Part shown: one piece after another, positions 1 through 45,957 of the stretch | Layout: every line of letters begins with the position of its first letter | Numbering within the stretch: position 1 is the first letter of the stretch | NCBI GenBank assembly: GCA_023954795.1 | Contig: JAGSHA010000002.1 | Coordinates: forward strand, 1 to 45,957 | Source of the DNA: Oceanospirillaceae bacterium | Lineage (GTDB): Bacteria > Pseudomonadota > Gammaproteobacteria > Pseudomonadales > Balneatricaceae | Direction: 5' to 3' | DNA length: 45,957 nt | Translations under genes and position numbers: made by a program | The notes under the pieces: model-generated | Told to the model about the DNA's origin: nothing | Seen by the model: the letters and a program-made list of their open reading frames with translations, nothing else | The model's database searches: none

Positions 1-75
1 CTAAGGCGTTTCACGTTAGCGCCTTTCCTCCGACTTCAAGCAAAGGCTCTTGTCATTGAAGCAAACCGCGATTTT

Positions 76-107
76 CGGGCGCCCGTCAGGGTAGCCCGTT
101 TTTTTTT
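76..107 (+). terminator. Rho-independent terminator of a transcript from the left
   Basis: The stem CGGGC (76-80) pairs with GCCCG (94-98) and is followed by a run of nine T. It points rightward, so it would end a transcript entering from beyond the left edge. A second small stem (AAGGCG at 3-8 with CGCCTT at 20-25) sits upstream. No ORF runs into it within the window, so the upstream transcript cannot be identified. Confidence 0.6.
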
Positions 108-251
108 GTCTGAAAACCAGAGAGGTAGATACAAGAGTTTGAGCGCATCAGCCGTGATGATCGATGCTGAATGACATCTTGCTAGGCGGAGATTTACTGA
201 CTGCTTTGTCTTGCTGTAGGAGAAGGGCGAAGATTATAGATGTAAATAGAA

Positions 252-293
252 GGGTGATTTGCAGTCTATAACTGACAGATCACCCTCTATTTT
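252..293 (-). terminator. Hairpin terminator after trpB
   Basis: GGGTGAT (252-258) pairs with ATCACCC (279-285). A T-rich tract follows on the plus side. On the minus strand, where trpB ends 20 nt earlier, the hairpin is followed only by TTCTATTTAC. It may serve both directions, with the plus-strand version the more classical. Confidence 0.55.
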
Positions 294-312
294 TTATCGG
301 AGGTCTTAGGTC

Positions 313-1515
313 TTACAGACCCAGCTTATCAGCTACGTAGTCGGCGTCTTTATCGCCACGACCAGACAGGTTCACCAGAATCATTTGATCCGATGGCAGC
401 TCTGGGGCTTTACGCATAGCCCAAGCGACGGCATGAGAGCTTTCCAGCGCAGGAATGATGCCCTCAACGCGAGACAGTGTCATGAATGCGTTCAGACACT
501 CTTCATCGGTCACTGAATCATAGTCTACACGCCCTAAATCTTTCAGGTAGCTATGCTGTGGGCCCACACCCGGATAATCCAGGCCAGAGGCGATGGAGTG
601 AACTGGCATCGGTTCACCGTCTTCAGTTTCTAAGACATAACACTTCATACCATGAAGTTCGCTTGGTTTGCCCAGTGTTAGCGTGGCAGAGTGGTCTTTG
701 GTGTCGAGACCTTTACCTGCAGGTTCTACACCAACCAGTTTGACGTCTTTGTCATCCAGGAAGGCCGTGAATGCGCCCATCGCATTTGAGCCACCACCCA
801 CACAAGCGGTGATGTAGTTTGGCAGTTTGCCATGCGCGGTCATGAACTGTTCGCGAGCCTCGGTGCCGATAATGCTCTGGAAGTCACGTACCATTTTCGG
901 GAAAGGATGTGGGCCTACCACAGAACCAATCGCGTAGATGAAGTTCACCGGATCTTTCAGATACTCTTCGAACGCACTATCGACGGCATCCTTCAGCGTT
1001 GCCGTACCGCGGGTTACGGGTACCAGTTTACAGCCTAAGATTTTCATCTTAGTTACGTTCGGGTGTTCTTTTTCGATATCTACCTGGCCCATATGGATTT
1101 CACATGGGATACCCACCAAGGCACAGGCGGTTGCCAACGCGACACCGTGCTGACCCGCTCCGGTTTCAGCGATCACTTTGGTTTTACCCATGTATTTCGC
1201 CAGCAGGGCTTCACCCAGGCAGTGATTAATTTTGTGCGCGCCGGTGTGGTTCAGGTCTTCACGTTTCAGATAGATCTGAGCTCCGCCCAATTGAGCACTC
1301 AAGCGGCTGGCATGATAGACCGGGCTAGGACGACCTACATAGTCAGCGAACAGCGAGTCGAGTTCTTCCTGAAACTCAGGGGTCTGACGAATCTCTTCGT
1401 AGGCACCGTCGATCTCATCCATAATCTCTTTAAGTTCAGGTGGGATGATCTGGCCACCGTACTCACCAAAATAACCGTTGGCATCCGGCATTGCCGCAAA
1501 ATCGAACTTACTCAT
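313..1515 (-). CDS. trpB: Tryptophan synthase beta chain (orphan TrpB)
   Basis: This PLP enzyme condenses indole with L-serine to make tryptophan. The product is 400 residues, the usual length. The PLP lysine is in AHKIN (K95), the AETGAGQHG loop is at 116-124, the phosphate-binding GGGSNAMG at 240-247, and the C-terminal SGRGDKD is present, so the active site looks complete. An upstream ATG would add 25 residues. I chose 1515 because GAGGT precedes it and the family N-terminus (F-G-E-Y-G-G) follows at the expected distance. No trpA lies beside it: the neighbours are a chemotaxis receptor upstream and noncoding DNA downstream. That suggests a second, stand-alone copy rather than the biosynthetic operon gene, although this cannot be proved from one window. 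A palindromic promoter lies just upstream. Confidence 0.93.
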
Positions 1516-1561
1516 GTTACCTCGCTGTAAATCTTTTTGATCTTTTTGTATCGCAAAAAAG

Positions 1562-1592
1562 AATATAAAGCGGTTGGCAGGGCCTGCCAACC
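1562..1592 (-). promoter_or_regulatory. Palindrome overlapping a sigma-70-like promoter before trpB
   Basis: On the minus strand TTGGCA (1590-1585) and TATATT (1567-1562) are separated by exactly 17 nt, a good -35/-10 pair giving a leader of about 40 nt before the trpB ATG. A near-perfect palindrome, 9-bp arms GGTTGGCAG/CTGCCAACC around GGC (1572-1592), covers the -35 and most of the spacer. This suits an operator. The same hairpin followed by a U-rich stretch could instead terminate the upstream receptor gene, whose stop codon is at 1619. Both roles are inferred. Confidence 0.55.
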
Positions 1593-1618
1593 ATTCAGAT
1601 CAAATATTTGTGCCGGTC

Positions 1619-3271
1619 TTAGCTTTTGGCAGGCCAGTATCCAACGCGGAATCCGCCCCAATGACGCCCGTTGACGAAAATCGGTACAGATAGGTCGTGC
1701 ATGATTTCGCCCGTGTCGCGCTTATAGGTTTGCAGAAGCATACGTTCAGTATGGCATCCGCAGCGTGCACCGGTGCGGTCATTAAAGAGACGTTTGCTGC
1801 GGCTTTTGACGAGGTCGGTTTTATAGTCTCCGGTTGGAGGGTGGGCAAACTGGTTGTTGTGAGTTGGCACGTAGCCGTTGGGGTCAGTAACAATGGCGTA
1901 GACAAGATCGCTGTTGTCATTCAATGCGGCTTCTTGCACCGATGGTAAAGCACGATCGGTATATTGATCGAAACGGGTGGTGTATTTCTGCGGATTAGTG
2001 CCATCAACGGGCTGATAATCGCGATCAAACAGGTCCGCTTCGCTAAGAGAGCCAGAACGAATTTCATTTTCAAAAACTTCGGAAATTTTGTCAGCGCAAC
2101 GACGGGCTGCTTCATAGAAACTCTTGTGGAAGTTTGTTTCGGTATGCTCCGCCAGCACTGCGCTTGAAACTTCGGCAACCTCCATCAGCGATGAAGCCTG
2201 ATTGGCCAAGACACGTACTTCATCATCACTGGATATAATTTCAGATCGAATCTTCTGAATCGACGTAGAGATCATTTCCAGGTTGTCCTGATTGTTTGAG
2301 GCGCCGCCGGCAATAATCGAAATCTGCTCTTCGACCGCTGCGGATTGGGAGGAGATCCCGCCAAGTTGCTGGCTGACTTCCGACATAATACGGCTACTGT
2401 CTTCAACATTGCCGGAAAGGGTTGTAATGCGTGACACCACCTGACGCGTTTCTAATTGTATCTCGTCGACGATGGTTTCCACTTCACCGGTTGCACCTGC
2501 TGTACGTGCAGCCAATTGGCGAACTTCATCGGCTACGACGGCAAATCCCCGGCCGTGATCACCGGCACGGGCTGCTTCGATTGCCGCATTCAGTGCCAGC
2601 AAGTTTGTTTGCTCCGCGATCTCTTCAATGACTTTAGTGACGCTCTGGATTTGATTAGATTTTTCGTTTAGCTGTTCAATCAGCCGAAGCGTTTCACCAC
2701 TTTGTTCGTTTAATTGATCAATTTTGTACAGCGCTTGCTCCAGCGATGTTTGTCCCTGCTCGCAGGTATCTTTGGCGTGTTTAGCCAGTTCTGCTGCCCG
2801 AGAGGCCTGATCGGCAGATTGTTGCACGGTTTCTGTCATGTTCTGAGAGTTGTCGGCAATCTGTGCGATCTCTCGTACCTGTACATCCAGTTTGGCGCGC
2901 AGATTATCCGCTGAAAATGATACTTCGGCAGCCGCAATGGCGTTGGAGTTTGTTTTTGCAGAGAGCAGGTCGCTGATGGTTCGGCCGCGCTGAAATCCCA
3001 ACACCAGTGACTGCAGGGCCGGCAGAGAATAACTGTCTTCAGCTGTTCGACGTCCTTCGGCGGCATCGGTTGTCTGATTGAGGAAGGGCGCTACAACCGT
3101 GCGATGAATTACGAGCTGAGTGATTGCACAGCTAATAAAAGCGACAACGATGATGAGTACAATAACGGAGATAGGGACATCCACTACAAATGCTGCCAGG
3201 GCAGCCAGTGCGGCAAGTCCAAAGACAATACTAAAACTTTTGAGATAATTGCCGGATACAGTGTTGTTCAT
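1619..3271 (-). CDS. Methyl-accepting chemotaxis protein with C-terminal cytoplasmic sensor domain
   Basis: This chemoreceptor would signal to CheA/CheW. Of 550 residues, two hydrophobic helices lie at about 12-30 and 33-53 with almost no loop between them, so there is no periplasmic ligand domain. The signalling hairpin tip is unmistakable ([18 protein letters not shown] at about 220-237) and coiled coil extends on both sides. From about residue 380 to 547 there is an additional globular domain containing [18 protein letters not shown] (503-509), [11 protein letters not shown] and [11 protein letters not shown]. Sensing is therefore probably cytoplasmic. The C-terminal domain recurs in proteobacterial receptors, but I cannot name its ligand. 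The cysteine/histidine cluster could bind metal or redox cofactors. The start is the first in-frame ATG and its ribosome site is weak. Confidence 0.92.
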
Positions 3272-3375
3272 CTATGGAACCCATGCATATTGTTTTTATG
3301 GGGGGACATAGAGGGAAGAATAACACCACAAAAAATAATGCCATTCGGACTTTAGTAGTATTTTCTGGCTGGAAC

Positions 3376-3720
3376 TTAGTTGAAATCGAAGCCGAGTTGA
3401 ATTTCATCTCGTTTAGCCGGACGAAATCCGCGTTGTTTCTGCTCGCGATTGATCTCTTTGAGTAAATTTCTGCCGGCTTGGTATGAACGTGCAACGGTAT
3501 GTGTGACTGTGCCGTCGTTACAGGTACTATCTCCCCAGCACTGAGTGACAATCCAGTCACCGATCAGATCCTGATAGAGGCGCACGATGTAATATTCTTG
3601 CTCTTTTCGCCAGCGTACGATCAACTGAGTGTTACCGTTTAATGAACTGCAGCAATGTGGAAATAATAAGTCGGCGCATTGAGCCTGAATCTTGTGAATT
3701 TGTAAAGCCTGAAAGCCCAT
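3376..3720 (-). CDS. Small stand-alone WGR-domain-like protein
   Basis: The 114-residue protein has a WGR-like core from about residue 30 to 100: R-L-Y-Q-D-L-I-G-D-W-I-V-T-Q-C-W-G-D, then a T-x-x-x-x-S-x-x-x-A helix and a K/R-x-x-G-F end. The signature WGR is WGD here. In known families WGR domains bind nucleic acids in PARPs, ligases and MolR-type proteins, and free single-domain versions occur in bacteria. The annotated start is uncertain: no clear Shine-Dalgarno precedes the ATG at 3720, and it lies only 33 bp from the divergent pdxB start, so promoters of the two genes must overlap or pdxB transcription starts inside this gene. The function is unknown. Confidence 0.6.
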   Translation of the reverse strand: MGFQALQIHKIQAQCADLLFPHCCSSLNGNTQLIVRWRKEQEYYIVRLYQDLIGDWIVTQCWGDSTCNDGTVTHTVARSYQAGRNLLKEINREQKQRGFRPAKRDEIQLGFDFN

Positions 3721-3753
3721 TTACAGGCGCTTTTGAGCGAATTGGTAGGGTAA

Positions 3754-4905
3754 ATGAAGTTAAACATCGTAGCTGATGAAAATATGCCTTTGGTTGAGGA
3801 AATATTCTCTGAATTTGGCAATGTAACGCGTGTAGCAGGGCGGAACATGAGTTCCGCTGATGTATGTGATGCGGATTTACTGTTGGTTCGCTCGGTCACT
3901 CAGGTGAATGAAACGTTACTGACGAAGGCATCTCCAAAGTTTATCGGCACTGCAACAATTGGCACCGACCATATTGATTCTGAGTATCTGCAGCAGCAGG
4001 GCATCGCTTTCAGCAGTGCCCCGGGTTGTAATGCAGATGCGGTGGTGGAGTATGTCCTCAGTGCGATCTTTCATCTGGCCCAGACGCAGGGCTTTGATCC
4101 CGCGGAACGTACCTGGGGCATTATTGGTGTGGGTAATGTTGGCGGGCGACTGCAGAGACGCTTACTGGGCTTGGGATACAATGTGCTGATCAATGATCCG
4201 CCGCGGGAAGCAAACGGGGATACTGGCTTTGTGGCGTTGGATCAGGTGTTGAGTGAAGCGGATGTGGTTTGTATGCATACGCCACTGACGCGCGAAGGAG
4301 ATCATCCCAGTTATCATCTGCTGGCTGAGCCAGAGCTGCAACGACTCAAACCGAACACGATCTTGCTCAATGCGGGGCGTGGTCCGGTTATCAACAATGC
4401 TGATTTATTGAAGCTAAAAAGCCAAAGAGATGACCTGACACTGATCCTGGATGTCTGGGAGCACGAGCCAGTCGTTAATCCCGCATTAGCCGCAGTGACC
4501 GAGATTGCGACACCTCATATCGCAGGTTACAGTCATGACGGTAAAATTCGTGGCACCTTTATGTTGTACGAAGCCTGTTGTCAGGCGCTTGGGATAAAAC
4601 AGACGAAAACTCTGGAAGATTTTCTGCCAGAGCCTGCGATTAAACAGGTTGTGGTTAATGGTGATGTGACTGCACTGGATCTGATTCGTCTACGCTACGA
4701 CCCGTATCGGGACGACCGTGATCTTCGTCGCACATTACATGAAGACGCGGAAACGCGTGCCTTGTCATTTGATCGTTTGCGTAAGCAGTATCCGCAGCGA
4801 AGGGAATTCAGCTCGTTACAGGTTATCGGAGAGATGAACGAAACCCTTCGACAGCAAGCGCGTGCGCTTGGATTTAAAGTCGCAGCAAATTCGAAAATCC
4901 CTTAA
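3754..4905 (+). CDS. pdxB: Erythronate-4-phosphate dehydrogenase
   Basis: PdxB oxidises 4-phosphoerythronate to 2-oxo-3-hydroxy-4-phosphobutanoate, step two of DXP-dependent pyridoxal phosphate synthesis. The 383 residues match the family length. The Rossmann motif GIIGVGNVGG is at 122-131, and the D-2-hydroxyacid dehydrogenase catalytic set is visible: R209 in NAGRGPV, E238 in DVWEHEP and H255 in TPHIAGYS. The C-terminal PdxB-specific dimerisation region follows. The ATG has AGGG eight bases upstream. It is divergent from the WGR-like gene. Several PLP enzymes are in this window (TrpB, AlaA-like, desulfhydrase-like) but no operon links them. Confidence 0.95.
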   Translation: MKLNIVADENMPLVEEIFSEFGNVTRVAGRNMSSADVCDADLLLVRSVTQVNETLLTKASPKFIGTATIGTDHIDSEYLQQQGIAFSSAPGCNADAVVEYVLSAIFHLAQTQGFDPAERTWGIIGVGNVGGRLQRRLLGLGYNVLINDPPREANGDTGFVALDQVLSEADVVCMHTPLTREGDHPSYHLLAEPELQRLKPNTILLNAGRGPVINNADLLKLKSQRDDLTLILDVWEHEPVVNPALAAVTEIATPHIAGYSHDGKIRGTFMLYEACCQALGIKQTKTLEDFLPEPAIKQVVVNGDVTALDLIRLRYDPYRDDRDLRRTLHEDAETRALSFDRLRKQYPQRREFSSLQVIGEMNETLRQQARALGFKVAANSKIP

Positions 4906-4950
4906 GCTAGTTGGCCTTTTGTTCACCCTCTGAGTATTAGACTGACATTG

Positions 4951-5664
4951 ATGAAAGAAGCGCTGAAAAAGCTTCCGGACAGCCCTACATTGGCTGAGCT
5001 GAAACCTCAGGTTGGAGAGAAAATCCAGCTAGAGTTACGTTCACCAACCGGGCGGATTAGCTCACGCCTTTTGGGGTTTAAAGAGGGTGCAAGTTTGATG
5101 GTGACGGCGGTCTCTACCAGCGGACGTGTGCCGATGGTTAAAGAAGGCCAGCGCCTGAATGCGCGTATGATCAGCGGAAACTACATCGCGGCCTTCAGTA
5201 CGCGCATCCTGAAAATCCAAAATACCCCGTTTACCTATTGGCACCTGGAATATCCGCAGCAGTTGGAAGTACGCCGGATTCGCAAACACACACGTGTGCC
5301 TGTCAGCCTCAAAGTATCCATGGACGAATATGAAGAGGGCCGCTCTACGGTGGGTATTTGGCCTTGCAGTGGCTTCTGTACCGATATTTCGCTGGTGGGA
5401 GCCTGTATCGAGGTTTCGTCTCCCCTGGGGAAAATAGGTGATCAGCTCTACCTGACGCTTAGGGTATCGGTGGCTGATATTGATCAGGTCATTCTGGCGC
5501 CGATTGTCATTCGTAATATAAATCAGATCGAAACAGACCCAGTGAACGTATACCGTCATGGGGTTGAGTTTCTTGAATTAGATGAAGATACCCGTCTGAT
5601 TCTGGCAAGTTTTGTTTATCAGCAATTCCTGGTTGAAACCGGGAGTCTTGATGAACTGGGATAG
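4951..5664 (+). CDS. YcgR-like flagellar brake / PilZ-domain protein
   Basis: The 237-residue protein is close to YcgR in length and layout: an N-terminal PilZN/YcgR-like beta domain (about 1-105) and a C-terminal PilZ domain. The c-di-GMP signature is intact: the arginine-rich R-R-I-R-K-H-T-R switch at the domain junction and D-I-S-L-V-G (the D/N-x-S-x-x-G motif). It should therefore bind c-di-GMP and may slow the flagellar motor or act as another effector. A TTG three bases earlier could also start translation. I chose the ATG at 4951, although neither has a strong Shine-Dalgarno. It follows pdxB by 45 nt and precedes the NAD-kinase-like gene by 11 nt, probably co-transcribed with the latter. 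No flagellar genes are nearby. Confidence 0.85.
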   Translation: MKEALKKLPDSPTLAELKPQVGEKIQLELRSPTGRISSRLLGFKEGASLMVTAVSTSGRVPMVKEGQRLNARMISGNYIAAFSTRILKIQNTPFTYWHLEYPQQLEVRRIRKHTRVPVSLKVSMDEYEEGRSTVGIWPCSGFCTDISLVGACIEVSSPLGKIGDQLYLTLRVSVADIDQVILAPIVIRNINQIETDPVNVYRHGVEFLELDEDTRLILASFVYQQFLVETGSLDELG

Positions 5665-5675
5665 AGGTAGGTTAC

Positions 5676-6788
5676 GTGTTTAGACTGGGCTTGATTGTTA
5701 ATCCACTGGCAGGTGTTGGTGGCAGCGTTGCACTAAAAGGCAGTGATGGTGAAGAGACGGCGCGCAAAGCGCTGGAGCTGGGTGCAGAACCTAAAGCGAA
5801 TCTGCGTACCTTGCAGGCGTTGGACGTGCTCAAAGGGCTGGACCTGAAAATTGTCACCTATCCGGCGGAGATGGGTGAGCAGGTGGCGCGTGATGCGGGG
5901 TTTGAGCCTGAGGTGATTGGCAGTATTAGCAGTGGCGTAACGTCTTCTGAGGACACTGAGCGAGCCGCGAAAGAGATCGTAGAGCATGGCGTTGACCTGA
6001 TCCTGTTTGCGGGAGGTGATGGTACTGCGCGGAATATTTGTAACTCTCTGAACGATAGCTTTCCGGTGTTAGGCATTCCGGCGGGCGTTAAGATTCATTC
6101 CGGTGTGTATGCGGTGACACCTAAGGCAGCAGGCGAAATTGTTGCGATGTTGGTCCGGGGTGAGTTGGTGACGTTGGGTGACCAGGAAGTGCGAGATATT
6201 GACGAAGCTGCATTCAGGACCGGTGTTGTGCGCGCCAAGTATTATGGTGAGTTACAGGTACCACAAGAGCATCGTTATCTGCAGCATGTCAAAAACGGCG
6301 CTAAAGAAAGTGAAGAGCTGGTGCTGGATGATATCGCTGCGGATTTCGTTGAAAGCATGGAAGATGATGTGCGCTACATCATGGGATCAGGCACCACTGT
6401 ACAGGCGTTGATGGACGAACTGGGCTTAGGCAATACTTTGCTGGGTGTTGATCTGATCGAGAATGGTGAAGTGATTGCTGCCGACTGTACGGCTGAGCAG
6501 TTGCTTGAACTCACCGAAGGCGTTGAGAGTCGATTGGTTATCACCGTCATCGGTGGACAAGGGCATATTATCGGGCGTGGTAATCAGCAGTTAAGCCCCG
6601 AGTTATTAACACGCCTGGGTAAAGAGAGCGTCATCGTCGTCGCGACAAAAACCAAATTACGCGAACTGGATGGTCGTCCGCTCATCGTTGATAGCGGTGA
6701 TACAGACGTCAATAAGCAATTGTCAGGCGTGATTCCGGTGCGCACCGGGTACCACGATTCAGTGCTCTACCGTGTGGCGGATATCTGA
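5676..6788 (+). CDS. ATP-NAD kinase-like family protein (COG3199 type)
   Basis: The start is GTG with AGAGGTAGG just upstream. The 370-residue protein has the nucleotide-binding LFAGGDGTARN motif (GGDG at 113-116) and an N-terminal VNPLAGVGG loop, both typical of the NAD kinase/diacylglycerol kinase superfamily. It is longer than, and not orthologous to, the NadK encoded at 19343-20224. In this family some members are annotated as AcoX-like or ATP-NAD kinase, but the substrate is often unproven. Here it may phosphorylate NAD or a related nucleotide. It is placed after the PilZ gene with 11 nt between them. Confidence 0.82.
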   Translation: MFRLGLIVNPLAGVGGSVALKGSDGEETARKALELGAEPKANLRTLQALDVLKGLDLKIVTYPAEMGEQVARDAGFEPEVIGSISSGVTSSEDTERAAKEIVEHGVDLILFAGGDGTARNICNSLNDSFPVLGIPAGVKIHSGVYAVTPKAAGEIVAMLVRGELVTLGDQEVRDIDEAAFRTGVVRAKYYGELQVPQEHRYLQHVKNGAKESEELVLDDIAADFVESMEDDVRYIMGSGTTVQALMDELGLGNTLLGVDLIENGEVIAADCTAEQLLELTEGVESRLVITVIGGQGHIIGRGNQQLSPELLTRLGKESVIVVATKTKLRELDGRPLIVDSGDTDVNKQLSGVIPVRTGYHDSVLYRVADI

Positions 6789-6832
6789 TCCGCCCGCTAA
6801 GCTGAAATAGGCATCTGTGGCGGAGGGCTGAC

Positions 6833-7084
6833 ATGCTATTTCATTGGTTGCGATTTTTAATTTTGCTGATGGCGCCTGTCTGGATGCATGATCGTACACC
6901 TGATGAAAGGCATTTCTTTCGCCGCCGCTTTACCCTTAAACATTATAAAAAGCGTAAGAAAGTACGTTACATCTGGTTATCCGCAATTTCTGTGTGGCTG
7001 ATTAATCCTACCTTGCCGATGATGATCTTCGTCTGTTTGTTATCAACATTTCTGTCCTTCAGTTTACTGGACGAATCTTCCTGA
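6833..7084 (+). CDS. Small membrane protein, unknown function
   Basis: I do not recognise this 83-residue protein. It has a hydrophobic N-terminal segment (about 3-17), a strongly basic middle (R-R-R-F-T-L-K-H-Y-K-K-R-K-K at about 29-42), and a second hydrophobic stretch (about 46-79) that could span once or twice. GGAGG lies at the right distance before the ATG, and the gap to the preceding gene is 44 nt, so it is probably the last gene of that operon. The basic loop predicts a cytoplasmic middle by the positive-inside rule. Confidence 0.7.
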   Translation: MLFHWLRFLILLMAPVWMHDRTPDERHFFRRRFTLKHYKKRKKVRYIWLSAISVWLINPTLPMMIFVCLLSTFLSFSLLDESS

Positions 7085-7153
7085 AACTTTTCTGTCATAA
7101 GCGCGCTGTACAGTCTCCGCAAAGTTTATCGTACTGACTTCAAGAGGCTTGAG

Positions 7154-7720
7154 ATGAAAAAACTGATTGCTGGTGCCATGATTGCAGGTGCCCTGATGAG
7201 CGTTTACGGCTGCCAGTCTACAGCGACTAAAGAGACGGCTAAGCCGGTTGCTGAAGCTCCAACACTGAACAACGATGACCTGTATGAAGTGGTTCAGGAA
7301 GGTCGTTACTATGTATTTGATGATTTTAAAACGTACCAGTCTTTCCTGACAGTTGGTGAAACGTCTTACCGAAAAGTGTTTATCGGTGGCGGCCCACACG
7401 GTGAAACCCTGGTGCATGGCCTGATGGGTAAGGATAAGAAAAAGCTGTCTGGTATCGCGGGTGTAGAGATGTTCGCGGGTAAGATGGAAGCGGCTGAAGA
7501 CTTCTACGGCGAAATGCGCGGCGAAGATGGCCGTCTATATGTCTTCAACAGCCTGAAAGATATGGAAGATCTGCGTAAGGTTGGCGAAGCACCCTATCGC
7601 TTCACTCAGATTGGTGCAGGCCCTCAGGGGCAGACGGTTGTATTCGTGCTGAACAAAGGCAACAAGAAAAAAGAACCCGTTGCACTGGTTAGCCGTTTTA
7701 AGGCGATGAACAGCCTGTAA
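7154..7720 (+). CDS. Lipoprotein with internally duplicated domain
   Basis: The 188-residue product has a type II signal peptide with lipobox V-Y-G-C (Cys20), so it is predicted to be anchored in the inner or outer membrane. The mature part is two related halves: one around G-R-Y-Y-V-F-D-D-F ending in G-G-G-P-H-G-E-T-L-V, the other around G-R-L-Y-V-F-N-S-L ending in G-A-G-P-Q-G-Q-T-V-V. This is an old tandem duplication of about 55-60 residues. Good ribosome site (AAGAGG). The family is not one I can name. A terminator follows closely. Confidence 0.85.
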   Translation: MKKLIAGAMIAGALMSVYGCQSTATKETAKPVAEAPTLNNDDLYEVVQEGRYYVFDDFKTYQSFLTVGETSYRKVFIGGGPHGETLVHGLMGKDKKKLSGIAGVEMFAGKMEAAEDFYGEMRGEDGRLYVFNSLKDMEDLRKVGEAPYRFTQIGAGPQGQTVVFVLNKGNKKKEPVALVSRFKAMNSL

Positions 7721-7742
7721 GCCGCATCCTCTGTTGATACTG

Positions 7743-7771
7743 AAAAAGGGCCATCGTCAGGCCCTTTTTTT
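7743..7771 (+). terminator. Rho-independent terminator
   Basis: GGGCC (7748-7752) pairs with GGCCC (7760-7764), flanked by A5 and T7. It ends the duplicated lipoprotein gene and can also act on the opposite-strand lipoprotein gene that stops at 7803. Confidence 0.85.
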
Positions 7772-7802
7772 GTTTCTGTCTTTCCGTGCGAAAACATCTG
7801 TA

Positions 7803-8210
7803 TCAGCGAACTTCCAATCTCGCATCTACGCTACTGTCTGCCATTAGGGTGAGTAAGGCGGTCATTGGCTTCTCAGAGATGTTCTCTCCTGCAGGTACAA
7901 CAAACGGAGCTGTTTCATGTGCAATGCCGTTTTGTACCCAAGACACGGTGACAGGGTTACCTTCGTATTCCCGTACCGGGAAGCGCGTTGAACATTGGGT
8001 ACCTGCCAGAATCGTCCCGCAATAAAACTTCCCACCAAAAGCTTCTACCAGGATCGTCACCTCGTGTGCGGTTGCATTGCTGTTGTTGGCCAGTACTACG
8101 GTGTTTATCTGAGGTTTCGGTTGAAATAGGGAGGTCGCACATCCCGTTAGAACCATCGCGGCAAGTACTAAAGCCAGCAGGCTTTTGCTGCGGATTAAGA
8201 GCTTTTTCAT
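7803..8210 (-). CDS. Small lipoprotein, unknown function
   Basis: The start at 8210 gives an N-terminus M-K-K-L-L-I-R-S with a hydrophobic core and lipobox L-T-G-C, and GGAG sits 6-9 bases upstream. A longer in-frame reading would place a poor leader before the signal peptide. The 135-residue protein has a mature part rich in beta-prone segments containing two cysteines (F-Y-C-G-T-I-L-A-G-T-Q-C) that could form a disulfide in the periplasm. I do not recognise the family. It lies 104 nt after the cytochrome c gene on the same strand and may be co-transcribed. Confidence 0.75.
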   Translation of the reverse strand: MKKLLIRSKSLLALVLAAMVLTGCATSLFQPKPQINTVVLANNSNATAHEVTILVEAFGGKFYCGTILAGTQCSTRFPVREYEGNPVTVSWVQNGIAHETAPFVVPAGENISEKPMTALLTLMADSSVDARLEVR

Positions 8211-8314
8211 CTGATCTCCATGATGATCTGGGAAAGAAATTAGATCGAGTAACAAGGGTAGGGACCACGAAGTGGGTCTGATGTTGCACTGTGATGAGAA
8301 GAATATACTCTGAA

Positions 8315-8671
8315 TTAATTCTCCGGGGGAATCATCCGAATCGGTTGTTGGCTGATGTCTTCCTGTGCGGAGTAATATTCTGCAATGTCTTCAATTTGCT
8401 GGTCAGTGAGTTTGAAGGTCACTTTCGACATCATACTGTCGGGAACGATCTGTTCGCGATGGCCTTTGAGTTTGCTGACAATTTGCTGCTTGGTCATCGT
8501 ATTGAGTGGGGGCCAGCCGGGAATGGCGGCATTGCCGGTACGCTGGTGGCATTGGCTGCAAGCGTTCAATACATCGGGAGGAGTGTCGTCTTCTCCTCCG
8601 ATAGCCATGGATGTCATCAAAAACAGGCTTGAGAAAAGCGAAACGGTTTTAATGTATTTGAAGTTGGCCAT
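8315..8671 (-). CDS. Small periplasmic cytochrome c (class I)
   Basis: The 118-residue precursor has a signal peptide ending near M-A-I-G-G. It carries one c-type heme site, C-S-Q-C-H, about 38 residues in, and probable axial methionines in the S-M-M-S-K-V region. The pattern T-K-Q-Q-I-x-x-K-L, then Q-I-E-D-I-A-E-Y-Y, is typical of cytochrome c553/c4-like domains of about 80 residues. It would carry electrons in the periplasm, partner unknown. I chose the inner ATG at 8671 because the signal peptide begins there and GGGA lies upstream. Confidence 0.85.
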   Translation of the reverse strand: MANFKYIKTVSLFSSLFLMTSMAIGGEDDTPPDVLNACSQCHQRTGNAAIPGWPPLNTMTKQQIVSKLKGHREQIVPDSMMSKVTFKLTDQQIEDIAEYYSAQEDISQQPIRMIPPEN

Positions 8672-8752
8672 CGGTCTGATCCCTTTTAAAGGGAGTATAG
8701 ACAGCAATAGCTATGGCGGATGACGTTGTTTGTAAGATTGTGGATCTGTATC

Positions 8753-8783
8753 AAAAAAGGGCCTGAACTCAGGCCCTTTTTTT
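8753..8783. terminator. Bidirectional terminator after htpX
   Basis: GGGCCTG and CAGGCCC form a 7-8 bp stem (8759-8776), flanked by A6 on the left and T7 on the right, so it works in both directions. It terminates htpX, which stops at 8794, on the minus strand. Confidence 0.85.
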
Positions 8784-8793
8784 ACGTTGGAAC

Positions 8794-9669
8794 TTAACCG
8801 CGTTTTTGCAGTGCTGCAATACGATCATCCAGAGGAGGGTGGCTTGCCAGCAGACTCATAAAGCCGCTTTTCAGGTGGCTGCTGATGCCGAAAGCGGTCA
8901 TTGAATCAGGCATCTGATCGGGCATTTCGGATTCTGCTTTCAGGCGCTGCAGGGCACCGATCATCGCATGATTGCTCGACAGGTTTGCACCTGCCTCGTC
9001 AGCACGATACTCGCGGTAGCGTGAGAACCAGGAAACCACAATGGATGCCAGAATGCCGAACAGGATCTCAAACACAATCACGGTGATGAAATAACCGATA
9101 CCGTGACCGCTTTCCCCTTCCTCTTCATCACTGCTCAGGAAGTTATCAACGACGGATGCCGCGATACGGGCAAAGAACATAACAAAGGTGTTTACTACGC
9201 CCTGTACCAACGATAGCGTGACCATGTCGCCGTTAGCAACGTGGCCGATTTCGTGAGCCAGTACGGCGCGAACTTCTTCCGGGCGGAAGCGTTGTAGGAG
9301 GCCGAGGCTGACCGCAACCAACGCGTCATTTTTATTCCAGCCTGTTGCAAATGCGTTTGCCTGCTGCGCTGGGAAAATGCCAACTTCAGGCATCTTGATA
9401 CCTGCCTGCTGAGACAGTTCTGCCACAGTATCCAGCAGCCATTGTTCGTCGGCGTTGCTGGCCTGTTCGATAATCTGAGTTCCGGTTGATTTTTTTGCCA
9501 TCCATTTCGAGATGAACAGCGAAATCATTGAACCGCCAAAACCGAACATCGCACACATAATCAGCAGGCCGGACAGGCTGTTGGTATTCACACCCAGCAG
9601 GCTCATGGTGATACTGGCTACGATCAGAATGGCTATGTTTGTCGCTAGAAAAAGCGCTATCCGCATCAT
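8794..9669 (-). CDS. htpX: Membrane zinc metalloprotease HtpX
   Basis: This M48-family inner-membrane protease degrades misfolded membrane proteins and works alongside FtsH. The 291 residues from ATG 9669 match E. coli HtpX in length and in the opening M-M-R-I-A-L-F-L. Zinc-binding HEIGH is at 139-143, and the third ligand region is in [11 protein letters not shown]. Hydrophobic segments lie at about 4-24, 33-54, 150-175 and 190-215. An ATG 78 bases further upstream exists but would add a hydrophilic tail absent from relatives. It is divergent from the methyltransferase at 9839, with about 170 bp holding both promoters. Confidence 0.95.
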
Positions 9670-9771
9670 GGTATTTAAGGTTTCCAGTTGTTGGGTTATC
9701 TGGTTATTGGAAGTTATAGACCAGTTAGATATAGGCATTGGCAACAAGTTTCAAGTTTTACCGTGCAGGTT

Positions 9772-9813
9772 TTGACTATCGGACTGGTGGTCGCTTAATA
9801 CGCGCACTATAAT
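9772..9813 (+). promoter_or_regulatory. Sigma-70-like promoter elements before the methyltransferase
   Basis: TTGACT (9772-9777), a 17-nt spacer and TTAATA (9795-9800) make one plausible pair. A perfect -10 hexamer TATAAT also lies at 9808-9813. A small GCCAC/GTGGC hairpin (9815-9829) sits in the leader. Which -10 is used cannot be decided from sequence. Confidence 0.5.
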
Positions 9814-9838
9814 CGCCACTTTTTGTGGCACGATTCCC

Positions 9839-10744
9839 ATGCAGCGCATATTAGACTCTATACAGCATCAGTTAACCGACGCAGGTTCAGAAACGCGTCG
9901 ATTGTTTCATGGCCGTGGTCATTGCTACGAAGGCTTAGAGGATCTGGTCATCGATTGGCTGCCGCCTTATGCCGTCATTCGGTTGTATAAAGCCGTGGAT
10001 GAAGAGTGGCTAAACCAGTTGTGTGAAGCGATGCGCCAGTTTGAGGTGATCACTGGTTTAGTTGTTCAGCAGCGTGGTCGAGGTTCTGATGCTATGAACC
10101 ATGTTGTATGGGGGGACGTGCCAGAGCAGTCAGAAGTGACTGAGCTGGGCGTGAAATATCACATTAAACCGTCTCGCAATCAGAACAGTGGATTGTTCCT
10201 TGATATGCGTGAAGGTCGACGTTGGGTTCAGCAAAATACGCAAGGGCAACGTATACTTAACTTGTTTGCTTACACCTGCGGTTTTTCTGTAGCGGCTATT
10301 TCTGGTGGTGCAGAGCATGTGGTAAACGTCGACATGTCGCGCAGTGCGATTGATACAGGTCGGGAAAATCATCGTCTTAATGATTTTTCTAAAGAGGCCG
10401 TTACATTCCTGTCCTATGACCTGTTCCGTTCATGGAAGCGTATACGTCAACTTGGTCCGTATGATCTGATTGTCATTGATCCGCCAAGTTTTCAGAAGGG
10501 TAGCTTCATCGCAGAGAAGGACTACCGGAAGGTGATTCGCCGTCTGCCAGAGTTAGCTGCCGAAAATGGTCAGGTAATGGCCTGTCATAATGACCCGAAG
10601 CTGGGGACCGACTTTCTGAAAGGTTTAATGTTGGAGGAGTGTCCGGATTTTTACTTTGTTGAAAGGTTGAAAAATCCGGCTGATTTCCCGGAAGCGGAGC
10701 CGGAAAAGGGACTTAAGGTGCTGTTGTATAAGAGGGAAGGTTGA
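9839..10744 (+). CDS. Class I SAM-dependent methyltransferase, RlmI/RlmK-like
   Basis: The 301-residue protein resembles the catalytic part of 23S rRNA m5C/m7G methyltransferases of the RlmI/RlmK group. There is an N-terminal RNA-contacting beta domain, a SAM-binding L-N-L-F-A-Y-T-C-G-F-S motif (about 138-148), the acidic N-V-D-M-S strand end, and the I-D-P-P-S-F motif (about 217-222). It has no PUA domain and no fused RlmL half, so it is shorter than either E. coli relative. The substrate is probably RNA but is not shown. It abuts the exonuclease gene: the TGA stop and the next GTG are adjacent, so the two are translated as a pair. Confidence 0.82.
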   Translation: MQRILDSIQHQLTDAGSETRRLFHGRGHCYEGLEDLVIDWLPPYAVIRLYKAVDEEWLNQLCEAMRQFEVITGLVVQQRGRGSDAMNHVVWGDVPEQSEVTELGVKYHIKPSRNQNSGLFLDMREGRRWVQQNTQGQRILNLFAYTCGFSVAAISGGAEHVVNVDMSRSAIDTGRENHRLNDFSKEAVTFLSYDLFRSWKRIRQLGPYDLIVIDPPSFQKGSFIAEKDYRKVIRRLPELAAENGQVMACHNDPKLGTDFLKGLMLEECPDFYFVERLKNPADFPEAEPEKGLKVLLYKREG

Positions 10745-11236
10745 GTGGACATAATTTATATGGATCTGGAGGCCAGCGGGCTGGGTGCTGAGTCTTACCC
10801 GATTGAAGTTGCTTGGAAATGTCCTGCGACAGGCCTGAGTGATAACTTCTTTATTAACCCTGACAGCATTTCTCATTGGCGTTACTGGGATGAGTTTGCC
10901 GAAGAACTGCATGGTCTCGACCGCGAGCGATTGGTGACAGAAGGCATCAGTGCAGAGGCTGCGTGTCAGCGATTGAACGAAGCGTTGAAGGGTAAAACGC
11001 TGATCAGCGATGCGTTGGAGTTTGATTCTTTTTGGATGCGCCGCTTGTTTAAAGCCGTAGGGGTATCTTCAGAATTTACCATGGCCGGGCTGGACGCTAT
11101 TCTGAGTGCCGAAAGGCTCATTCAGTACCGGTTTATCGCGCGTAGCCAGTTTCGTCGACACCGGGCAATGCAGGATGTTGATGATCTGATTCTTGCCGTT
11201 GAGGCGGTTAGTGTTGAGCAGGCGGATGATTCCTGA
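10745..11236 (+). CDS. DEDDh-family 3'-5' exonuclease
   Basis: The 163-residue protein has the three exonuclease motifs: Exo I Y-M-D-L-E-A-S-G-L near the N-terminus (DxE), Exo II L-I-S-D-A-L-E-F-D-S-F-W (the D), and Exo III H-R-A-M-Q-D-V-D-D (H-x4-D). It is thus a complete, compact nuclease of the RNase T/DnaQ fold. GTG is the start, directly after the methyltransferase stop, with GAGGGAAGG upstream. Pairing with an RNA methyltransferase hints at an RNA substrate, by inference only. Confidence 0.82.
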   Translation: MDIIYMDLEASGLGAESYPIEVAWKCPATGLSDNFFINPDSISHWRYWDEFAEELHGLDRERLVTEGISAEAACQRLNEALKGKTLISDALEFDSFWMRRLFKAVGVSSEFTMAGLDAILSAERLIQYRFIARSQFRRHRAMQDVDDLILAVEAVSVEQADDS

Positions 11237-11254
11237 TTGGATAACGATATTTGA

Positions 11255-11297
11255 GACACAAAAAAGGCAGCTTAATTTAGCTGCCTTTTTTGTGTCT
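11255..11297. terminator. Strong bidirectional terminator
   Basis: A 17-bp perfect inverted repeat (ACACAAAAAAGGCAGCT, its complement, and the loop TAATTT) lies between the convergent exonuclease and HDOD genes. It has A6 on one arm and T6 on the other, so it can stop transcription from both sides. Confidence 0.92.
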
Positions 11298-11308
11298 GTA
11301 GGAAGCGA

Positions 11309-12136
11309 TTACTCGTTCAGGCCTTCGAGGCCTGATTCCAACGCCAACGCCTCGCTAAGCTCAGAGAGAATGCTGCTGGAAAGGCCCGCGATCTCTGCCA
11401 CGTCCATGGGAAAGAAATCCCGAAGTTCAGCAATATCCGTTTTATTTCGACGTGCGGCGTTAATCACGCATGCTAGGTTAACCACGGCTGCGAGGGCAGA
11501 CGGGTCTTCAAATTCAGTTGGTTTTTTGTGTTGTAAAACAGCTTCGCCGAGTTCTGCCGGGAAAGACCACATGTTCAATAAAGCCTGGCCAGCCTGCGGT
11601 GTTACAAAATTGAGGCGCTCCATCTCCGCCTCGGAGCGGCTACAGCCGGTTTCATCAACCCGTGTCTGGATAGCTTGCGCTAATTTCGGTTTGGAAATGT
11701 GGAGCAAGAGGCGGCCAATGTTGTGAATCAAACCCACGGTAAAGGCCATATCAGCATCGGCTTTATCTGATTTTTCAGCGAAGAAACGTGCGGCAGTTGC
11801 AACGAAAAAAGCTTCAGACCAGAACTGCTTCAGGTCCAGGCCGTCTACGGACTTCACCGAGCCAACAACACCTGATGCAATCACCATTGTTTTGAGTCGT
11901 GCCATGCCCAGCATGATCACAGCTTCATCGATGGAAGATACTTTGCGGGATAAACCAAAATGGGCGGAGTTAACTAAGCGGAGGATTTTCAGGGAAAGTG
12001 TCTGATCCTTAGCAACCTTCTCTGCAATTTCGTCGTATTTGGCACCGGGATTGTTGAGTTGTTGAATCAGTTCTTTAACAACATCAGGTACATTTGGCAG
12101 CTTATTTGTTTGTTCCAGCAGTTCACGAATTTCCAT
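11309..12136 (-). CDS. HDOD-domain signalling protein
   Basis: The 275-residue protein is nearly all one HDOD domain: L-P-N-V-P-D-V-V-K-E-L at the start, D-Q-T-L-S-L-K-I-L-R-L-V-N-S-A-H-F in the middle, then I-D-E-A-V-I-M-L-G and V-G-L-I-H-N-I-G-R-L-L-L. HDOD proteins are HD-GYP relatives lacking the catalytic metal centre and act as adaptors in motility, biofilm and stress regulation. No second domain (EAL, GGDEF, REC) is attached. It is convergent with the exonuclease gene. Confidence 0.9.
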   Translation of the reverse strand: MEIRELLEQTNKLPNVPDVVKELIQQLNNPGAKYDEIAEKVAKDQTLSLKILRLVNSAHFGLSRKVSSIDEAVIMLGMARLKTMVIASGVVGSVKSVDGLDLKQFWSEAFFVATAARFFAEKSDKADADMAFTVGLIHNIGRLLLHISKPKLAQAIQTRVDETGCSRSEAEMERLNFVTPQAGQALLNMWSFPAELGEAVLQHKKPTEFEDPSALAAVVNLACVINAARRNKTDIAELRDFFPMDVAEIAGLSSSILSELSEALALESGLEGLNE

Positions 12137-12252
12137 ATTGGCTCCTTAGAATACATCTTCCTGCTACGGGTAAATCTCTGATTAAAACAGGTGTATAGAT
12201 ACTAGGTTTAAGCCGAATATGAATATTTTTCAAATAATTGGATAAATTAAGA

Positions 12253-12283
12253 TAAAAATCAGCAGCCGGTGAGTCCGGCTGCT
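12253..12283 (-). terminator. Terminator of the unknown gene 12304-12672
   Basis: AGCAGCCGG (12261-12269) pairs with CCGGCTGCT (12275-12283). On the minus strand the hairpin is followed by GATTTTTATC, and it lies 20 nt beyond the stop codon of the gene it serves. Confidence 0.8.
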
Positions 12284-12303
12284 ACTTGGTGGGATACTAT
12301 CGG

Positions 12304-12672
12304 TTACTGGTTGAGCACTAGATTTTCGATCTGTTCACGCAGAGCGTCGTACTGGCCCATCTCTTCAGGCATGAAGTAGAGCTTGTAATAGCAGCGATCC
12401 ACCAGGCGGCCTTTGGCCCCGCGCACAGATTCTTTATAAGACCCAAACAGGTAGCTCATTTGAACATGGATAACGCGAGTATTTACCGGCACGGTTAGCT
12501 CGTGATGTTCCAGATCGAACCGGGTTTTGCTTTCTTTTATCGTGTAGAAAGAGACCTCGGCGACGTGATTCAGGTTGATCAGGAAGTTTGAAGTCACTGG
12601 CACCAGATGGCGTTGCTCCAGTCCGTTGTGTTCCATATAGATGCCGCAGTTTTTTCTGATCTTGATAAACAT
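12304..12672 (-). CDS. Conserved-looking protein of unknown function
   Basis: Not recognised. ATG 12672 is chosen over an ATG 81 bases further upstream because AGGA lies about 10 bases before it. The 122-residue soluble protein has no signal peptide or membrane segment. It alternates beta-like strands (V-P-V-T-S-N-F-L-I-N-L-N-H-V-A-E-V-S-F-Y) with charged loops and ends in a helix around M-G-Q-Y-D-A-L-R-E-Q-I-E-N-L-V. The pattern suggests a small single-domain cytoplasmic protein with a beta core. It has its own terminator and is flanked by longer gaps on both sides, so it is probably monocistronic. Confidence 0.65.
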   Translation of the reverse strand: MFIKIRKNCGIYMEHNGLEQRHLVPVTSNFLINLNHVAEVSFYTIKESKTRFDLEHHELTVPVNTRVIHVQMSYLFGSYKESVRGAKGRLVDRCYYKLYFMPEEMGQYDALREQIENLVLNQ

Positions 12673-12885
12673 TGCTAATTCCTGAGAGCAATAAAGTTGA
12701 TATCGATTGAGCACTATTCTATTGCGGTTGTATGACGGATATCTTACAACCAAACGGCTCTATGACACTTTAGTCGCTCTGGCGTTAAGAGCCAGAAAAT
12801 CAGCAAAAAAGAAAATAATTCGGGTATGAGAAGTGGGAGGGGGAAGAAGGCAGATGACGGTTTGTCACCTGCCGGATGAGCTGTC

Positions 12886-14100
12886 TTACTGCTGGTATGA
12901 GCGTAGGAAGGTATCTATACGTTCGATTGCATCGGTTAAGTCATCTTCTCGAGGGAGAAAGACCAGACGAAAATGCTGGGTGTCAGGCATGTTAAAGCCA
13001 CTGCCCTGAACAATGAGAACCTTCTGCTGCTGTAGCAGATCCAGCGCCATTTTCTCATCATTTTTGATCGCGTACTTTTTGGCGTCCAGTTTAGGGAACA
13101 AGTACAACGCACCTTTAGGTTTTGTGCAGCTAACACCGGGAATATCGTTGAGCATTTCCCATGCAAGGTTACGCTGTTCATACAGGCGCCCCGTCGGGCA
13201 TGTCAGCTCATTGATACTCTGGTAGCCACCCAAAGATGTCTGAATTGCGTGTTGGGTCGGTACGTTGGAGCACAGTCGCATACTTGCCAGCATATCGAGG
13301 CCTTCGATGTAGTCTCGTGCCTGATGTTTCGGCCCGCTGACGATCATCCAGCCGGAACGAAAGCCTGCTGCACGGTAGGTCTTAGAGAGGCCATTAAAGG
13401 TAATGCACAGAACATCGTCGGCAAGGGATGCAATTGAAGTATGTTCAGCTTCGTCGTATAAAATCTTATCGTAGATTTCATCGGCGAAGATGATCAGGTT
13501 CTTTTCGCGTGCCAAATCGATAAGCTGCTGCAGAACCTCTTTTGGATAGACCGCACCCGTTGGGTTGTTCGGATTGATGATGACGAGTCCACGGGTACGC
13601 TCGGTGATCTTGCTACGGATATCTTCGACATCCGGTGCCCAATCAGACTGCTCATCACAGCGATAGTGGATTGGGTTACCGCCACTCAGACTGACAGCAG
13701 CGGTCCACAGCGGATAATCCGGCGCAGGGATCAGCATCTCATCGGTATCGTTCAGTAAGCCCTGCATTGCCATAACAATCAGCTCTGAAACGCCATTGCC
13801 GATGTATACGTCTTCAATGCCAACATTGCGAATCCCTTTGCGCTGGGACTCTTGCATGACGGCTTTACGGGCGGAAAACAAGCCTTTGGAATCGCAATAA
13901 CCCTGAGAGGCGGGCAGGTTGTAGATCACATCCTGTATGACCTCTTCCGGTGCATCAAAGCCCCACGGTGCCGGGTTGCCGATATTAAGTTTCAGAATGC
14001 GCTGGCCTTCTTCTTCCAGGCGCTTGGCTTCCTGCAACACGGGTCCACGGATATCGTAACAGACGTTGATCAGCTTGTTGGATTTGCGGATTACTGGCAT
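12886..14100 (-). CDS. alaA: Alanine aminotransferase, AlaA type
   Basis: This fold-type I PLP aminotransferase would make alanine from pyruvate and glutamate. The start at 14100 gives 404 residues and the family opening M-P-V-I-R-K-S-N-K-L. The motif N-P-N-N-P-T-G-A-V is present, as is the PLP-binding lysine in F-N-G-L-S-K-T-Y-R-A-A-G-F-R-S-G-W. The substrate-binding arginine is in the C-terminal F-R-L-V-F-L-P segment. A 94-residue in-frame upstream extension is noncoding in character and was rejected. AGGAC precedes the ATG. The specificity call rests on overall likeness to AlaA and could be that of a close paralogue. Confidence 0.9.
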   Translation of the reverse strand: MPVIRKSNKLINVCYDIRGPVLQEAKRLEEEGQRILKLNIGNPAPWGFDAPEEVIQDVIYNLPASQGYCDSKGLFSARKAVMQESQRKGIRNVGIEDVYIGNGVSELIVMAMQGLLNDTDEMLIPAPDYPLWTAAVSLSGGNPIHYRCDEQSDWAPDVEDIRSKITERTRGLVIINPNNPTGAVYPKEVLQQLIDLAREKNLIIFADEIYDKILYDEAEHTSIASLADDVLCITFNGLSKTYRAAGFRSGWMIVSGPKHQARDYIEGLDMLASMRLCSNVPTQHAIQTSLGGYQSINELTCPTGRLYEQRNLAWEMLNDIPGVSCTKPKGALYLFPKLDAKKYAIKNDEKMALDLLQQQKVLIVQGSGFNMPDTQHFRLVFLPREDDLTDAIERIDTFLRSYQQ

Positions 14101-14540
14101 CTTGTTGTCCTGAATAGCTTGCGTATCAGCACTAACTGAACGCAACCTACTGTTATCACTCAAATAAAAGATGCGTAATAATACGCGCTTTAACAGGCTA
14201 AAAACAGTCCAAAGGGCGCATGAACCGGCGATTTTGCCTTGGTTGGAAAGGTGCGTTTGAGTGATGGCCCAAAAAAACTGAACAATCTGAAGTGTCTGCA
14301 TATACAACGGTACTATCGTATTCGTTTGATATTTGTAGAGGTAATGATGCTTCACCGGCCTTTGGCAAAACACGATAAGCATTATGTCAGAGACTGTTGA
14401 GCATTATGGCGAGTGAATTTATGGATTGGTCCAGCTTGCCGAACACACCATAATCAGCGGTTATAAAGGCGTTATCGCGTCCATTCATCCTCCCTGAACT
14501 TTGAGCATGTAGGGAGTAACCAGAAGGATAATCAGTCTTC
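14101..14540. other. Intergenic region between divergent alaA and glycosylase genes
   Basis: This 440-bp stretch should contain promoters for both flanking genes. A TATTAT-like -10 for alaA (minus strand, near 14180) is the only element I can point to, with no good -35. AGAAGGA (14521-14527) is the ribosome site of the glycosylase gene. No ORF here is credible. Confidence 0.5.
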
Positions 14541-15209
14541 ATGAAGTCGTTCAAATGGATCTATGAGCATGTCCAGACCCATCTTTCAGGACAAGATATA
14601 GAAGCCTTGTTGCCCAACCCTCTGACCGTAGCTCAATTGTCTGAGGTACCAGACGATCGTTTGTTTTCTGATATGACGCGGCGCGTATTTCGTGCCGGGC
14701 TTAAGCACTCGCTGGTGGATAGTAAATGGCCTGAGTTTGAAAAAGCGTTTTTTGGCTTTGATCCCGTGAAAATTAGTTTGATGAGCGATGAACAGCTTGA
14801 AAACCTTATGCAGAATGACAAGTTGATCCGTCATTGGGGGAAAATAAAAGCGGCAAGGGTGAATGCTTTTATGGTGAGCAGTATTGCTGAAAAAGAGGGT
14901 AGTTTTGCTCGCTTTATCGCAAACTGGCCGTCTGACGATATTATTTCACTGTGGGCTTTTTTGAAAAAAGAAGGTGCTCAGCTAGGCGGAAACTCGGGGG
15001 CCTCTTTCTTACGCATGGTTGGCAAAGATACGTTCTTGCTGTCCGATGACGTTGTGGCCGCATTAAAAGCGCAAGGTCTTGTTGATAAAAAGCCGACCGC
15101 AAAGCGTGACTTATTGATCGTTCAGGATGCGTTTAATCAGTGGCAGCAAGAGTCGGGTCGGCCTCTGTGTCAAATCAGCCGCTTATTATCGTATACCGTT
15201 GGCTGGTAA
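14541..15209 (+). CDS. DNA-3-methyladenine glycosylase I family (Tag-like)
   Basis: The 222-residue protein matches the Tag/HhH-GPD superfamily layout: R-V-F-R-A-G-L-K-H-S-L-V-D-S-K-W-P-E-F-E-K-A-F-F-G-F-D-P resembles the Tag segment that surrounds the base pocket. Later come D-K-L-I-R-H-W-G-K-I-K-A and the S-F-L-R-M-V-G-K-D helix-hairpin-helix-like region. It would excise 3-methyladenine from alkylated DNA. It is slightly longer than E. coli Tag (187) and the C-terminal zinc-binding cysteine/histidine set of Tag is not obvious, so it may be a divergent subfamily. Confidence 0.78.
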   Translation: MKSFKWIYEHVQTHLSGQDIEALLPNPLTVAQLSEVPDDRLFSDMTRRVFRAGLKHSLVDSKWPEFEKAFFGFDPVKISLMSDEQLENLMQNDKLIRHWGKIKAARVNAFMVSSIAEKEGSFARFIANWPSDDIISLWAFLKKEGAQLGGNSGASFLRMVGKDTFLLSDDVVAALKAQGLVDKKPTAKRDLLIVQDAFNQWQQESGRPLCQISRLLSYTVGW

Positions 15210-15241
15210 CGCCTGAATGTGACGTGTCGAGACGTGTTGAT

Positions 15242-15273
15242 AAAAAGGGCCGCTGGGTAGTCAGCGGCCTTTG
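15242..15273. terminator. Bidirectional terminator
   Basis: GGCCGCTG (15248-15255) pairs with CAGCGGCC (15262-15269). T3 follows on the plus strand and C-T5 on the minus strand. It lies between the convergent glycosylase and YajG genes and is stronger for the minus-strand operon. Confidence 0.8.
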
Positions 15274-15285
15274 GCTATGAAGTCG

Positions 15286-15852
15286 TTACCTGAATAACAG
15301 GAAGTCCATCAGTTTCCTGTCAGCAAACGCACGGCTTAGTGTTTCACCGACCAGTGTGTTGAACAATTCTTCGTTGTCGGCCGGAGTGGGTGTGTTTACA
15401 AACGGTTTAGTCGTGTCAGTTTTGTATTTTCCGGTGTAATGCTGACCATTTTTTTCCACTTTAATCCGTAGCGTTGTTTGGGCGCTGACTTCCTGAAGTA
15501 GGTTCTTCATTTTGGCGTTGTAGGTCAGTTCATCCAGGTATACGGTCATGGTGAATTCGCCCGGTTGGAACTGTTTAACGCCCATGTCCTCCAGTGCATG
15601 TTCAACAGCATGTTCGAGCTGTTCTTGTGCATCGATAAGCGACAGCGGAGCGGTGTTTTTCAGGCGGTCAATGCGTTGCCCGATCAGCGCTGAGTTACGT
15701 GTGTCCTCAGCCTTAACATGGATCATCGTATCGGCTGGAAGTTTCTGAGACGCGTTGATTTTGGGGTGCAAGTCCAGATTTTGCGCCGGTAAACCGGAGC
15801 AGCCACTTAGTATGGCAGCAGCGAGCAAAGTAGCAGAAAGCGCTTTAATCAT
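15286..15852 (-). CDS. YajG-family lipoprotein
   Basis: The 188-residue precursor has lipobox L-S-G-C (Cys18). The mature part follows the YajG pattern: D-T-R-N-S-A-L-I-G near the start, V-K-Q-F-Q-P-G-E-F-T-M-T-V-Y-L-D-E-L in the middle, and an ending E-L-F-N-T-L-V-G-E-T-L-S-R-A-F-A-D-R-K-L. YajG is an outer-membrane-associated lipoprotein of unknown biochemical role. Only 4 nt separate it from the upstream syd gene, so the two form an operon. Confidence 0.82.
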   Translation of the reverse strand: MIKALSATLLAAAILSGCSGLPAQNLDLHPKINASQKLPADTMIHVKAEDTRNSALIGQRIDRLKNTAPLSLIDAQEQLEHAVEHALEDMGVKQFQPGEFTMTVYLDELTYNAKMKNLLQEVSAQTTLRIKVEKNGQHYTGKYKTDTTKPFVNTPTPADNEELFNTLVGETLSRAFADRKLMDFLLFR

Positions 15853-15856
15853 TGGG

Positions 15857-16432
15857 TTACTCCATGTCAGGAATCATTGATGGTTCCAGTGTATCTATAT
15901 AGTCGGCAAGAGTGTCGGCAAGCTTACGCAGAGGCTTTTTACCGGGCTGTTCTAATAAAATTTCACCTGATTCATTATCAATACTGAGGAAATAATCGCC
16001 ATCAGGTTCCGTGCACGCAAAGAAAAATGTTAGAGGACGTTTTTGTTTACGGGTTGCCAGTGCATGCCCGATCAAATTGCTTCTCAGGCGCTCCAGATCA
16101 TCATTATTCCAGACCTGCAGCAAACTGAGCTCTCCGTCTTCTGATTTTGCTGGTAGCGGGTCAGACCAATAACGGCTATAGAATTCGATCAGATCAGGGT
16201 GTACTTCCACTTCCAGTGCTTCGCCCAGTCGATTAAACATGGACAGTTCTTCCGTTTGTTTCGTCGGCCGCCATGCAACTTTGTCCCCATCCTTTAAGCT
16301 GTCCAGAGTATCTCCGGTGTAACAGACTGATTGCCATTCTGATTCATAGATCGCTATCGGTGGCTGGGGTTGTAGGGCTTGTTGCTTCTCAATAAAGCGA
16401 TCCAGCGCGGCAGAAACAGATTTATCAGTCAT
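15857..16432 (-). CDS. syd: SecY-interacting protein Syd
   Basis: Syd binds SecY at the cytoplasmic face and is thought to check translocon assembly. The 191 residues are close to the E. coli length (181). Family segments are W-R-P-T-K-Q, L-E-V-E-V-H-P-D-L-I-E-F-Y-x-R-Y-W-S-D, L-L-Q-V-W-N-N-D-D-L-E-R-L-R-x-N-L-I-G-H and S-I-D-N-E-S-G-E-I-L-L-E. The ATG has GAAGAGA directly before it. It is the first gene of the syd-yajG pair. Confidence 0.93.
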   Translation of the reverse strand: MTDKSVSAALDRFIEKQQALQPQPPIAIYESEWQSVCYTGDTLDSLKDGDKVAWRPTKQTEELSMFNRLGEALEVEVHPDLIEFYSRYWSDPLPAKSEDGELSLLQVWNNDDLERLRSNLIGHALATRKQKRPLTFFFACTEPDGDYFLSIDNESGEILLEQPGKKPLRKLADTLADYIDTLEPSMIPDME

Positions 16433-16839
16433 TCTCTTCTCGGTCAGTTTTGCAATGAGAGTGGGGTATGTGGGTACTCTATATGGTTCAAATTCACCAG
16501 TTCAAGCGTTTGCTCAAAACAGGCAAAATTAGTTTCACATGGGTGTAGCGGTTCAACCGCATATGGATAGCCTGATTCTTGACCAAGAAAATATGGGCGT
16601 TCGCGGGCTGGTAAGAGATCAGCGCGGGAGTTGGGCTTAAGTCTATAGCGGGTTTATAGAGAAAAAGGCCGGTGAGTTGATGGCAAAATAACCAGAATTG
16701 AACAGCTTTTAAGCATTTGGGAATAAAAGAAATTTTTTTCAATTAAGTGTTTGACAAGCAAATCAAATTCCGTAAAATTCGCACTCCGTTCAGGGCACTA
16801 AACCTTGAGCGACACGATTGGCGACAATCTGAAACATCT
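16433..16839. other. Intergenic region holding the tRNA promoter
   Basis: No convincing gene. An 82-codon minus-strand ORF (16494-16742) has no ribosome site or family likeness. The tRNA promoter lies at 16751-16778 and the syd promoter should lie close to 16433-16490. Confidence 0.6.
16751..16778 (+). promoter_or_regulatory. Sigma-70 promoter of the tRNA operon
   Basis: A perfect -35 TTGACA (16751-16756), a 16-nt spacer and -10 TAAAAT (16773-16778). Transcription would begin near 16785, about 55 nt before tRNA-Asp. The strength fits a stable-RNA operon. Confidence 0.82.
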
Positions 16840-16916
16840 GGAGCGGTAGTTCAGTTGGTTAGAATACCTGCCTGTCACGCAGGGGGTCGCGGGTTCGAGT
16901 CCCGTCCGTTCCGCCA
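16840..16916 (+). tRNA. tRNA-Asp (GTC)
   Basis: The 77-nt cloverleaf has acceptor stem GGAGCGG/CCGTTCC, T-loop sequence GGTTCGAGTCC, anticodon GTC in the loop of the C-C-T-G-C/G-C-A-G-G stem, discriminator G, and an encoded CCA end. All arms pair. Confidence 0.97.
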
Positions 16917-16985
16917 CTCTTAATCTTCGGGTTAAGGACTTCTTCACAATGTGCCGTGAAGATTTTAATATGGTCAGCCTTTAGT

Positions 16986-17061
<76 letters not shown>

Positions 17062-17116
17062 CTAATTTCCTTCTCTTGCTCATCATTAAATTCCCCTCGT
17101 AGAAACATCCATATAG

Positions 17117-17142
17117 CAACCATTCTTCGGTTGTGGTTTTGA
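17117..17142 (+). terminator. Possible terminator of the tRNA operon
   Basis: CAACC (17117-17121) pairs with GGTTG (17129-17133), followed by TGGTTTTGATTT. The stem is short and the T-tract interrupted, so this is a weak call. Confidence 0.4.
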
Positions 17143-17253
17143 TTTATTCACAGTAGTCTCGATATTCCTGTACTTGTTGGTATGCCACATTCTAGAGTGG
17201 CGAGCCTTATCGGCAAGGCTTGTGACGTGGCGTGCTCTTTGGTGTTTTAGATC

Positions 17254-18177
17254 ATGAAAAAGATTGATAGTCGTACTCTCGTTAATTTATGCCCTGATCC
17301 CATCATTGGTGTAGATGCCAAAGGTCTAATTAATCTGTTTAATGCAGCGGCGCAAAGGCTGTTGGGGTATAGCAGCGAAGATGTCGTTGGGCGTCTGCAT
17401 ATCTCAGAGATCTACACCAGTCTTGATCACGCTAAAGAGATCAAACGGCTAATCCAGAGTGATGATTTTGGTGAGCGTGGTTTCGTAGAGGGGTATGAAA
17501 CCGTCTTAAAAAGCGCGCTCGGTCAGGAAATCCCTATTCGACTGTCGGCATCATTGCTCGAAGAGCGTGACGGTGGTGGAAGTGTTGGATTCTTCCATGA
17601 TCTCAGCGAACGAAAACGCCTGGAAGAGAAGCTGAAGAAGCAGTCGATTACCGATGAGCTAACCGGTTTATACAATCAACGCCATTTCTACGGCGTGTTA
17701 TCGGTAGAGATGGATCGGGCTGAGCGCTATCAGTCTCCGTTAAGCCTAATCTGTGTGGATTTGGACAATCTAAAACAAGTGAATGATCAGCTCGGACATC
17801 TCGAAGGCGATCGCATTTTGAGAGATGTCAGTCGTGCGCTTCAGGAATGCAGTCGCAGTGTGGACGCGTGTTTTCGTTATGGCGGAGACGAGTTTATGAT
17901 TTTGGCGCCACAAACAGACTGTATTGAGTCAGCGCAACTGGCTGAGCGGATTCGTATGCGGTTTAACGAAATCTGTCGTTACAGCGCAGATCTGGGTAAT
18001 ACTGTTGTGATTAATGCATCATTGAGTCTGGGGGTGACAGATACGTTGGCGCTCGAAGATGTAGATCACTTTATCCAGCGTGCGGATTTGGCGATGTATG
18101 AGGCAAAGAATGCTGGTGGGAATCGGACGATGATGATTAAGCGGCAGGTTGCAGATAAAGTCGAGGCAGAGGTGTAA
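17254..18177 (+). CDS. PAS-GGDEF diguanylate cyclase
   Basis: This enzyme would make c-di-GMP from two GTP. The 307 residues carry one PAS domain (about 5-120, opening L-V-N-L-C-P-D-P-I-I-G-V-D), a short coiled linker and a GGDEF domain. The catalytic motif G-G-D-E-F is intact at 210-214. An inhibitory I-site R-S-V-D lies exactly five residues before it (201-204), so both activity and product feedback are predicted. No membrane segments, so sensing is cytoplasmic. The ATG lacks a clear Shine-Dalgarno. It may feed the PilZ protein at 4951, though nothing here links the two physically. Confidence 0.93.
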   Translation: MKKIDSRTLVNLCPDPIIGVDAKGLINLFNAAAQRLLGYSSEDVVGRLHISEIYTSLDHAKEIKRLIQSDDFGERGFVEGYETVLKSALGQEIPIRLSASLLEERDGGGSVGFFHDLSERKRLEEKLKKQSITDELTGLYNQRHFYGVLSVEMDRAERYQSPLSLICVDLDNLKQVNDQLGHLEGDRILRDVSRALQECSRSVDACFRYGGDEFMILAPQTDCIESAQLAERIRMRFNEICRYSADLGNTVVINASLSLGVTDTLALEDVDHFIQRADLAMYEAKNAGGNRTMMIKRQVADKVEAEV

Positions 18178-18185
18178 CGCAAAGG

Positions 18186-18272
18186 TTACATCTCTGTAGC
18201 GTCATCGAAAAAGTCATCATCGTCATAGTCTTCGTTCAGCAGTTCCAGTAGCTCTTCAGTGTAGTCTTCCAT
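18186..18272 (-). CDS. Candidate 28-residue, very acidic microprotein
   Basis: The frame on the minus strand encodes 28 residues: an amphipathic Leu/Glu start (E-E-L-L-E-L-L) then a run of Asp with two Phe (D-Y-D-D-D-D-F-F-D-D). At least 16 of 28 residues are Asp or Glu. AAAGGGAAA lies about 6-14 bases before the ATG. It is convergent with the diguanylate cyclase gene, eight bases from its stop. The composition is far from random for this region, but nothing shows it is translated. Confidence 0.45.
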   Translation of the reverse strand: MEDYTEELLELLNEDYDDDDFFDDATEM

Positions 18273-18372
18273 TGTTTTTCCCTTTCGTGTTTGATTTTGC
18301 ATAACAGTATGAGTTTAAGGTTACAGCTGTGTGACGTTGAGCTGCGTATACCGTTGTTTTGGGCTTCTTTCC

Positions 18373-19299
18373 ATGTCTTATATTGATCCTATACAGTCAA
18401 TGCGTCTTGATCAGCTGGATCTTCCGGTGTGTGCCGAACAGGGCGTCTCTCTTTATCTGCTCCGTATGGATTCAATCCACCCGCAGGTAAGTGGTAATAA
18501 GTGGTTTAAGTTGCGTTATAACCTGTTGGATGCCAAAACGTCAGGCTGTGATCGTGTGATCAGCTTTGGTGGTGCGTATTCCAATCATTTGCATGCTCTG
18601 GCCTGGGCGGGCTGTGAAATGGGTATTCAGACGTTGGGTATCGTACGCGGAGAGCCTGAATACGCGAACAATCCAACCCTGCGTGACGCGCAACGCTGGG
18701 GCATGACGCTGAAGTTTGTCAGTCGAAGTGAATACCGTCTACGGGAGGATATGCTCTACCACAAAGCACTATGTTCAACTTACCCCGGTTCTAGCATAGT
18801 CCCCGAGGGTGGCAGTAATGCGCTGGCGGTAAGAGGTTTTGCAGATCTGTTTAATCATGACTGTTGGCGTGTGCTACCTGAACCTGATCTGCTGGTGTCG
18901 GCATGTGGTACCGGTGGTACCTTAGCCGGACTCATTGCAGCTAAACCCGCAGTGACTGGAGTTTTGGGGATCCCGGTGCTTAAAGGGGGGGCGTTTCTGA
19001 AGCGTGATATTCAGTCTCTGCTGGCGGAGGTCGGAGCTGGTTCTGTCTCAAACTGGCAGTTGGATCTCGACGGTCATGAGGGGGGATATGCCAAACTCAG
19101 TGCAGAGCTCATTGAATTTATGCGTCAATTTGAAATGCAGACAAAAATTGAGCTAGATCCTGTTTACACCGGTAAGATGATGTTTCGCTTACATAAACTG
19201 ATTGCTCAAGGTAAATTCAGCCGCGGAACTAAAATCGTTGCAATTCATACGGGTGGATTGCAGGGGCGACGAGGTTTTCTTGAGCGTGGTCTTTTATAA
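18373..19299 (+). CDS. PLP-dependent D-cysteine desulfhydrase / ACC deaminase family
   Basis: The fold-type II PLP enzyme has the lysine in S-G-N-K-W-F-K-L-R (about 41-49), the F-G-G-A-Y-S-N-H cofactor loop, P-E-G-G-S-N in the middle and the phosphate-binding S-A-C-G-T-G-G-T-L-A-G loop. This is the arrangement of DcyD/1-aminocyclopropane-1-carboxylate deaminase. Family members of this short type (308 residues) are often only annotated to family level, so the substrate is left open. A GTG 42 bases upstream could also start. I prefer the ATG at 18373 because the family begins near I-D-P-I-Q. Confidence 0.85.
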   Translation: MSYIDPIQSMRLDQLDLPVCAEQGVSLYLLRMDSIHPQVSGNKWFKLRYNLLDAKTSGCDRVISFGGAYSNHLHALAWAGCEMGIQTLGIVRGEPEYANNPTLRDAQRWGMTLKFVSRSEYRLREDMLYHKALCSTYPGSSIVPEGGSNALAVRGFADLFNHDCWRVLPEPDLLVSACGTGGTLAGLIAAKPAVTGVLGIPVLKGGAFLKRDIQSLLAEVGAGSVSNWQLDLDGHEGGYAKLSAELIEFMRQFEMQTKIELDPVYTGKMMFRLHKLIAQGKFSRGTKIVAIHTGGLQGRRGFLERGLL

Positions 19300-19342
19300 T
19301 AGCGTCTGTGGGCATCTATAACGGGACAACATTGGAGAACAA

Positions 19343-20224
19343 ATGGATTACTTTCGTAATGTCGGTCTGATCGGGCGTCTGGGTAGCAAACAGGTGATCG
19401 ATACCATGAAGCACCTGATTCGCTTTCTGGGCGACCGCGGAATTACCTGTGTTCTGGATCAAAAAATTGCTGAGGTGATGCCAGGTCACGGCCAGCAGGT
19501 GAGCAAACAGAAGATGATGGGGGAGATATGTGACCTCGTGATCGTTGTGGGTGGCGACGGCAGCTTATTGGGTGCAGCGCGCTCATTAGCGTTGTCTCAC
19601 ATCCCTGTTCTGGGTGTAAACCGCGGTAATCTGGGCTTCCTGACCGATATTGCTCCGCAGGAGATCGAAGAGAAGGTCGGCGAAGTATTAGAAGGTAAAT
19701 ATACCGTCGAAAGCCGCTTTTTGATCGATGTTACCGTGAAACGCGATGGTGTTCCTGTGGGAGAAGCGACAGCGCTGAACGACTGTGTGCTGCACCCAGG
19801 TAAGGCTGCGCGTATGATCCAGTTCGAGCTTTATATCGAAGGGCAGTTTGTCTATACCCAGCGTTCTGACGGCATTATTGTGTCTACGCCGACAGGTTCG
19901 ACAGCGTACGCGCTCTCGGGTGGCGGTCCTATCATGCATCCGAAGCTGGACGCGTTGGTGTTGGTGCCGATGTTCCCGCATACCTTGTCCAGTCGTCCGA
20001 TTGTGGTGGATGGGAACAGTGAACTGAAGATGGTGATCGGTGAGCAGAACGAAACTTATCCGACAATCTCTTGTGATGGCCAAAATCATATTAACTGTGC
20101 GCCAGGCGATACAATTACCATTCATAAGAAGCCTCATAAACTCAAGCTTATCCACCCGCTGAACTACGATTTCTATAGCACCTGCCGTGAAAAGCTCGGG
20201 TGGGGTACGAAGCTGGGAGACTGA
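19343..20224 (+). CDS. nadK: NAD kinase
   Basis: NadK phosphorylates NAD to NADP. The 293 residues match E. coli NadK (292). The G-G-D-G-S-L-L motif is at 70-76, then N-R-G-N-L-G-F-L-T-D, A-L-N-D-C-V-L-H and D-G-I-I-V-S-T-P-T-G-S-T-A-Y. GGAGAAC precedes the ATG. The next gene starts at a GTG one base after its stop, indicating translational coupling. A second, more distant NAD-kinase-superfamily gene is at 5676. Confidence 0.97.
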   Translation: MDYFRNVGLIGRLGSKQVIDTMKHLIRFLGDRGITCVLDQKIAEVMPGHGQQVSKQKMMGEICDLVIVVGGDGSLLGAARSLALSHIPVLGVNRGNLGFLTDIAPQEIEEKVGEVLEGKYTVESRFLIDVTVKRDGVPVGEATALNDCVLHPGKAARMIQFELYIEGQFVYTQRSDGIIVSTPTGSTAYALSGGGPIMHPKLDALVLVPMFPHTLSSRPIVVDGNSELKMVIGEQNETYPTISCDGQNHINCAPGDTITIHKKPHKLKLIHPLNYDFYSTCREKLGWGTKLGD

Positions 20225-20225
20225 T

Positions 20226-21194
20226 GTGACGGAGCAGTGGCGAGGATATGATCTGATTGGCGACGTGCATGGATGTGCATTGAGCCTGCAGATGTTGTTG
20301 GAAAAACTTGGCTACAGCAAGCAAGGAGGCGTATATCGTCATCCTGAGAGAAAAGTGATTTTTCTTGGGGATATTGTGGACCGCGGACCGCGCATCCGTG
20401 AATCATTGCACATTGTGCGTGATATGGTTGATGCTGGCAGTGCCCATATCGTGATGGGTAATCATGAATATAACTATCTCTGTTATCTGACGCCGGGGCG
20501 GCCGGGGTCGGGGATGCCGTACCTGCGTGAACATACCGCGCGCCATCGGCGTATTCTCAATGAGACATTGGAGCAGTTTGCGAACTACTCGCAGGAGCAA
20601 GCAGAGTTCTTGCAGTGGATGCGAGAAATGCCTTTGTTTATGGAATTTGATTCCTTCAGAGTGGTTCATGCGTGCTGGCACCAGCCGCTGATCGATCGTT
20701 TTCTGGAACAGTACCCCGATCAGGTTTTGACGGATAATTTCATGCATCGTTCTGCCCAGCAGGGCAGTATGGAATGGACGTTGATGGACCGTTTACTGCG
20801 TGGCACTCATCTTCGCATGCCGAATGATGAGGTGATGATCAGCAAGGATGGATTTAAACGGAGTTTCTTCCGCACTAAATTCTGGGCGCAAAGTCCGTAT
20901 TATTATGCAGATGTGGTGTTTCAACCCGATCCACTGCCGACCCATGTTGCGCGAATGATACTCAATGAGCAGGATCATGATGATCTGATGCACTATAGTC
21001 TGGATGAGAAACCATTATTTATCGGTCACTACTGGCGTGATGGCGAACCTGCTCCCATTACCAGCAATATCGCATGCTTGGATTACAGTGCGGTGAAGTT
21101 TGGTAAATTGGTTGCCTACCGATACGATGGCGAAGCAGAATTACGCAAAGATAAATTTATCTGGGTTGATGTACGCAAGGAAATCTTCGAATAG
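20226..21194 (+). CDS. Calcineurin-like metallophosphoesterase
   Basis: The GTG start at 20226 has GGGAG upstream and a stop-start arrangement with nadK. A longer reading inside nadK was discarded. The 322 residues hold the dinuclear-metal motifs G-D-V-H-G (12-16), G-D-I-V-D-R-G (48-54) and G-N-H-E (78-81), like Ser/Thr or ApaH-type phosphatases. Later histidines (V-V-H-A-C-W-H, and I-G-H-Y-W) supply further ligands. The substrate is unknown. Linkage to nadK might suggest a nucleotide substrate, by inference only. Confidence 0.85.
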   Translation: MTEQWRGYDLIGDVHGCALSLQMLLEKLGYSKQGGVYRHPERKVIFLGDIVDRGPRIRESLHIVRDMVDAGSAHIVMGNHEYNYLCYLTPGRPGSGMPYLREHTARHRRILNETLEQFANYSQEQAEFLQWMREMPLFMEFDSFRVVHACWHQPLIDRFLEQYPDQVLTDNFMHRSAQQGSMEWTLMDRLLRGTHLRMPNDEVMISKDGFKRSFFRTKFWAQSPYYYADVVFQPDPLPTHVARMILNEQDHDDLMHYSLDEKPLFIGHYWRDGEPAPITSNIACLDYSAVKFGKLVAYRYDGEAELRKDKFIWVDVRKEIFE

Positions 21195-21228
21195 GGGGAC
21201 CTGCCATCAGTCCCCTGAAGAGGTCGCT

Positions 21229-22089
21229 ATGATAAAAGTGCTAGAGGTCCCGTTGTCTGAGGACCTCTCTGAGTTCGCCGAATTCCTTTGGATGAACGAA
21301 ATCCCCCATCGTATTCTTGAGCATGATAAGCAACAGCAGTTGTGGGTCGCACCCAGTATTGATCCTGAAAAAATTGCTGCACTGTTCCAGATGTGGCAAG
21401 AGGGCGCAGACCTGCGCACAATCAAAGTCAGTCATGCCCGACCTACAAACGGTCTTTCAGCGGTAGGTTTGCCGCAGATTTGGCTAACGGTCTCCCTAAT
21501 TTTGGCCAGCTTGGGTATCACCTTCCTGATCGGTATGGGGGAAAACTTCGAATATTTCCGCCTGTTTACCATGACTGATATTGTCGAAAGGAATGGCGAA
21601 GTATTCACCACGAGTCTGACGCATACATTCACCAACGGAGAGCTATGGAGGCTGTTCACGCCAGTTTTTCTCCACTTCAGCCTTTTGCATATCATCTTTA
21701 ATTTGCTTTGGGTTTGGATTGTTGGCAGTAAAATCGAGTACTTTCAGGGGCGTTGGGCCCTTGCAGGGCTGGTTTTGTTCTCTGGTATTTCGTCGAACCT
21801 CGCGCAGTTCTATATCAGCGGCCCGCTGTTTGGTGGTATGTCCGGCGTTGTATTTGCACTGCTGGGGTATGCTTGGCTCTGGGATAGACGCAATCCTGCG
21901 AAGGCGGTCGGGTTACCTCCGGCATTATTCGGCTTCATGATCGTGTGGCTGGTTCTGGGTTACAGCGGCCTGCTTGAGGGAATGGGGCTTGGCGCAATTG
22001 CGAATACGGCCCACTTGGCAGGTTTGATTGCAGGTCTTATGTTTGTGCCCATCGGCGAATGGGTGGTCCGCGCTAGGCGGGGATCCTGA
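21229..22089 (+). CDS. glpG: Rhomboid intramembrane serine protease, GlpG type
   Basis: The 286-residue protein has the GlpG-type cytoplasmic N-terminal domain (1-75) and about six membrane helices. The catalytic serine is in G-G-M-S-G-V (S205) and the histidine in N-T-A-H-L-A-G (H262), with the oxyanion-side H-I-I-F-N at 154-158. GlpG cleaves transmembrane segments near the periplasmic face. ATG 21229 is chosen because GAAGAGG precedes it and the upstream frame is the tail of the phosphoesterase gene. It follows that gene by 34 nt. Confidence 0.92.
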   Translation: MIKVLEVPLSEDLSEFAEFLWMNEIPHRILEHDKQQQLWVAPSIDPEKIAALFQMWQEGADLRTIKVSHARPTNGLSAVGLPQIWLTVSLILASLGITFLIGMGENFEYFRLFTMTDIVERNGEVFTTSLTHTFTNGELWRLFTPVFLHFSLLHIIFNLLWVWIVGSKIEYFQGRWALAGLVLFSGISSNLAQFYISGPLFGGMSGVVFALLGYAWLWDRRNPAKAVGLPPALFGFMIVWLVLGYSGLLEGMGLGAIANTAHLAGLIAGLMFVPIGEWVVRARRGS

Positions 22090-22160
22090 CTTGAGCTCAG
22101 TTAAGTGACAATGAGTGGGATATGGTAAACTGCGCCCATTGGCAACAGGAGTATCATTAG

Positions 22161-22430
22161 ATGACCTATGAAGAACTGATTGCAGCGATGACACCGGAGA
22201 TGCATGTATCGCTGAAACAGGCAGTAGAGTTGGGTAAGTGGCCTGATGGTCGCCGCCTGAGTGGTGAGCAGCGCGACATCTGCATGCGTGCAGTCATCGC
22301 TTATGATATGGAAAAGCTTCCACCGGAAGCGCGTACGGGGTTTATTGACCGTACAAAGAAAGACGGTTCTCAGCACGGTGCTGATCCACTGGAACCACAA
22401 ACGCTAAAAATCCTTTCTGACGCGGATTGA
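22161..22430 (+). CDS. YeaC-family protein (DUF1315)
   Basis: The 89-residue protein opens with the family pattern M-T-P-E-M-x-x-x-L-K-Q-A-V-E-L-G-K-W-P-D-G and continues E-Q-R-D-I-C-M-R-A-V-I-A-Y-D. Function unknown in E. coli as well. GGCAACAGGAG precedes the ATG. It is followed after nine bases by the DUF2797 gene. Confidence 0.9.
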   Translation: MTYEELIAAMTPEMHVSLKQAVELGKWPDGRRLSGEQRDICMRAVIAYDMEKLPPEARTGFIDRTKKDGSQHGADPLEPQTLKILSDAD

Positions 22431-22439
22431 TCCCTTCTT

Positions 22440-23267
22440 ATGCAAGAACTGGCACGTGGCATTTTGCAAAAAATGCGCACTGAACTGGCCGACACAGTGC
22501 AGTACCGTTTGCCATTGGGTGATGAAGAAGTCCCAATGAACGAACTGATCGGTAAACCGATCTCACTGCAATATCTGGGTGCAATCAATTGCACCCATTG
22601 TGGCCGGAAAACAAAAAAAAGCTTCAGTCAGGGATACTGCTATCCCTGTTTTACCAAACTTCCGCAATGTGACCGCTGTATGGTCAGCCCGGAAACCTGT
22701 CACTTTTACGAAGGTACTTGCCGAGATCCTGCTTGGGGTGAACGTACCTGTTTTGCTGATCACTACGTGTATCTGGCGAACTCTTCGGGTGTGAAGGTTG
22801 GGATCACTCGGGGTACCCAGGTACCTACGCGTTGGCTTGATCAGGGTGCCATTCAGGCGTTACCCATTATGAAAGTGGCAACCCGCCAGCAATCTGGTTT
22901 TGTTGAGCGTTTGCTGGGTGAGCATGTTGCCGATAAAACCAATTGGCGGGCGATGCTCAAAGGGCAGGTTGATCCACTTGATCTGAGCGTTGAACGCGAC
23001 AAGTTATTTGAACTCTGCGCTGAAGGGTTGTCAGAGCTCGAGCAGAAATATGGTATCCAGGCGATACAGCGTTTACCTGAGGCTGACCAGGTCGAGATCA
23101 ACTATCCGGTTATGAACTATCCTCAGAAGGTATCGACCTTCAACTTTGATAAAACGCCTGAGGTGAGCGGAGTGCTCCAAGGCATCAAGGGGCAATACCT
23201 GATCCTTGATGGCGGTGTTATCAATATTCGCAAATTCACAGCCTATCAGGTTGCGTTTAGTGCCTGA
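22440..23267 (+). CDS. DUF2797 protein with cysteine clusters and a GIY-YIG-like segment
   Basis: The 275-residue protein has a zinc-ribbon-like region: C-T-H-C (about 51-54), C-Y-P-C (67-70), C-D-R-C (77-80) and further cysteines to about 107. Then comes H-Y-V-Y-L-A-N-S-S-G-V-K-V-G-I-T-R with R-W-L-D-Q-G-A after it. That order (VYL, KVGIT, RW, QGA) resembles the start of GIY-YIG nucleases, so a nucleic-acid-related role is possible but unproven. It lies between yeaC and pepN with short gaps (9 and 16 nt), so the three are probably co-transcribed. Confidence 0.82.
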   Translation: MQELARGILQKMRTELADTVQYRLPLGDEEVPMNELIGKPISLQYLGAINCTHCGRKTKKSFSQGYCYPCFTKLPQCDRCMVSPETCHFYEGTCRDPAWGERTCFADHYVYLANSSGVKVGITRGTQVPTRWLDQGAIQALPIMKVATRQQSGFVERLLGEHVADKTNWRAMLKGQVDPLDLSVERDKLFELCAEGLSELEQKYGIQAIQRLPEADQVEINYPVMNYPQKVSTFNFDKTPEVSGVLQGIKGQYLILDGGVINIRKFTAYQVAFSA

Positions 23268-23283
23268 TAATGGAAGTCAGAAG

Positions 23284-25911
23284 ATGTCTCAGCAACCTAA
23301 TGAAATTTTTCTCAAAGACTATCAGGCACCTGATTACCTGATTGAAAGCACTGATATGCACTTTGAGCTGCATGAGCAGGATACGCTTGTCCGTACCCGG
23401 ATGCAGGTAATGGCCAACGTCGCAGACAGTGCAGCGGCAACGTTTGAGTTATTTGGTCATGAGGATGTGGAGCTATGCCGCATCGCTATCAATGATCAGG
23501 TGTTGTCGGAGAAGGATTATCAGCGAGAAGGTGAAAAGCTGATTATCAAAAACGTTCCGGCCTCCTTTCTATGTGAAACCCTGACCCGTATTCAGCCACA
23601 GGACAATACTGCCCTGGAGGGCTTGTATAAGTCGGACGGGATGTTCTGCACTCAGTGTGAAGCCGAAGGCTTCCGTCGGATTACGTTTTACCCGGACCGT
23701 CCCGACGTGATGTCGGTGTTCCGTACTACCGTCGAAGCGGATAAAGCGCTGTATCCAGTGTTGCTGTCGAATGGTAATCCGGTTGAGCAGGGTGAGAGTG
23801 ATGATGGTCGCCACTGGATCACGTGGGAAGACCCATTCCCTAAGCCAGCGTATTTGTTTGCGTTGGTCGCGGGTGATCTGGAGTACATCGAAGACAGCTA
23901 CACCACGATGTCTGATCGTGATGTAAAGCTGCTGATCTACGGTGAGCAGAAAGATCTCGATAAGCTCGAGTACGCGATGACCTCTTTGAAGAACGCAATG
24001 CGTTGGGATGAAGAGGTGTACGGGCGCGAATACGATCTCGATATCTATATGATAGTGGCAGTCGATTTCTTCAATATGGGGGCGATGGAGAACAAAGGGC
24101 TTAATATCTTCAATACGTCCTGTGTCCTGGCGCATCCGAAAACGACGACCGATGCGGGTTTTCAGCGGGTCGAAGGTGTTGTTGCACATGAATACTTTCA
24201 CAACTGGTCTGGCAACCGTGTGACCTGTCGTGACTGGTTTCAGCTGAGCTTGAAAGAAGGCTTTACGGTCTTCCGTGACGCTGAATTCTCCGCGGATATG
24301 AACTCCCGTACAGTCAAGCGTGTTGAAGATGTCGCCTTGTTGCGTACTGCTCAGTTTGCAGAAGATGCGGGGCCGATGGCTCATCCGATCCGTCCGGCTT
24401 CTTTTATCGAGATTTCTAACTTCTATACCCTGACAATTTATGAAAAAGGGGCGGAAGTGGTACGGATGATCCACACCCTGCTGGGGGAAGATCAATTCCG
24501 AGCCGGTACTGATCTCTACTTTGAACGCCACGATGGTCAGGCCGTAACGACGGATGATTTTGTGGCTGCGATGGAAGATGCGTCAGGCCGTGATCTAAGT
24601 CAGTTCCGTCTTTGGTACAGTCAGGCGGGAACGCCTGAACTGAAGATCAGTGATGAATATGACGCTCAGGCAAATCGCTATGTACTGCATGTGCAACAAA
24701 GCTGTCCGGCAAGCCCTGGGCAAGCGATCAAAGAGCCGATGCATATTCCGCTGGCGATGGGGCTGCTGGATCAGCAGGGCCGTGATTTAACGCTGGCAAA
24801 TGGTGAGACAACACTGGTATTGGATGTGATCGAAGCTGAGCAAAGCTTCACGTTCGAAAATATCCAGTCCCGCCCAGTTCCGTCGCTACTGCGCGGTTTC
24901 TCTGCACCGGTTAAATCGCATTACCCGTACCAGCGTGATGAGCTGGTGTTCCTGATGGCGAATGACAGCGATGGTTTCGCGCGTTGGGATGCGGCGCAGA
25001 AGCTGGCTGTAGATATTATGCAGTCATTGATTCAGGATTATCAGAATGGGATAGAGCTGACGCTGGACCTGCGTCTGGTTGACGCGTTCCGTGCGATTCT
25101 GGAAAACAGTGCACTGGATAAAGCGATGGTGGCGAAGGTTTTGACGTTGCCAACTGAAGCGTATCTGAGTGAGCTGGCAACCGAGATCGATGTGGATGCG
25201 ATTCATCATGTTCGTAACTTTGTGCGTAAAGCGTTAGCACAAGAGTTAGAGTCTCTGTTGCTGTCTGTTTATGAAGCGAGTGAGTTGGCAGGTGAGTATT
25301 CACCTGATGCCACCTCGATTGCTCGCCGTAGCCTGAAAAACCTCTGCCTGTCGTATCTGATGGCCACTGAAGAGGCACGTTACCTGGCGTTGGCGGAAGA
25401 ACAGTATGTTAACGCAGATAACATGACCGATCAGTCAGCTGCGTTGGCAATGGTTGCACATTCCCGGTTTAAGCAGGCCGCACACAAGTTGCTTGAGCGT
25501 TTTTACCAGCAGTGGCAGGATGAAGCGCTAGTGGTTAACCAGTGGTTTGCGATCCAGGCAACGAATCCGGAACCCGGAACATTGGCTGATGTCGAAGCTC
25601 TGATGCAGCATCCTGCTTTTGATATGAAAAATCCGAATAAACTTCGTTCATTACTGGGTGGATTCTGCGGCCAGAATGCGATTAACTTCCATATGGCGGA
25701 TGGCAGTGGTTACCGTTTCTTAGGTGACCGTATTCTTGAACTGAATAAGCAAAATCCGCAGGTGGCATCGCGGATGCTGACACCGCTGACGCGCTGGAAG
25801 AAATATGGTGAAGCGCGACAGCAACAGATGAAGGCTCAACTTCAGCGTATTCTTGATAGCGATGGGCTGTCTAAGGATGTTTATGAAGTGGTGAGCAAAA
25901 GTTTGGCATAA
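23284..25911 (+). CDS. pepN: Aminopeptidase N
   Basis: This M1-family zinc aminopeptidase finishes cytoplasmic peptide degradation by removing N-terminal residues. The 875 residues match the family. The exopeptidase motif G-A-M-E-N is at 266-270 and the zinc site H-E-Y-F-H-N-W begins at 302, with the third ligand E in the following helix. ATG 23284 has GGAAG upstream. A longer frame reaching into the DUF2797 gene was rejected. No signal peptide, so it is cytoplasmic. A 320-codon antisense frame inside it is a shadow. Confidence 0.96.
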   Translation: MSQQPNEIFLKDYQAPDYLIESTDMHFELHEQDTLVRTRMQVMANVADSAAATFELFGHEDVELCRIAINDQVLSEKDYQREGEKLIIKNVPASFLCETLTRIQPQDNTALEGLYKSDGMFCTQCEAEGFRRITFYPDRPDVMSVFRTTVEADKALYPVLLSNGNPVEQGESDDGRHWITWEDPFPKPAYLFALVAGDLEYIEDSYTTMSDRDVKLLIYGEQKDLDKLEYAMTSLKNAMRWDEEVYGREYDLDIYMIVAVDFFNMGAMENKGLNIFNTSCVLAHPKTTTDAGFQRVEGVVAHEYFHNWSGNRVTCRDWFQLSLKEGFTVFRDAEFSADMNSRTVKRVEDVALLRTAQFAEDAGPMAHPIRPASFIEISNFYTLTIYEKGAEVVRMIHTLLGEDQFRAGTDLYFERHDGQAVTTDDFVAAMEDASGRDLSQFRLWYSQAGTPELKISDEYDAQANRYVLHVQQSCPASPGQAIKEPMHIPLAMGLLDQQGRDLTLANGETTLVLDVIEAEQSFTFENIQSRPVPSLLRGFSAPVKSHYPYQRDELVFLMANDSDGFARWDAAQKLAVDIMQSLIQDYQNGIELTLDLRLVDAFRAILENSALDKAMVAKVLTLPTEAYLSELATEIDVDAIHHVRNFVRKALAQELESLLLSVYEASELAGEYSPDATSIARRSLKNLCLSYLMATEEARYLALAEEQYVNADNMTDQSAALAMVAHSRFKQAAHKLLERFYQQWQDEALVVNQWFAIQATNPEPGTLADVEALMQHPAFDMKNPNKLRSLLGGFCGQNAINFHMADGSGYRFLGDRILELNKQNPQVASRMLTPLTRWKKYGEARQQQMKAQLQRILDSDGLSKDVYEVVSKSLA

Positions 25912-25996
25912 CTGAAACCTTACTTTAGTCGGGAAGACGCTACTTCCCAGCTTGGTTATACTCAATTTAAAACAATTACATTCGCAAGGATGGACA

Positions 25997-26383
25997 ATGG
26001 AACACACTCTTTCGGCGTCAGATAAGTACGAAATCCAACAGAATTTTCGTCGTTATATTCGTTTAAAAGAGCGCTTCGACACAGCTCGTGGTGCTTACGT
26101 AACATCCCGTGCCAGCAAGGTGTGGGTCGCTGGTGTTGTGGCTTTACTTTTTGCACTGGCGTCTAACTTCTTCTTGGGCGTTGCGACGGGTTTATTTGCT
26201 GTGTACTTCTACTCAATGGTACGTAGCTGGATGCAAATTAATGAATCAGAAGAAGGCGTTGAAGAGCTGGATCGTTGGTTCTCTGGCAAAAAACTGAAGT
26301 TTGAAGGCAGCATCCTGTACTTCAGCAATGATCAGTTGCTGGAAAATCCTCTCGATCCTTTCGATGAAGATTGCTATCAGTAA
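25997..26383 (+). CDS. Small membrane protein, unknown function
   Basis: Not recognised. ATG 25997 is preceded by AAGGATGG. The 128-residue protein has a charged helical N-terminus (about 1-38), one or two tightly packed hydrophobic segments (about 42-75), and an acidic soluble tail with E-G-V-E-E-L-D-R-W-F and a conserved-looking L-E-N-P-L-D-P-F-D end. N- and C-termini are probably both cytoplasmic if two helices are formed. It lies 85 nt after pepN and 38 nt before the AlbA_2 gene. Confidence 0.75.
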   Translation: MEHTLSASDKYEIQQNFRRYIRLKERFDTARGAYVTSRASKVWVAGVVALLFALASNFFLGVATGLFAVYFYSMVRSWMQINESEEGVEELDRWFSGKKLKFEGSILYFSNDQLLENPLDPFDEDCYQ

Positions 26384-26395
26384 ATAAGTACTGGT

Positions 26396-26419
26396 AGAGC
26401 CTGTCTGTCAGGAGGCTCT
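26396..26419 (+). promoter_or_regulatory. Hairpin covering the ribosome site of the AlbA_2 gene
   Basis: AGAGCCT (26396-26402) and AGGCTCT (26413-26419) form a 7-bp stem. The Shine-Dalgarno GGAGG (26411-26415) is partly inside the right arm, three bases before the ATG at 26422. No T-run follows, so it is not a classical terminator. It may limit translation or couple it to the upstream gene. Confidence 0.45.
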
Positions 26420-26421
26420 GC

Positions 26422-27252
26422 ATGCACAGGCACACTAAACCCGGTATTCAGAAAGAATACCGGGGACTCAGTCGGCGTACCTTGTCTCTGTTGCAGGTTT
26501 CAGAGGGCATGAACGTCGACTTTAAACGCGATGTCAGTGGCATAAAAAGCCGTGATCTTGTGGCCTTTGCCAATACGCCGCTGGGCGGCACTATTCTGGT
26601 CGGTGTAGACGAATATACTGACGTGGAAGGTGTTCAGCGTGGCGAGGTTGTGGGTTGTGAGGTCGATGACAATGCGCGACTGGTTATTGTAAACAAAGCA
26701 ACCGACTGCTTTCCGACGGTAGAGTTGGGTATTTTCGTGGAGAATATTGCCCGAAAACCGATTCTGCGTATCGAAATCCCCCCCGGACATTACAAGCCCT
26801 ACTGCACCCAGAGGGGCGAATACTGTATTCGCTCAGATGCGCGTGTGCGTGCATTATTCCCCGATGAATTGCTGGCGATCTTTATGGATCGTGAAGGTGA
26901 ACAGTTTATCTCCCGCTTTCATGATGCCGTACATCAACTGGAACAGCAGGTTGGCTCTATCCGTCATGTGTTAAGTGCAGGTATGCTGGATGTCAGTGAC
27001 CATATTCATGATCTGGATGACCAGCTGCGCAGGACACTGAATCGTATTGGTCGTTTAACTGACAGCAATAAGAAGCGCTCGCGGGATCTGTTACAGGTAT
27101 TGAAAGAAAGTCGCGACAGTCTGATGACACTGGAGCAGCTGATACTCTCGGGTAAAGCCAACGGAGAGCGTTTGGATATGCTTGAGGAGATTCATAGTAA
27201 CCTTGGTATGCTGGTTGATAATCTTGATATAGAAAACAACGAGGATACTTGA
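26422..27252 (+). CDS. AlbA_2 (Schlafen-like) domain protein with coiled-coil tail
   Basis: Residues about 25-140 match the AlbA_2/divergent AAA-4 domain: E-G-M-N-V-D-F-K-R-D, then L-V-A-F-A-N-T-P-L-G-G-T-I-L-V-G-V-D-E, then Y-C-I-R-S-D-A-R-V-R-A-L. This domain has been linked to nucleic-acid binding in Schlafens and to bacterial regulators. The remainder (about 150-270) is helical and coiled-coil-like with no helix-turn-helix seen. The 276 residues show no membrane segment. The next gene begins two bases after its stop. Confidence 0.82.
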   Translation: MHRHTKPGIQKEYRGLSRRTLSLLQVSEGMNVDFKRDVSGIKSRDLVAFANTPLGGTILVGVDEYTDVEGVQRGEVVGCEVDDNARLVIVNKATDCFPTVELGIFVENIARKPILRIEIPPGHYKPYCTQRGEYCIRSDARVRALFPDELLAIFMDREGEQFISRFHDAVHQLEQQVGSIRHVLSAGMLDVSDHIHDLDDQLRRTLNRIGRLTDSNKKRSRDLLQVLKESRDSLMTLEQLILSGKANGERLDMLEEIHSNLGMLVDNLDIENNEDT

Positions 27253-27253
27253 C

Positions 27254-27853
27254 GTGTTATCACTGTCAGATCGCAGGGCCTGGATCTTTGATCTTGATGG
27301 CACCCTGACGCAACCGGTACATGATTTTCTACATATCAGACAGGAGCTGGGTATCGCGCCAGATCAGGATATTCTGGCGACCATTGCAGCCTGTCCATCC
27401 TCTGAGCGAGAGGAGATGATGGTGCGGCTGGATGAGCTTGAGCATCTCTATGCCGCCCGGGCAAAGCCAGCCCCTGGTGTTCTTGAATTGCTGGAGTTTT
27501 TGGCGGTTAATCAGTGTAATTTAGGCATTCTTACGCGTAATACTCAGAGTATTGCCATTGCATCATTGGCGGCGATTGGGGCGGAACATTTTTTTAATCA
27601 TGACCGGATTATCGGACGTGATGAAGCACGACCAAAACCCGATACGCAGGGTATTAGGTTGCTATTGAATCGCTGGCAACGAATGCCGGATGAAGCTGTG
27701 ATGGTTGGTGATTTTCGCTATGATCTGGAAACGGGTCGTGCGGCCGGCACGTTTACCATTCATGTTGATGATCGTGATCGTCACTGGCCAGAACTTACCG
27801 ATCTGCGTGTACCGTCCCTTCAGGCACTGACTCACCATCTGAAAAACGCTTAG
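27254..27853 (+). CDS. HAD-superfamily phosphatase (subfamily IA)
   Basis: The 199-residue protein starts at GTG, almost overlapping the AlbA_2 stop. HAD motifs: F-D-L-D-G-T-L-T (motif I), L-T-R-N-T (motif II), R-P-K-P-D (motif III lysine) and V-G-D-F-R-Y-D-L-E-T-G (motif IV). It has a helical cap after motif I, as in phosphoglycolate phosphatase-like enzymes. The specific substrate is not evident. Confidence 0.88.
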   Translation: MLSLSDRRAWIFDLDGTLTQPVHDFLHIRQELGIAPDQDILATIAACPSSEREEMMVRLDELEHLYAARAKPAPGVLELLEFLAVNQCNLGILTRNTQSIAIASLAAIGAEHFFNHDRIIGRDEARPKPDTQGIRLLLNRWQRMPDEAVMVGDFRYDLETGRAAGTFTIHVDDRDRHWPELTDLRVPSLQALTHHLKNA

Positions 27854-28086
27854 ATCGAGGCTTTGGGAATATTTCCCGGTTCTCAATTCCTATTTTCCCA
27901 GAATTTTTACCTCCTATCGTATACGTGTGCTTTGGTATTGATGCTAAAGCGTCATTCATATACTGCTGACCGTAGAAATGTTAACCGGCGGCGTCTTCGG
28001 CAAACTTATTTCATGACATTTTTATTGCAGCTGTGTCCGATCCGTTGCAATCAGAGTTAAAACAATAAGAGCCGGAGAACGCTTCT

Positions 28087-30375
28087 ATGAAACGCACACT
28101 TTTGGTGGTGCCAGTACTGAGCATACTGACTGCACTCAATGCCCATGCCGCAGTGACTGAGCTGGAGGGTGTCACTGTTGTCGGTCAGACACCAATACAT
28201 GGTACAGGGATTGAGAAAAGCAAACTGGCAGCCTCCGTGCAAAGCGCCAATTCTGATGCAATTCAGCAGAGCCAGTCACGCAGCCTAAGTGACTACATGC
28301 GTCTTAACTTTAGTGGCATTTCCATTAATGAAGCGCAGAACAATCCTTATCAGCCAGACGTTCAATACCGTGGTTTCACAGCATCCCCTCTGTTGGGCTT
28401 GCCACAAGGTATGTCGGTATACGTCAACGGTATCCGCTTTAACGAGCCGTTTGGTGATACGGTGAACTGGGATCTGTTGCCGCAAGGTGCGATTGATTCC
28501 GTCAATCTCTTTGCTGGTTCTAACCCTGTATTTGGTCAGAACACCTTAGGTGGTGCGCTCTCTTTACGCCTTAAAAATGGCTTTGATCATCAAGGTAACG
28601 AAGTGGAGGCGTTGGTCAGTGAGCATGGACGCCGTAACGTGCAGTTCAGCAGCGCGGGCAATGACGGTCGTTTCGGTTACTTCGTGATTGGTAATTATGA
28701 TGAAGAAGATGGCTGGCGTGATTTTTCTCCGTCTGATGTGAGGCAGCTGTTGTCTACACTGAGCTGGCGTGGGGAGGACAGCAGCCTGGATCTGACATTG
28801 GCGGCGAATGACAACAAGCTCCTGGGTAACGGTGCTTCTCCAATCGACCTGTTAGATCAGTTTGGTCGTGAGCAAGTGTTTACCCATCCCGATCAGACCG
28901 AAACAAAGCTGAAACTGCTCGCGCTGAGTGGTGACCGATGGCTGGATGATAATACTCAGTTGGCCGGAAATCTTTATTACCGTAAAAACGAAGTCGCGAC
29001 CTTTAACGGGGATGATACTGACTTTGAAGCCTGTGAAGATGCAGCTAATGCAGGATTCCTCTGTGAGGAAGACGGTGCTGAAGAAGAGATCGTTGAAGAT
29101 CTGAATGGCAACAATGTCACCGCAACGATCAATGGTGAGGGGCCTGAAGCCACGAATAACCGCAGCAATACCGATACGGATGCCTTTGGTGGTGCGTTGC
29201 AGTTAGCGCTGGAAAATGAGCTTGCCGGTTTAGACAATCAGCTGATTGTGGGTTTCAGCTACGACAGTGCCCAATCTGATTTCGCTGCGGATACCGAACT
29301 GGCTGAGCTGACCAATACCCGAGGGACTGAAGGACTGGGTGTATACGTTGATGAGGCGCGGGTGCGTCTGCACTCCGAAGTTGAGCATTACGGTCTGTTT
29401 CTGACGGATACGGTTGATCTGACCGATCGCCTCTCTGCCACGCTATCGGGTCGTTACAATTACAGCCGTATCGTGATGGAGGATAACTACGGTACTGAGC
29501 TGAACGGTGTACATAGCTTCAGCCGCTTCAATCCTGCGGCGGGTTTGGCGTATGCGCTGGACGACGGCATGAGCGTTTATGGTAGCTATTCTGAAAGTTC
29601 ACGTGCACCCACGCCGGTAGAGTTGAGCTGTGCTGACCCGGATGATCCATGTAAGCTGCCAAATGCCTTTATTTCTGATCCACCGCTGTACCAAGTGGTC
29701 GCTAAGAGCTATGAAATGGGTATTCGTGGAGAGTCGTCCGACCTGAACTGGAATCTGGGGCTGTTTCACACCACCAACCATGACGATATCTTGTTCATTA
29801 ACGGCGGCTCTCTGACCAGCGAGGGCTACTTTGACAATGTAGGACGTACCCGTCGTCAGGGGATCGAAGCAGCGTTTGCCAAATCGATGGGAGATTGGCA
29901 GTTTAGCGGTAGCTATACCTATTTAGATGCGACTTTCCAAACAGGATTTATCGCCAATAGCCCGAACAATCCGCAGGCTAATGCGAATGGTCAGATTGCA
30001 GTCGAGAAGGGTGATCGTATTCCAAGTTTGCCTCGTCACAACATCAAACTGGCGGCAGACTGGAACGCTACTCAGGCACTGGCGCTCGGTATGGATGTTC
30101 AGTTCAACAGCAGCCAATACTATCGCGGTGACGAAGCCAACCTGAACGAACAAGTGGATGGCTATACGTTGGCAAATCTGCGGGCAACGTATAAGGCGAA
30201 TCCATCGGTTGAGTTGTTTGCACGGCTTGAGAACGTATTTGATAGTGAATACGAGACCTTCGGTGTGTACGGTGAATCGGATGAGGTGTTGGGCGCTCAA
30301 GGGATCGATGATGACCGCTTCGTTGCACCAGGCAAACCGCGCACCGCCACCGTTGGCATTCGCGCCCGGTTCTGA
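28087..30375 (+). CDS. TonB-dependent outer-membrane receptor
   Basis: This 762-residue receptor has a cleavable signal peptide (A-H-A before residue 22). The TonB box region is E-L-E-G-V-T-V-V-G. The plug domain runs to about 180, with V-Q-Y-R-G-F, and the C-terminal beta-barrel ends in aromatic R-A-R-F. Barrel residues around 515 contain S-C-A-D-P-D-D-P-C, with cysteines that could form a disulfide in an outer loop. An acidic insertion follows residue 315. The ligand is not clear. No siderophore synthesis genes or Fur box are nearby. A dedicated TonB gene follows 36 nt later. GGAGA precedes the ATG. Confidence 0.93.
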   Translation: MKRTLLVVPVLSILTALNAHAAVTELEGVTVVGQTPIHGTGIEKSKLAASVQSANSDAIQQSQSRSLSDYMRLNFSGISINEAQNNPYQPDVQYRGFTASPLLGLPQGMSVYVNGIRFNEPFGDTVNWDLLPQGAIDSVNLFAGSNPVFGQNTLGGALSLRLKNGFDHQGNEVEALVSEHGRRNVQFSSAGNDGRFGYFVIGNYDEEDGWRDFSPSDVRQLLSTLSWRGEDSSLDLTLAANDNKLLGNGASPIDLLDQFGREQVFTHPDQTETKLKLLALSGDRWLDDNTQLAGNLYYRKNEVATFNGDDTDFEACEDAANAGFLCEEDGAEEEIVEDLNGNNVTATINGEGPEATNNRSNTDTDAFGGALQLALENELAGLDNQLIVGFSYDSAQSDFAADTELAELTNTRGTEGLGVYVDEARVRLHSEVEHYGLFLTDTVDLTDRLSATLSGRYNYSRIVMEDNYGTELNGVHSFSRFNPAAGLAYALDDGMSVYGSYSESSRAPTPVELSCADPDDPCKLPNAFISDPPLYQVVAKSYEMGIRGESSDLNWNLGLFHTTNHDDILFINGGSLTSEGYFDNVGRTRRQGIEAAFAKSMGDWQFSGSYTYLDATFQTGFIANSPNNPQANANGQIAVEKGDRIPSLPRHNIKLAADWNATQALALGMDVQFNSSQYYRGDEANLNEQVDGYTLANLRATYKANPSVELFARLENVFDSEYETFGVYGESDEVLGAQGIDDDRFVAPGKPRTATVGIRARF

Positions 30376-30383
30376 CTGGTGTC

Positions 30384-30402
30384 AGCCCTTCGATAAAGGG
30401 CT
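30384..30402 (+). other. Hairpin between the receptor and tonB genes
   Basis: AGCCCTT (30384-30390) pairs with AAGGGCT (30396-30402). It sits in the 36-nt gap and covers the only Shine-Dalgarno-like AAGGG before tonB ATG 30412. No T-tract follows. It may damp tonB translation or stabilise the receptor mRNA end. Confidence 0.4.
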
Positions 30403-30411
30403 CGTATCCCG

Positions 30412-31299
30412 ATGTTACCGTATGATTCTGTAAGGCCGCTTTGCGCTGCGGCTTCATTCTCTATTCTGGCCCACCTGAGCTTTGCGCTGGGGTGGGCCAG
30501 CTCGTCTCCGGAACTCTCAGTAGGAGAGGTTTCCACTGGGCAGCCTGCTACACGGGTTGTACATCAAGTGATGTTAGCTTCTGGCCCTCAATTCCAACAA
30601 GACCAGCCAGCGACGGAAGTGATTCCTGAGATCGATATCTCACCCGCCCCTGATCCTACAACACAACCCCACGAAAAAAAGAAGCTTGAAGCGGAACCGA
30701 AAGCGGATGTCAGTCTCAAGCAGGATGTGCCGTCTTCGGAGATTGCCACCAAGGAAAGTGTTCAGCAAGCTCTGCCAAAGCCAAAGCCAAAGCCAAAGCC
30801 AAAGCCAAAGCCAAAGCCAAAGCCAAAGCCAAAGCCAAAGCCAAAGCCAAAGCCAAAGCCAAAGCCAAAGCCAATTAAGTCGTTGAAACCGGTTGAGAAA
30901 GTCGTCTCAGAGCAGGGAGAGGCCTCTCGTCATACGGTTGATCCCATCGAAGCCTCGCCAGTATCAGCTTCGCGCTCTATTGTCGCGGAGCACGGTGTGG
31001 GAGAGCCAGACGCTGACCCGGTTCGAGTGGTCAAAGCGAAGTATCGAGAGGTGCCTCGGCCTCCAAAGTATCCGCGTAAAGCCAAGCGTAAGAAACAGCA
31101 GGGGGAAGTGTTGCTGCATGCTTTAGTTGATCCCCGTGGTGTGACGCTGGAAATAAAAGTTGTACACGGTAGTGGATTTGAACTGCTCGATAAAGCCGCA
31201 TTAAAAGCGGCAAAGCGCTGGTTATTCGAACCTGCGAAGGAAGGTGGTGTGGCTATAGAATCCTGGGTCTCGATTCCGGTTACATTTAAACTGAACTGA
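30412..31299 (+). CDS. tonB: TonB energy-transducing protein with a 16-fold Pro-Lys repeat
   Basis: The protein transduces proton-motive force to outer-membrane receptors. The 295 residues have an N-terminal membrane anchor (about 10-30), a long periplasmic spacer and a C-terminal TonB domain with Y-P-R-K-A-K-R-K-K-Q-Q-G, V-D-P-R-G and A-L-K-A-A-K-R-W-L-F-E-P-A. The spacer contains Pro-Lys repeated 16 times without interruption, encoded by 16 identical CCAAAG hexamers. The Pro-Lys rod spans the periplasm, so copy number could affect reach. No exbB or exbD is next to it. It follows its likely partner receptor. Confidence 0.92.
   Translation: MLPYDSVRPLCAAASFSILAHLSFALGWASSSPELSVGEVSTGQPATRVVHQVMLASGPQFQQDQPATEVIPEIDISPAPDPTTQPHEKKKLEAEPKADVSLKQDVPSSEIATKESVQQALPKPKPKPKPKPKPKPKPKPKPKPKPKPKPKPKPIKSLKPVEKVVSEQGEASRHTVDPIEASPVSASRSIVAEHGVGEPDADPVRVVKAKYREVPRPPKYPRKAKRKKQQGEVLLHALVDPRGVTLEIKVVHGSGFELLDKAALKAAKRWLFEPAKEGGVAIESWVSIPVTFKLN
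30775..30870 (+). repeat. Perfect hexanucleotide tandem repeat (CCAAAG)16
   Basis: Sixteen identical CCAAAG units with no mismatch, inside tonB. Each unit is two codons, so gain or loss of units keeps the frame and changes only the Pro-Lys rod length. Confidence 0.97.
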
Positions 31300-31643
31300 G
31301 CAGGGGGTAAAATCAGTTTAGTGTTCCTGTGATTCTGGCGGACTGTTGTGCAAAGTAACATCAAGTATTGATCAAAAAACATTCACATTGTTAATCAATG
31401 TGTTAGCCAAAAAATAGAATTTTTTCACATTTTTTCGGAACTAATTGCATTTAGCAGGTACTAACCAAACAGTGAATTTGACTTTCCTTTGCCCGGCACC
31501 CCCTTCAGCTGGGTAAATTGTGCGGACCAGTTTGTCCGCACTGTGTTCTAAACCGTCGATTTGGCCCGCCTTGTGCGGGCATTTTTCTGCCTGAAATTCC
31601 GCCTACACTATAAGACAGACAAGTCATAAGAGATGAATAGTGT
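31300..31643. other. Intergenic region after tonB with two hairpins
   Basis: No ORF. The first 200 bp are AT-rich. They are followed by an 8-bp hairpin (31520-31541) and a Rho-independent terminator (31564-31587). The terminator lies 265 nt beyond the tonB stop, unusually far for a simple gene end. Confidence 0.6.
31520..31587 (+). terminator. Hairpin plus Rho-independent terminator
   Basis: GTGCGGAC (31520-31527) pairs perfectly with GTCCGCAC (31534-31541). GCCCGC (31564-31569) pairs with GCGGGC (31575-31580) and is followed by ATTTTT. Either a tonB terminator with an extra stem or the 3' part of a small RNA. Confidence 0.65.
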
Positions 31644-32429
31644 GTGATCAAAGCGGTACTCATTGATCTTGATGGTGTCATTTATCAGGCAGATCAACCA
31701 ATTCCAGACGCTCAACGTACGCTCGACTGGCTCAATGCCCGGAGAATCCCGTACCTGTTTGTTACAAATACGACTTCGCGCCCGAGGGACGCCGTTGTTG
31801 AGAAACTGCGTCTTATGGGTATTCAGGTCAAACCTCAGCATATTCTTACACCAGCTGTTGCCGTATCCGGTTGGCTTAATGCTCAGAGGGCCGTAACGAT
31901 CGCCTCATTTTTACCAAAAGCCACCCAGAAAGACCTGAGCCAGTTTACCCAATTGACAGATACAGACGATGTGAGTGTTTCTGCGGTCATTGTCGGGGAC
32001 CTGGCGCAGGATTGGAGCTTTGCGGAATTGAATCGAGCCTTTCGGCTGTTGATGTCCAACCCAGGTTGCCCGTTGCTTGCGTTAGGGCTGAGTCGTTACT
32101 GGCGTTCTGCACAGGGCTTACAGTTGGATGTAGGACCTTTTGTTAAAGCATTGGAGTTTGCGACGGGGCGCACCGCGATTGTTTTCGGAAAGCCTTCCCG
32201 TGACTTTTTCCAACAGGCGTTGACTATGCTCGATGCTAAAGCCAGTGAGACTCTGATGATCGGAGATGATATTCACGGTGATGTGGGGGGCGCTCAGTCG
32301 GCAGGTCTGAAAGCCGCGCTAGTGAAAACAGGCAAGTTCCAGCAGACGGATCTCTCCGGTGATATAGTGCCGGACGGGATTTTGACGTCGTTTGCAGAGC
32401 TGCCGGCGTACTGGAAATCATTGGAATGA
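31644..32429 (+). CDS. HAD-IIA hydrolase, TIGR01458/LHPP-like
   Basis: The GTG-started 261-residue protein has HAD motif I I-D-L-D-G-V-I-Y, motif II V-T-N-T-T-S-R-P, motif III G-K-P-S-R-D-F and motif IV M-I-G-D-D-I-H-G-D-V-G-G. Insertion of the cap between motifs II and III, and G-A-Q-S-A-G-L-K near the end, fit the HAD-IIA (NagD/LHPP) group. Members act on phosphohistidine/phospholysine, pyrophosphate or sugar phosphates. The substrate here is unknown. It is followed by the DUF938 gene 21 nt later. Confidence 0.85.
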   Translation: MIKAVLIDLDGVIYQADQPIPDAQRTLDWLNARRIPYLFVTNTTSRPRDAVVEKLRLMGIQVKPQHILTPAVAVSGWLNAQRAVTIASFLPKATQKDLSQFTQLTDTDDVSVSAVIVGDLAQDWSFAELNRAFRLLMSNPGCPLLALGLSRYWRSAQGLQLDVGPFVKALEFATGRTAIVFGKPSRDFFQQALTMLDAKASETLMIGDDIHGDVGGAQSAGLKAALVKTGKFQQTDLSGDIVPDGILTSFAELPAYWKSLE

Positions 32430-32450
32430 TCTGAAACTGGAGTAGCCCTG

Positions 32451-33044
32451 ATGCTGAACTTTTCTGAAGCCTGTGAGCGTAACAAAGACGTTATCCTGCC
32501 TATGCTACAACGCTATCTTGAGAGCCATCGCTGTATTCTGGAGGTTGGGAGCGGATCAGGTCAGCACGCACTGTATTTTTCTCAAGCGATGTCATCCCTG
32601 AAATGGTTGCCGAGTGACCTGTCCTTTAATCTTCCCGCGTTGCAGGAGAATCTGCAGAATTCGCCGTGTGAGAATATCCTTCCACCGTTGGCTCTGGATG
32701 TCAGTGTTCAGCCTTGGCAGATCCCCCATCAGCCAGATGCAATCTTTACCGCGAATACTCTGCATATTATGGATGAAAACTCGGTCCAGGCATTTTTTGA
32801 AGGTGCTGGGGAGTTGTTGACGTGTGGAGGTAAGGTGTGTGTCTATGGACCCTTTAGATATAACGGTGAATACACCAGCGCCAGCAATGCTAATTTTGAT
32901 CTCTGGTTGAAAGATCGTGATCCGCGCAGTGGTATTCGGGACTTTGAGACGGTTGATGGCTGGGCACGAAACAACGGCATGCAGTTACATCAAGATCACG
33001 CGATGCCCGCAAATAATCAATTTGTTATCTGGGAAAAGAGCTAG
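32451..33044 (+). CDS. DUF938 SAM-dependent methyltransferase-like protein
   Basis: The 197-residue protein has a class I methyltransferase motif I I-L-E-V-G-S-G-S-G-Q-H-A-L-Y-F and the acidic W-L-P-S-D strand. The DUF938 markers A-N-T-L-H-I-M and Y-G-P-F-R-Y-N-G-E-Y-T-S are present, and it begins F-S-E-A-C-E-R-N-K as that family does. The substrate is unknown. GGAGTAG precedes the ATG. It is the last gene before the 1.2-kb gene-free stretch. Confidence 0.88.
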   Translation: MLNFSEACERNKDVILPMLQRYLESHRCILEVGSGSGQHALYFSQAMSSLKWLPSDLSFNLPALQENLQNSPCENILPPLALDVSVQPWQIPHQPDAIFTANTLHIMDENSVQAFFEGAGELLTCGGKVCVYGPFRYNGEYTSASNANFDLWLKDRDPRSGIRDFETVDGWARNNGMQLHQDHAMPANNQFVIWEKS

Positions 33045-33183
33045 GCGTGTGCTGCTTCAGAGTGCACTCATCATCGGTGGCTGATCGATTGTTGTTCGCT
33101 AGGCGGCTTTGGCTAGGAAGCAGGGTAGCGGTATGTTTATTAGTGTATCTGGATGGTTTGTATAAGAGCCGAAAGTGTGGAAC

Positions 33184-33209
33184 TGATGCTGCCAGAGCAG
33201 GCAGCATCA
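33184..33209. repeat. Perfect 10-bp inverted repeat
   Basis: TGATGCTGCC and GGCAGCATCA flank a six-base AGAGCA loop. No T-tract on either side, so it is not a standard terminator, though it is the first strong structure after the DUF938 gene. Confidence 0.7.
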
Positions 33210-33258
33210 GGGTAAAAAGTGATCATCCCTGATACCCTCGTAACGTTATTGCTATCAC

Positions 33259-33493
33259 ACAGGATCTTCAGTCTGACGACTTAGATGTAGACCACGGATG
33301 CTATATCGGCCCGACAACAAACTGTTTACCACAGACGACAACTATCTGTCCGACTACTCAGGAACAGTGCACAGACGACGGCTTAACTGTCTGACTACTT
33401 AGCGCTATTCCACAGACGACTACATACTGTCTGACTACTTAGGTGTTCAGTTACGGGTAACCGGAATACATCCGACTACTTAGGTTCTACATC
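33259..33493. repeat. Imperfect tandem array, about six units of 35-41 bp
   Basis: Units start at about 33259, 33294, 33331, 33371, 33412 and 33453 (lengths 35, 37, 40, 41, 41, 41). The three central units begin ACAGACGAC, and five of the six contain a C-T/C-GAC-G/T-AC-T core resembling CTGACTACTTAGG. The outermost units are most worn. A truncated ACAGACTTTCGG starts at 33494. In several units CAGAC can pair with GTCTG about 11 bases later, giving a small hairpin per unit. The period is not a multiple of three, so it does not look coding. Confidence 0.8.
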
Positions 33494-34213
33494 ACAGACT
33501 TTCGGATCCTGAGAAGAGCATTCCCCTCCCAGTATCCCCATCAACGTTACTAAACCATCCGATCACATCCTGACTGCATACCGACTACAAACTACCAGTA
33601 TCAGGAGACAGCAGAATCGTGATGGTTTGGCCATGGTTCCCATTTGACATCATCCGACAGCATAACTGGATACAAATGACTTCTGGAACAGGCGGACATT
33701 CTGTTTTAGATCTTATGTGCGATAAACATACAGTTGTTCGCTTTTGGATCAGGGTTGTCATCATACAGAAATTAATTGGAAAAACTACGGGGTAGATACG
33801 TAAATTTTTAGTGTTGTTTGAAAAAGGGGTGTTTCTATTGATTTCCCTCAATAAGACATTTGTGACTTGTTTATCATTTGTGTCGTAAAACTACATAACA
33901 TATGGGATATCAACGTGGATTGTATGGAAAGTCGAAGAAATCGTTTTGATATGTAGGCTTCATACATTGTTTTTGTGCGTTTATTCAAGTTAAGAATTGT
34001 TAAGTATCTAAGTTTTAAACGTTTGTTTAACTTCGGTAGGGGCTTAGTGCAAGTTATGCTTATAGGCTCATTCTGCATGCGAGTGCGATTTCGTCAGGTT
34101 TAAATGAGCGTTTCTAGCGCTTGGGGTCTAGTGCGATAAATCTGAACGAAAACGCCCCCCTTGCCTGTGAGAGTGACGGGAATGCGCAGAGATAGGAATG
34201 GGAGTGGAAAGCC

Positions 34214-34230
34214 AGCTGACGCGATCAGCT
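34214..34230 (-). terminator. Short hairpin at the stop of the retropepsin-like gene
   Basis: AGCTGA (34214-34219) pairs with TCAGCT (34225-34230), overlapping the TAG stop. On the minus strand only GGCTTTCC follows, so termination would be weak. Confidence 0.35.
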
Positions 34231-34756
34231 AGCGACGCAGACGCAAGGTATCGCCTTTCTGCACCATTTCCAGATGCTTCATAAAGCTCATGCCCAGCAA
34301 CACGGTATTACCTTCCATATACGGATTAATATGTGCCCGCATGTCGTTGAGTGTAATGCTTCCTAAAGAGACGCTGTCCAGACGAACGTTGTGCACGGTA
34401 ATGGAGCCATTTGCGGTGTTAACCATACTGCTGCCACGTTGCCGCAACTGCATTGTATCGGCCACCGATTTGGGAATGCTGATTGAGGTTGCGCCAGTAT
34501 CCAGCATAAAAATGACGGGTACATCGTTAATCAGACCCGGTGCGACATAGTGCCCATAAGCATTGCGCTTCAGAACGACCTCAGGTGAAGGTTGGCCTGT
34601 TGGATTGGCCAGATGAAGGTTGGGGTTGTGTTTCTTTTCCAGCAGACCACCAAAGTAGACAGTCAGACCGGCCAGCAAAATAATCCAGAAGCCATAGGTC
34701 ATAAGGCGGGCCATAAGACGGCGGTTGTGGTCGGGATCTTTCTGGACAACGGGCAT
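34229..34756 (-). CDS. Membrane-anchored retropepsin-like aspartic protease (TIGR02281 type)
   Basis: The 175-residue protein has one N-terminal membrane helix (about 19-38) and a clan AA aspartic protease domain: M-L-D-T-G-A-T-S-I-S-I-P with catalytic D86, and L-L-G-M-S-F-M near the end. Only one D-T-G per chain, so it must dimerise like retroviral protease. The domain is on the periplasmic side if the basic N-terminus is inside. Substrates of this bacterial family are largely unknown. AAGAAAGA lies before the ATG. It follows the double-receiver gene by 41 nt on the same strand. Confidence 0.88.
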   Translation of the reverse strand: MPVVQKDPDHNRRLMARLMTYGFWIILLAGLTVYFGGLLEKKHNPNLHLANPTGQPSPEVVLKRNAYGHYVAPGLINDVPVIFMLDTGATSISIPKSVADTMQLRQRGSSMVNTANGSITVHNVRLDSVSLGSITLNDMRAHINPYMEGNTVLLGMSFMKHLEMVQKGDTLRLRR

Positions 34757-34797
34757 AAAAGCTATCTTTCTTAGGGACTCGCGACAGTGGTGATTCT

Positions 34798-35940
34798 TTA
34801 TCCACTGGTTAAGTTGTAATTAATTTTGTACATCAGCATGTCTTTGTCGACAGGCTTCATCATGACCTCGTTTATCCCCATCTTAACAGCTTCCATGACT
34901 TTGTCTTTATCCCCTTGTTTGGCCAGTGCCATGATTTTCGTATTCTGCAGTTTAGGGTGGTTCTGAATACGCGAGATGACGTGGAGCGCGCTCATATCGG
35001 GCAGTGTCAAATCAACCAGTACAATGCGTGGTTGCCACTGCTCTATCATCTTAAGGGCATGGGTTGCATGGGTGGATATATTGGGAGAATATCCGGTCTC
35101 TTCCAGATAGGTCGCCAGCCTCATCAGTTCCTGTTCTTCATCTTCTATAATCATGATGCTGACGGCAGAAGGTTGGTTCTGCTTTATTTCATTCTGCAGG
35201 CTGGATTTGTTGTTTTCGGTTTGGGTCACCAGATCACTCACCAATGAATTAACGCTTTCACTCGCGTTGTGCTTCTCTCCCTGAAGCTGAGGCATCAGTG
35301 TGTTAGCCGCGTGGTCATCGATGATAGCGTTGACCGCCTGAGCACAGATATTAGGGTTATTGGGTTGTTCGCTGCGCATACGTTCTTTCATCGATTCCAT
35401 CGAGAACGTCACAGTCGCCATCAGGCGCTCCAATGACTCCTGATTAAGGTTCATTAGATCCTGACCGGAGGTCGCGACCTGATCAAAGTAGCTGCACATT
35501 TCATCCACCGACATGGATTTACTTTGCTTCAGACTGTTGGTGGACAATAGGCGTCGCAGAGTGCGCAGGCGCAGCAGAATATGATGTGGGTCGTAGAGTG
35601 GTTTTACGATGAAGTAGTCGTTGAAGATATCTTTGTTGCAGATATTAAACGCATTCTGTACCTGCTCTTTGCTGCAGAGTACCATAGTCGACGATATCTT
35701 ATCTTCGATGGTCCGATCATTTCGAATCATATGAAGGAAGCAGACCTCTGCTTCCTGAACGTCACCGTAGCCGAACAGCACGACATCAATACCTTTGCTG
35801 TTTATGACTTCCACCGCTTGCTCTGGACTGCAGGCCAGGTAGAAACAGCTAAAGTGCCGTTTTATCAGACGAATGATGGTTTCTAGCGGGCCTTTGTTGT
35901 CCGTGATGAGCAAGACTGAGAACTTGTTCTGACGACTCAT
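34798..35940 (-). CDS. Response regulator with one degenerate and one intact receiver domain
   Basis: The 380-residue protein begins with a receiver-like domain (about 7-130). It keeps the fold and K-P-L-Y-D, but the phosphoacceptor position reads V-V-L-F-G-Y in place of V-x-x-D, so it is probably not phosphorylated. A helical linker (about 140-255) follows. The C-terminal receiver (about 260-378) has E266-D267, phosphoacceptor D310 (V-L-V-D-L-T-L-P) and K362 (M-K-P-V). The usual Thr/Ser switch residue appears to be Ala. No DNA-binding or enzymatic output domain. GGAGAAGGA precedes ATG 35940. An upstream in-frame extension was rejected. Confidence 0.87.
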   Translation of the reverse strand: MSRQNKFSVLLITDNKGPLETIIRLIKRHFSCFYLACSPEQAVEVINSKGIDVVLFGYGDVQEAEVCFLHMIRNDRTIEDKISSTMVLCSKEQVQNAFNICNKDIFNDYFIVKPLYDPHHILLRLRTLRRLLSTNSLKQSKSMSVDEMCSYFDQVATSGQDLMNLNQESLERLMATVTFSMESMKERMRSEQPNNPNICAQAVNAIIDDHAANTLMPQLQGEKHNASESVNSLVSDLVTQTENNKSSLQNEIKQNQPSAVSIMIIEDEEQELMRLATYLEETGYSPNISTHATHALKMIEQWQPRIVLVDLTLPDMSALHVISRIQNHPKLQNTKIMALAKQGDKDKVMEAVKMGINEVMMKPVDKDMLMYKINYNLTSG

Positions 35941-36241
35941 GGATTCCTTCTCCGGTGTATCATCCGGTGGCACATGAGATTTTTTGGGGACCAGAATGGT
36001 CCAAAAAATCGTTACGGCAGCTCCTCCCTGAATCTGCGACAACAATGTGGCAGCATCCTGCTATTGGTCGGGAGCACTCGTTTCTGCTAAAAATGGGAAT
36101 TCTGAAACTGTTCGAACCACATAATATAAGTTATTGAATATGCACTCATATTTAGTGTATTTATTGTTTGTCCAATAAAGGTAGTTCATGCACACATTTT
36201 TTCAATGAAATTATGTAGTTGAACTGATAATCGGTAGAGAT

Positions 36242-36691
36242 ATGCAGATTTGGGTTGATGCGGATGCGTGTCCGCGTGTGATTAAAGATATTTTATTCCG
36301 TGCTGCTGAACGGACGGAAACCCGGTTAACACTGGTTGCAAACCAGTTTCTGGCAACACCTCCGTCTCCTATGATCAATTCGATCCAGGTGCCGGCCGGA
36401 TTTGATGTGGCAGACAACACCATTGTACAGAAACTGGAGGCAGGAGATCTGGTGATCACCGCTGATATTCCTCTTGCCGCCGAGGTCATTGAAAAGGGTG
36501 GTCATGCCCTGAATCCGCGTGGTGAAATGTACAGTAAAGAGAATATTCGCCAACGTCTGTCGATGCGTGATTTTATGGATACGCTGAGAAGTTCCGGTAT
36601 TGATACCGGGGGGCCTCCTGCACTCAATCAGAATGATCGTCAGATGTTCGCGAATAAACTGGATCGTTTTCTGGTAAAAGCGGGTAAATAA
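36242..36691 (+). CDS. YaiI/YqxD family protein (DUF188)
   Basis: The 149-residue protein starts with the family opening [11 protein letters not shown] and continues with [18 protein letters not shown] and L-N-P-R-G-E-M-Y. The fold is PIN/NYN-like, suggesting a nuclease, but activity is unproven in the family. GGTAGAG precedes the ATG. It stands alone between the divergent regulator gene and ybaN. Confidence 0.92.
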
Positions 36692-36808
36692 ACGCTCAGG
36701 TGTGACGCGGAAGGGTGTCTGCGCTAGGATTAGTAGTTATACACGACATTAACAGAATCATGAACGTTGGGTGTCTGGCTTGATGAAAGTTGGATTGAGG
36801 AGTACTGC

Positions 36809-37201
36809 ATGGGCAGAATGATTTATCTCGTTGTGGGGCTGATCTGCTTGCTGGCTGGATTCATCGGTATTTTTTTGCCGTTGTTGCCGACCACACCGTT
36901 TGTACTTCTTGCGGCGTACTGTTTCTCGCGTAGCTCTGAGCGCTTACACCAGAAGTTGCTGAGCCACCGATTGTTTGGTCCGATTATTGACGAGTGGGAG
37001 CGCCACGGTGTGATCCCGCTTAAAGTGAAGTGTTTCTCCAGCACCATGATGCTTGTCATGGTGAGTTATCCGCTGATCTTTCGTGAGTTTGATCTTTGGC
37101 TGAAGATGTTAGCGGGCGTGGTGGTAATCGTCGCGCTCGTGTATGTCTGGAGCAGACCCTCCTATCCCGCAACGGCACCCGCGGTGGTCAAGTCTGATTG
37201 A
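36809..37201 (+). CDS. YbaN-family inner-membrane protein (DUF454)
   Basis: ATG 36809 is preceded by GAGGAG. The 130-residue protein has a membrane helix at about 4-24, the family motif G-I-F-L-P-L-L-P-T-T-P-F-V-L-L-A-A-Y-C-F-S-R-S-S-E-R and two further helices (about 75-115). The cytoplasmic segment L-S-H-R-L-F-G-P-I-I-D-E-W-E also matches YbaN. Function unknown. Confidence 0.92.
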   Translation: MGRMIYLVVGLICLLAGFIGIFLPLLPTTPFVLLAAYCFSRSSERLHQKLLSHRLFGPIIDEWERHGVIPLKVKCFSSTMMLVMVSYPLIFREFDLWLKMLAGVVVIVALVYVWSRPSYPATAPAVVKSD

Positions 37202-37212
37202 AGCAAAACGAA

Positions 37213-37238
37213 AACAGGCCCGTTAATACAGGCCTGTT
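37213..37238. terminator. Hairpin between convergent ybaN and MOSC genes
   Basis: AACAGGCC (37213-37220) and GGCCTGTT (37231-37238) form an 8-bp stem. An A-rich stretch on the left (AAAACGAAAAC) gives U-richness only in the minus direction. Confidence 0.6.
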
Positions 37239-37257
37239 CGTCTGAAGTACCCGCTAG

Positions 37258-38058
37258 TTATCCAATCAGTTCGATCTGATCACCCAGCTGAATAATGCCT
37301 TCATTTCTTGGGATGATGTTCTGCCCAAATTCAACTTCACCTTTGTCGTTGCGACGGTAGCTGGCCAGTGTTTTTAGCGGTTCACTTTTTGGCATACGTT
37401 CCAGTGTATCTGGGTGATAAGTGGTCATCACGCAACGGGTACAGGGTTTTACCACGTCAAAAATAACTTCACCGATCTTGATGCTACTCCAGCTGTCTTC
37501 AGCAAAGGGGCTGCAACCGTTGACGACAATGTTGGGACGGAACTGGCGCATATCGAACTGCTTGTCGGCCCGTTGGCTAAGATCATCCAATGAGGCTTCG
37601 GAGATCAGTAGTAAGGGATAACCGTCGGCAAAAGACACCGGCTTTTCAGGGAAACGCGGGGTCCCCCGCTCGGACTGCTCACCAAAATAGAGTAGCTGGC
37701 ATTCCACATCCAGCTTGTTGCTGAACCACTCATCAAACTGCATCCCGCATAGCTGAGCATTAATCTCAGTGCCCCAGACATTAACCTGACGGTAGTTCTG
37801 GAAAAACTCCGGAATATGGATAGCGATGCTATCGCCATCAGGGGCTATCACGTAGAGACCATCCGGTAGCAGGGCGGTGCGAAAGTGCAGCATTTGCGGG
37901 TATTTTCGGGCGGAGATAAAGTCTCCTGCCGGGTCAGACAGAATAAAACGGCGATCAAAACTCAGACCACTCGTCTCAACATAACTGCGATCCAGCGCAA
38001 TACCGGCGGTGGACTTGATAGGGTAAACGTTGATCGCACTGAGGTTTATATCTGACAC
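37258..38058 (-). CDS. MOSC-domain protein, YcbX-like (short form)
   Basis: The GTG-started 266-residue protein has the N-terminal MOSC_N beta-barrel (I-N-V-Y-P-I-K-S-T-A-G-I, then G-L-S-F-D-R-R-F) and a C-terminal MOSC domain with R-F-R-P-N-I-V-V-N-G and the cysteine region K-P-C-T-R-C-V-M-T-T. MOSC proteins bind molybdenum cofactor. YcbX with CysJ or similar reduces N-hydroxylated compounds. E. coli YcbX has an added ferredoxin domain (369 residues), which is absent here, so it would need a separate redox partner. AGGAAGAG lies upstream. Confidence 0.9.
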   Translation of the reverse strand: MSDINLSAINVYPIKSTAGIALDRSYVETSGLSFDRRFILSDPAGDFISARKYPQMLHFRTALLPDGLYVIAPDGDSIAIHIPEFFQNYRQVNVWGTEINAQLCGMQFDEWFSNKLDVECQLLYFGEQSERGTPRFPEKPVSFADGYPLLLISEASLDDLSQRADKQFDMRQFRPNIVVNGCSPFAEDSWSSIKIGEVIFDVVKPCTRCVMTTYHPDTLERMPKSEPLKTLASYRRNDKGEVEFGQNIIPRNEGIIQLGDQIELIG

Positions 38059-38083
38059 GGTGTGTACTCTTCCTGATGAGCGG

Positions 38084-38317
38084 TTAGTAGGGTAACGTGC
38101 TGGTGATCATATCAAGGCGGATTCGAAACTTCTTCCCTTCGCGGTTTTCCGCGATCAGGTGCTCTTCCTTGTTGCTGCACTCCAGATCGAGAAAGCGTAG
38201 TTGTTCGGTGTAGGGTTCGCCATCTTGTTGCCAGCTGACTTCGTGGATCGCGTTGCGCATACACGCCAATTCATAGCCATCGTGCACTTCACAGTTGATA
38301 TGGGAGTACTCTTTCAT
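38084..38317 (-). CDS. rof: Rho-binding antiterminator, Rof/YaeO family
   Basis: The 77-residue protein matches Rof: Y-S-H-I-N-C-E-V-H-D-G-Y-E-L-A-C at the start, a D-G-E-P-Y-T-E-Q segment, E-E-H-L-I-A-E-N-R-E-G and an end I-R-L-D-M-I-T-S. Rof binds Rho and blocks termination by interfering with RNA loading. It is 25 nt upstream of the MOSC gene on the same strand, so the two are probably co-transcribed. The assignment is by pattern, without alignment. Confidence 0.8.
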   Translation of the reverse strand: MKEYSHINCEVHDGYELACMRNAIHEVSWQQDGEPYTEQLRFLDLECSNKEEHLIAENREGKKFRIRLDMITSTLPY

Positions 38318-38525
38318 AACGCGGCTCCTGATTCTTTCTTTGCCCGCTATGAGACTGTTGCTTCGGCTAATCGGTTCCCCTCAATGTCACTATTATTACG
38401 TAGTATCTCTGGCACGGAGTCTGGATTGGCGATGCAGAGGCAGGGAGCGCTAGGTTGACGATGGGGGAGGCTTGGGGGAGATGTGGATCGCGTATCGCGT
38501 TAATCAGTAAGAAAGCAGAATTAGA

Positions 38526-38566
38526 GGGGAGGGCCAGCCTCCCCGGGAATCTGAAGGCAGGCTGGC
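38526..38566. other. Overlapping, mutually exclusive hairpins after the GST gene
   Basis: GGGGAGG/CCTCCCC (38526-38544, 7 bp) shares its right arm with GCCAGCCT/AGGCTGGC (38533-38566, 8 bp), so only one stem can form. No T-tract follows either way. It lies 20 nt beyond the GST stop. Confidence 0.5.
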
Positions 38567-38585
38567 GAAAAGACGAAGTAGTTGC

Positions 38586-39380
38586 TTAGATGTTCGCTTT
38601 AAGGTGCTTGGCAATCACCGGCCACGCGTCACGTCCGCGGGTGTTCAGGTCTGTCAGGAGGCCCGGGTCAAAGTCCTCACTAACCGCTTTCTGGAAAGAG
38701 GGGCGTTCGGTGATGCGTTCTAACCACGCACTGACCGCAGGGAATCCTTCCAGCATGCTTAGCCAGTCAAACTGAATCAAAGTCTGGAAGTAGGGCGCTG
38801 TCGCACAATCACTGATTCCGAATTCCTGCCCGCTCAACCAAGGTTGTTGTTGCAGTGTATTTTCCATCTGGACGATGGTGTCGTGGTAGACCTTGACGGC
38901 ACCCGCAACATCAGGCGCTTCCAGACCCTGTGCCAGCAACCGGCGCTGACGTTCACGGCGAGGTGCTTCTGGAATTTGATCAATCAGCCGCTGTTGTTCC
39001 TCTTCGCTTTTTGCCATTAGTCCCGGGCGCATGACCAGCGGCCACTGCAACGCGCCACAAGAGGGGTGCAGCTTGTTGTCGATATGTTTCAGCCAAACAC
39101 GCATGCGAGCGACCTGCGCGGGGTCAGCGGGACGTAGAGCGGGTTGAGGAAAAGCATCTTCCAGATATTCACAGATCACAGAAGATTCAATGACCGGCTG
39201 ATCGTTATGCACCAGCGTTGGTACAACACCTAGCGGGTTGAGCGCCAGATACCAGCTCTGCAGGTTTTCTTTGTTGGGCAGGTCGATAGGGTGAGCGGTC
39301 CAGGGCAGGTCCTTTTCTGCCAGAACAATGCGCACCTTTTGTGCACAGGGCGACATAATGTGAGTGTATAAGGTGATCAT
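38586..39380 (-). CDS. Glutathione S-transferase family protein
   Basis: The 264-residue protein has an N-terminal thioredoxin-like domain (M-I-T-L-Y-T-H-I-M-S-P-C-A-Q-K-V-R, then N-P-L-G-V-V-P-T-L and V-I-E-S-S-V-I-C-E-Y-L). The cis-proline VPTL and glutathione-binding E-S-S are intact. The C-terminal helical domain (about 90-260) is longer than usual. Serine/cysteine near residue 10-12 is the likely catalytic site. Substrate unknown. It is divergent from a LysR gene, a common arrangement for a regulated detoxification gene. Confidence 0.9.
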   Translation of the reverse strand: MITLYTHIMSPCAQKVRIVLAEKDLPWTAHPIDLPNKENLQSWYLALNPLGVVPTLVHNDQPVIESSVICEYLEDAFPQPALRPADPAQVARMRVWLKHIDNKLHPSCGALQWPLVMRPGLMAKSEEEQQRLIDQIPEAPRRERQRRLLAQGLEAPDVAGAVKVYHDTIVQMENTLQQQPWLSGQEFGISDCATAPYFQTLIQFDWLSMLEGFPAVSAWLERITERPSFQKAVSEDFDPGLLTDLNTRGRDAWPVIAKHLKANI

Positions 39381-39448
39381 GGGTGGACCTCAATCGCTGA
39401 ATGACGGCGTCATGTTATTGGAATGATTCCAGTGTAGAGCTGTAAAAA

Positions 39449-39497
39449 TGCAGTTAAAATGCATATAGATGCAGTTTTGGTATGCAATATTGCAGTT
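39449..39497. promoter_or_regulatory. Phased TGCA repeats in the GST-LysR intergenic region
   Basis: TGCAGTT occurs at 39449, 39470 and 39491, exactly 21 bp apart (two helical turns). Extra TGCA sites at 39460 and 39483 fall between. The sites lie in the divergent promoter region, so they are candidate operators for the LysR protein encoded at 39532. Confidence 0.6.
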
Positions 39498-39531
39498 TTA
39501 TTCTCACTATACGTGTAAATCTGAGACGCAA

Positions 39532-40437
39532 ATGAACTGGAATGATCTTAAGTACCTGTTAGCCCTCAGTCGGTTAGGGACGTTGAGCGCTGTCGCAAAA
39601 GAAACCGGTGTCGATATGACCACGGTCTCGCGTCGGCTTAAAGCGTTGGAGAGTGCACTAGGTGCTCAGTTGTTTCAGCGCATCGATAACCGCTATGTGC
39701 CAACCGATGCGCTGCAGAAGGTATTGATACGCGCAGAGCAGGTGGAGCTGGAGGTTGGTCGTCTGCAGAGTGATCTGCTGGGGCAGGATGAAGACCTGCG
39801 TGGGCGGGTACGCATCACCTCGGTCCATACCTTTATCAACAGTTACCTGTTGCAGCGCTTACCGGATTTCTACGAGCGTTATCCTGATATAGAGCTGGAA
39901 ATTATTGCCGATAGCAGTCAGCTGGATTTAGGGCGACATGAGGCCGATCTGGCGCTGCGTATGGGGCGTCCGGATCAGAGCAGCATAGTGACCCGCCGGA
40001 TGGCCGATCTGAACTATGCCGTGTATAGCCACGAATCGCTGGTGGACGACAACCGGAAGATTGGTGATCTGCCCTGGATCTTATTTGAAGACCGCTATCA
40101 CAACTTGCCGGAAGCACTCTGGCAGCAACAGTATTACCCGGATGTCCAAGCGCGACTGTTCTGCAACGTCGGACCAGCGATGTTGACGGCCGCCAGCAAC
40201 GGTTTAGGTGTCGCGTGTTTACCCTGTTATATGGCTGAACCTGTGAGCGAGTTAGTCGCGTTAACTGAGGCGTTTCCGCTGCGTGCACTGTGGTTGTTAA
40301 TGCATCCGGAAAAGCGTAATCTGGCGCGCATTCGGGTGTTTGTGGATTGGCTGGAGCAGCAGCTGGATAGGGATACATTGCTGTTTCAGGGACCGCACTT
40401 AACCCCCGGCGATGCCCATAAAAATTCAGCTCAATGA
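39532..40437 (+). CDS. LysR-type transcriptional regulator
   Basis: The 301-residue protein has an N-terminal winged helix (N-W-N-D-L-K-Y-L-L-A-L, with T-T-V-S-R-R-L-K-A-L-E as recognition helix) and a substrate-binding co-inducer domain from about residue 88. ATG 39532 begins the helix-turn-helix correctly. A 21-codon upstream extension was rejected because it reads through the operator. It probably controls the divergent GST gene and itself. Confidence 0.9.
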   Translation: MNWNDLKYLLALSRLGTLSAVAKETGVDMTTVSRRLKALESALGAQLFQRIDNRYVPTDALQKVLIRAEQVELEVGRLQSDLLGQDEDLRGRVRITSVHTFINSYLLQRLPDFYERYPDIELEIIADSSQLDLGRHEADLALRMGRPDQSSIVTRRMADLNYAVYSHESLVDDNRKIGDLPWILFEDRYHNLPEALWQQQYYPDVQARLFCNVGPAMLTAASNGLGVACLPCYMAEPVSELVALTEAFPLRALWLLMHPEKRNLARIRVFVDWLEQQLDRDTLLFQGPHLTPGDAHKNSAQ

Positions 40438-40461
40438 GTTCAGCAGAGATAGAGTAACGGT

Positions 40462-40680
40462 ATGGATCTGAATCCGCAGATGTTAAAAAAAATGGCCCGC
40501 ATGAAGATGCCGTTTGGTAAATATCAGGGGCGGGTGCTGATGGATCTGCCAGAATCGTATCTGCTGTGGTTTGCGCGTGAAGGCTTTCCGAAAGGCGAGT
40601 TAGGCCTGTTGTTGGGGTTGTTGCTGGAAATCCGAATCAACGGTCTGGAATCACTGTTACAGCCGTTACGAGAGCGATAG
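40462..40680 (+). CDS. DUF3820 family small protein
   Basis: The 72-residue protein shows the family core M-P-F-G-K-Y-Q-G-R-V-L-M-D-L-P-E-S-Y-L-L-W-F-A-R-E-G-F-P-K-G-E-L-G. Proteins of this kind have been annotated as putative quorum-sensing-regulated virulence factors, but there is no firm function. It follows the LysR gene by 24 nt and precedes the ubiU promoter. Confidence 0.85.
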   Translation: MDLNPQMLKKMARMKMPFGKYQGRVLMDLPESYLLWFAREGFPKGELGLLLGLLLEIRINGLESLLQPLRER

Positions 40681-40720
40681 TATCCCTCGACGTTTGACCT
40701 TTCCTACTGATTTTGACCGC

Positions 40721-40734
40721 TTGATACCCATCAA
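40721..40734 (+). promoter_or_regulatory. FNR box before ubiU
   Basis: TTGAT-ACCC-ATCAA is a perfect match to the FNR/Anr consensus TTGAT-N4-ATCAA. If it acts as a class II activator site centred at -41.5, transcription starts near 40769, with TACGCT as a weak -10 and a 28-nt leader before ubiU. Confidence 0.85.
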
Positions 40735-40796
40735 GTATTTATCCTGACTGCATTGATACGCTGCCGCACTGTTATCCGATTTTACTGGAGGTAGTG

Positions 40797-41789
40797 ATGG
40801 AGCTGGTCTGTCCGGCAGGCAGTTTTCCTGCGTTAAAAGCGGCGGTTGATAATGGTGCCGACGCGGTTTATTTCGGGTTCAGGGACGCAACCAATGCTCG
40901 TCACTTTGCCGGTCTGAACTTTGACCGGCGCAAAGCCGAGAAAGGGATCGAATACGCCCGCAGCCGTGGCGTCAAAGTGCTGTGTGCAATCAATACCTAT
41001 CCTCAGCCTCAGGGCTGGCAGATCTGGCAGCAGGCCGTAGATATGGCCGCTGACCTGGGGGTGAACGCACTCATCGCAGCGGATATGGGGGTGCTGGGCT
41101 ATGCCGCCGATCGTCACCCTGATCTTAACCTGCATCTGTCGGTACAAGGCTCCGCTACCAACTACGAAGCGCTAAGTTACTACCAGCAACAATTTAATAT
41201 TAAGCGTGCAGTGCTGCCGCGTGTGCTTTCACTGGCACAGGTCGAGCACTTATCCAAACACAGCCCGGTGGAACTTGAGGTGTTTGCCTTCGGTAGCCTC
41301 TGCATCATGGTGGAAGGGCGCTGTTATCTATCCTCTTACCTGACCGACGAATCCCCCAATACGCGCGGAGCCTGCTCGCCCGCTAAAGCGGTACGTTGGG
41401 AGGAAACGGATCAGGGGTTGGAGTCTCGCCTGAATGAAGTGTTAATCGACCGCTATGGTGAAGGCGAAAAGGCTGGATACCCAACGCTGTGTAAGGGGCG
41501 TTTTGATGTGGAGGGAAACGTTTATCATGCGATGGAAGAACCCACCAGTCTTAACACCCTTGATCTCATTCCAGAGCTGGAATCGATCGGCATAAGTGCG
41601 GTCAAAATCGAGGGCCGTCAGCGCAGTCCTGCCTATGTGGCACAAGTCGTTAATATTTGGCGCAGCGCGCTGGATCGCGCCAAAGCCTCGGGTGCCTATG
41701 CCGTGCAGCCGGAGTGGAACAAAGGGCTGACCGATCTTTCTGAAGGCTCAACCACCACCATCGGTGCATACCACCGCAGCTGGCAGTAG
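40797..41789 (+). CDS. ubiU: Ubiquinone biosynthesis protein UbiU (peptidase U32 family)
   Basis: UbiU works with UbiV, as 4Fe-4S proteins, in O2-independent hydroxylation during ubiquinone synthesis. With ATG 40797 (GGAGG five bases upstream; a GTG three bases earlier is too close) the product is 330 residues. The four cluster cysteines are C169, C176, C193 and C232, the same positions reported for E. coli UbiU. The U32 motif region [16 protein letters not shown] is intact. ubiV begins 10 nt after its stop. Predicted to be induced without oxygen by FNR. Confidence 0.96.
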
Positions 41790-41799
41790 GAGACGGCTC

Positions 41800-42702
41800 A
41801 TGGATAATCAGATGCAACTGACACTGGGGCCGATGCTGTATTTCTGGCCAAAGCAGGACGTTTTTAACTTCTACGCTGAAATGGCTGAATCGCCGGTTGA
41901 TACCATCTATCTGGGGGAAACTGTCTGTTCTAAGCGTCGTCAGCTGAAACTGGATGACTGGCTGGGCTTGGCGCGCGAACTGCAGGAATGTGGCAAACAG
42001 GTCGTACTATCGGGGCTTGCGCTACTGGAAGCCGAATCGGAACTCAAAGCGCTGCGCAGAATCTGCAACAACGGTGACTATCAGGTGGAAGCCAATGATA
42101 TGGCCGCGGTGCAGATGTTGAGTCAGCAGGGCGTGCCGTTCATCACCGGACCTTCGATCAATATCTACAATGTTCAGGTGCTGAAACGACTGTATCAAAG
42201 TGGTATGCGACGCTGGGTCATGCCGGTGGAACTGGGTGCTGAGACTCTGACCACACTGCTGCATCAGGCAGAACAGGATGGTTCGATGCCCGATCTGGAA
42301 ACCGAAGTGTTTGCCTACGGCTGTTTACCGCTGGCATATGCGGCGCGCTGTTTTACGGCCCGTTATCGCAATGTGCCCAAGGATAACTGCGAATTCTGTT
42401 GTATCGAATATCCGGACGGTTTGATGATGCGCTCACAGGAAGGTAAAGCGCTATTCACCATGAACGGTATCCAAACCTTGTCGGCCGAGCACTATAATCT
42501 GGAACACGAGCTGGATCGGATGCAGGCGATAGGTGTCAACAAAGTGCGTATCAGCCCCCAGCGTGAAGGTTTAGGAGAGGTGATTGAGCGCTTTGCGGCA
42601 CGCCTGCAAGGGGAATCTATCTCAGATACTATCCACATGATCAGTCAGGACCAATGCAACGGCTACTGGTATGGTGAGCCGGGGATTCAGTGGGTGGAGT
42701 GA
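41800..42702 (+). CDS. ubiV: Ubiquinone biosynthesis protein UbiV (peptidase U32 family)
   Basis: UbiV is the partner of UbiU in a heterodimer. ATG 41800 has TAGGAGA upstream. The 300 residues carry C43, C184, C197 and C201, each four residues later than the 4Fe-4S cysteines of E. coli UbiV (39, 180, 193, 197). The motif [14 protein letters not shown] is the U32 signature. It is the last gene of the unit, followed by a clear terminator. The third member, ubiT, lies 2.7 kb away on the opposite strand. Confidence 0.96.
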
Positions 42703-42734
42703 TGCGCCGATAGGAGCAAGAACAGGGACAAGAT

Positions 42735-42770
42735 AAGCCAGTCATTCCCCTGCGGATGGCTGGCTTTTTT
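42735..42770 (+). terminator. Rho-independent terminator of ubiUV
   Basis: AAGCCAGTCAT (42735-42745) pairs with ATGGCTGGCTT (42756-42766) with one G-T pair, followed by T4 after the stem's own TT. Confidence 0.88.
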
Positions 42771-42890
42771 GTATTTGAATGTGGGATCGATCGCGGGCCT
42801 AAACGCTAAAGGCGCCAGCTTTTAACTGTGAATGTAACGGGTAGATAGACACCCATAGACCCGGAACAGCGGGGTATTGCCTTAGACGTC

Positions 42891-44099
42891 TTATACCTGA
42901 TGGGGGAACCGGCGCTGCCATGTTAGGCACCGACTCTCATCACGCTCTTCATACAGGGCGATCGCTGATGGAAGGTCCATCTTAAAGCGGCGTTCACCGT
43001 TGTTGCCTATGGCTGATAAGCGCATCGTATACCACGCGGTAATCCCGCCTGCAGGTGGAGCCTCAAACGTTGGAAAAGCTGGATCATCCCCGGTATTCGC
43101 TAACCAATCATTCGCAAGTTCTGGATTGAGCACCATCGCTCTTGCCAACCCCACCGTATCAGCAGCGCCACTGGTTAGTGATTCCAACGCATCGATGCGC
43201 GTTTTGATTCCGCCTGTTACCTGTAACGGCACATCGGTCACTTGCTTCGCCCGGTGGGAAAACTCAACAAAGTACGGCCCCCCACCTGAAGCATCGGAGC
43301 TTGCTTTTGAGCCAGGAAAGTAGGTGCCACCACTTAACTCAATTAGATCAATCGAAGTACGATCCAGAATACGAATAGCCTCTAGAGCATCGTCCTGTGT
43401 TAAGCCTCCTTCGAGCTGGTCAGAGGAATTGATCTTAATCCCCACCGGGAATTGTGGTCCGACGGCCCGCCGAACCTTATCAATCACCTCGACGATAATG
43501 CGGCAGCGCGCTTCAATGGAACCACCGTATTGATCATTGCGACGATTGAACAATGGCGACAGAAACTGGCTGAGTAAAAAACCATGACCGGCGTGGATCT
43601 GAACGCCCGTGAATCCGACATCTTTAGCCCGTCGCGCGGTTCTGGCATACATATCAGGTAACTGCTCCACCTCTGCCCTGGACATACCCGCGCATTTAAA
43701 ACTTCCAATCTCAAGCGCTGATGGCCCTGCAGGCTGGCTGATCGGTAGGTGAGACAATGCACCGGCATGGCCGATCTGAGGCCATATATGTGCCCCCTGA
43801 ATTGTCGCTCGGGTAGCCAATGAGTTCAGCATTTGAAGATTAGAGTGGGGGCCTAAAACCAGGTTGCCAGGTTTCTCTGGAAAGCGGGGATCTCCCTGAA
43901 CTTCACCAATTATCGACAGTGCAACTCCGCCTGTTGCCCATCTTTCATAGAGCCGAATCTGAGCGTCGGTCGGATTGCCTCCGCCGTCTGCAAGCGAATC
44001 AGACATGGCTGACTTTACTAACCGGTTTTTTAAAACGGCACCGCAAGGAAGTTCCAATGAACGGCTTAGTAGATGATGAGTGCCTGTCGCTTTAATCAT
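42891..44099 (-). CDS. NADH:flavin oxidoreductase, old yellow enzyme family
   Basis: This 402-residue FMN enzyme has a TIM-barrel with K-N-R-L-V-K-S-A-M-S at the start, then G-H-A-G-A-L-S, H-A-G-H-G-F-L-L-S-Q-F-L-S-P and N-R-R-N-D-Q-Y-G-G-S. The last two are diagnostic of the family, including the substrate-binding His pair region. The C-terminus lacks the second Fe-S/NAD domain of 2,4-dienoyl-CoA reductases. It may reduce activated alkenes or quinones. It is divergent from a LysR gene. Confidence 0.9.
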   Translation of the reverse strand: MIKATGTHHLLSRSLELPCGAVLKNRLVKSAMSDSLADGGGNPTDAQIRLYERWATGGVALSIIGEVQGDPRFPEKPGNLVLGPHSNLQMLNSLATRATIQGAHIWPQIGHAGALSHLPISQPAGPSALEIGSFKCAGMSRAEVEQLPDMYARTARRAKDVGFTGVQIHAGHGFLLSQFLSPLFNRRNDQYGGSIEARCRIIVEVIDKVRRAVGPQFPVGIKINSSDQLEGGLTQDDALEAIRILDRTSIDLIELSGGTYFPGSKASSDASGGGPYFVEFSHRAKQVTDVPLQVTGGIKTRIDALESLTSGAADTVGLARAMVLNPELANDWLANTGDDPAFPTFEAPPAGGITAWYTMRLSAIGNNGERRFKMDLPSAIALYEERDESRCLTWQRRFPHQV

Positions 44100-44180
44100 G
44101 CCAGCTCCTTTAAAAAAGGCGTTTTAGTCATGTGTTCATTGCAGCTCACACAATGATCATCGAACTCTGGCAACGACGTA

Positions 44181-44195
44181 TGCCTGTATCAGGCA
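44181..44195. promoter_or_regulatory. Candidate operator in the OYE-LysR divergent region
   Basis: TGCCTG-TAT-CAGGCA is a perfect 15-bp inverted repeat with the T-N11-A form expected of LysR sites, located between the oxidoreductase start (44099) and the regulator start (44312). Confidence 0.5.
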
Positions 44196-44311
44196 GGATC
44201 TAACATGTACTTCTGTTGGTCAGTTACCGAATGAGTGAAGGACATTATTGATCTTCTTTAATAAACTAAAAACATAGCAATCATGTAAATACTATTAAGT
44301 AAAAGTTAATA

Positions 44312-45214
44312 ATGAATACGTCAGACCTTAATCTGTTTATTCGGATCGCGGAAACCGGCAGCATCACCGAGTCTGCGAAACAGCAGGGAATCTCGACTGC
44401 GGCTGCCAGTTCTGCCCTCAAACGATTGGAAAAGCAGCTCGATATCCAGCTGTTTATCAGAACGACAAGACAGTTGCGGATTACATCGCAAGGGGAGCAA
44501 TTTCTGTTTCATTGCCGTCAGGCTCTGGAGTCACTGGATCAGGGACGCATATCGGCCCAACAGATGATAGGGCGGGTTGGCGGAGAGCTGCGGCTTTCAG
44601 TGTCCTCAGATTTAGGGCGTAATCTGGTGCTACCCTGGATCGACGAGTTGATGGAGGCGCATCCTTCTTTGTCGATCGACTTGAACGTAGGAGACTCCAT
44701 CTCCAATTTTTTTATGGACAAGGTTGATGTCGCACTACGTTATGGAAAGCCAGAAGATTCGACGATGGTTGCGTTTCATATTGCGACCATTGATAGAATC
44801 ACCTGTGTATCGCCAGGCTATCTATCCAAATTTGGAGAGCCCTCTCATCCAGAGGAGTTAAGAGATCACAATTGCTTGTTGTACCGGCTTGATGGTCATC
44901 TTTTCAACCATTGGGAATATGCAGACACATCAGGCAGTTACGAGATAAAAGTAAGCAGCAACAGAGTCAGCAATGATACGGATGTTGTGAGACGTTGGGC
45001 TGTTGCAGGAAAGGGGATCGCTTATCGATCCCAGATAGATATCTCTGCAGATCTGAAGCGCGGAGAGCTGGTACAAATACTATCCGGTTATCAATCGCCT
45101 TCAGCACAGCTTTACCTGCTTTGTCCTAGCCGAAAGCAAGTAACCCCCGCGGTGATCGCGTTCAGAGAGATGCTGAGAGAAAAGTGCGCACATCTGGGTA
45201 TACGGGCTAATTGA
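44312..45214 (+). CDS. LysR-type transcriptional regulator
   Basis: The 300-residue regulator has the helix-turn-helix N-T-S-D-L-N-L-F-I-R-I-A-E-T-G-S-I-T-E-S and A-A-S-S-A-L-K-R-L-E as recognition helix, then an effector domain from about residue 90. Its likely target is the divergent old yellow enzyme gene. The start ATG 44312 directly precedes the helix-turn-helix; the ribosome site is weak. Confidence 0.9.
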   Translation: MNTSDLNLFIRIAETGSITESAKQQGISTAAASSALKRLEKQLDIQLFIRTTRQLRITSQGEQFLFHCRQALESLDQGRISAQQMIGRVGGELRLSVSSDLGRNLVLPWIDELMEAHPSLSIDLNVGDSISNFFMDKVDVALRYGKPEDSTMVAFHIATIDRITCVSPGYLSKFGEPSHPEELRDHNCLLYRLDGHLFNHWEYADTSGSYEIKVSSNRVSNDTDVVRRWAVAGKGIAYRSQIDISADLKRGELVQILSGYQSPSAQLYLLCPSRKQVTPAVIAFREMLREKCAHLGIRAN

Positions 45215-45297
45215 CCATAGCTGGCCGTGCTCTGCTGTCTTTGCGAGGAGCCGACAAAGAACATGGCGTGCAGCTTTATATATCTATGATCTCTGCG

Positions 45298-45336
45298 CGT
45301 TAAGGTACATCGCCTTGCACACGTTTTACCTTAACG
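45298..45336. terminator. Possible terminator between convergent LysR and ubiT genes
   Basis: CGTTAAGGTA (45298-45307) and TACCTTAACG (45327-45336) form a perfect 10-bp stem with a 19-nt loop. The nearest T-run (45347-45356) is about 11 bases away on the plus strand, so activity is uncertain. Confidence 0.45.
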
Positions 45337-45369
45337 ACCACAGACTATTTTTATCGCGTTGATGGTGTC

Positions 45370-45858
45370 TTACAGAGGTAATCGACTCGCAAGCTCTATC
45401 CCTTTACGCATGGCGCTGGGCATCTCATCCCAATCCACACTATCCAGTAGATTCTTCACCGCCAGCCCCAGCTCTGTGTTTCCCTCAATCAATAAACGAC
45501 GCTGGAAGAAGAGGGTATCCGGGTCTTGTTCGCGGTTAGCAAGGATCAGGAAATCACGCGCTTCCCCTTTTATCCAGGCATCGGCGGTGTCACTGGCACA
45601 CACAATCAATTGTTCATCTTCACAACTGATCACTACGCGTATTGCCAGGTCAGTGACCTCAAGGCCTAGCTGTTGCCCTTCTAAGAAATAGAACTCATCG
45701 TCTTCCAGAGGCTGTTTAAACGCTTGATTGAGCGCCTTTTCCAGCAAGTTTTTCTTCAGCTTAAATGGCAGAACCGATTCGGTTTTACTGATCACCCGGC
45801 TCACCAACGTAGAGGTATCAGGGCGGGGAAAGGGCAAGCGGGCGGTGAGAAGTGACAT
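45370..45858 (-). CDS. ubiT: Ubiquinone biosynthesis accessory factor UbiT (SCP2 domain)
   Basis: UbiT binds the prenylated intermediate in O2-independent ubiquinone synthesis and is required with UbiU/UbiV. The 162-residue protein has a sterol-carrier-like domain. The family end-piece Q-D-P-D-T-L-F-F-Q-R-R-L-L-I-E-G-N-T-E-L-G-L is almost identical to that of YhbT/UbiT, followed by V-K-N-L-L-D. AGGAG lies eight bases before ATG 45858. It is separated from ubiUV by an old yellow enzyme/LysR pair and is transcribed in the other direction, with its own FNR box upstream. Confidence 0.93.
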   Translation of the reverse strand: MSLLTARLPFPRPDTSTLVSRVISKTESVLPFKLKKNLLEKALNQAFKQPLEDDEFYFLEGQQLGLEVTDLAIRVVISCEDEQLIVCASDTADAWIKGEARDFLILANREQDPDTLFFQRRLLIEGNTELGLAVKNLLDSVDWDEMPSAMRKGIELASRLPL

Positions 45859-45884
45859 CAGATTACTCCTGTTTAGTGGCCGTT

Positions 45885-45926
45885 ATGATAAGCGAAATTT
45901 AATTTTACCCCCTTGATATCAATCAA
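45885..45926 (-). promoter_or_regulatory. FNR-dependent promoter of ubiT
   Basis: TTGAT-ATCA-ATCAA (45913-45926) is a perfect FNR box. On the minus strand TATCAT (45890-45885) is at the place a -10 should occupy if the box is centred at -41.5 from a start near 45878. This geometry is the class II activator arrangement. The box is also palindromic enough to serve a divergent gene beyond the right edge. Confidence 0.85.
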
Positions 45927-45957
45927 GGCTGACTTGTGCCTGTGTTCTGCAAAATGC

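Follow-up and report, generated by a model that had tools for sequence, protein, structure and literature searches.

The extra trpB gene and its neighbours

The window, meaning the whole stretch of DNA that was analysed (45,957 nucleotides), comes from a marine bacterium whose nearest named relative is Pontibacterium granulatum. The following genes and gene-end features, all on the minus strand, make up the locus.

3376..3720, minus strand: small conserved gene, 114 aa, between pdxB and trpB; the upstream neighbour of trpB in relatives that lack the receptor gene
1619..3271, minus strand: methyl-accepting chemotaxis receptor gene, with its stop codon about 25 nt ahead of the hairpin
313..1515, minus strand: extra trpB, TrpB1 type, 400 aa, ATG at 1515
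251..284 (approximate), minus strand: putative trpB terminator hairpin after trpB, GGGTGATCTGTCAG...ATCACCC followed by TTCTATTT

The product of the extra gene is a TrpB1-type tryptophan synthase beta chain (TIGR00263). Relatives support the ATG at 1515 as its start; the TTG at 1590 that opens the mechanically called ORF is not the start codon. Because a hairpin of its own follows the gene, trpB is probably a single-gene unit. The sequence-only reading had described this trpB as an orphan. It does lie away from trpA and is probably monocistronic, but it is an additional copy, as the genome also has a complete truA-trpF-trpB-trpA-accD locus on another contig. Orthologues of the extra gene, 72–99% identical, were present in 67 of the 117 family genomes searched, and close relatives also occur in Shewanella, Halomonas, Pseudomonas and others. 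A second copy of the trpB 3' part (window 313-750), with 145 aa identical, lies at the edge of another contig of the same assembly (C23 of G000, 1-440); this copy is probably assembly or strain redundancy, the assembly having 6% contamination.

The C-terminal part of the receptor (window 1622-2179, minus strand), a stretch of about 186 aa that follows the signalling domain, is well conserved in relatives. It had no match in Pfam and none to PDB sequences, and is possibly an uncharacterised domain with a sensory role. The small 114-aa gene, conserved across the family, had no Pfam or NCBIfam match.

A palindrome overlaps the trpB promoter

Between the receptor stop codon and the trpB ATG the minus strand reads ...AATGGTTGGCAGGCCCTGCCAACCGCTTTATATTCTTTTTTGCGATAC..., and holds these elements.

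1572..1592, minus strand: palindrome and RNA hairpin stem, GGTTGGCAGG-C-CCTGCCAACC; the hairpin is 1571-1593 with the outer U.G pair included
1585..1590 (read 1590-1585), minus strand: -35 element of the trpB promoter, TTGGCA, within the left arm; conserved in relatives
1562..1567 (read 1567-1562), minus strand: -10 element of the trpB promoter, TATATT, 17 nt from the -35; conserved in relatives
1555..1570, minus strand: U-rich tail of the putative terminator, CTTTATATTCTTTTTT; includes the -10 of the trpB promoter
1542..1560, minus strand: second dyad, A/T-rich, (C/T)TTTTTGCGATACAAAAAG, spanning the expected transcription start (about 1554)

On first reading, a palindrome had been described here that covers the -35 and the spacer in a well-spaced promoter, and both parts of that description hold, except that the arms are 10 bp long and not 9. 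The arms (1572-1581 and 1583-1592) are perfect and, listed as an inverted repeat, are separated by 1 nt; folded as RNA, the sequence leaves a 3-nt loop. About 0.1 perfect repeats with arms of at least 10 bp and a loop of at most 3 nt are expected in the whole window under a dinucleotide model, and this is the only site in the window where a stem of at least 8 bp lies on a promoter-like sequence. The promoter, TTGGCA-17-TATATT, matches the sigma-70 consensus at 10 of 12 positions, has both hexamers with a spacing inside the 16–18 nt range, and is kept in relatives. The repeat holds the -35 and most of the 17-nt spacer, with the -10 lying beyond it. In Pontibacterium the sequence is near-invariant all the way from the -35 to about +14, including the second dyad over the start site. 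This dyad differs by one base among the four Pontibacterium genomes; elsewhere it has only matches with 2–3 mismatches.

Some other identities for the site were tried. A sigma-54 promoter (TTGGCAC-N5-TTGC), suggested by the TTGGCA, had no match at 1562-1592, where the spacing is unfit, and Rfam gave no match at the palindrome. Pairing between the palindrome and a similar TTGGCAGG at the receptor 3' end (1626-1635) was rejected, as it is missing already in the closest relative, G004.

The promoter is found with and without the receptor gene

The upstream regions of about 60 orthologues of the extra trpB were compared. In most relatives the gene order is pdxB (divergent), the small gene, then trpB. 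The receptor gene lies between the small gene and trpB in three genus-level groups, here called g1 (Pontibacterium and relatives), g8, and g16 (Neptuniibacter). About 38 genomes conserve the promoter as TTGG-N17-TATA(T/G)T, a count that leaves out exceptions because the scan pattern demanded TTGG. It is recognisable as TTGG(C/T)(A/C)-N17-TATA(T/G)T in g1, g8, Amphritea, Marinobacterium and Shewanella/Aliivibrio, and Oceanospirillum sediminis has TTGGAA-N17-TATATT without a palindrome; in g16 the trpB promoter has diverged. Since the promoter is present in relatives that have neither receptor nor palindrome, it is independent of both and probably older.

Across Shewanella, Amphritea, Marinobacterium and Pontibacterium the -35 is TTGG, mostly TTGGCA, as opposed to the consensus TTGA, and the spacer is saturated with changes.

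The palindrome follows the receptor gene and excludes a separate terminator

Strong palindromes were restricted to g1 and g8, where the receptor gene is directly upstream with no other terminator, and were present in seven of these eight genomes. In g1 they occur in 4/5 genomes with arms of 8–10 bp, and in g8 in 3/3 genomes, two of which have perfect arms of 12 and 13 bp; the stem of M. arenosum has 11 bp including one U.G pair. In the fifth g1 genome, M. jannaschii, the receptor gene is followed by a separate hairpin that is GC-rich and has a poor U-tail, and the palindrome has decayed to a 5-bp remnant at the -35. Among the g16 genomes with the receptor gene, eight of nine have a separate canonical terminator (d 33–43, T5–T7) and no palindrome. 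The ninth, L037, has a GC hairpin after the receptor gene with no T-run. The only Neptuniibacter of g16 without the receptor gene (L013/L105) has neither terminator nor palindrome. No terminator-like site with d above 0 was found in the 34 genomes that have only the small gene upstream of trpB. Thus the hairpin is tied to an upstream receptor gene and is interchangeable with another terminator. The kinship of these genomes means that the association rests on few independent events.

Arms of at least 5 bp on the -35 and spacer were found in 0/8 genomes of Marinobacterium sensu stricto, 0/7 of Shewanella/Aliivibrio and 5/14 of the Amphritea group, where they were 5–7 bp and none exceeded 7 bp. 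Four Amphritea genomes without the receptor gene have 6–7-bp palindromes on the same -35; these differ in spacing and lack a U-tract. The arms are therefore conserved upstream of trpB within Pontibacterium and g8, but most relatives that keep the promoter lack the palindrome.

Where the hairpin exists, its pairing is kept despite letter changes: there is a U.G pair in M. arenosum, U.G versus C-G as the outer pair within Pontibacterium, and A-U versus G-C as an outer pair within g8. The arms are conserved in the four Pontibacterium genomes while the loop varies, and loops across relatives range from 3 to 7 nt. The half-sites are spaced by 7 nt in g1 and by 6 nt in g8, and are closer together in the Amphritea cases.

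In L037 (Neptuniibacter G098), GCCCGG-GTTTGAATAT-CCGGGC lies between the receptor gene and trpB, just ahead of the trpB TATAAT; this hairpin, which replaces the canonical terminator of its relatives, is perhaps a second independent move of a hairpin onto the promoter. In Shewanella L153 a perfect palindrome with 11-bp arms, GTTATACCAAT-TGCT-ATTGGTATAAC, lies on the -35 of the same extra trpB, where the sister species L143, L150 and L157 have an imperfect one. The perfect form looks like a product of quasipalindrome correction.

The hairpin resembles an intrinsic terminator with a weak U-tract

A stable GC-rich hairpin follows shortly after the receptor stop codon, as in an intrinsic terminator, and the only terminator-like sites listed at the end of the receptor gene consist of the palindrome DNA (stem and tail). 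In six sequences with strong palindromes the folding z-scores were -3.2 to -7.4, and the hairpin stability was -14 to -26 kcal/mol. The d'Aubenton-Carafa score (d) was +1.6 in the window and G004, a value reached or exceeded by 4% of random 116-nt stretches, -4.0 in N1E34 and -7.2 in P. granulatum. Two g8 members scored 17.7 and 31.8, and M. arenosum about -1. Canonical terminators of the same window scored +37 to +56. The U-tract in the window's genus is weak to borderline; it is interrupted here because it must double as the -10 hexamer.

Alternative explanations

The sequence-only reading preferred an operator, at which a trpB-specific repressor dimer bound to the palindrome over the -35 and spacer would turn trpB off. 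The position is ideal for repression, the four Pontibacterium genomes keep the arms while the loop varies, a conserved second dyad lies at the transcription start in this genus, and short palindromes recur on the same -35 in some Amphritea. Against this, many relatives keep the promoter without the palindrome, and the half-site spacing is not fixed. The only adjacent regulator seen was an ArsR-type gene, which lies about 600 nt beyond trpB in the species of the window and close kin; as a conserved downstream regulator it was rejected, being confined to some Pontibacterium and missing beside trpB in N1E34, which keeps the palindrome. No regulator gene was found to accompany the palindrome in all palindrome-bearing genomes. 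Pattern scans of the window's own genome and seven relatives found the motif about once per genome, which gives no sign of a regulon; other matches had different spacings in the own genome, and the extras in the relatives lacked the T-run and were not repeated between genomes. A TrpR operator (GTACTAGTTAACTAGTAC-like palindrome) had no match in the window at up to 3 mismatches. We consider an operator unlikely. That the hairpin follows the receptor gene and not trpB, that its pairing is kept (U.G pairs form only in the sense RNA) and that the half-site distance shifts argue for an RNA stem rather than a site for a dimeric protein.

The stem could also act in the RNA without terminating transcription, shielding a receptor mRNA 3' end made by Rho or by processing, with any effect on trpB incidental. 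Its stability and the weak U-tract in Pontibacterium would suit such a role, but good terminator scores are found at the same place in two g8 members and canonical terminators stand in for the hairpin in g16, so that 3'-end protection seems quite improbable. The palindrome might instead be a mutational product, with a copy of the -35 region brought into the spacer by template switching (quasipalindrome correction), leaving the promoter as the only function. The perfect palindrome of L153 beside the imperfect ones of its sisters indicates that such events may occur here. However, seven genomes from two genera retain the right arm despite large coding divergence and a changed loop, and decay of this arm coincides with a separate hairpin; a neutral origin without further function is very hard to credit.

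A probable receptor-gene hairpin on an older trpB promoter

The explanation we favour, and consider somewhat probable, is that the palindrome is the 3'-end hairpin of the receptor mRNA, placed on a pre-existing sigma-70 promoter of trpB, and most likely a moderate-strength intrinsic terminator. It builds on how the elements overlap, on a promoter that is ancestral, and on a palindrome that is linked to the receptor gene and mutually exclusive with a terminator or hairpin elsewhere; termination itself is predicted from the sequence. A terminator of the receptor gene had been offered on first reading as the lesser alternative, and it fits better than the operator because the hairpin tracks the receptor gene and is exclusive with a separate terminator. 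The choice posed there between a promoter with its operator and a terminator falls away, as the -35 lies in the stem and the -10 in the tail.

In the proposed arrangement the fixed -35 TTGGCA would provide the 5' side of the stem, the free 17-nt spacer would have gained the complementary 3' side, and the T-rich -10, CTTTATATT, would double as the U-tract. A single 40-bp element would thus end the receptor transcript and begin the trpB transcript. In a tree of PdxB and TrpB, g1 is placed beside g16 (82/85) and g8 elsewhere, and a clade of g1 and g8 is without support. Two histories would fit: the receptor-bearing lineages inherited the fused element from an ancestor, with later replacement in g16 and M. 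jannaschii, or the element had two origins. In both, the conserved -35 is a ready-made arm, and the Shewanella genome L153 suggests that an imperfect palindrome on this -35 can turn into a perfect one.

Receptor transcription may influence trpB, either through polymerase crossing its promoter or through re-initiation by released polymerase. In vitro, polymerase that a terminator has released can remain on the DNA and re-initiate at a nearby promoter (Kang et al. 2020, PMC6978380), so receptor transcription could block or feed trpB. It is a distant prospect that polymerase released on the trpB promoter re-initiates there, or blocks it, and so couples receptor and tryptophan-synthase expression without a regulator protein.

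The locus is a compact natural example of base pairs that are under promoter and hairpin demands at once, and relatives supply the comparison, with the promoter alone, with a promoter and a separate terminator, or with the two fused. If termination is true, the locus shows how a gene placed ahead of an old promoter can turn that promoter into its own terminator, and polymerase recycling could be tested here in vivo. The locus also cautions that a palindrome over a -35 need not be an operator.

Comparison with known systems

The authors of the in vitro study expected re-initiation to depend on the distance between terminator and promoter (PMC6978380). Their elements were separate, whereas here the distance would be zero and re-initiation is only proposed. 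Pelodictyon luteolum has a stand-alone TrpB whose gene is isolated from trpA (PMC11917138). The gene studied here is likewise apart from trpA, but a second, operon-borne trpB sits with trpA. A search of the literature outside subscription journals found no direct precedent for a bacterial overlap of promoter and terminator.

Like intrinsic terminators, the element has a GC-rich hairpin about 25 nt past a stop codon followed by a T-rich stretch; unlike them, half of its stem must also serve as a -35. The E. coli frdABCD terminator, which is also the ampC attenuator, is one hairpin that ends the upstream operon and sits in the control region of the next gene. The two cases would be alike in that a single hairpin is both the end of an upstream transcript and part of the next gene's control region. 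In E. coli, however, the hairpin is downstream of the promoter, in the ampC leader, whereas here it lies on the -35 and -10 themselves.
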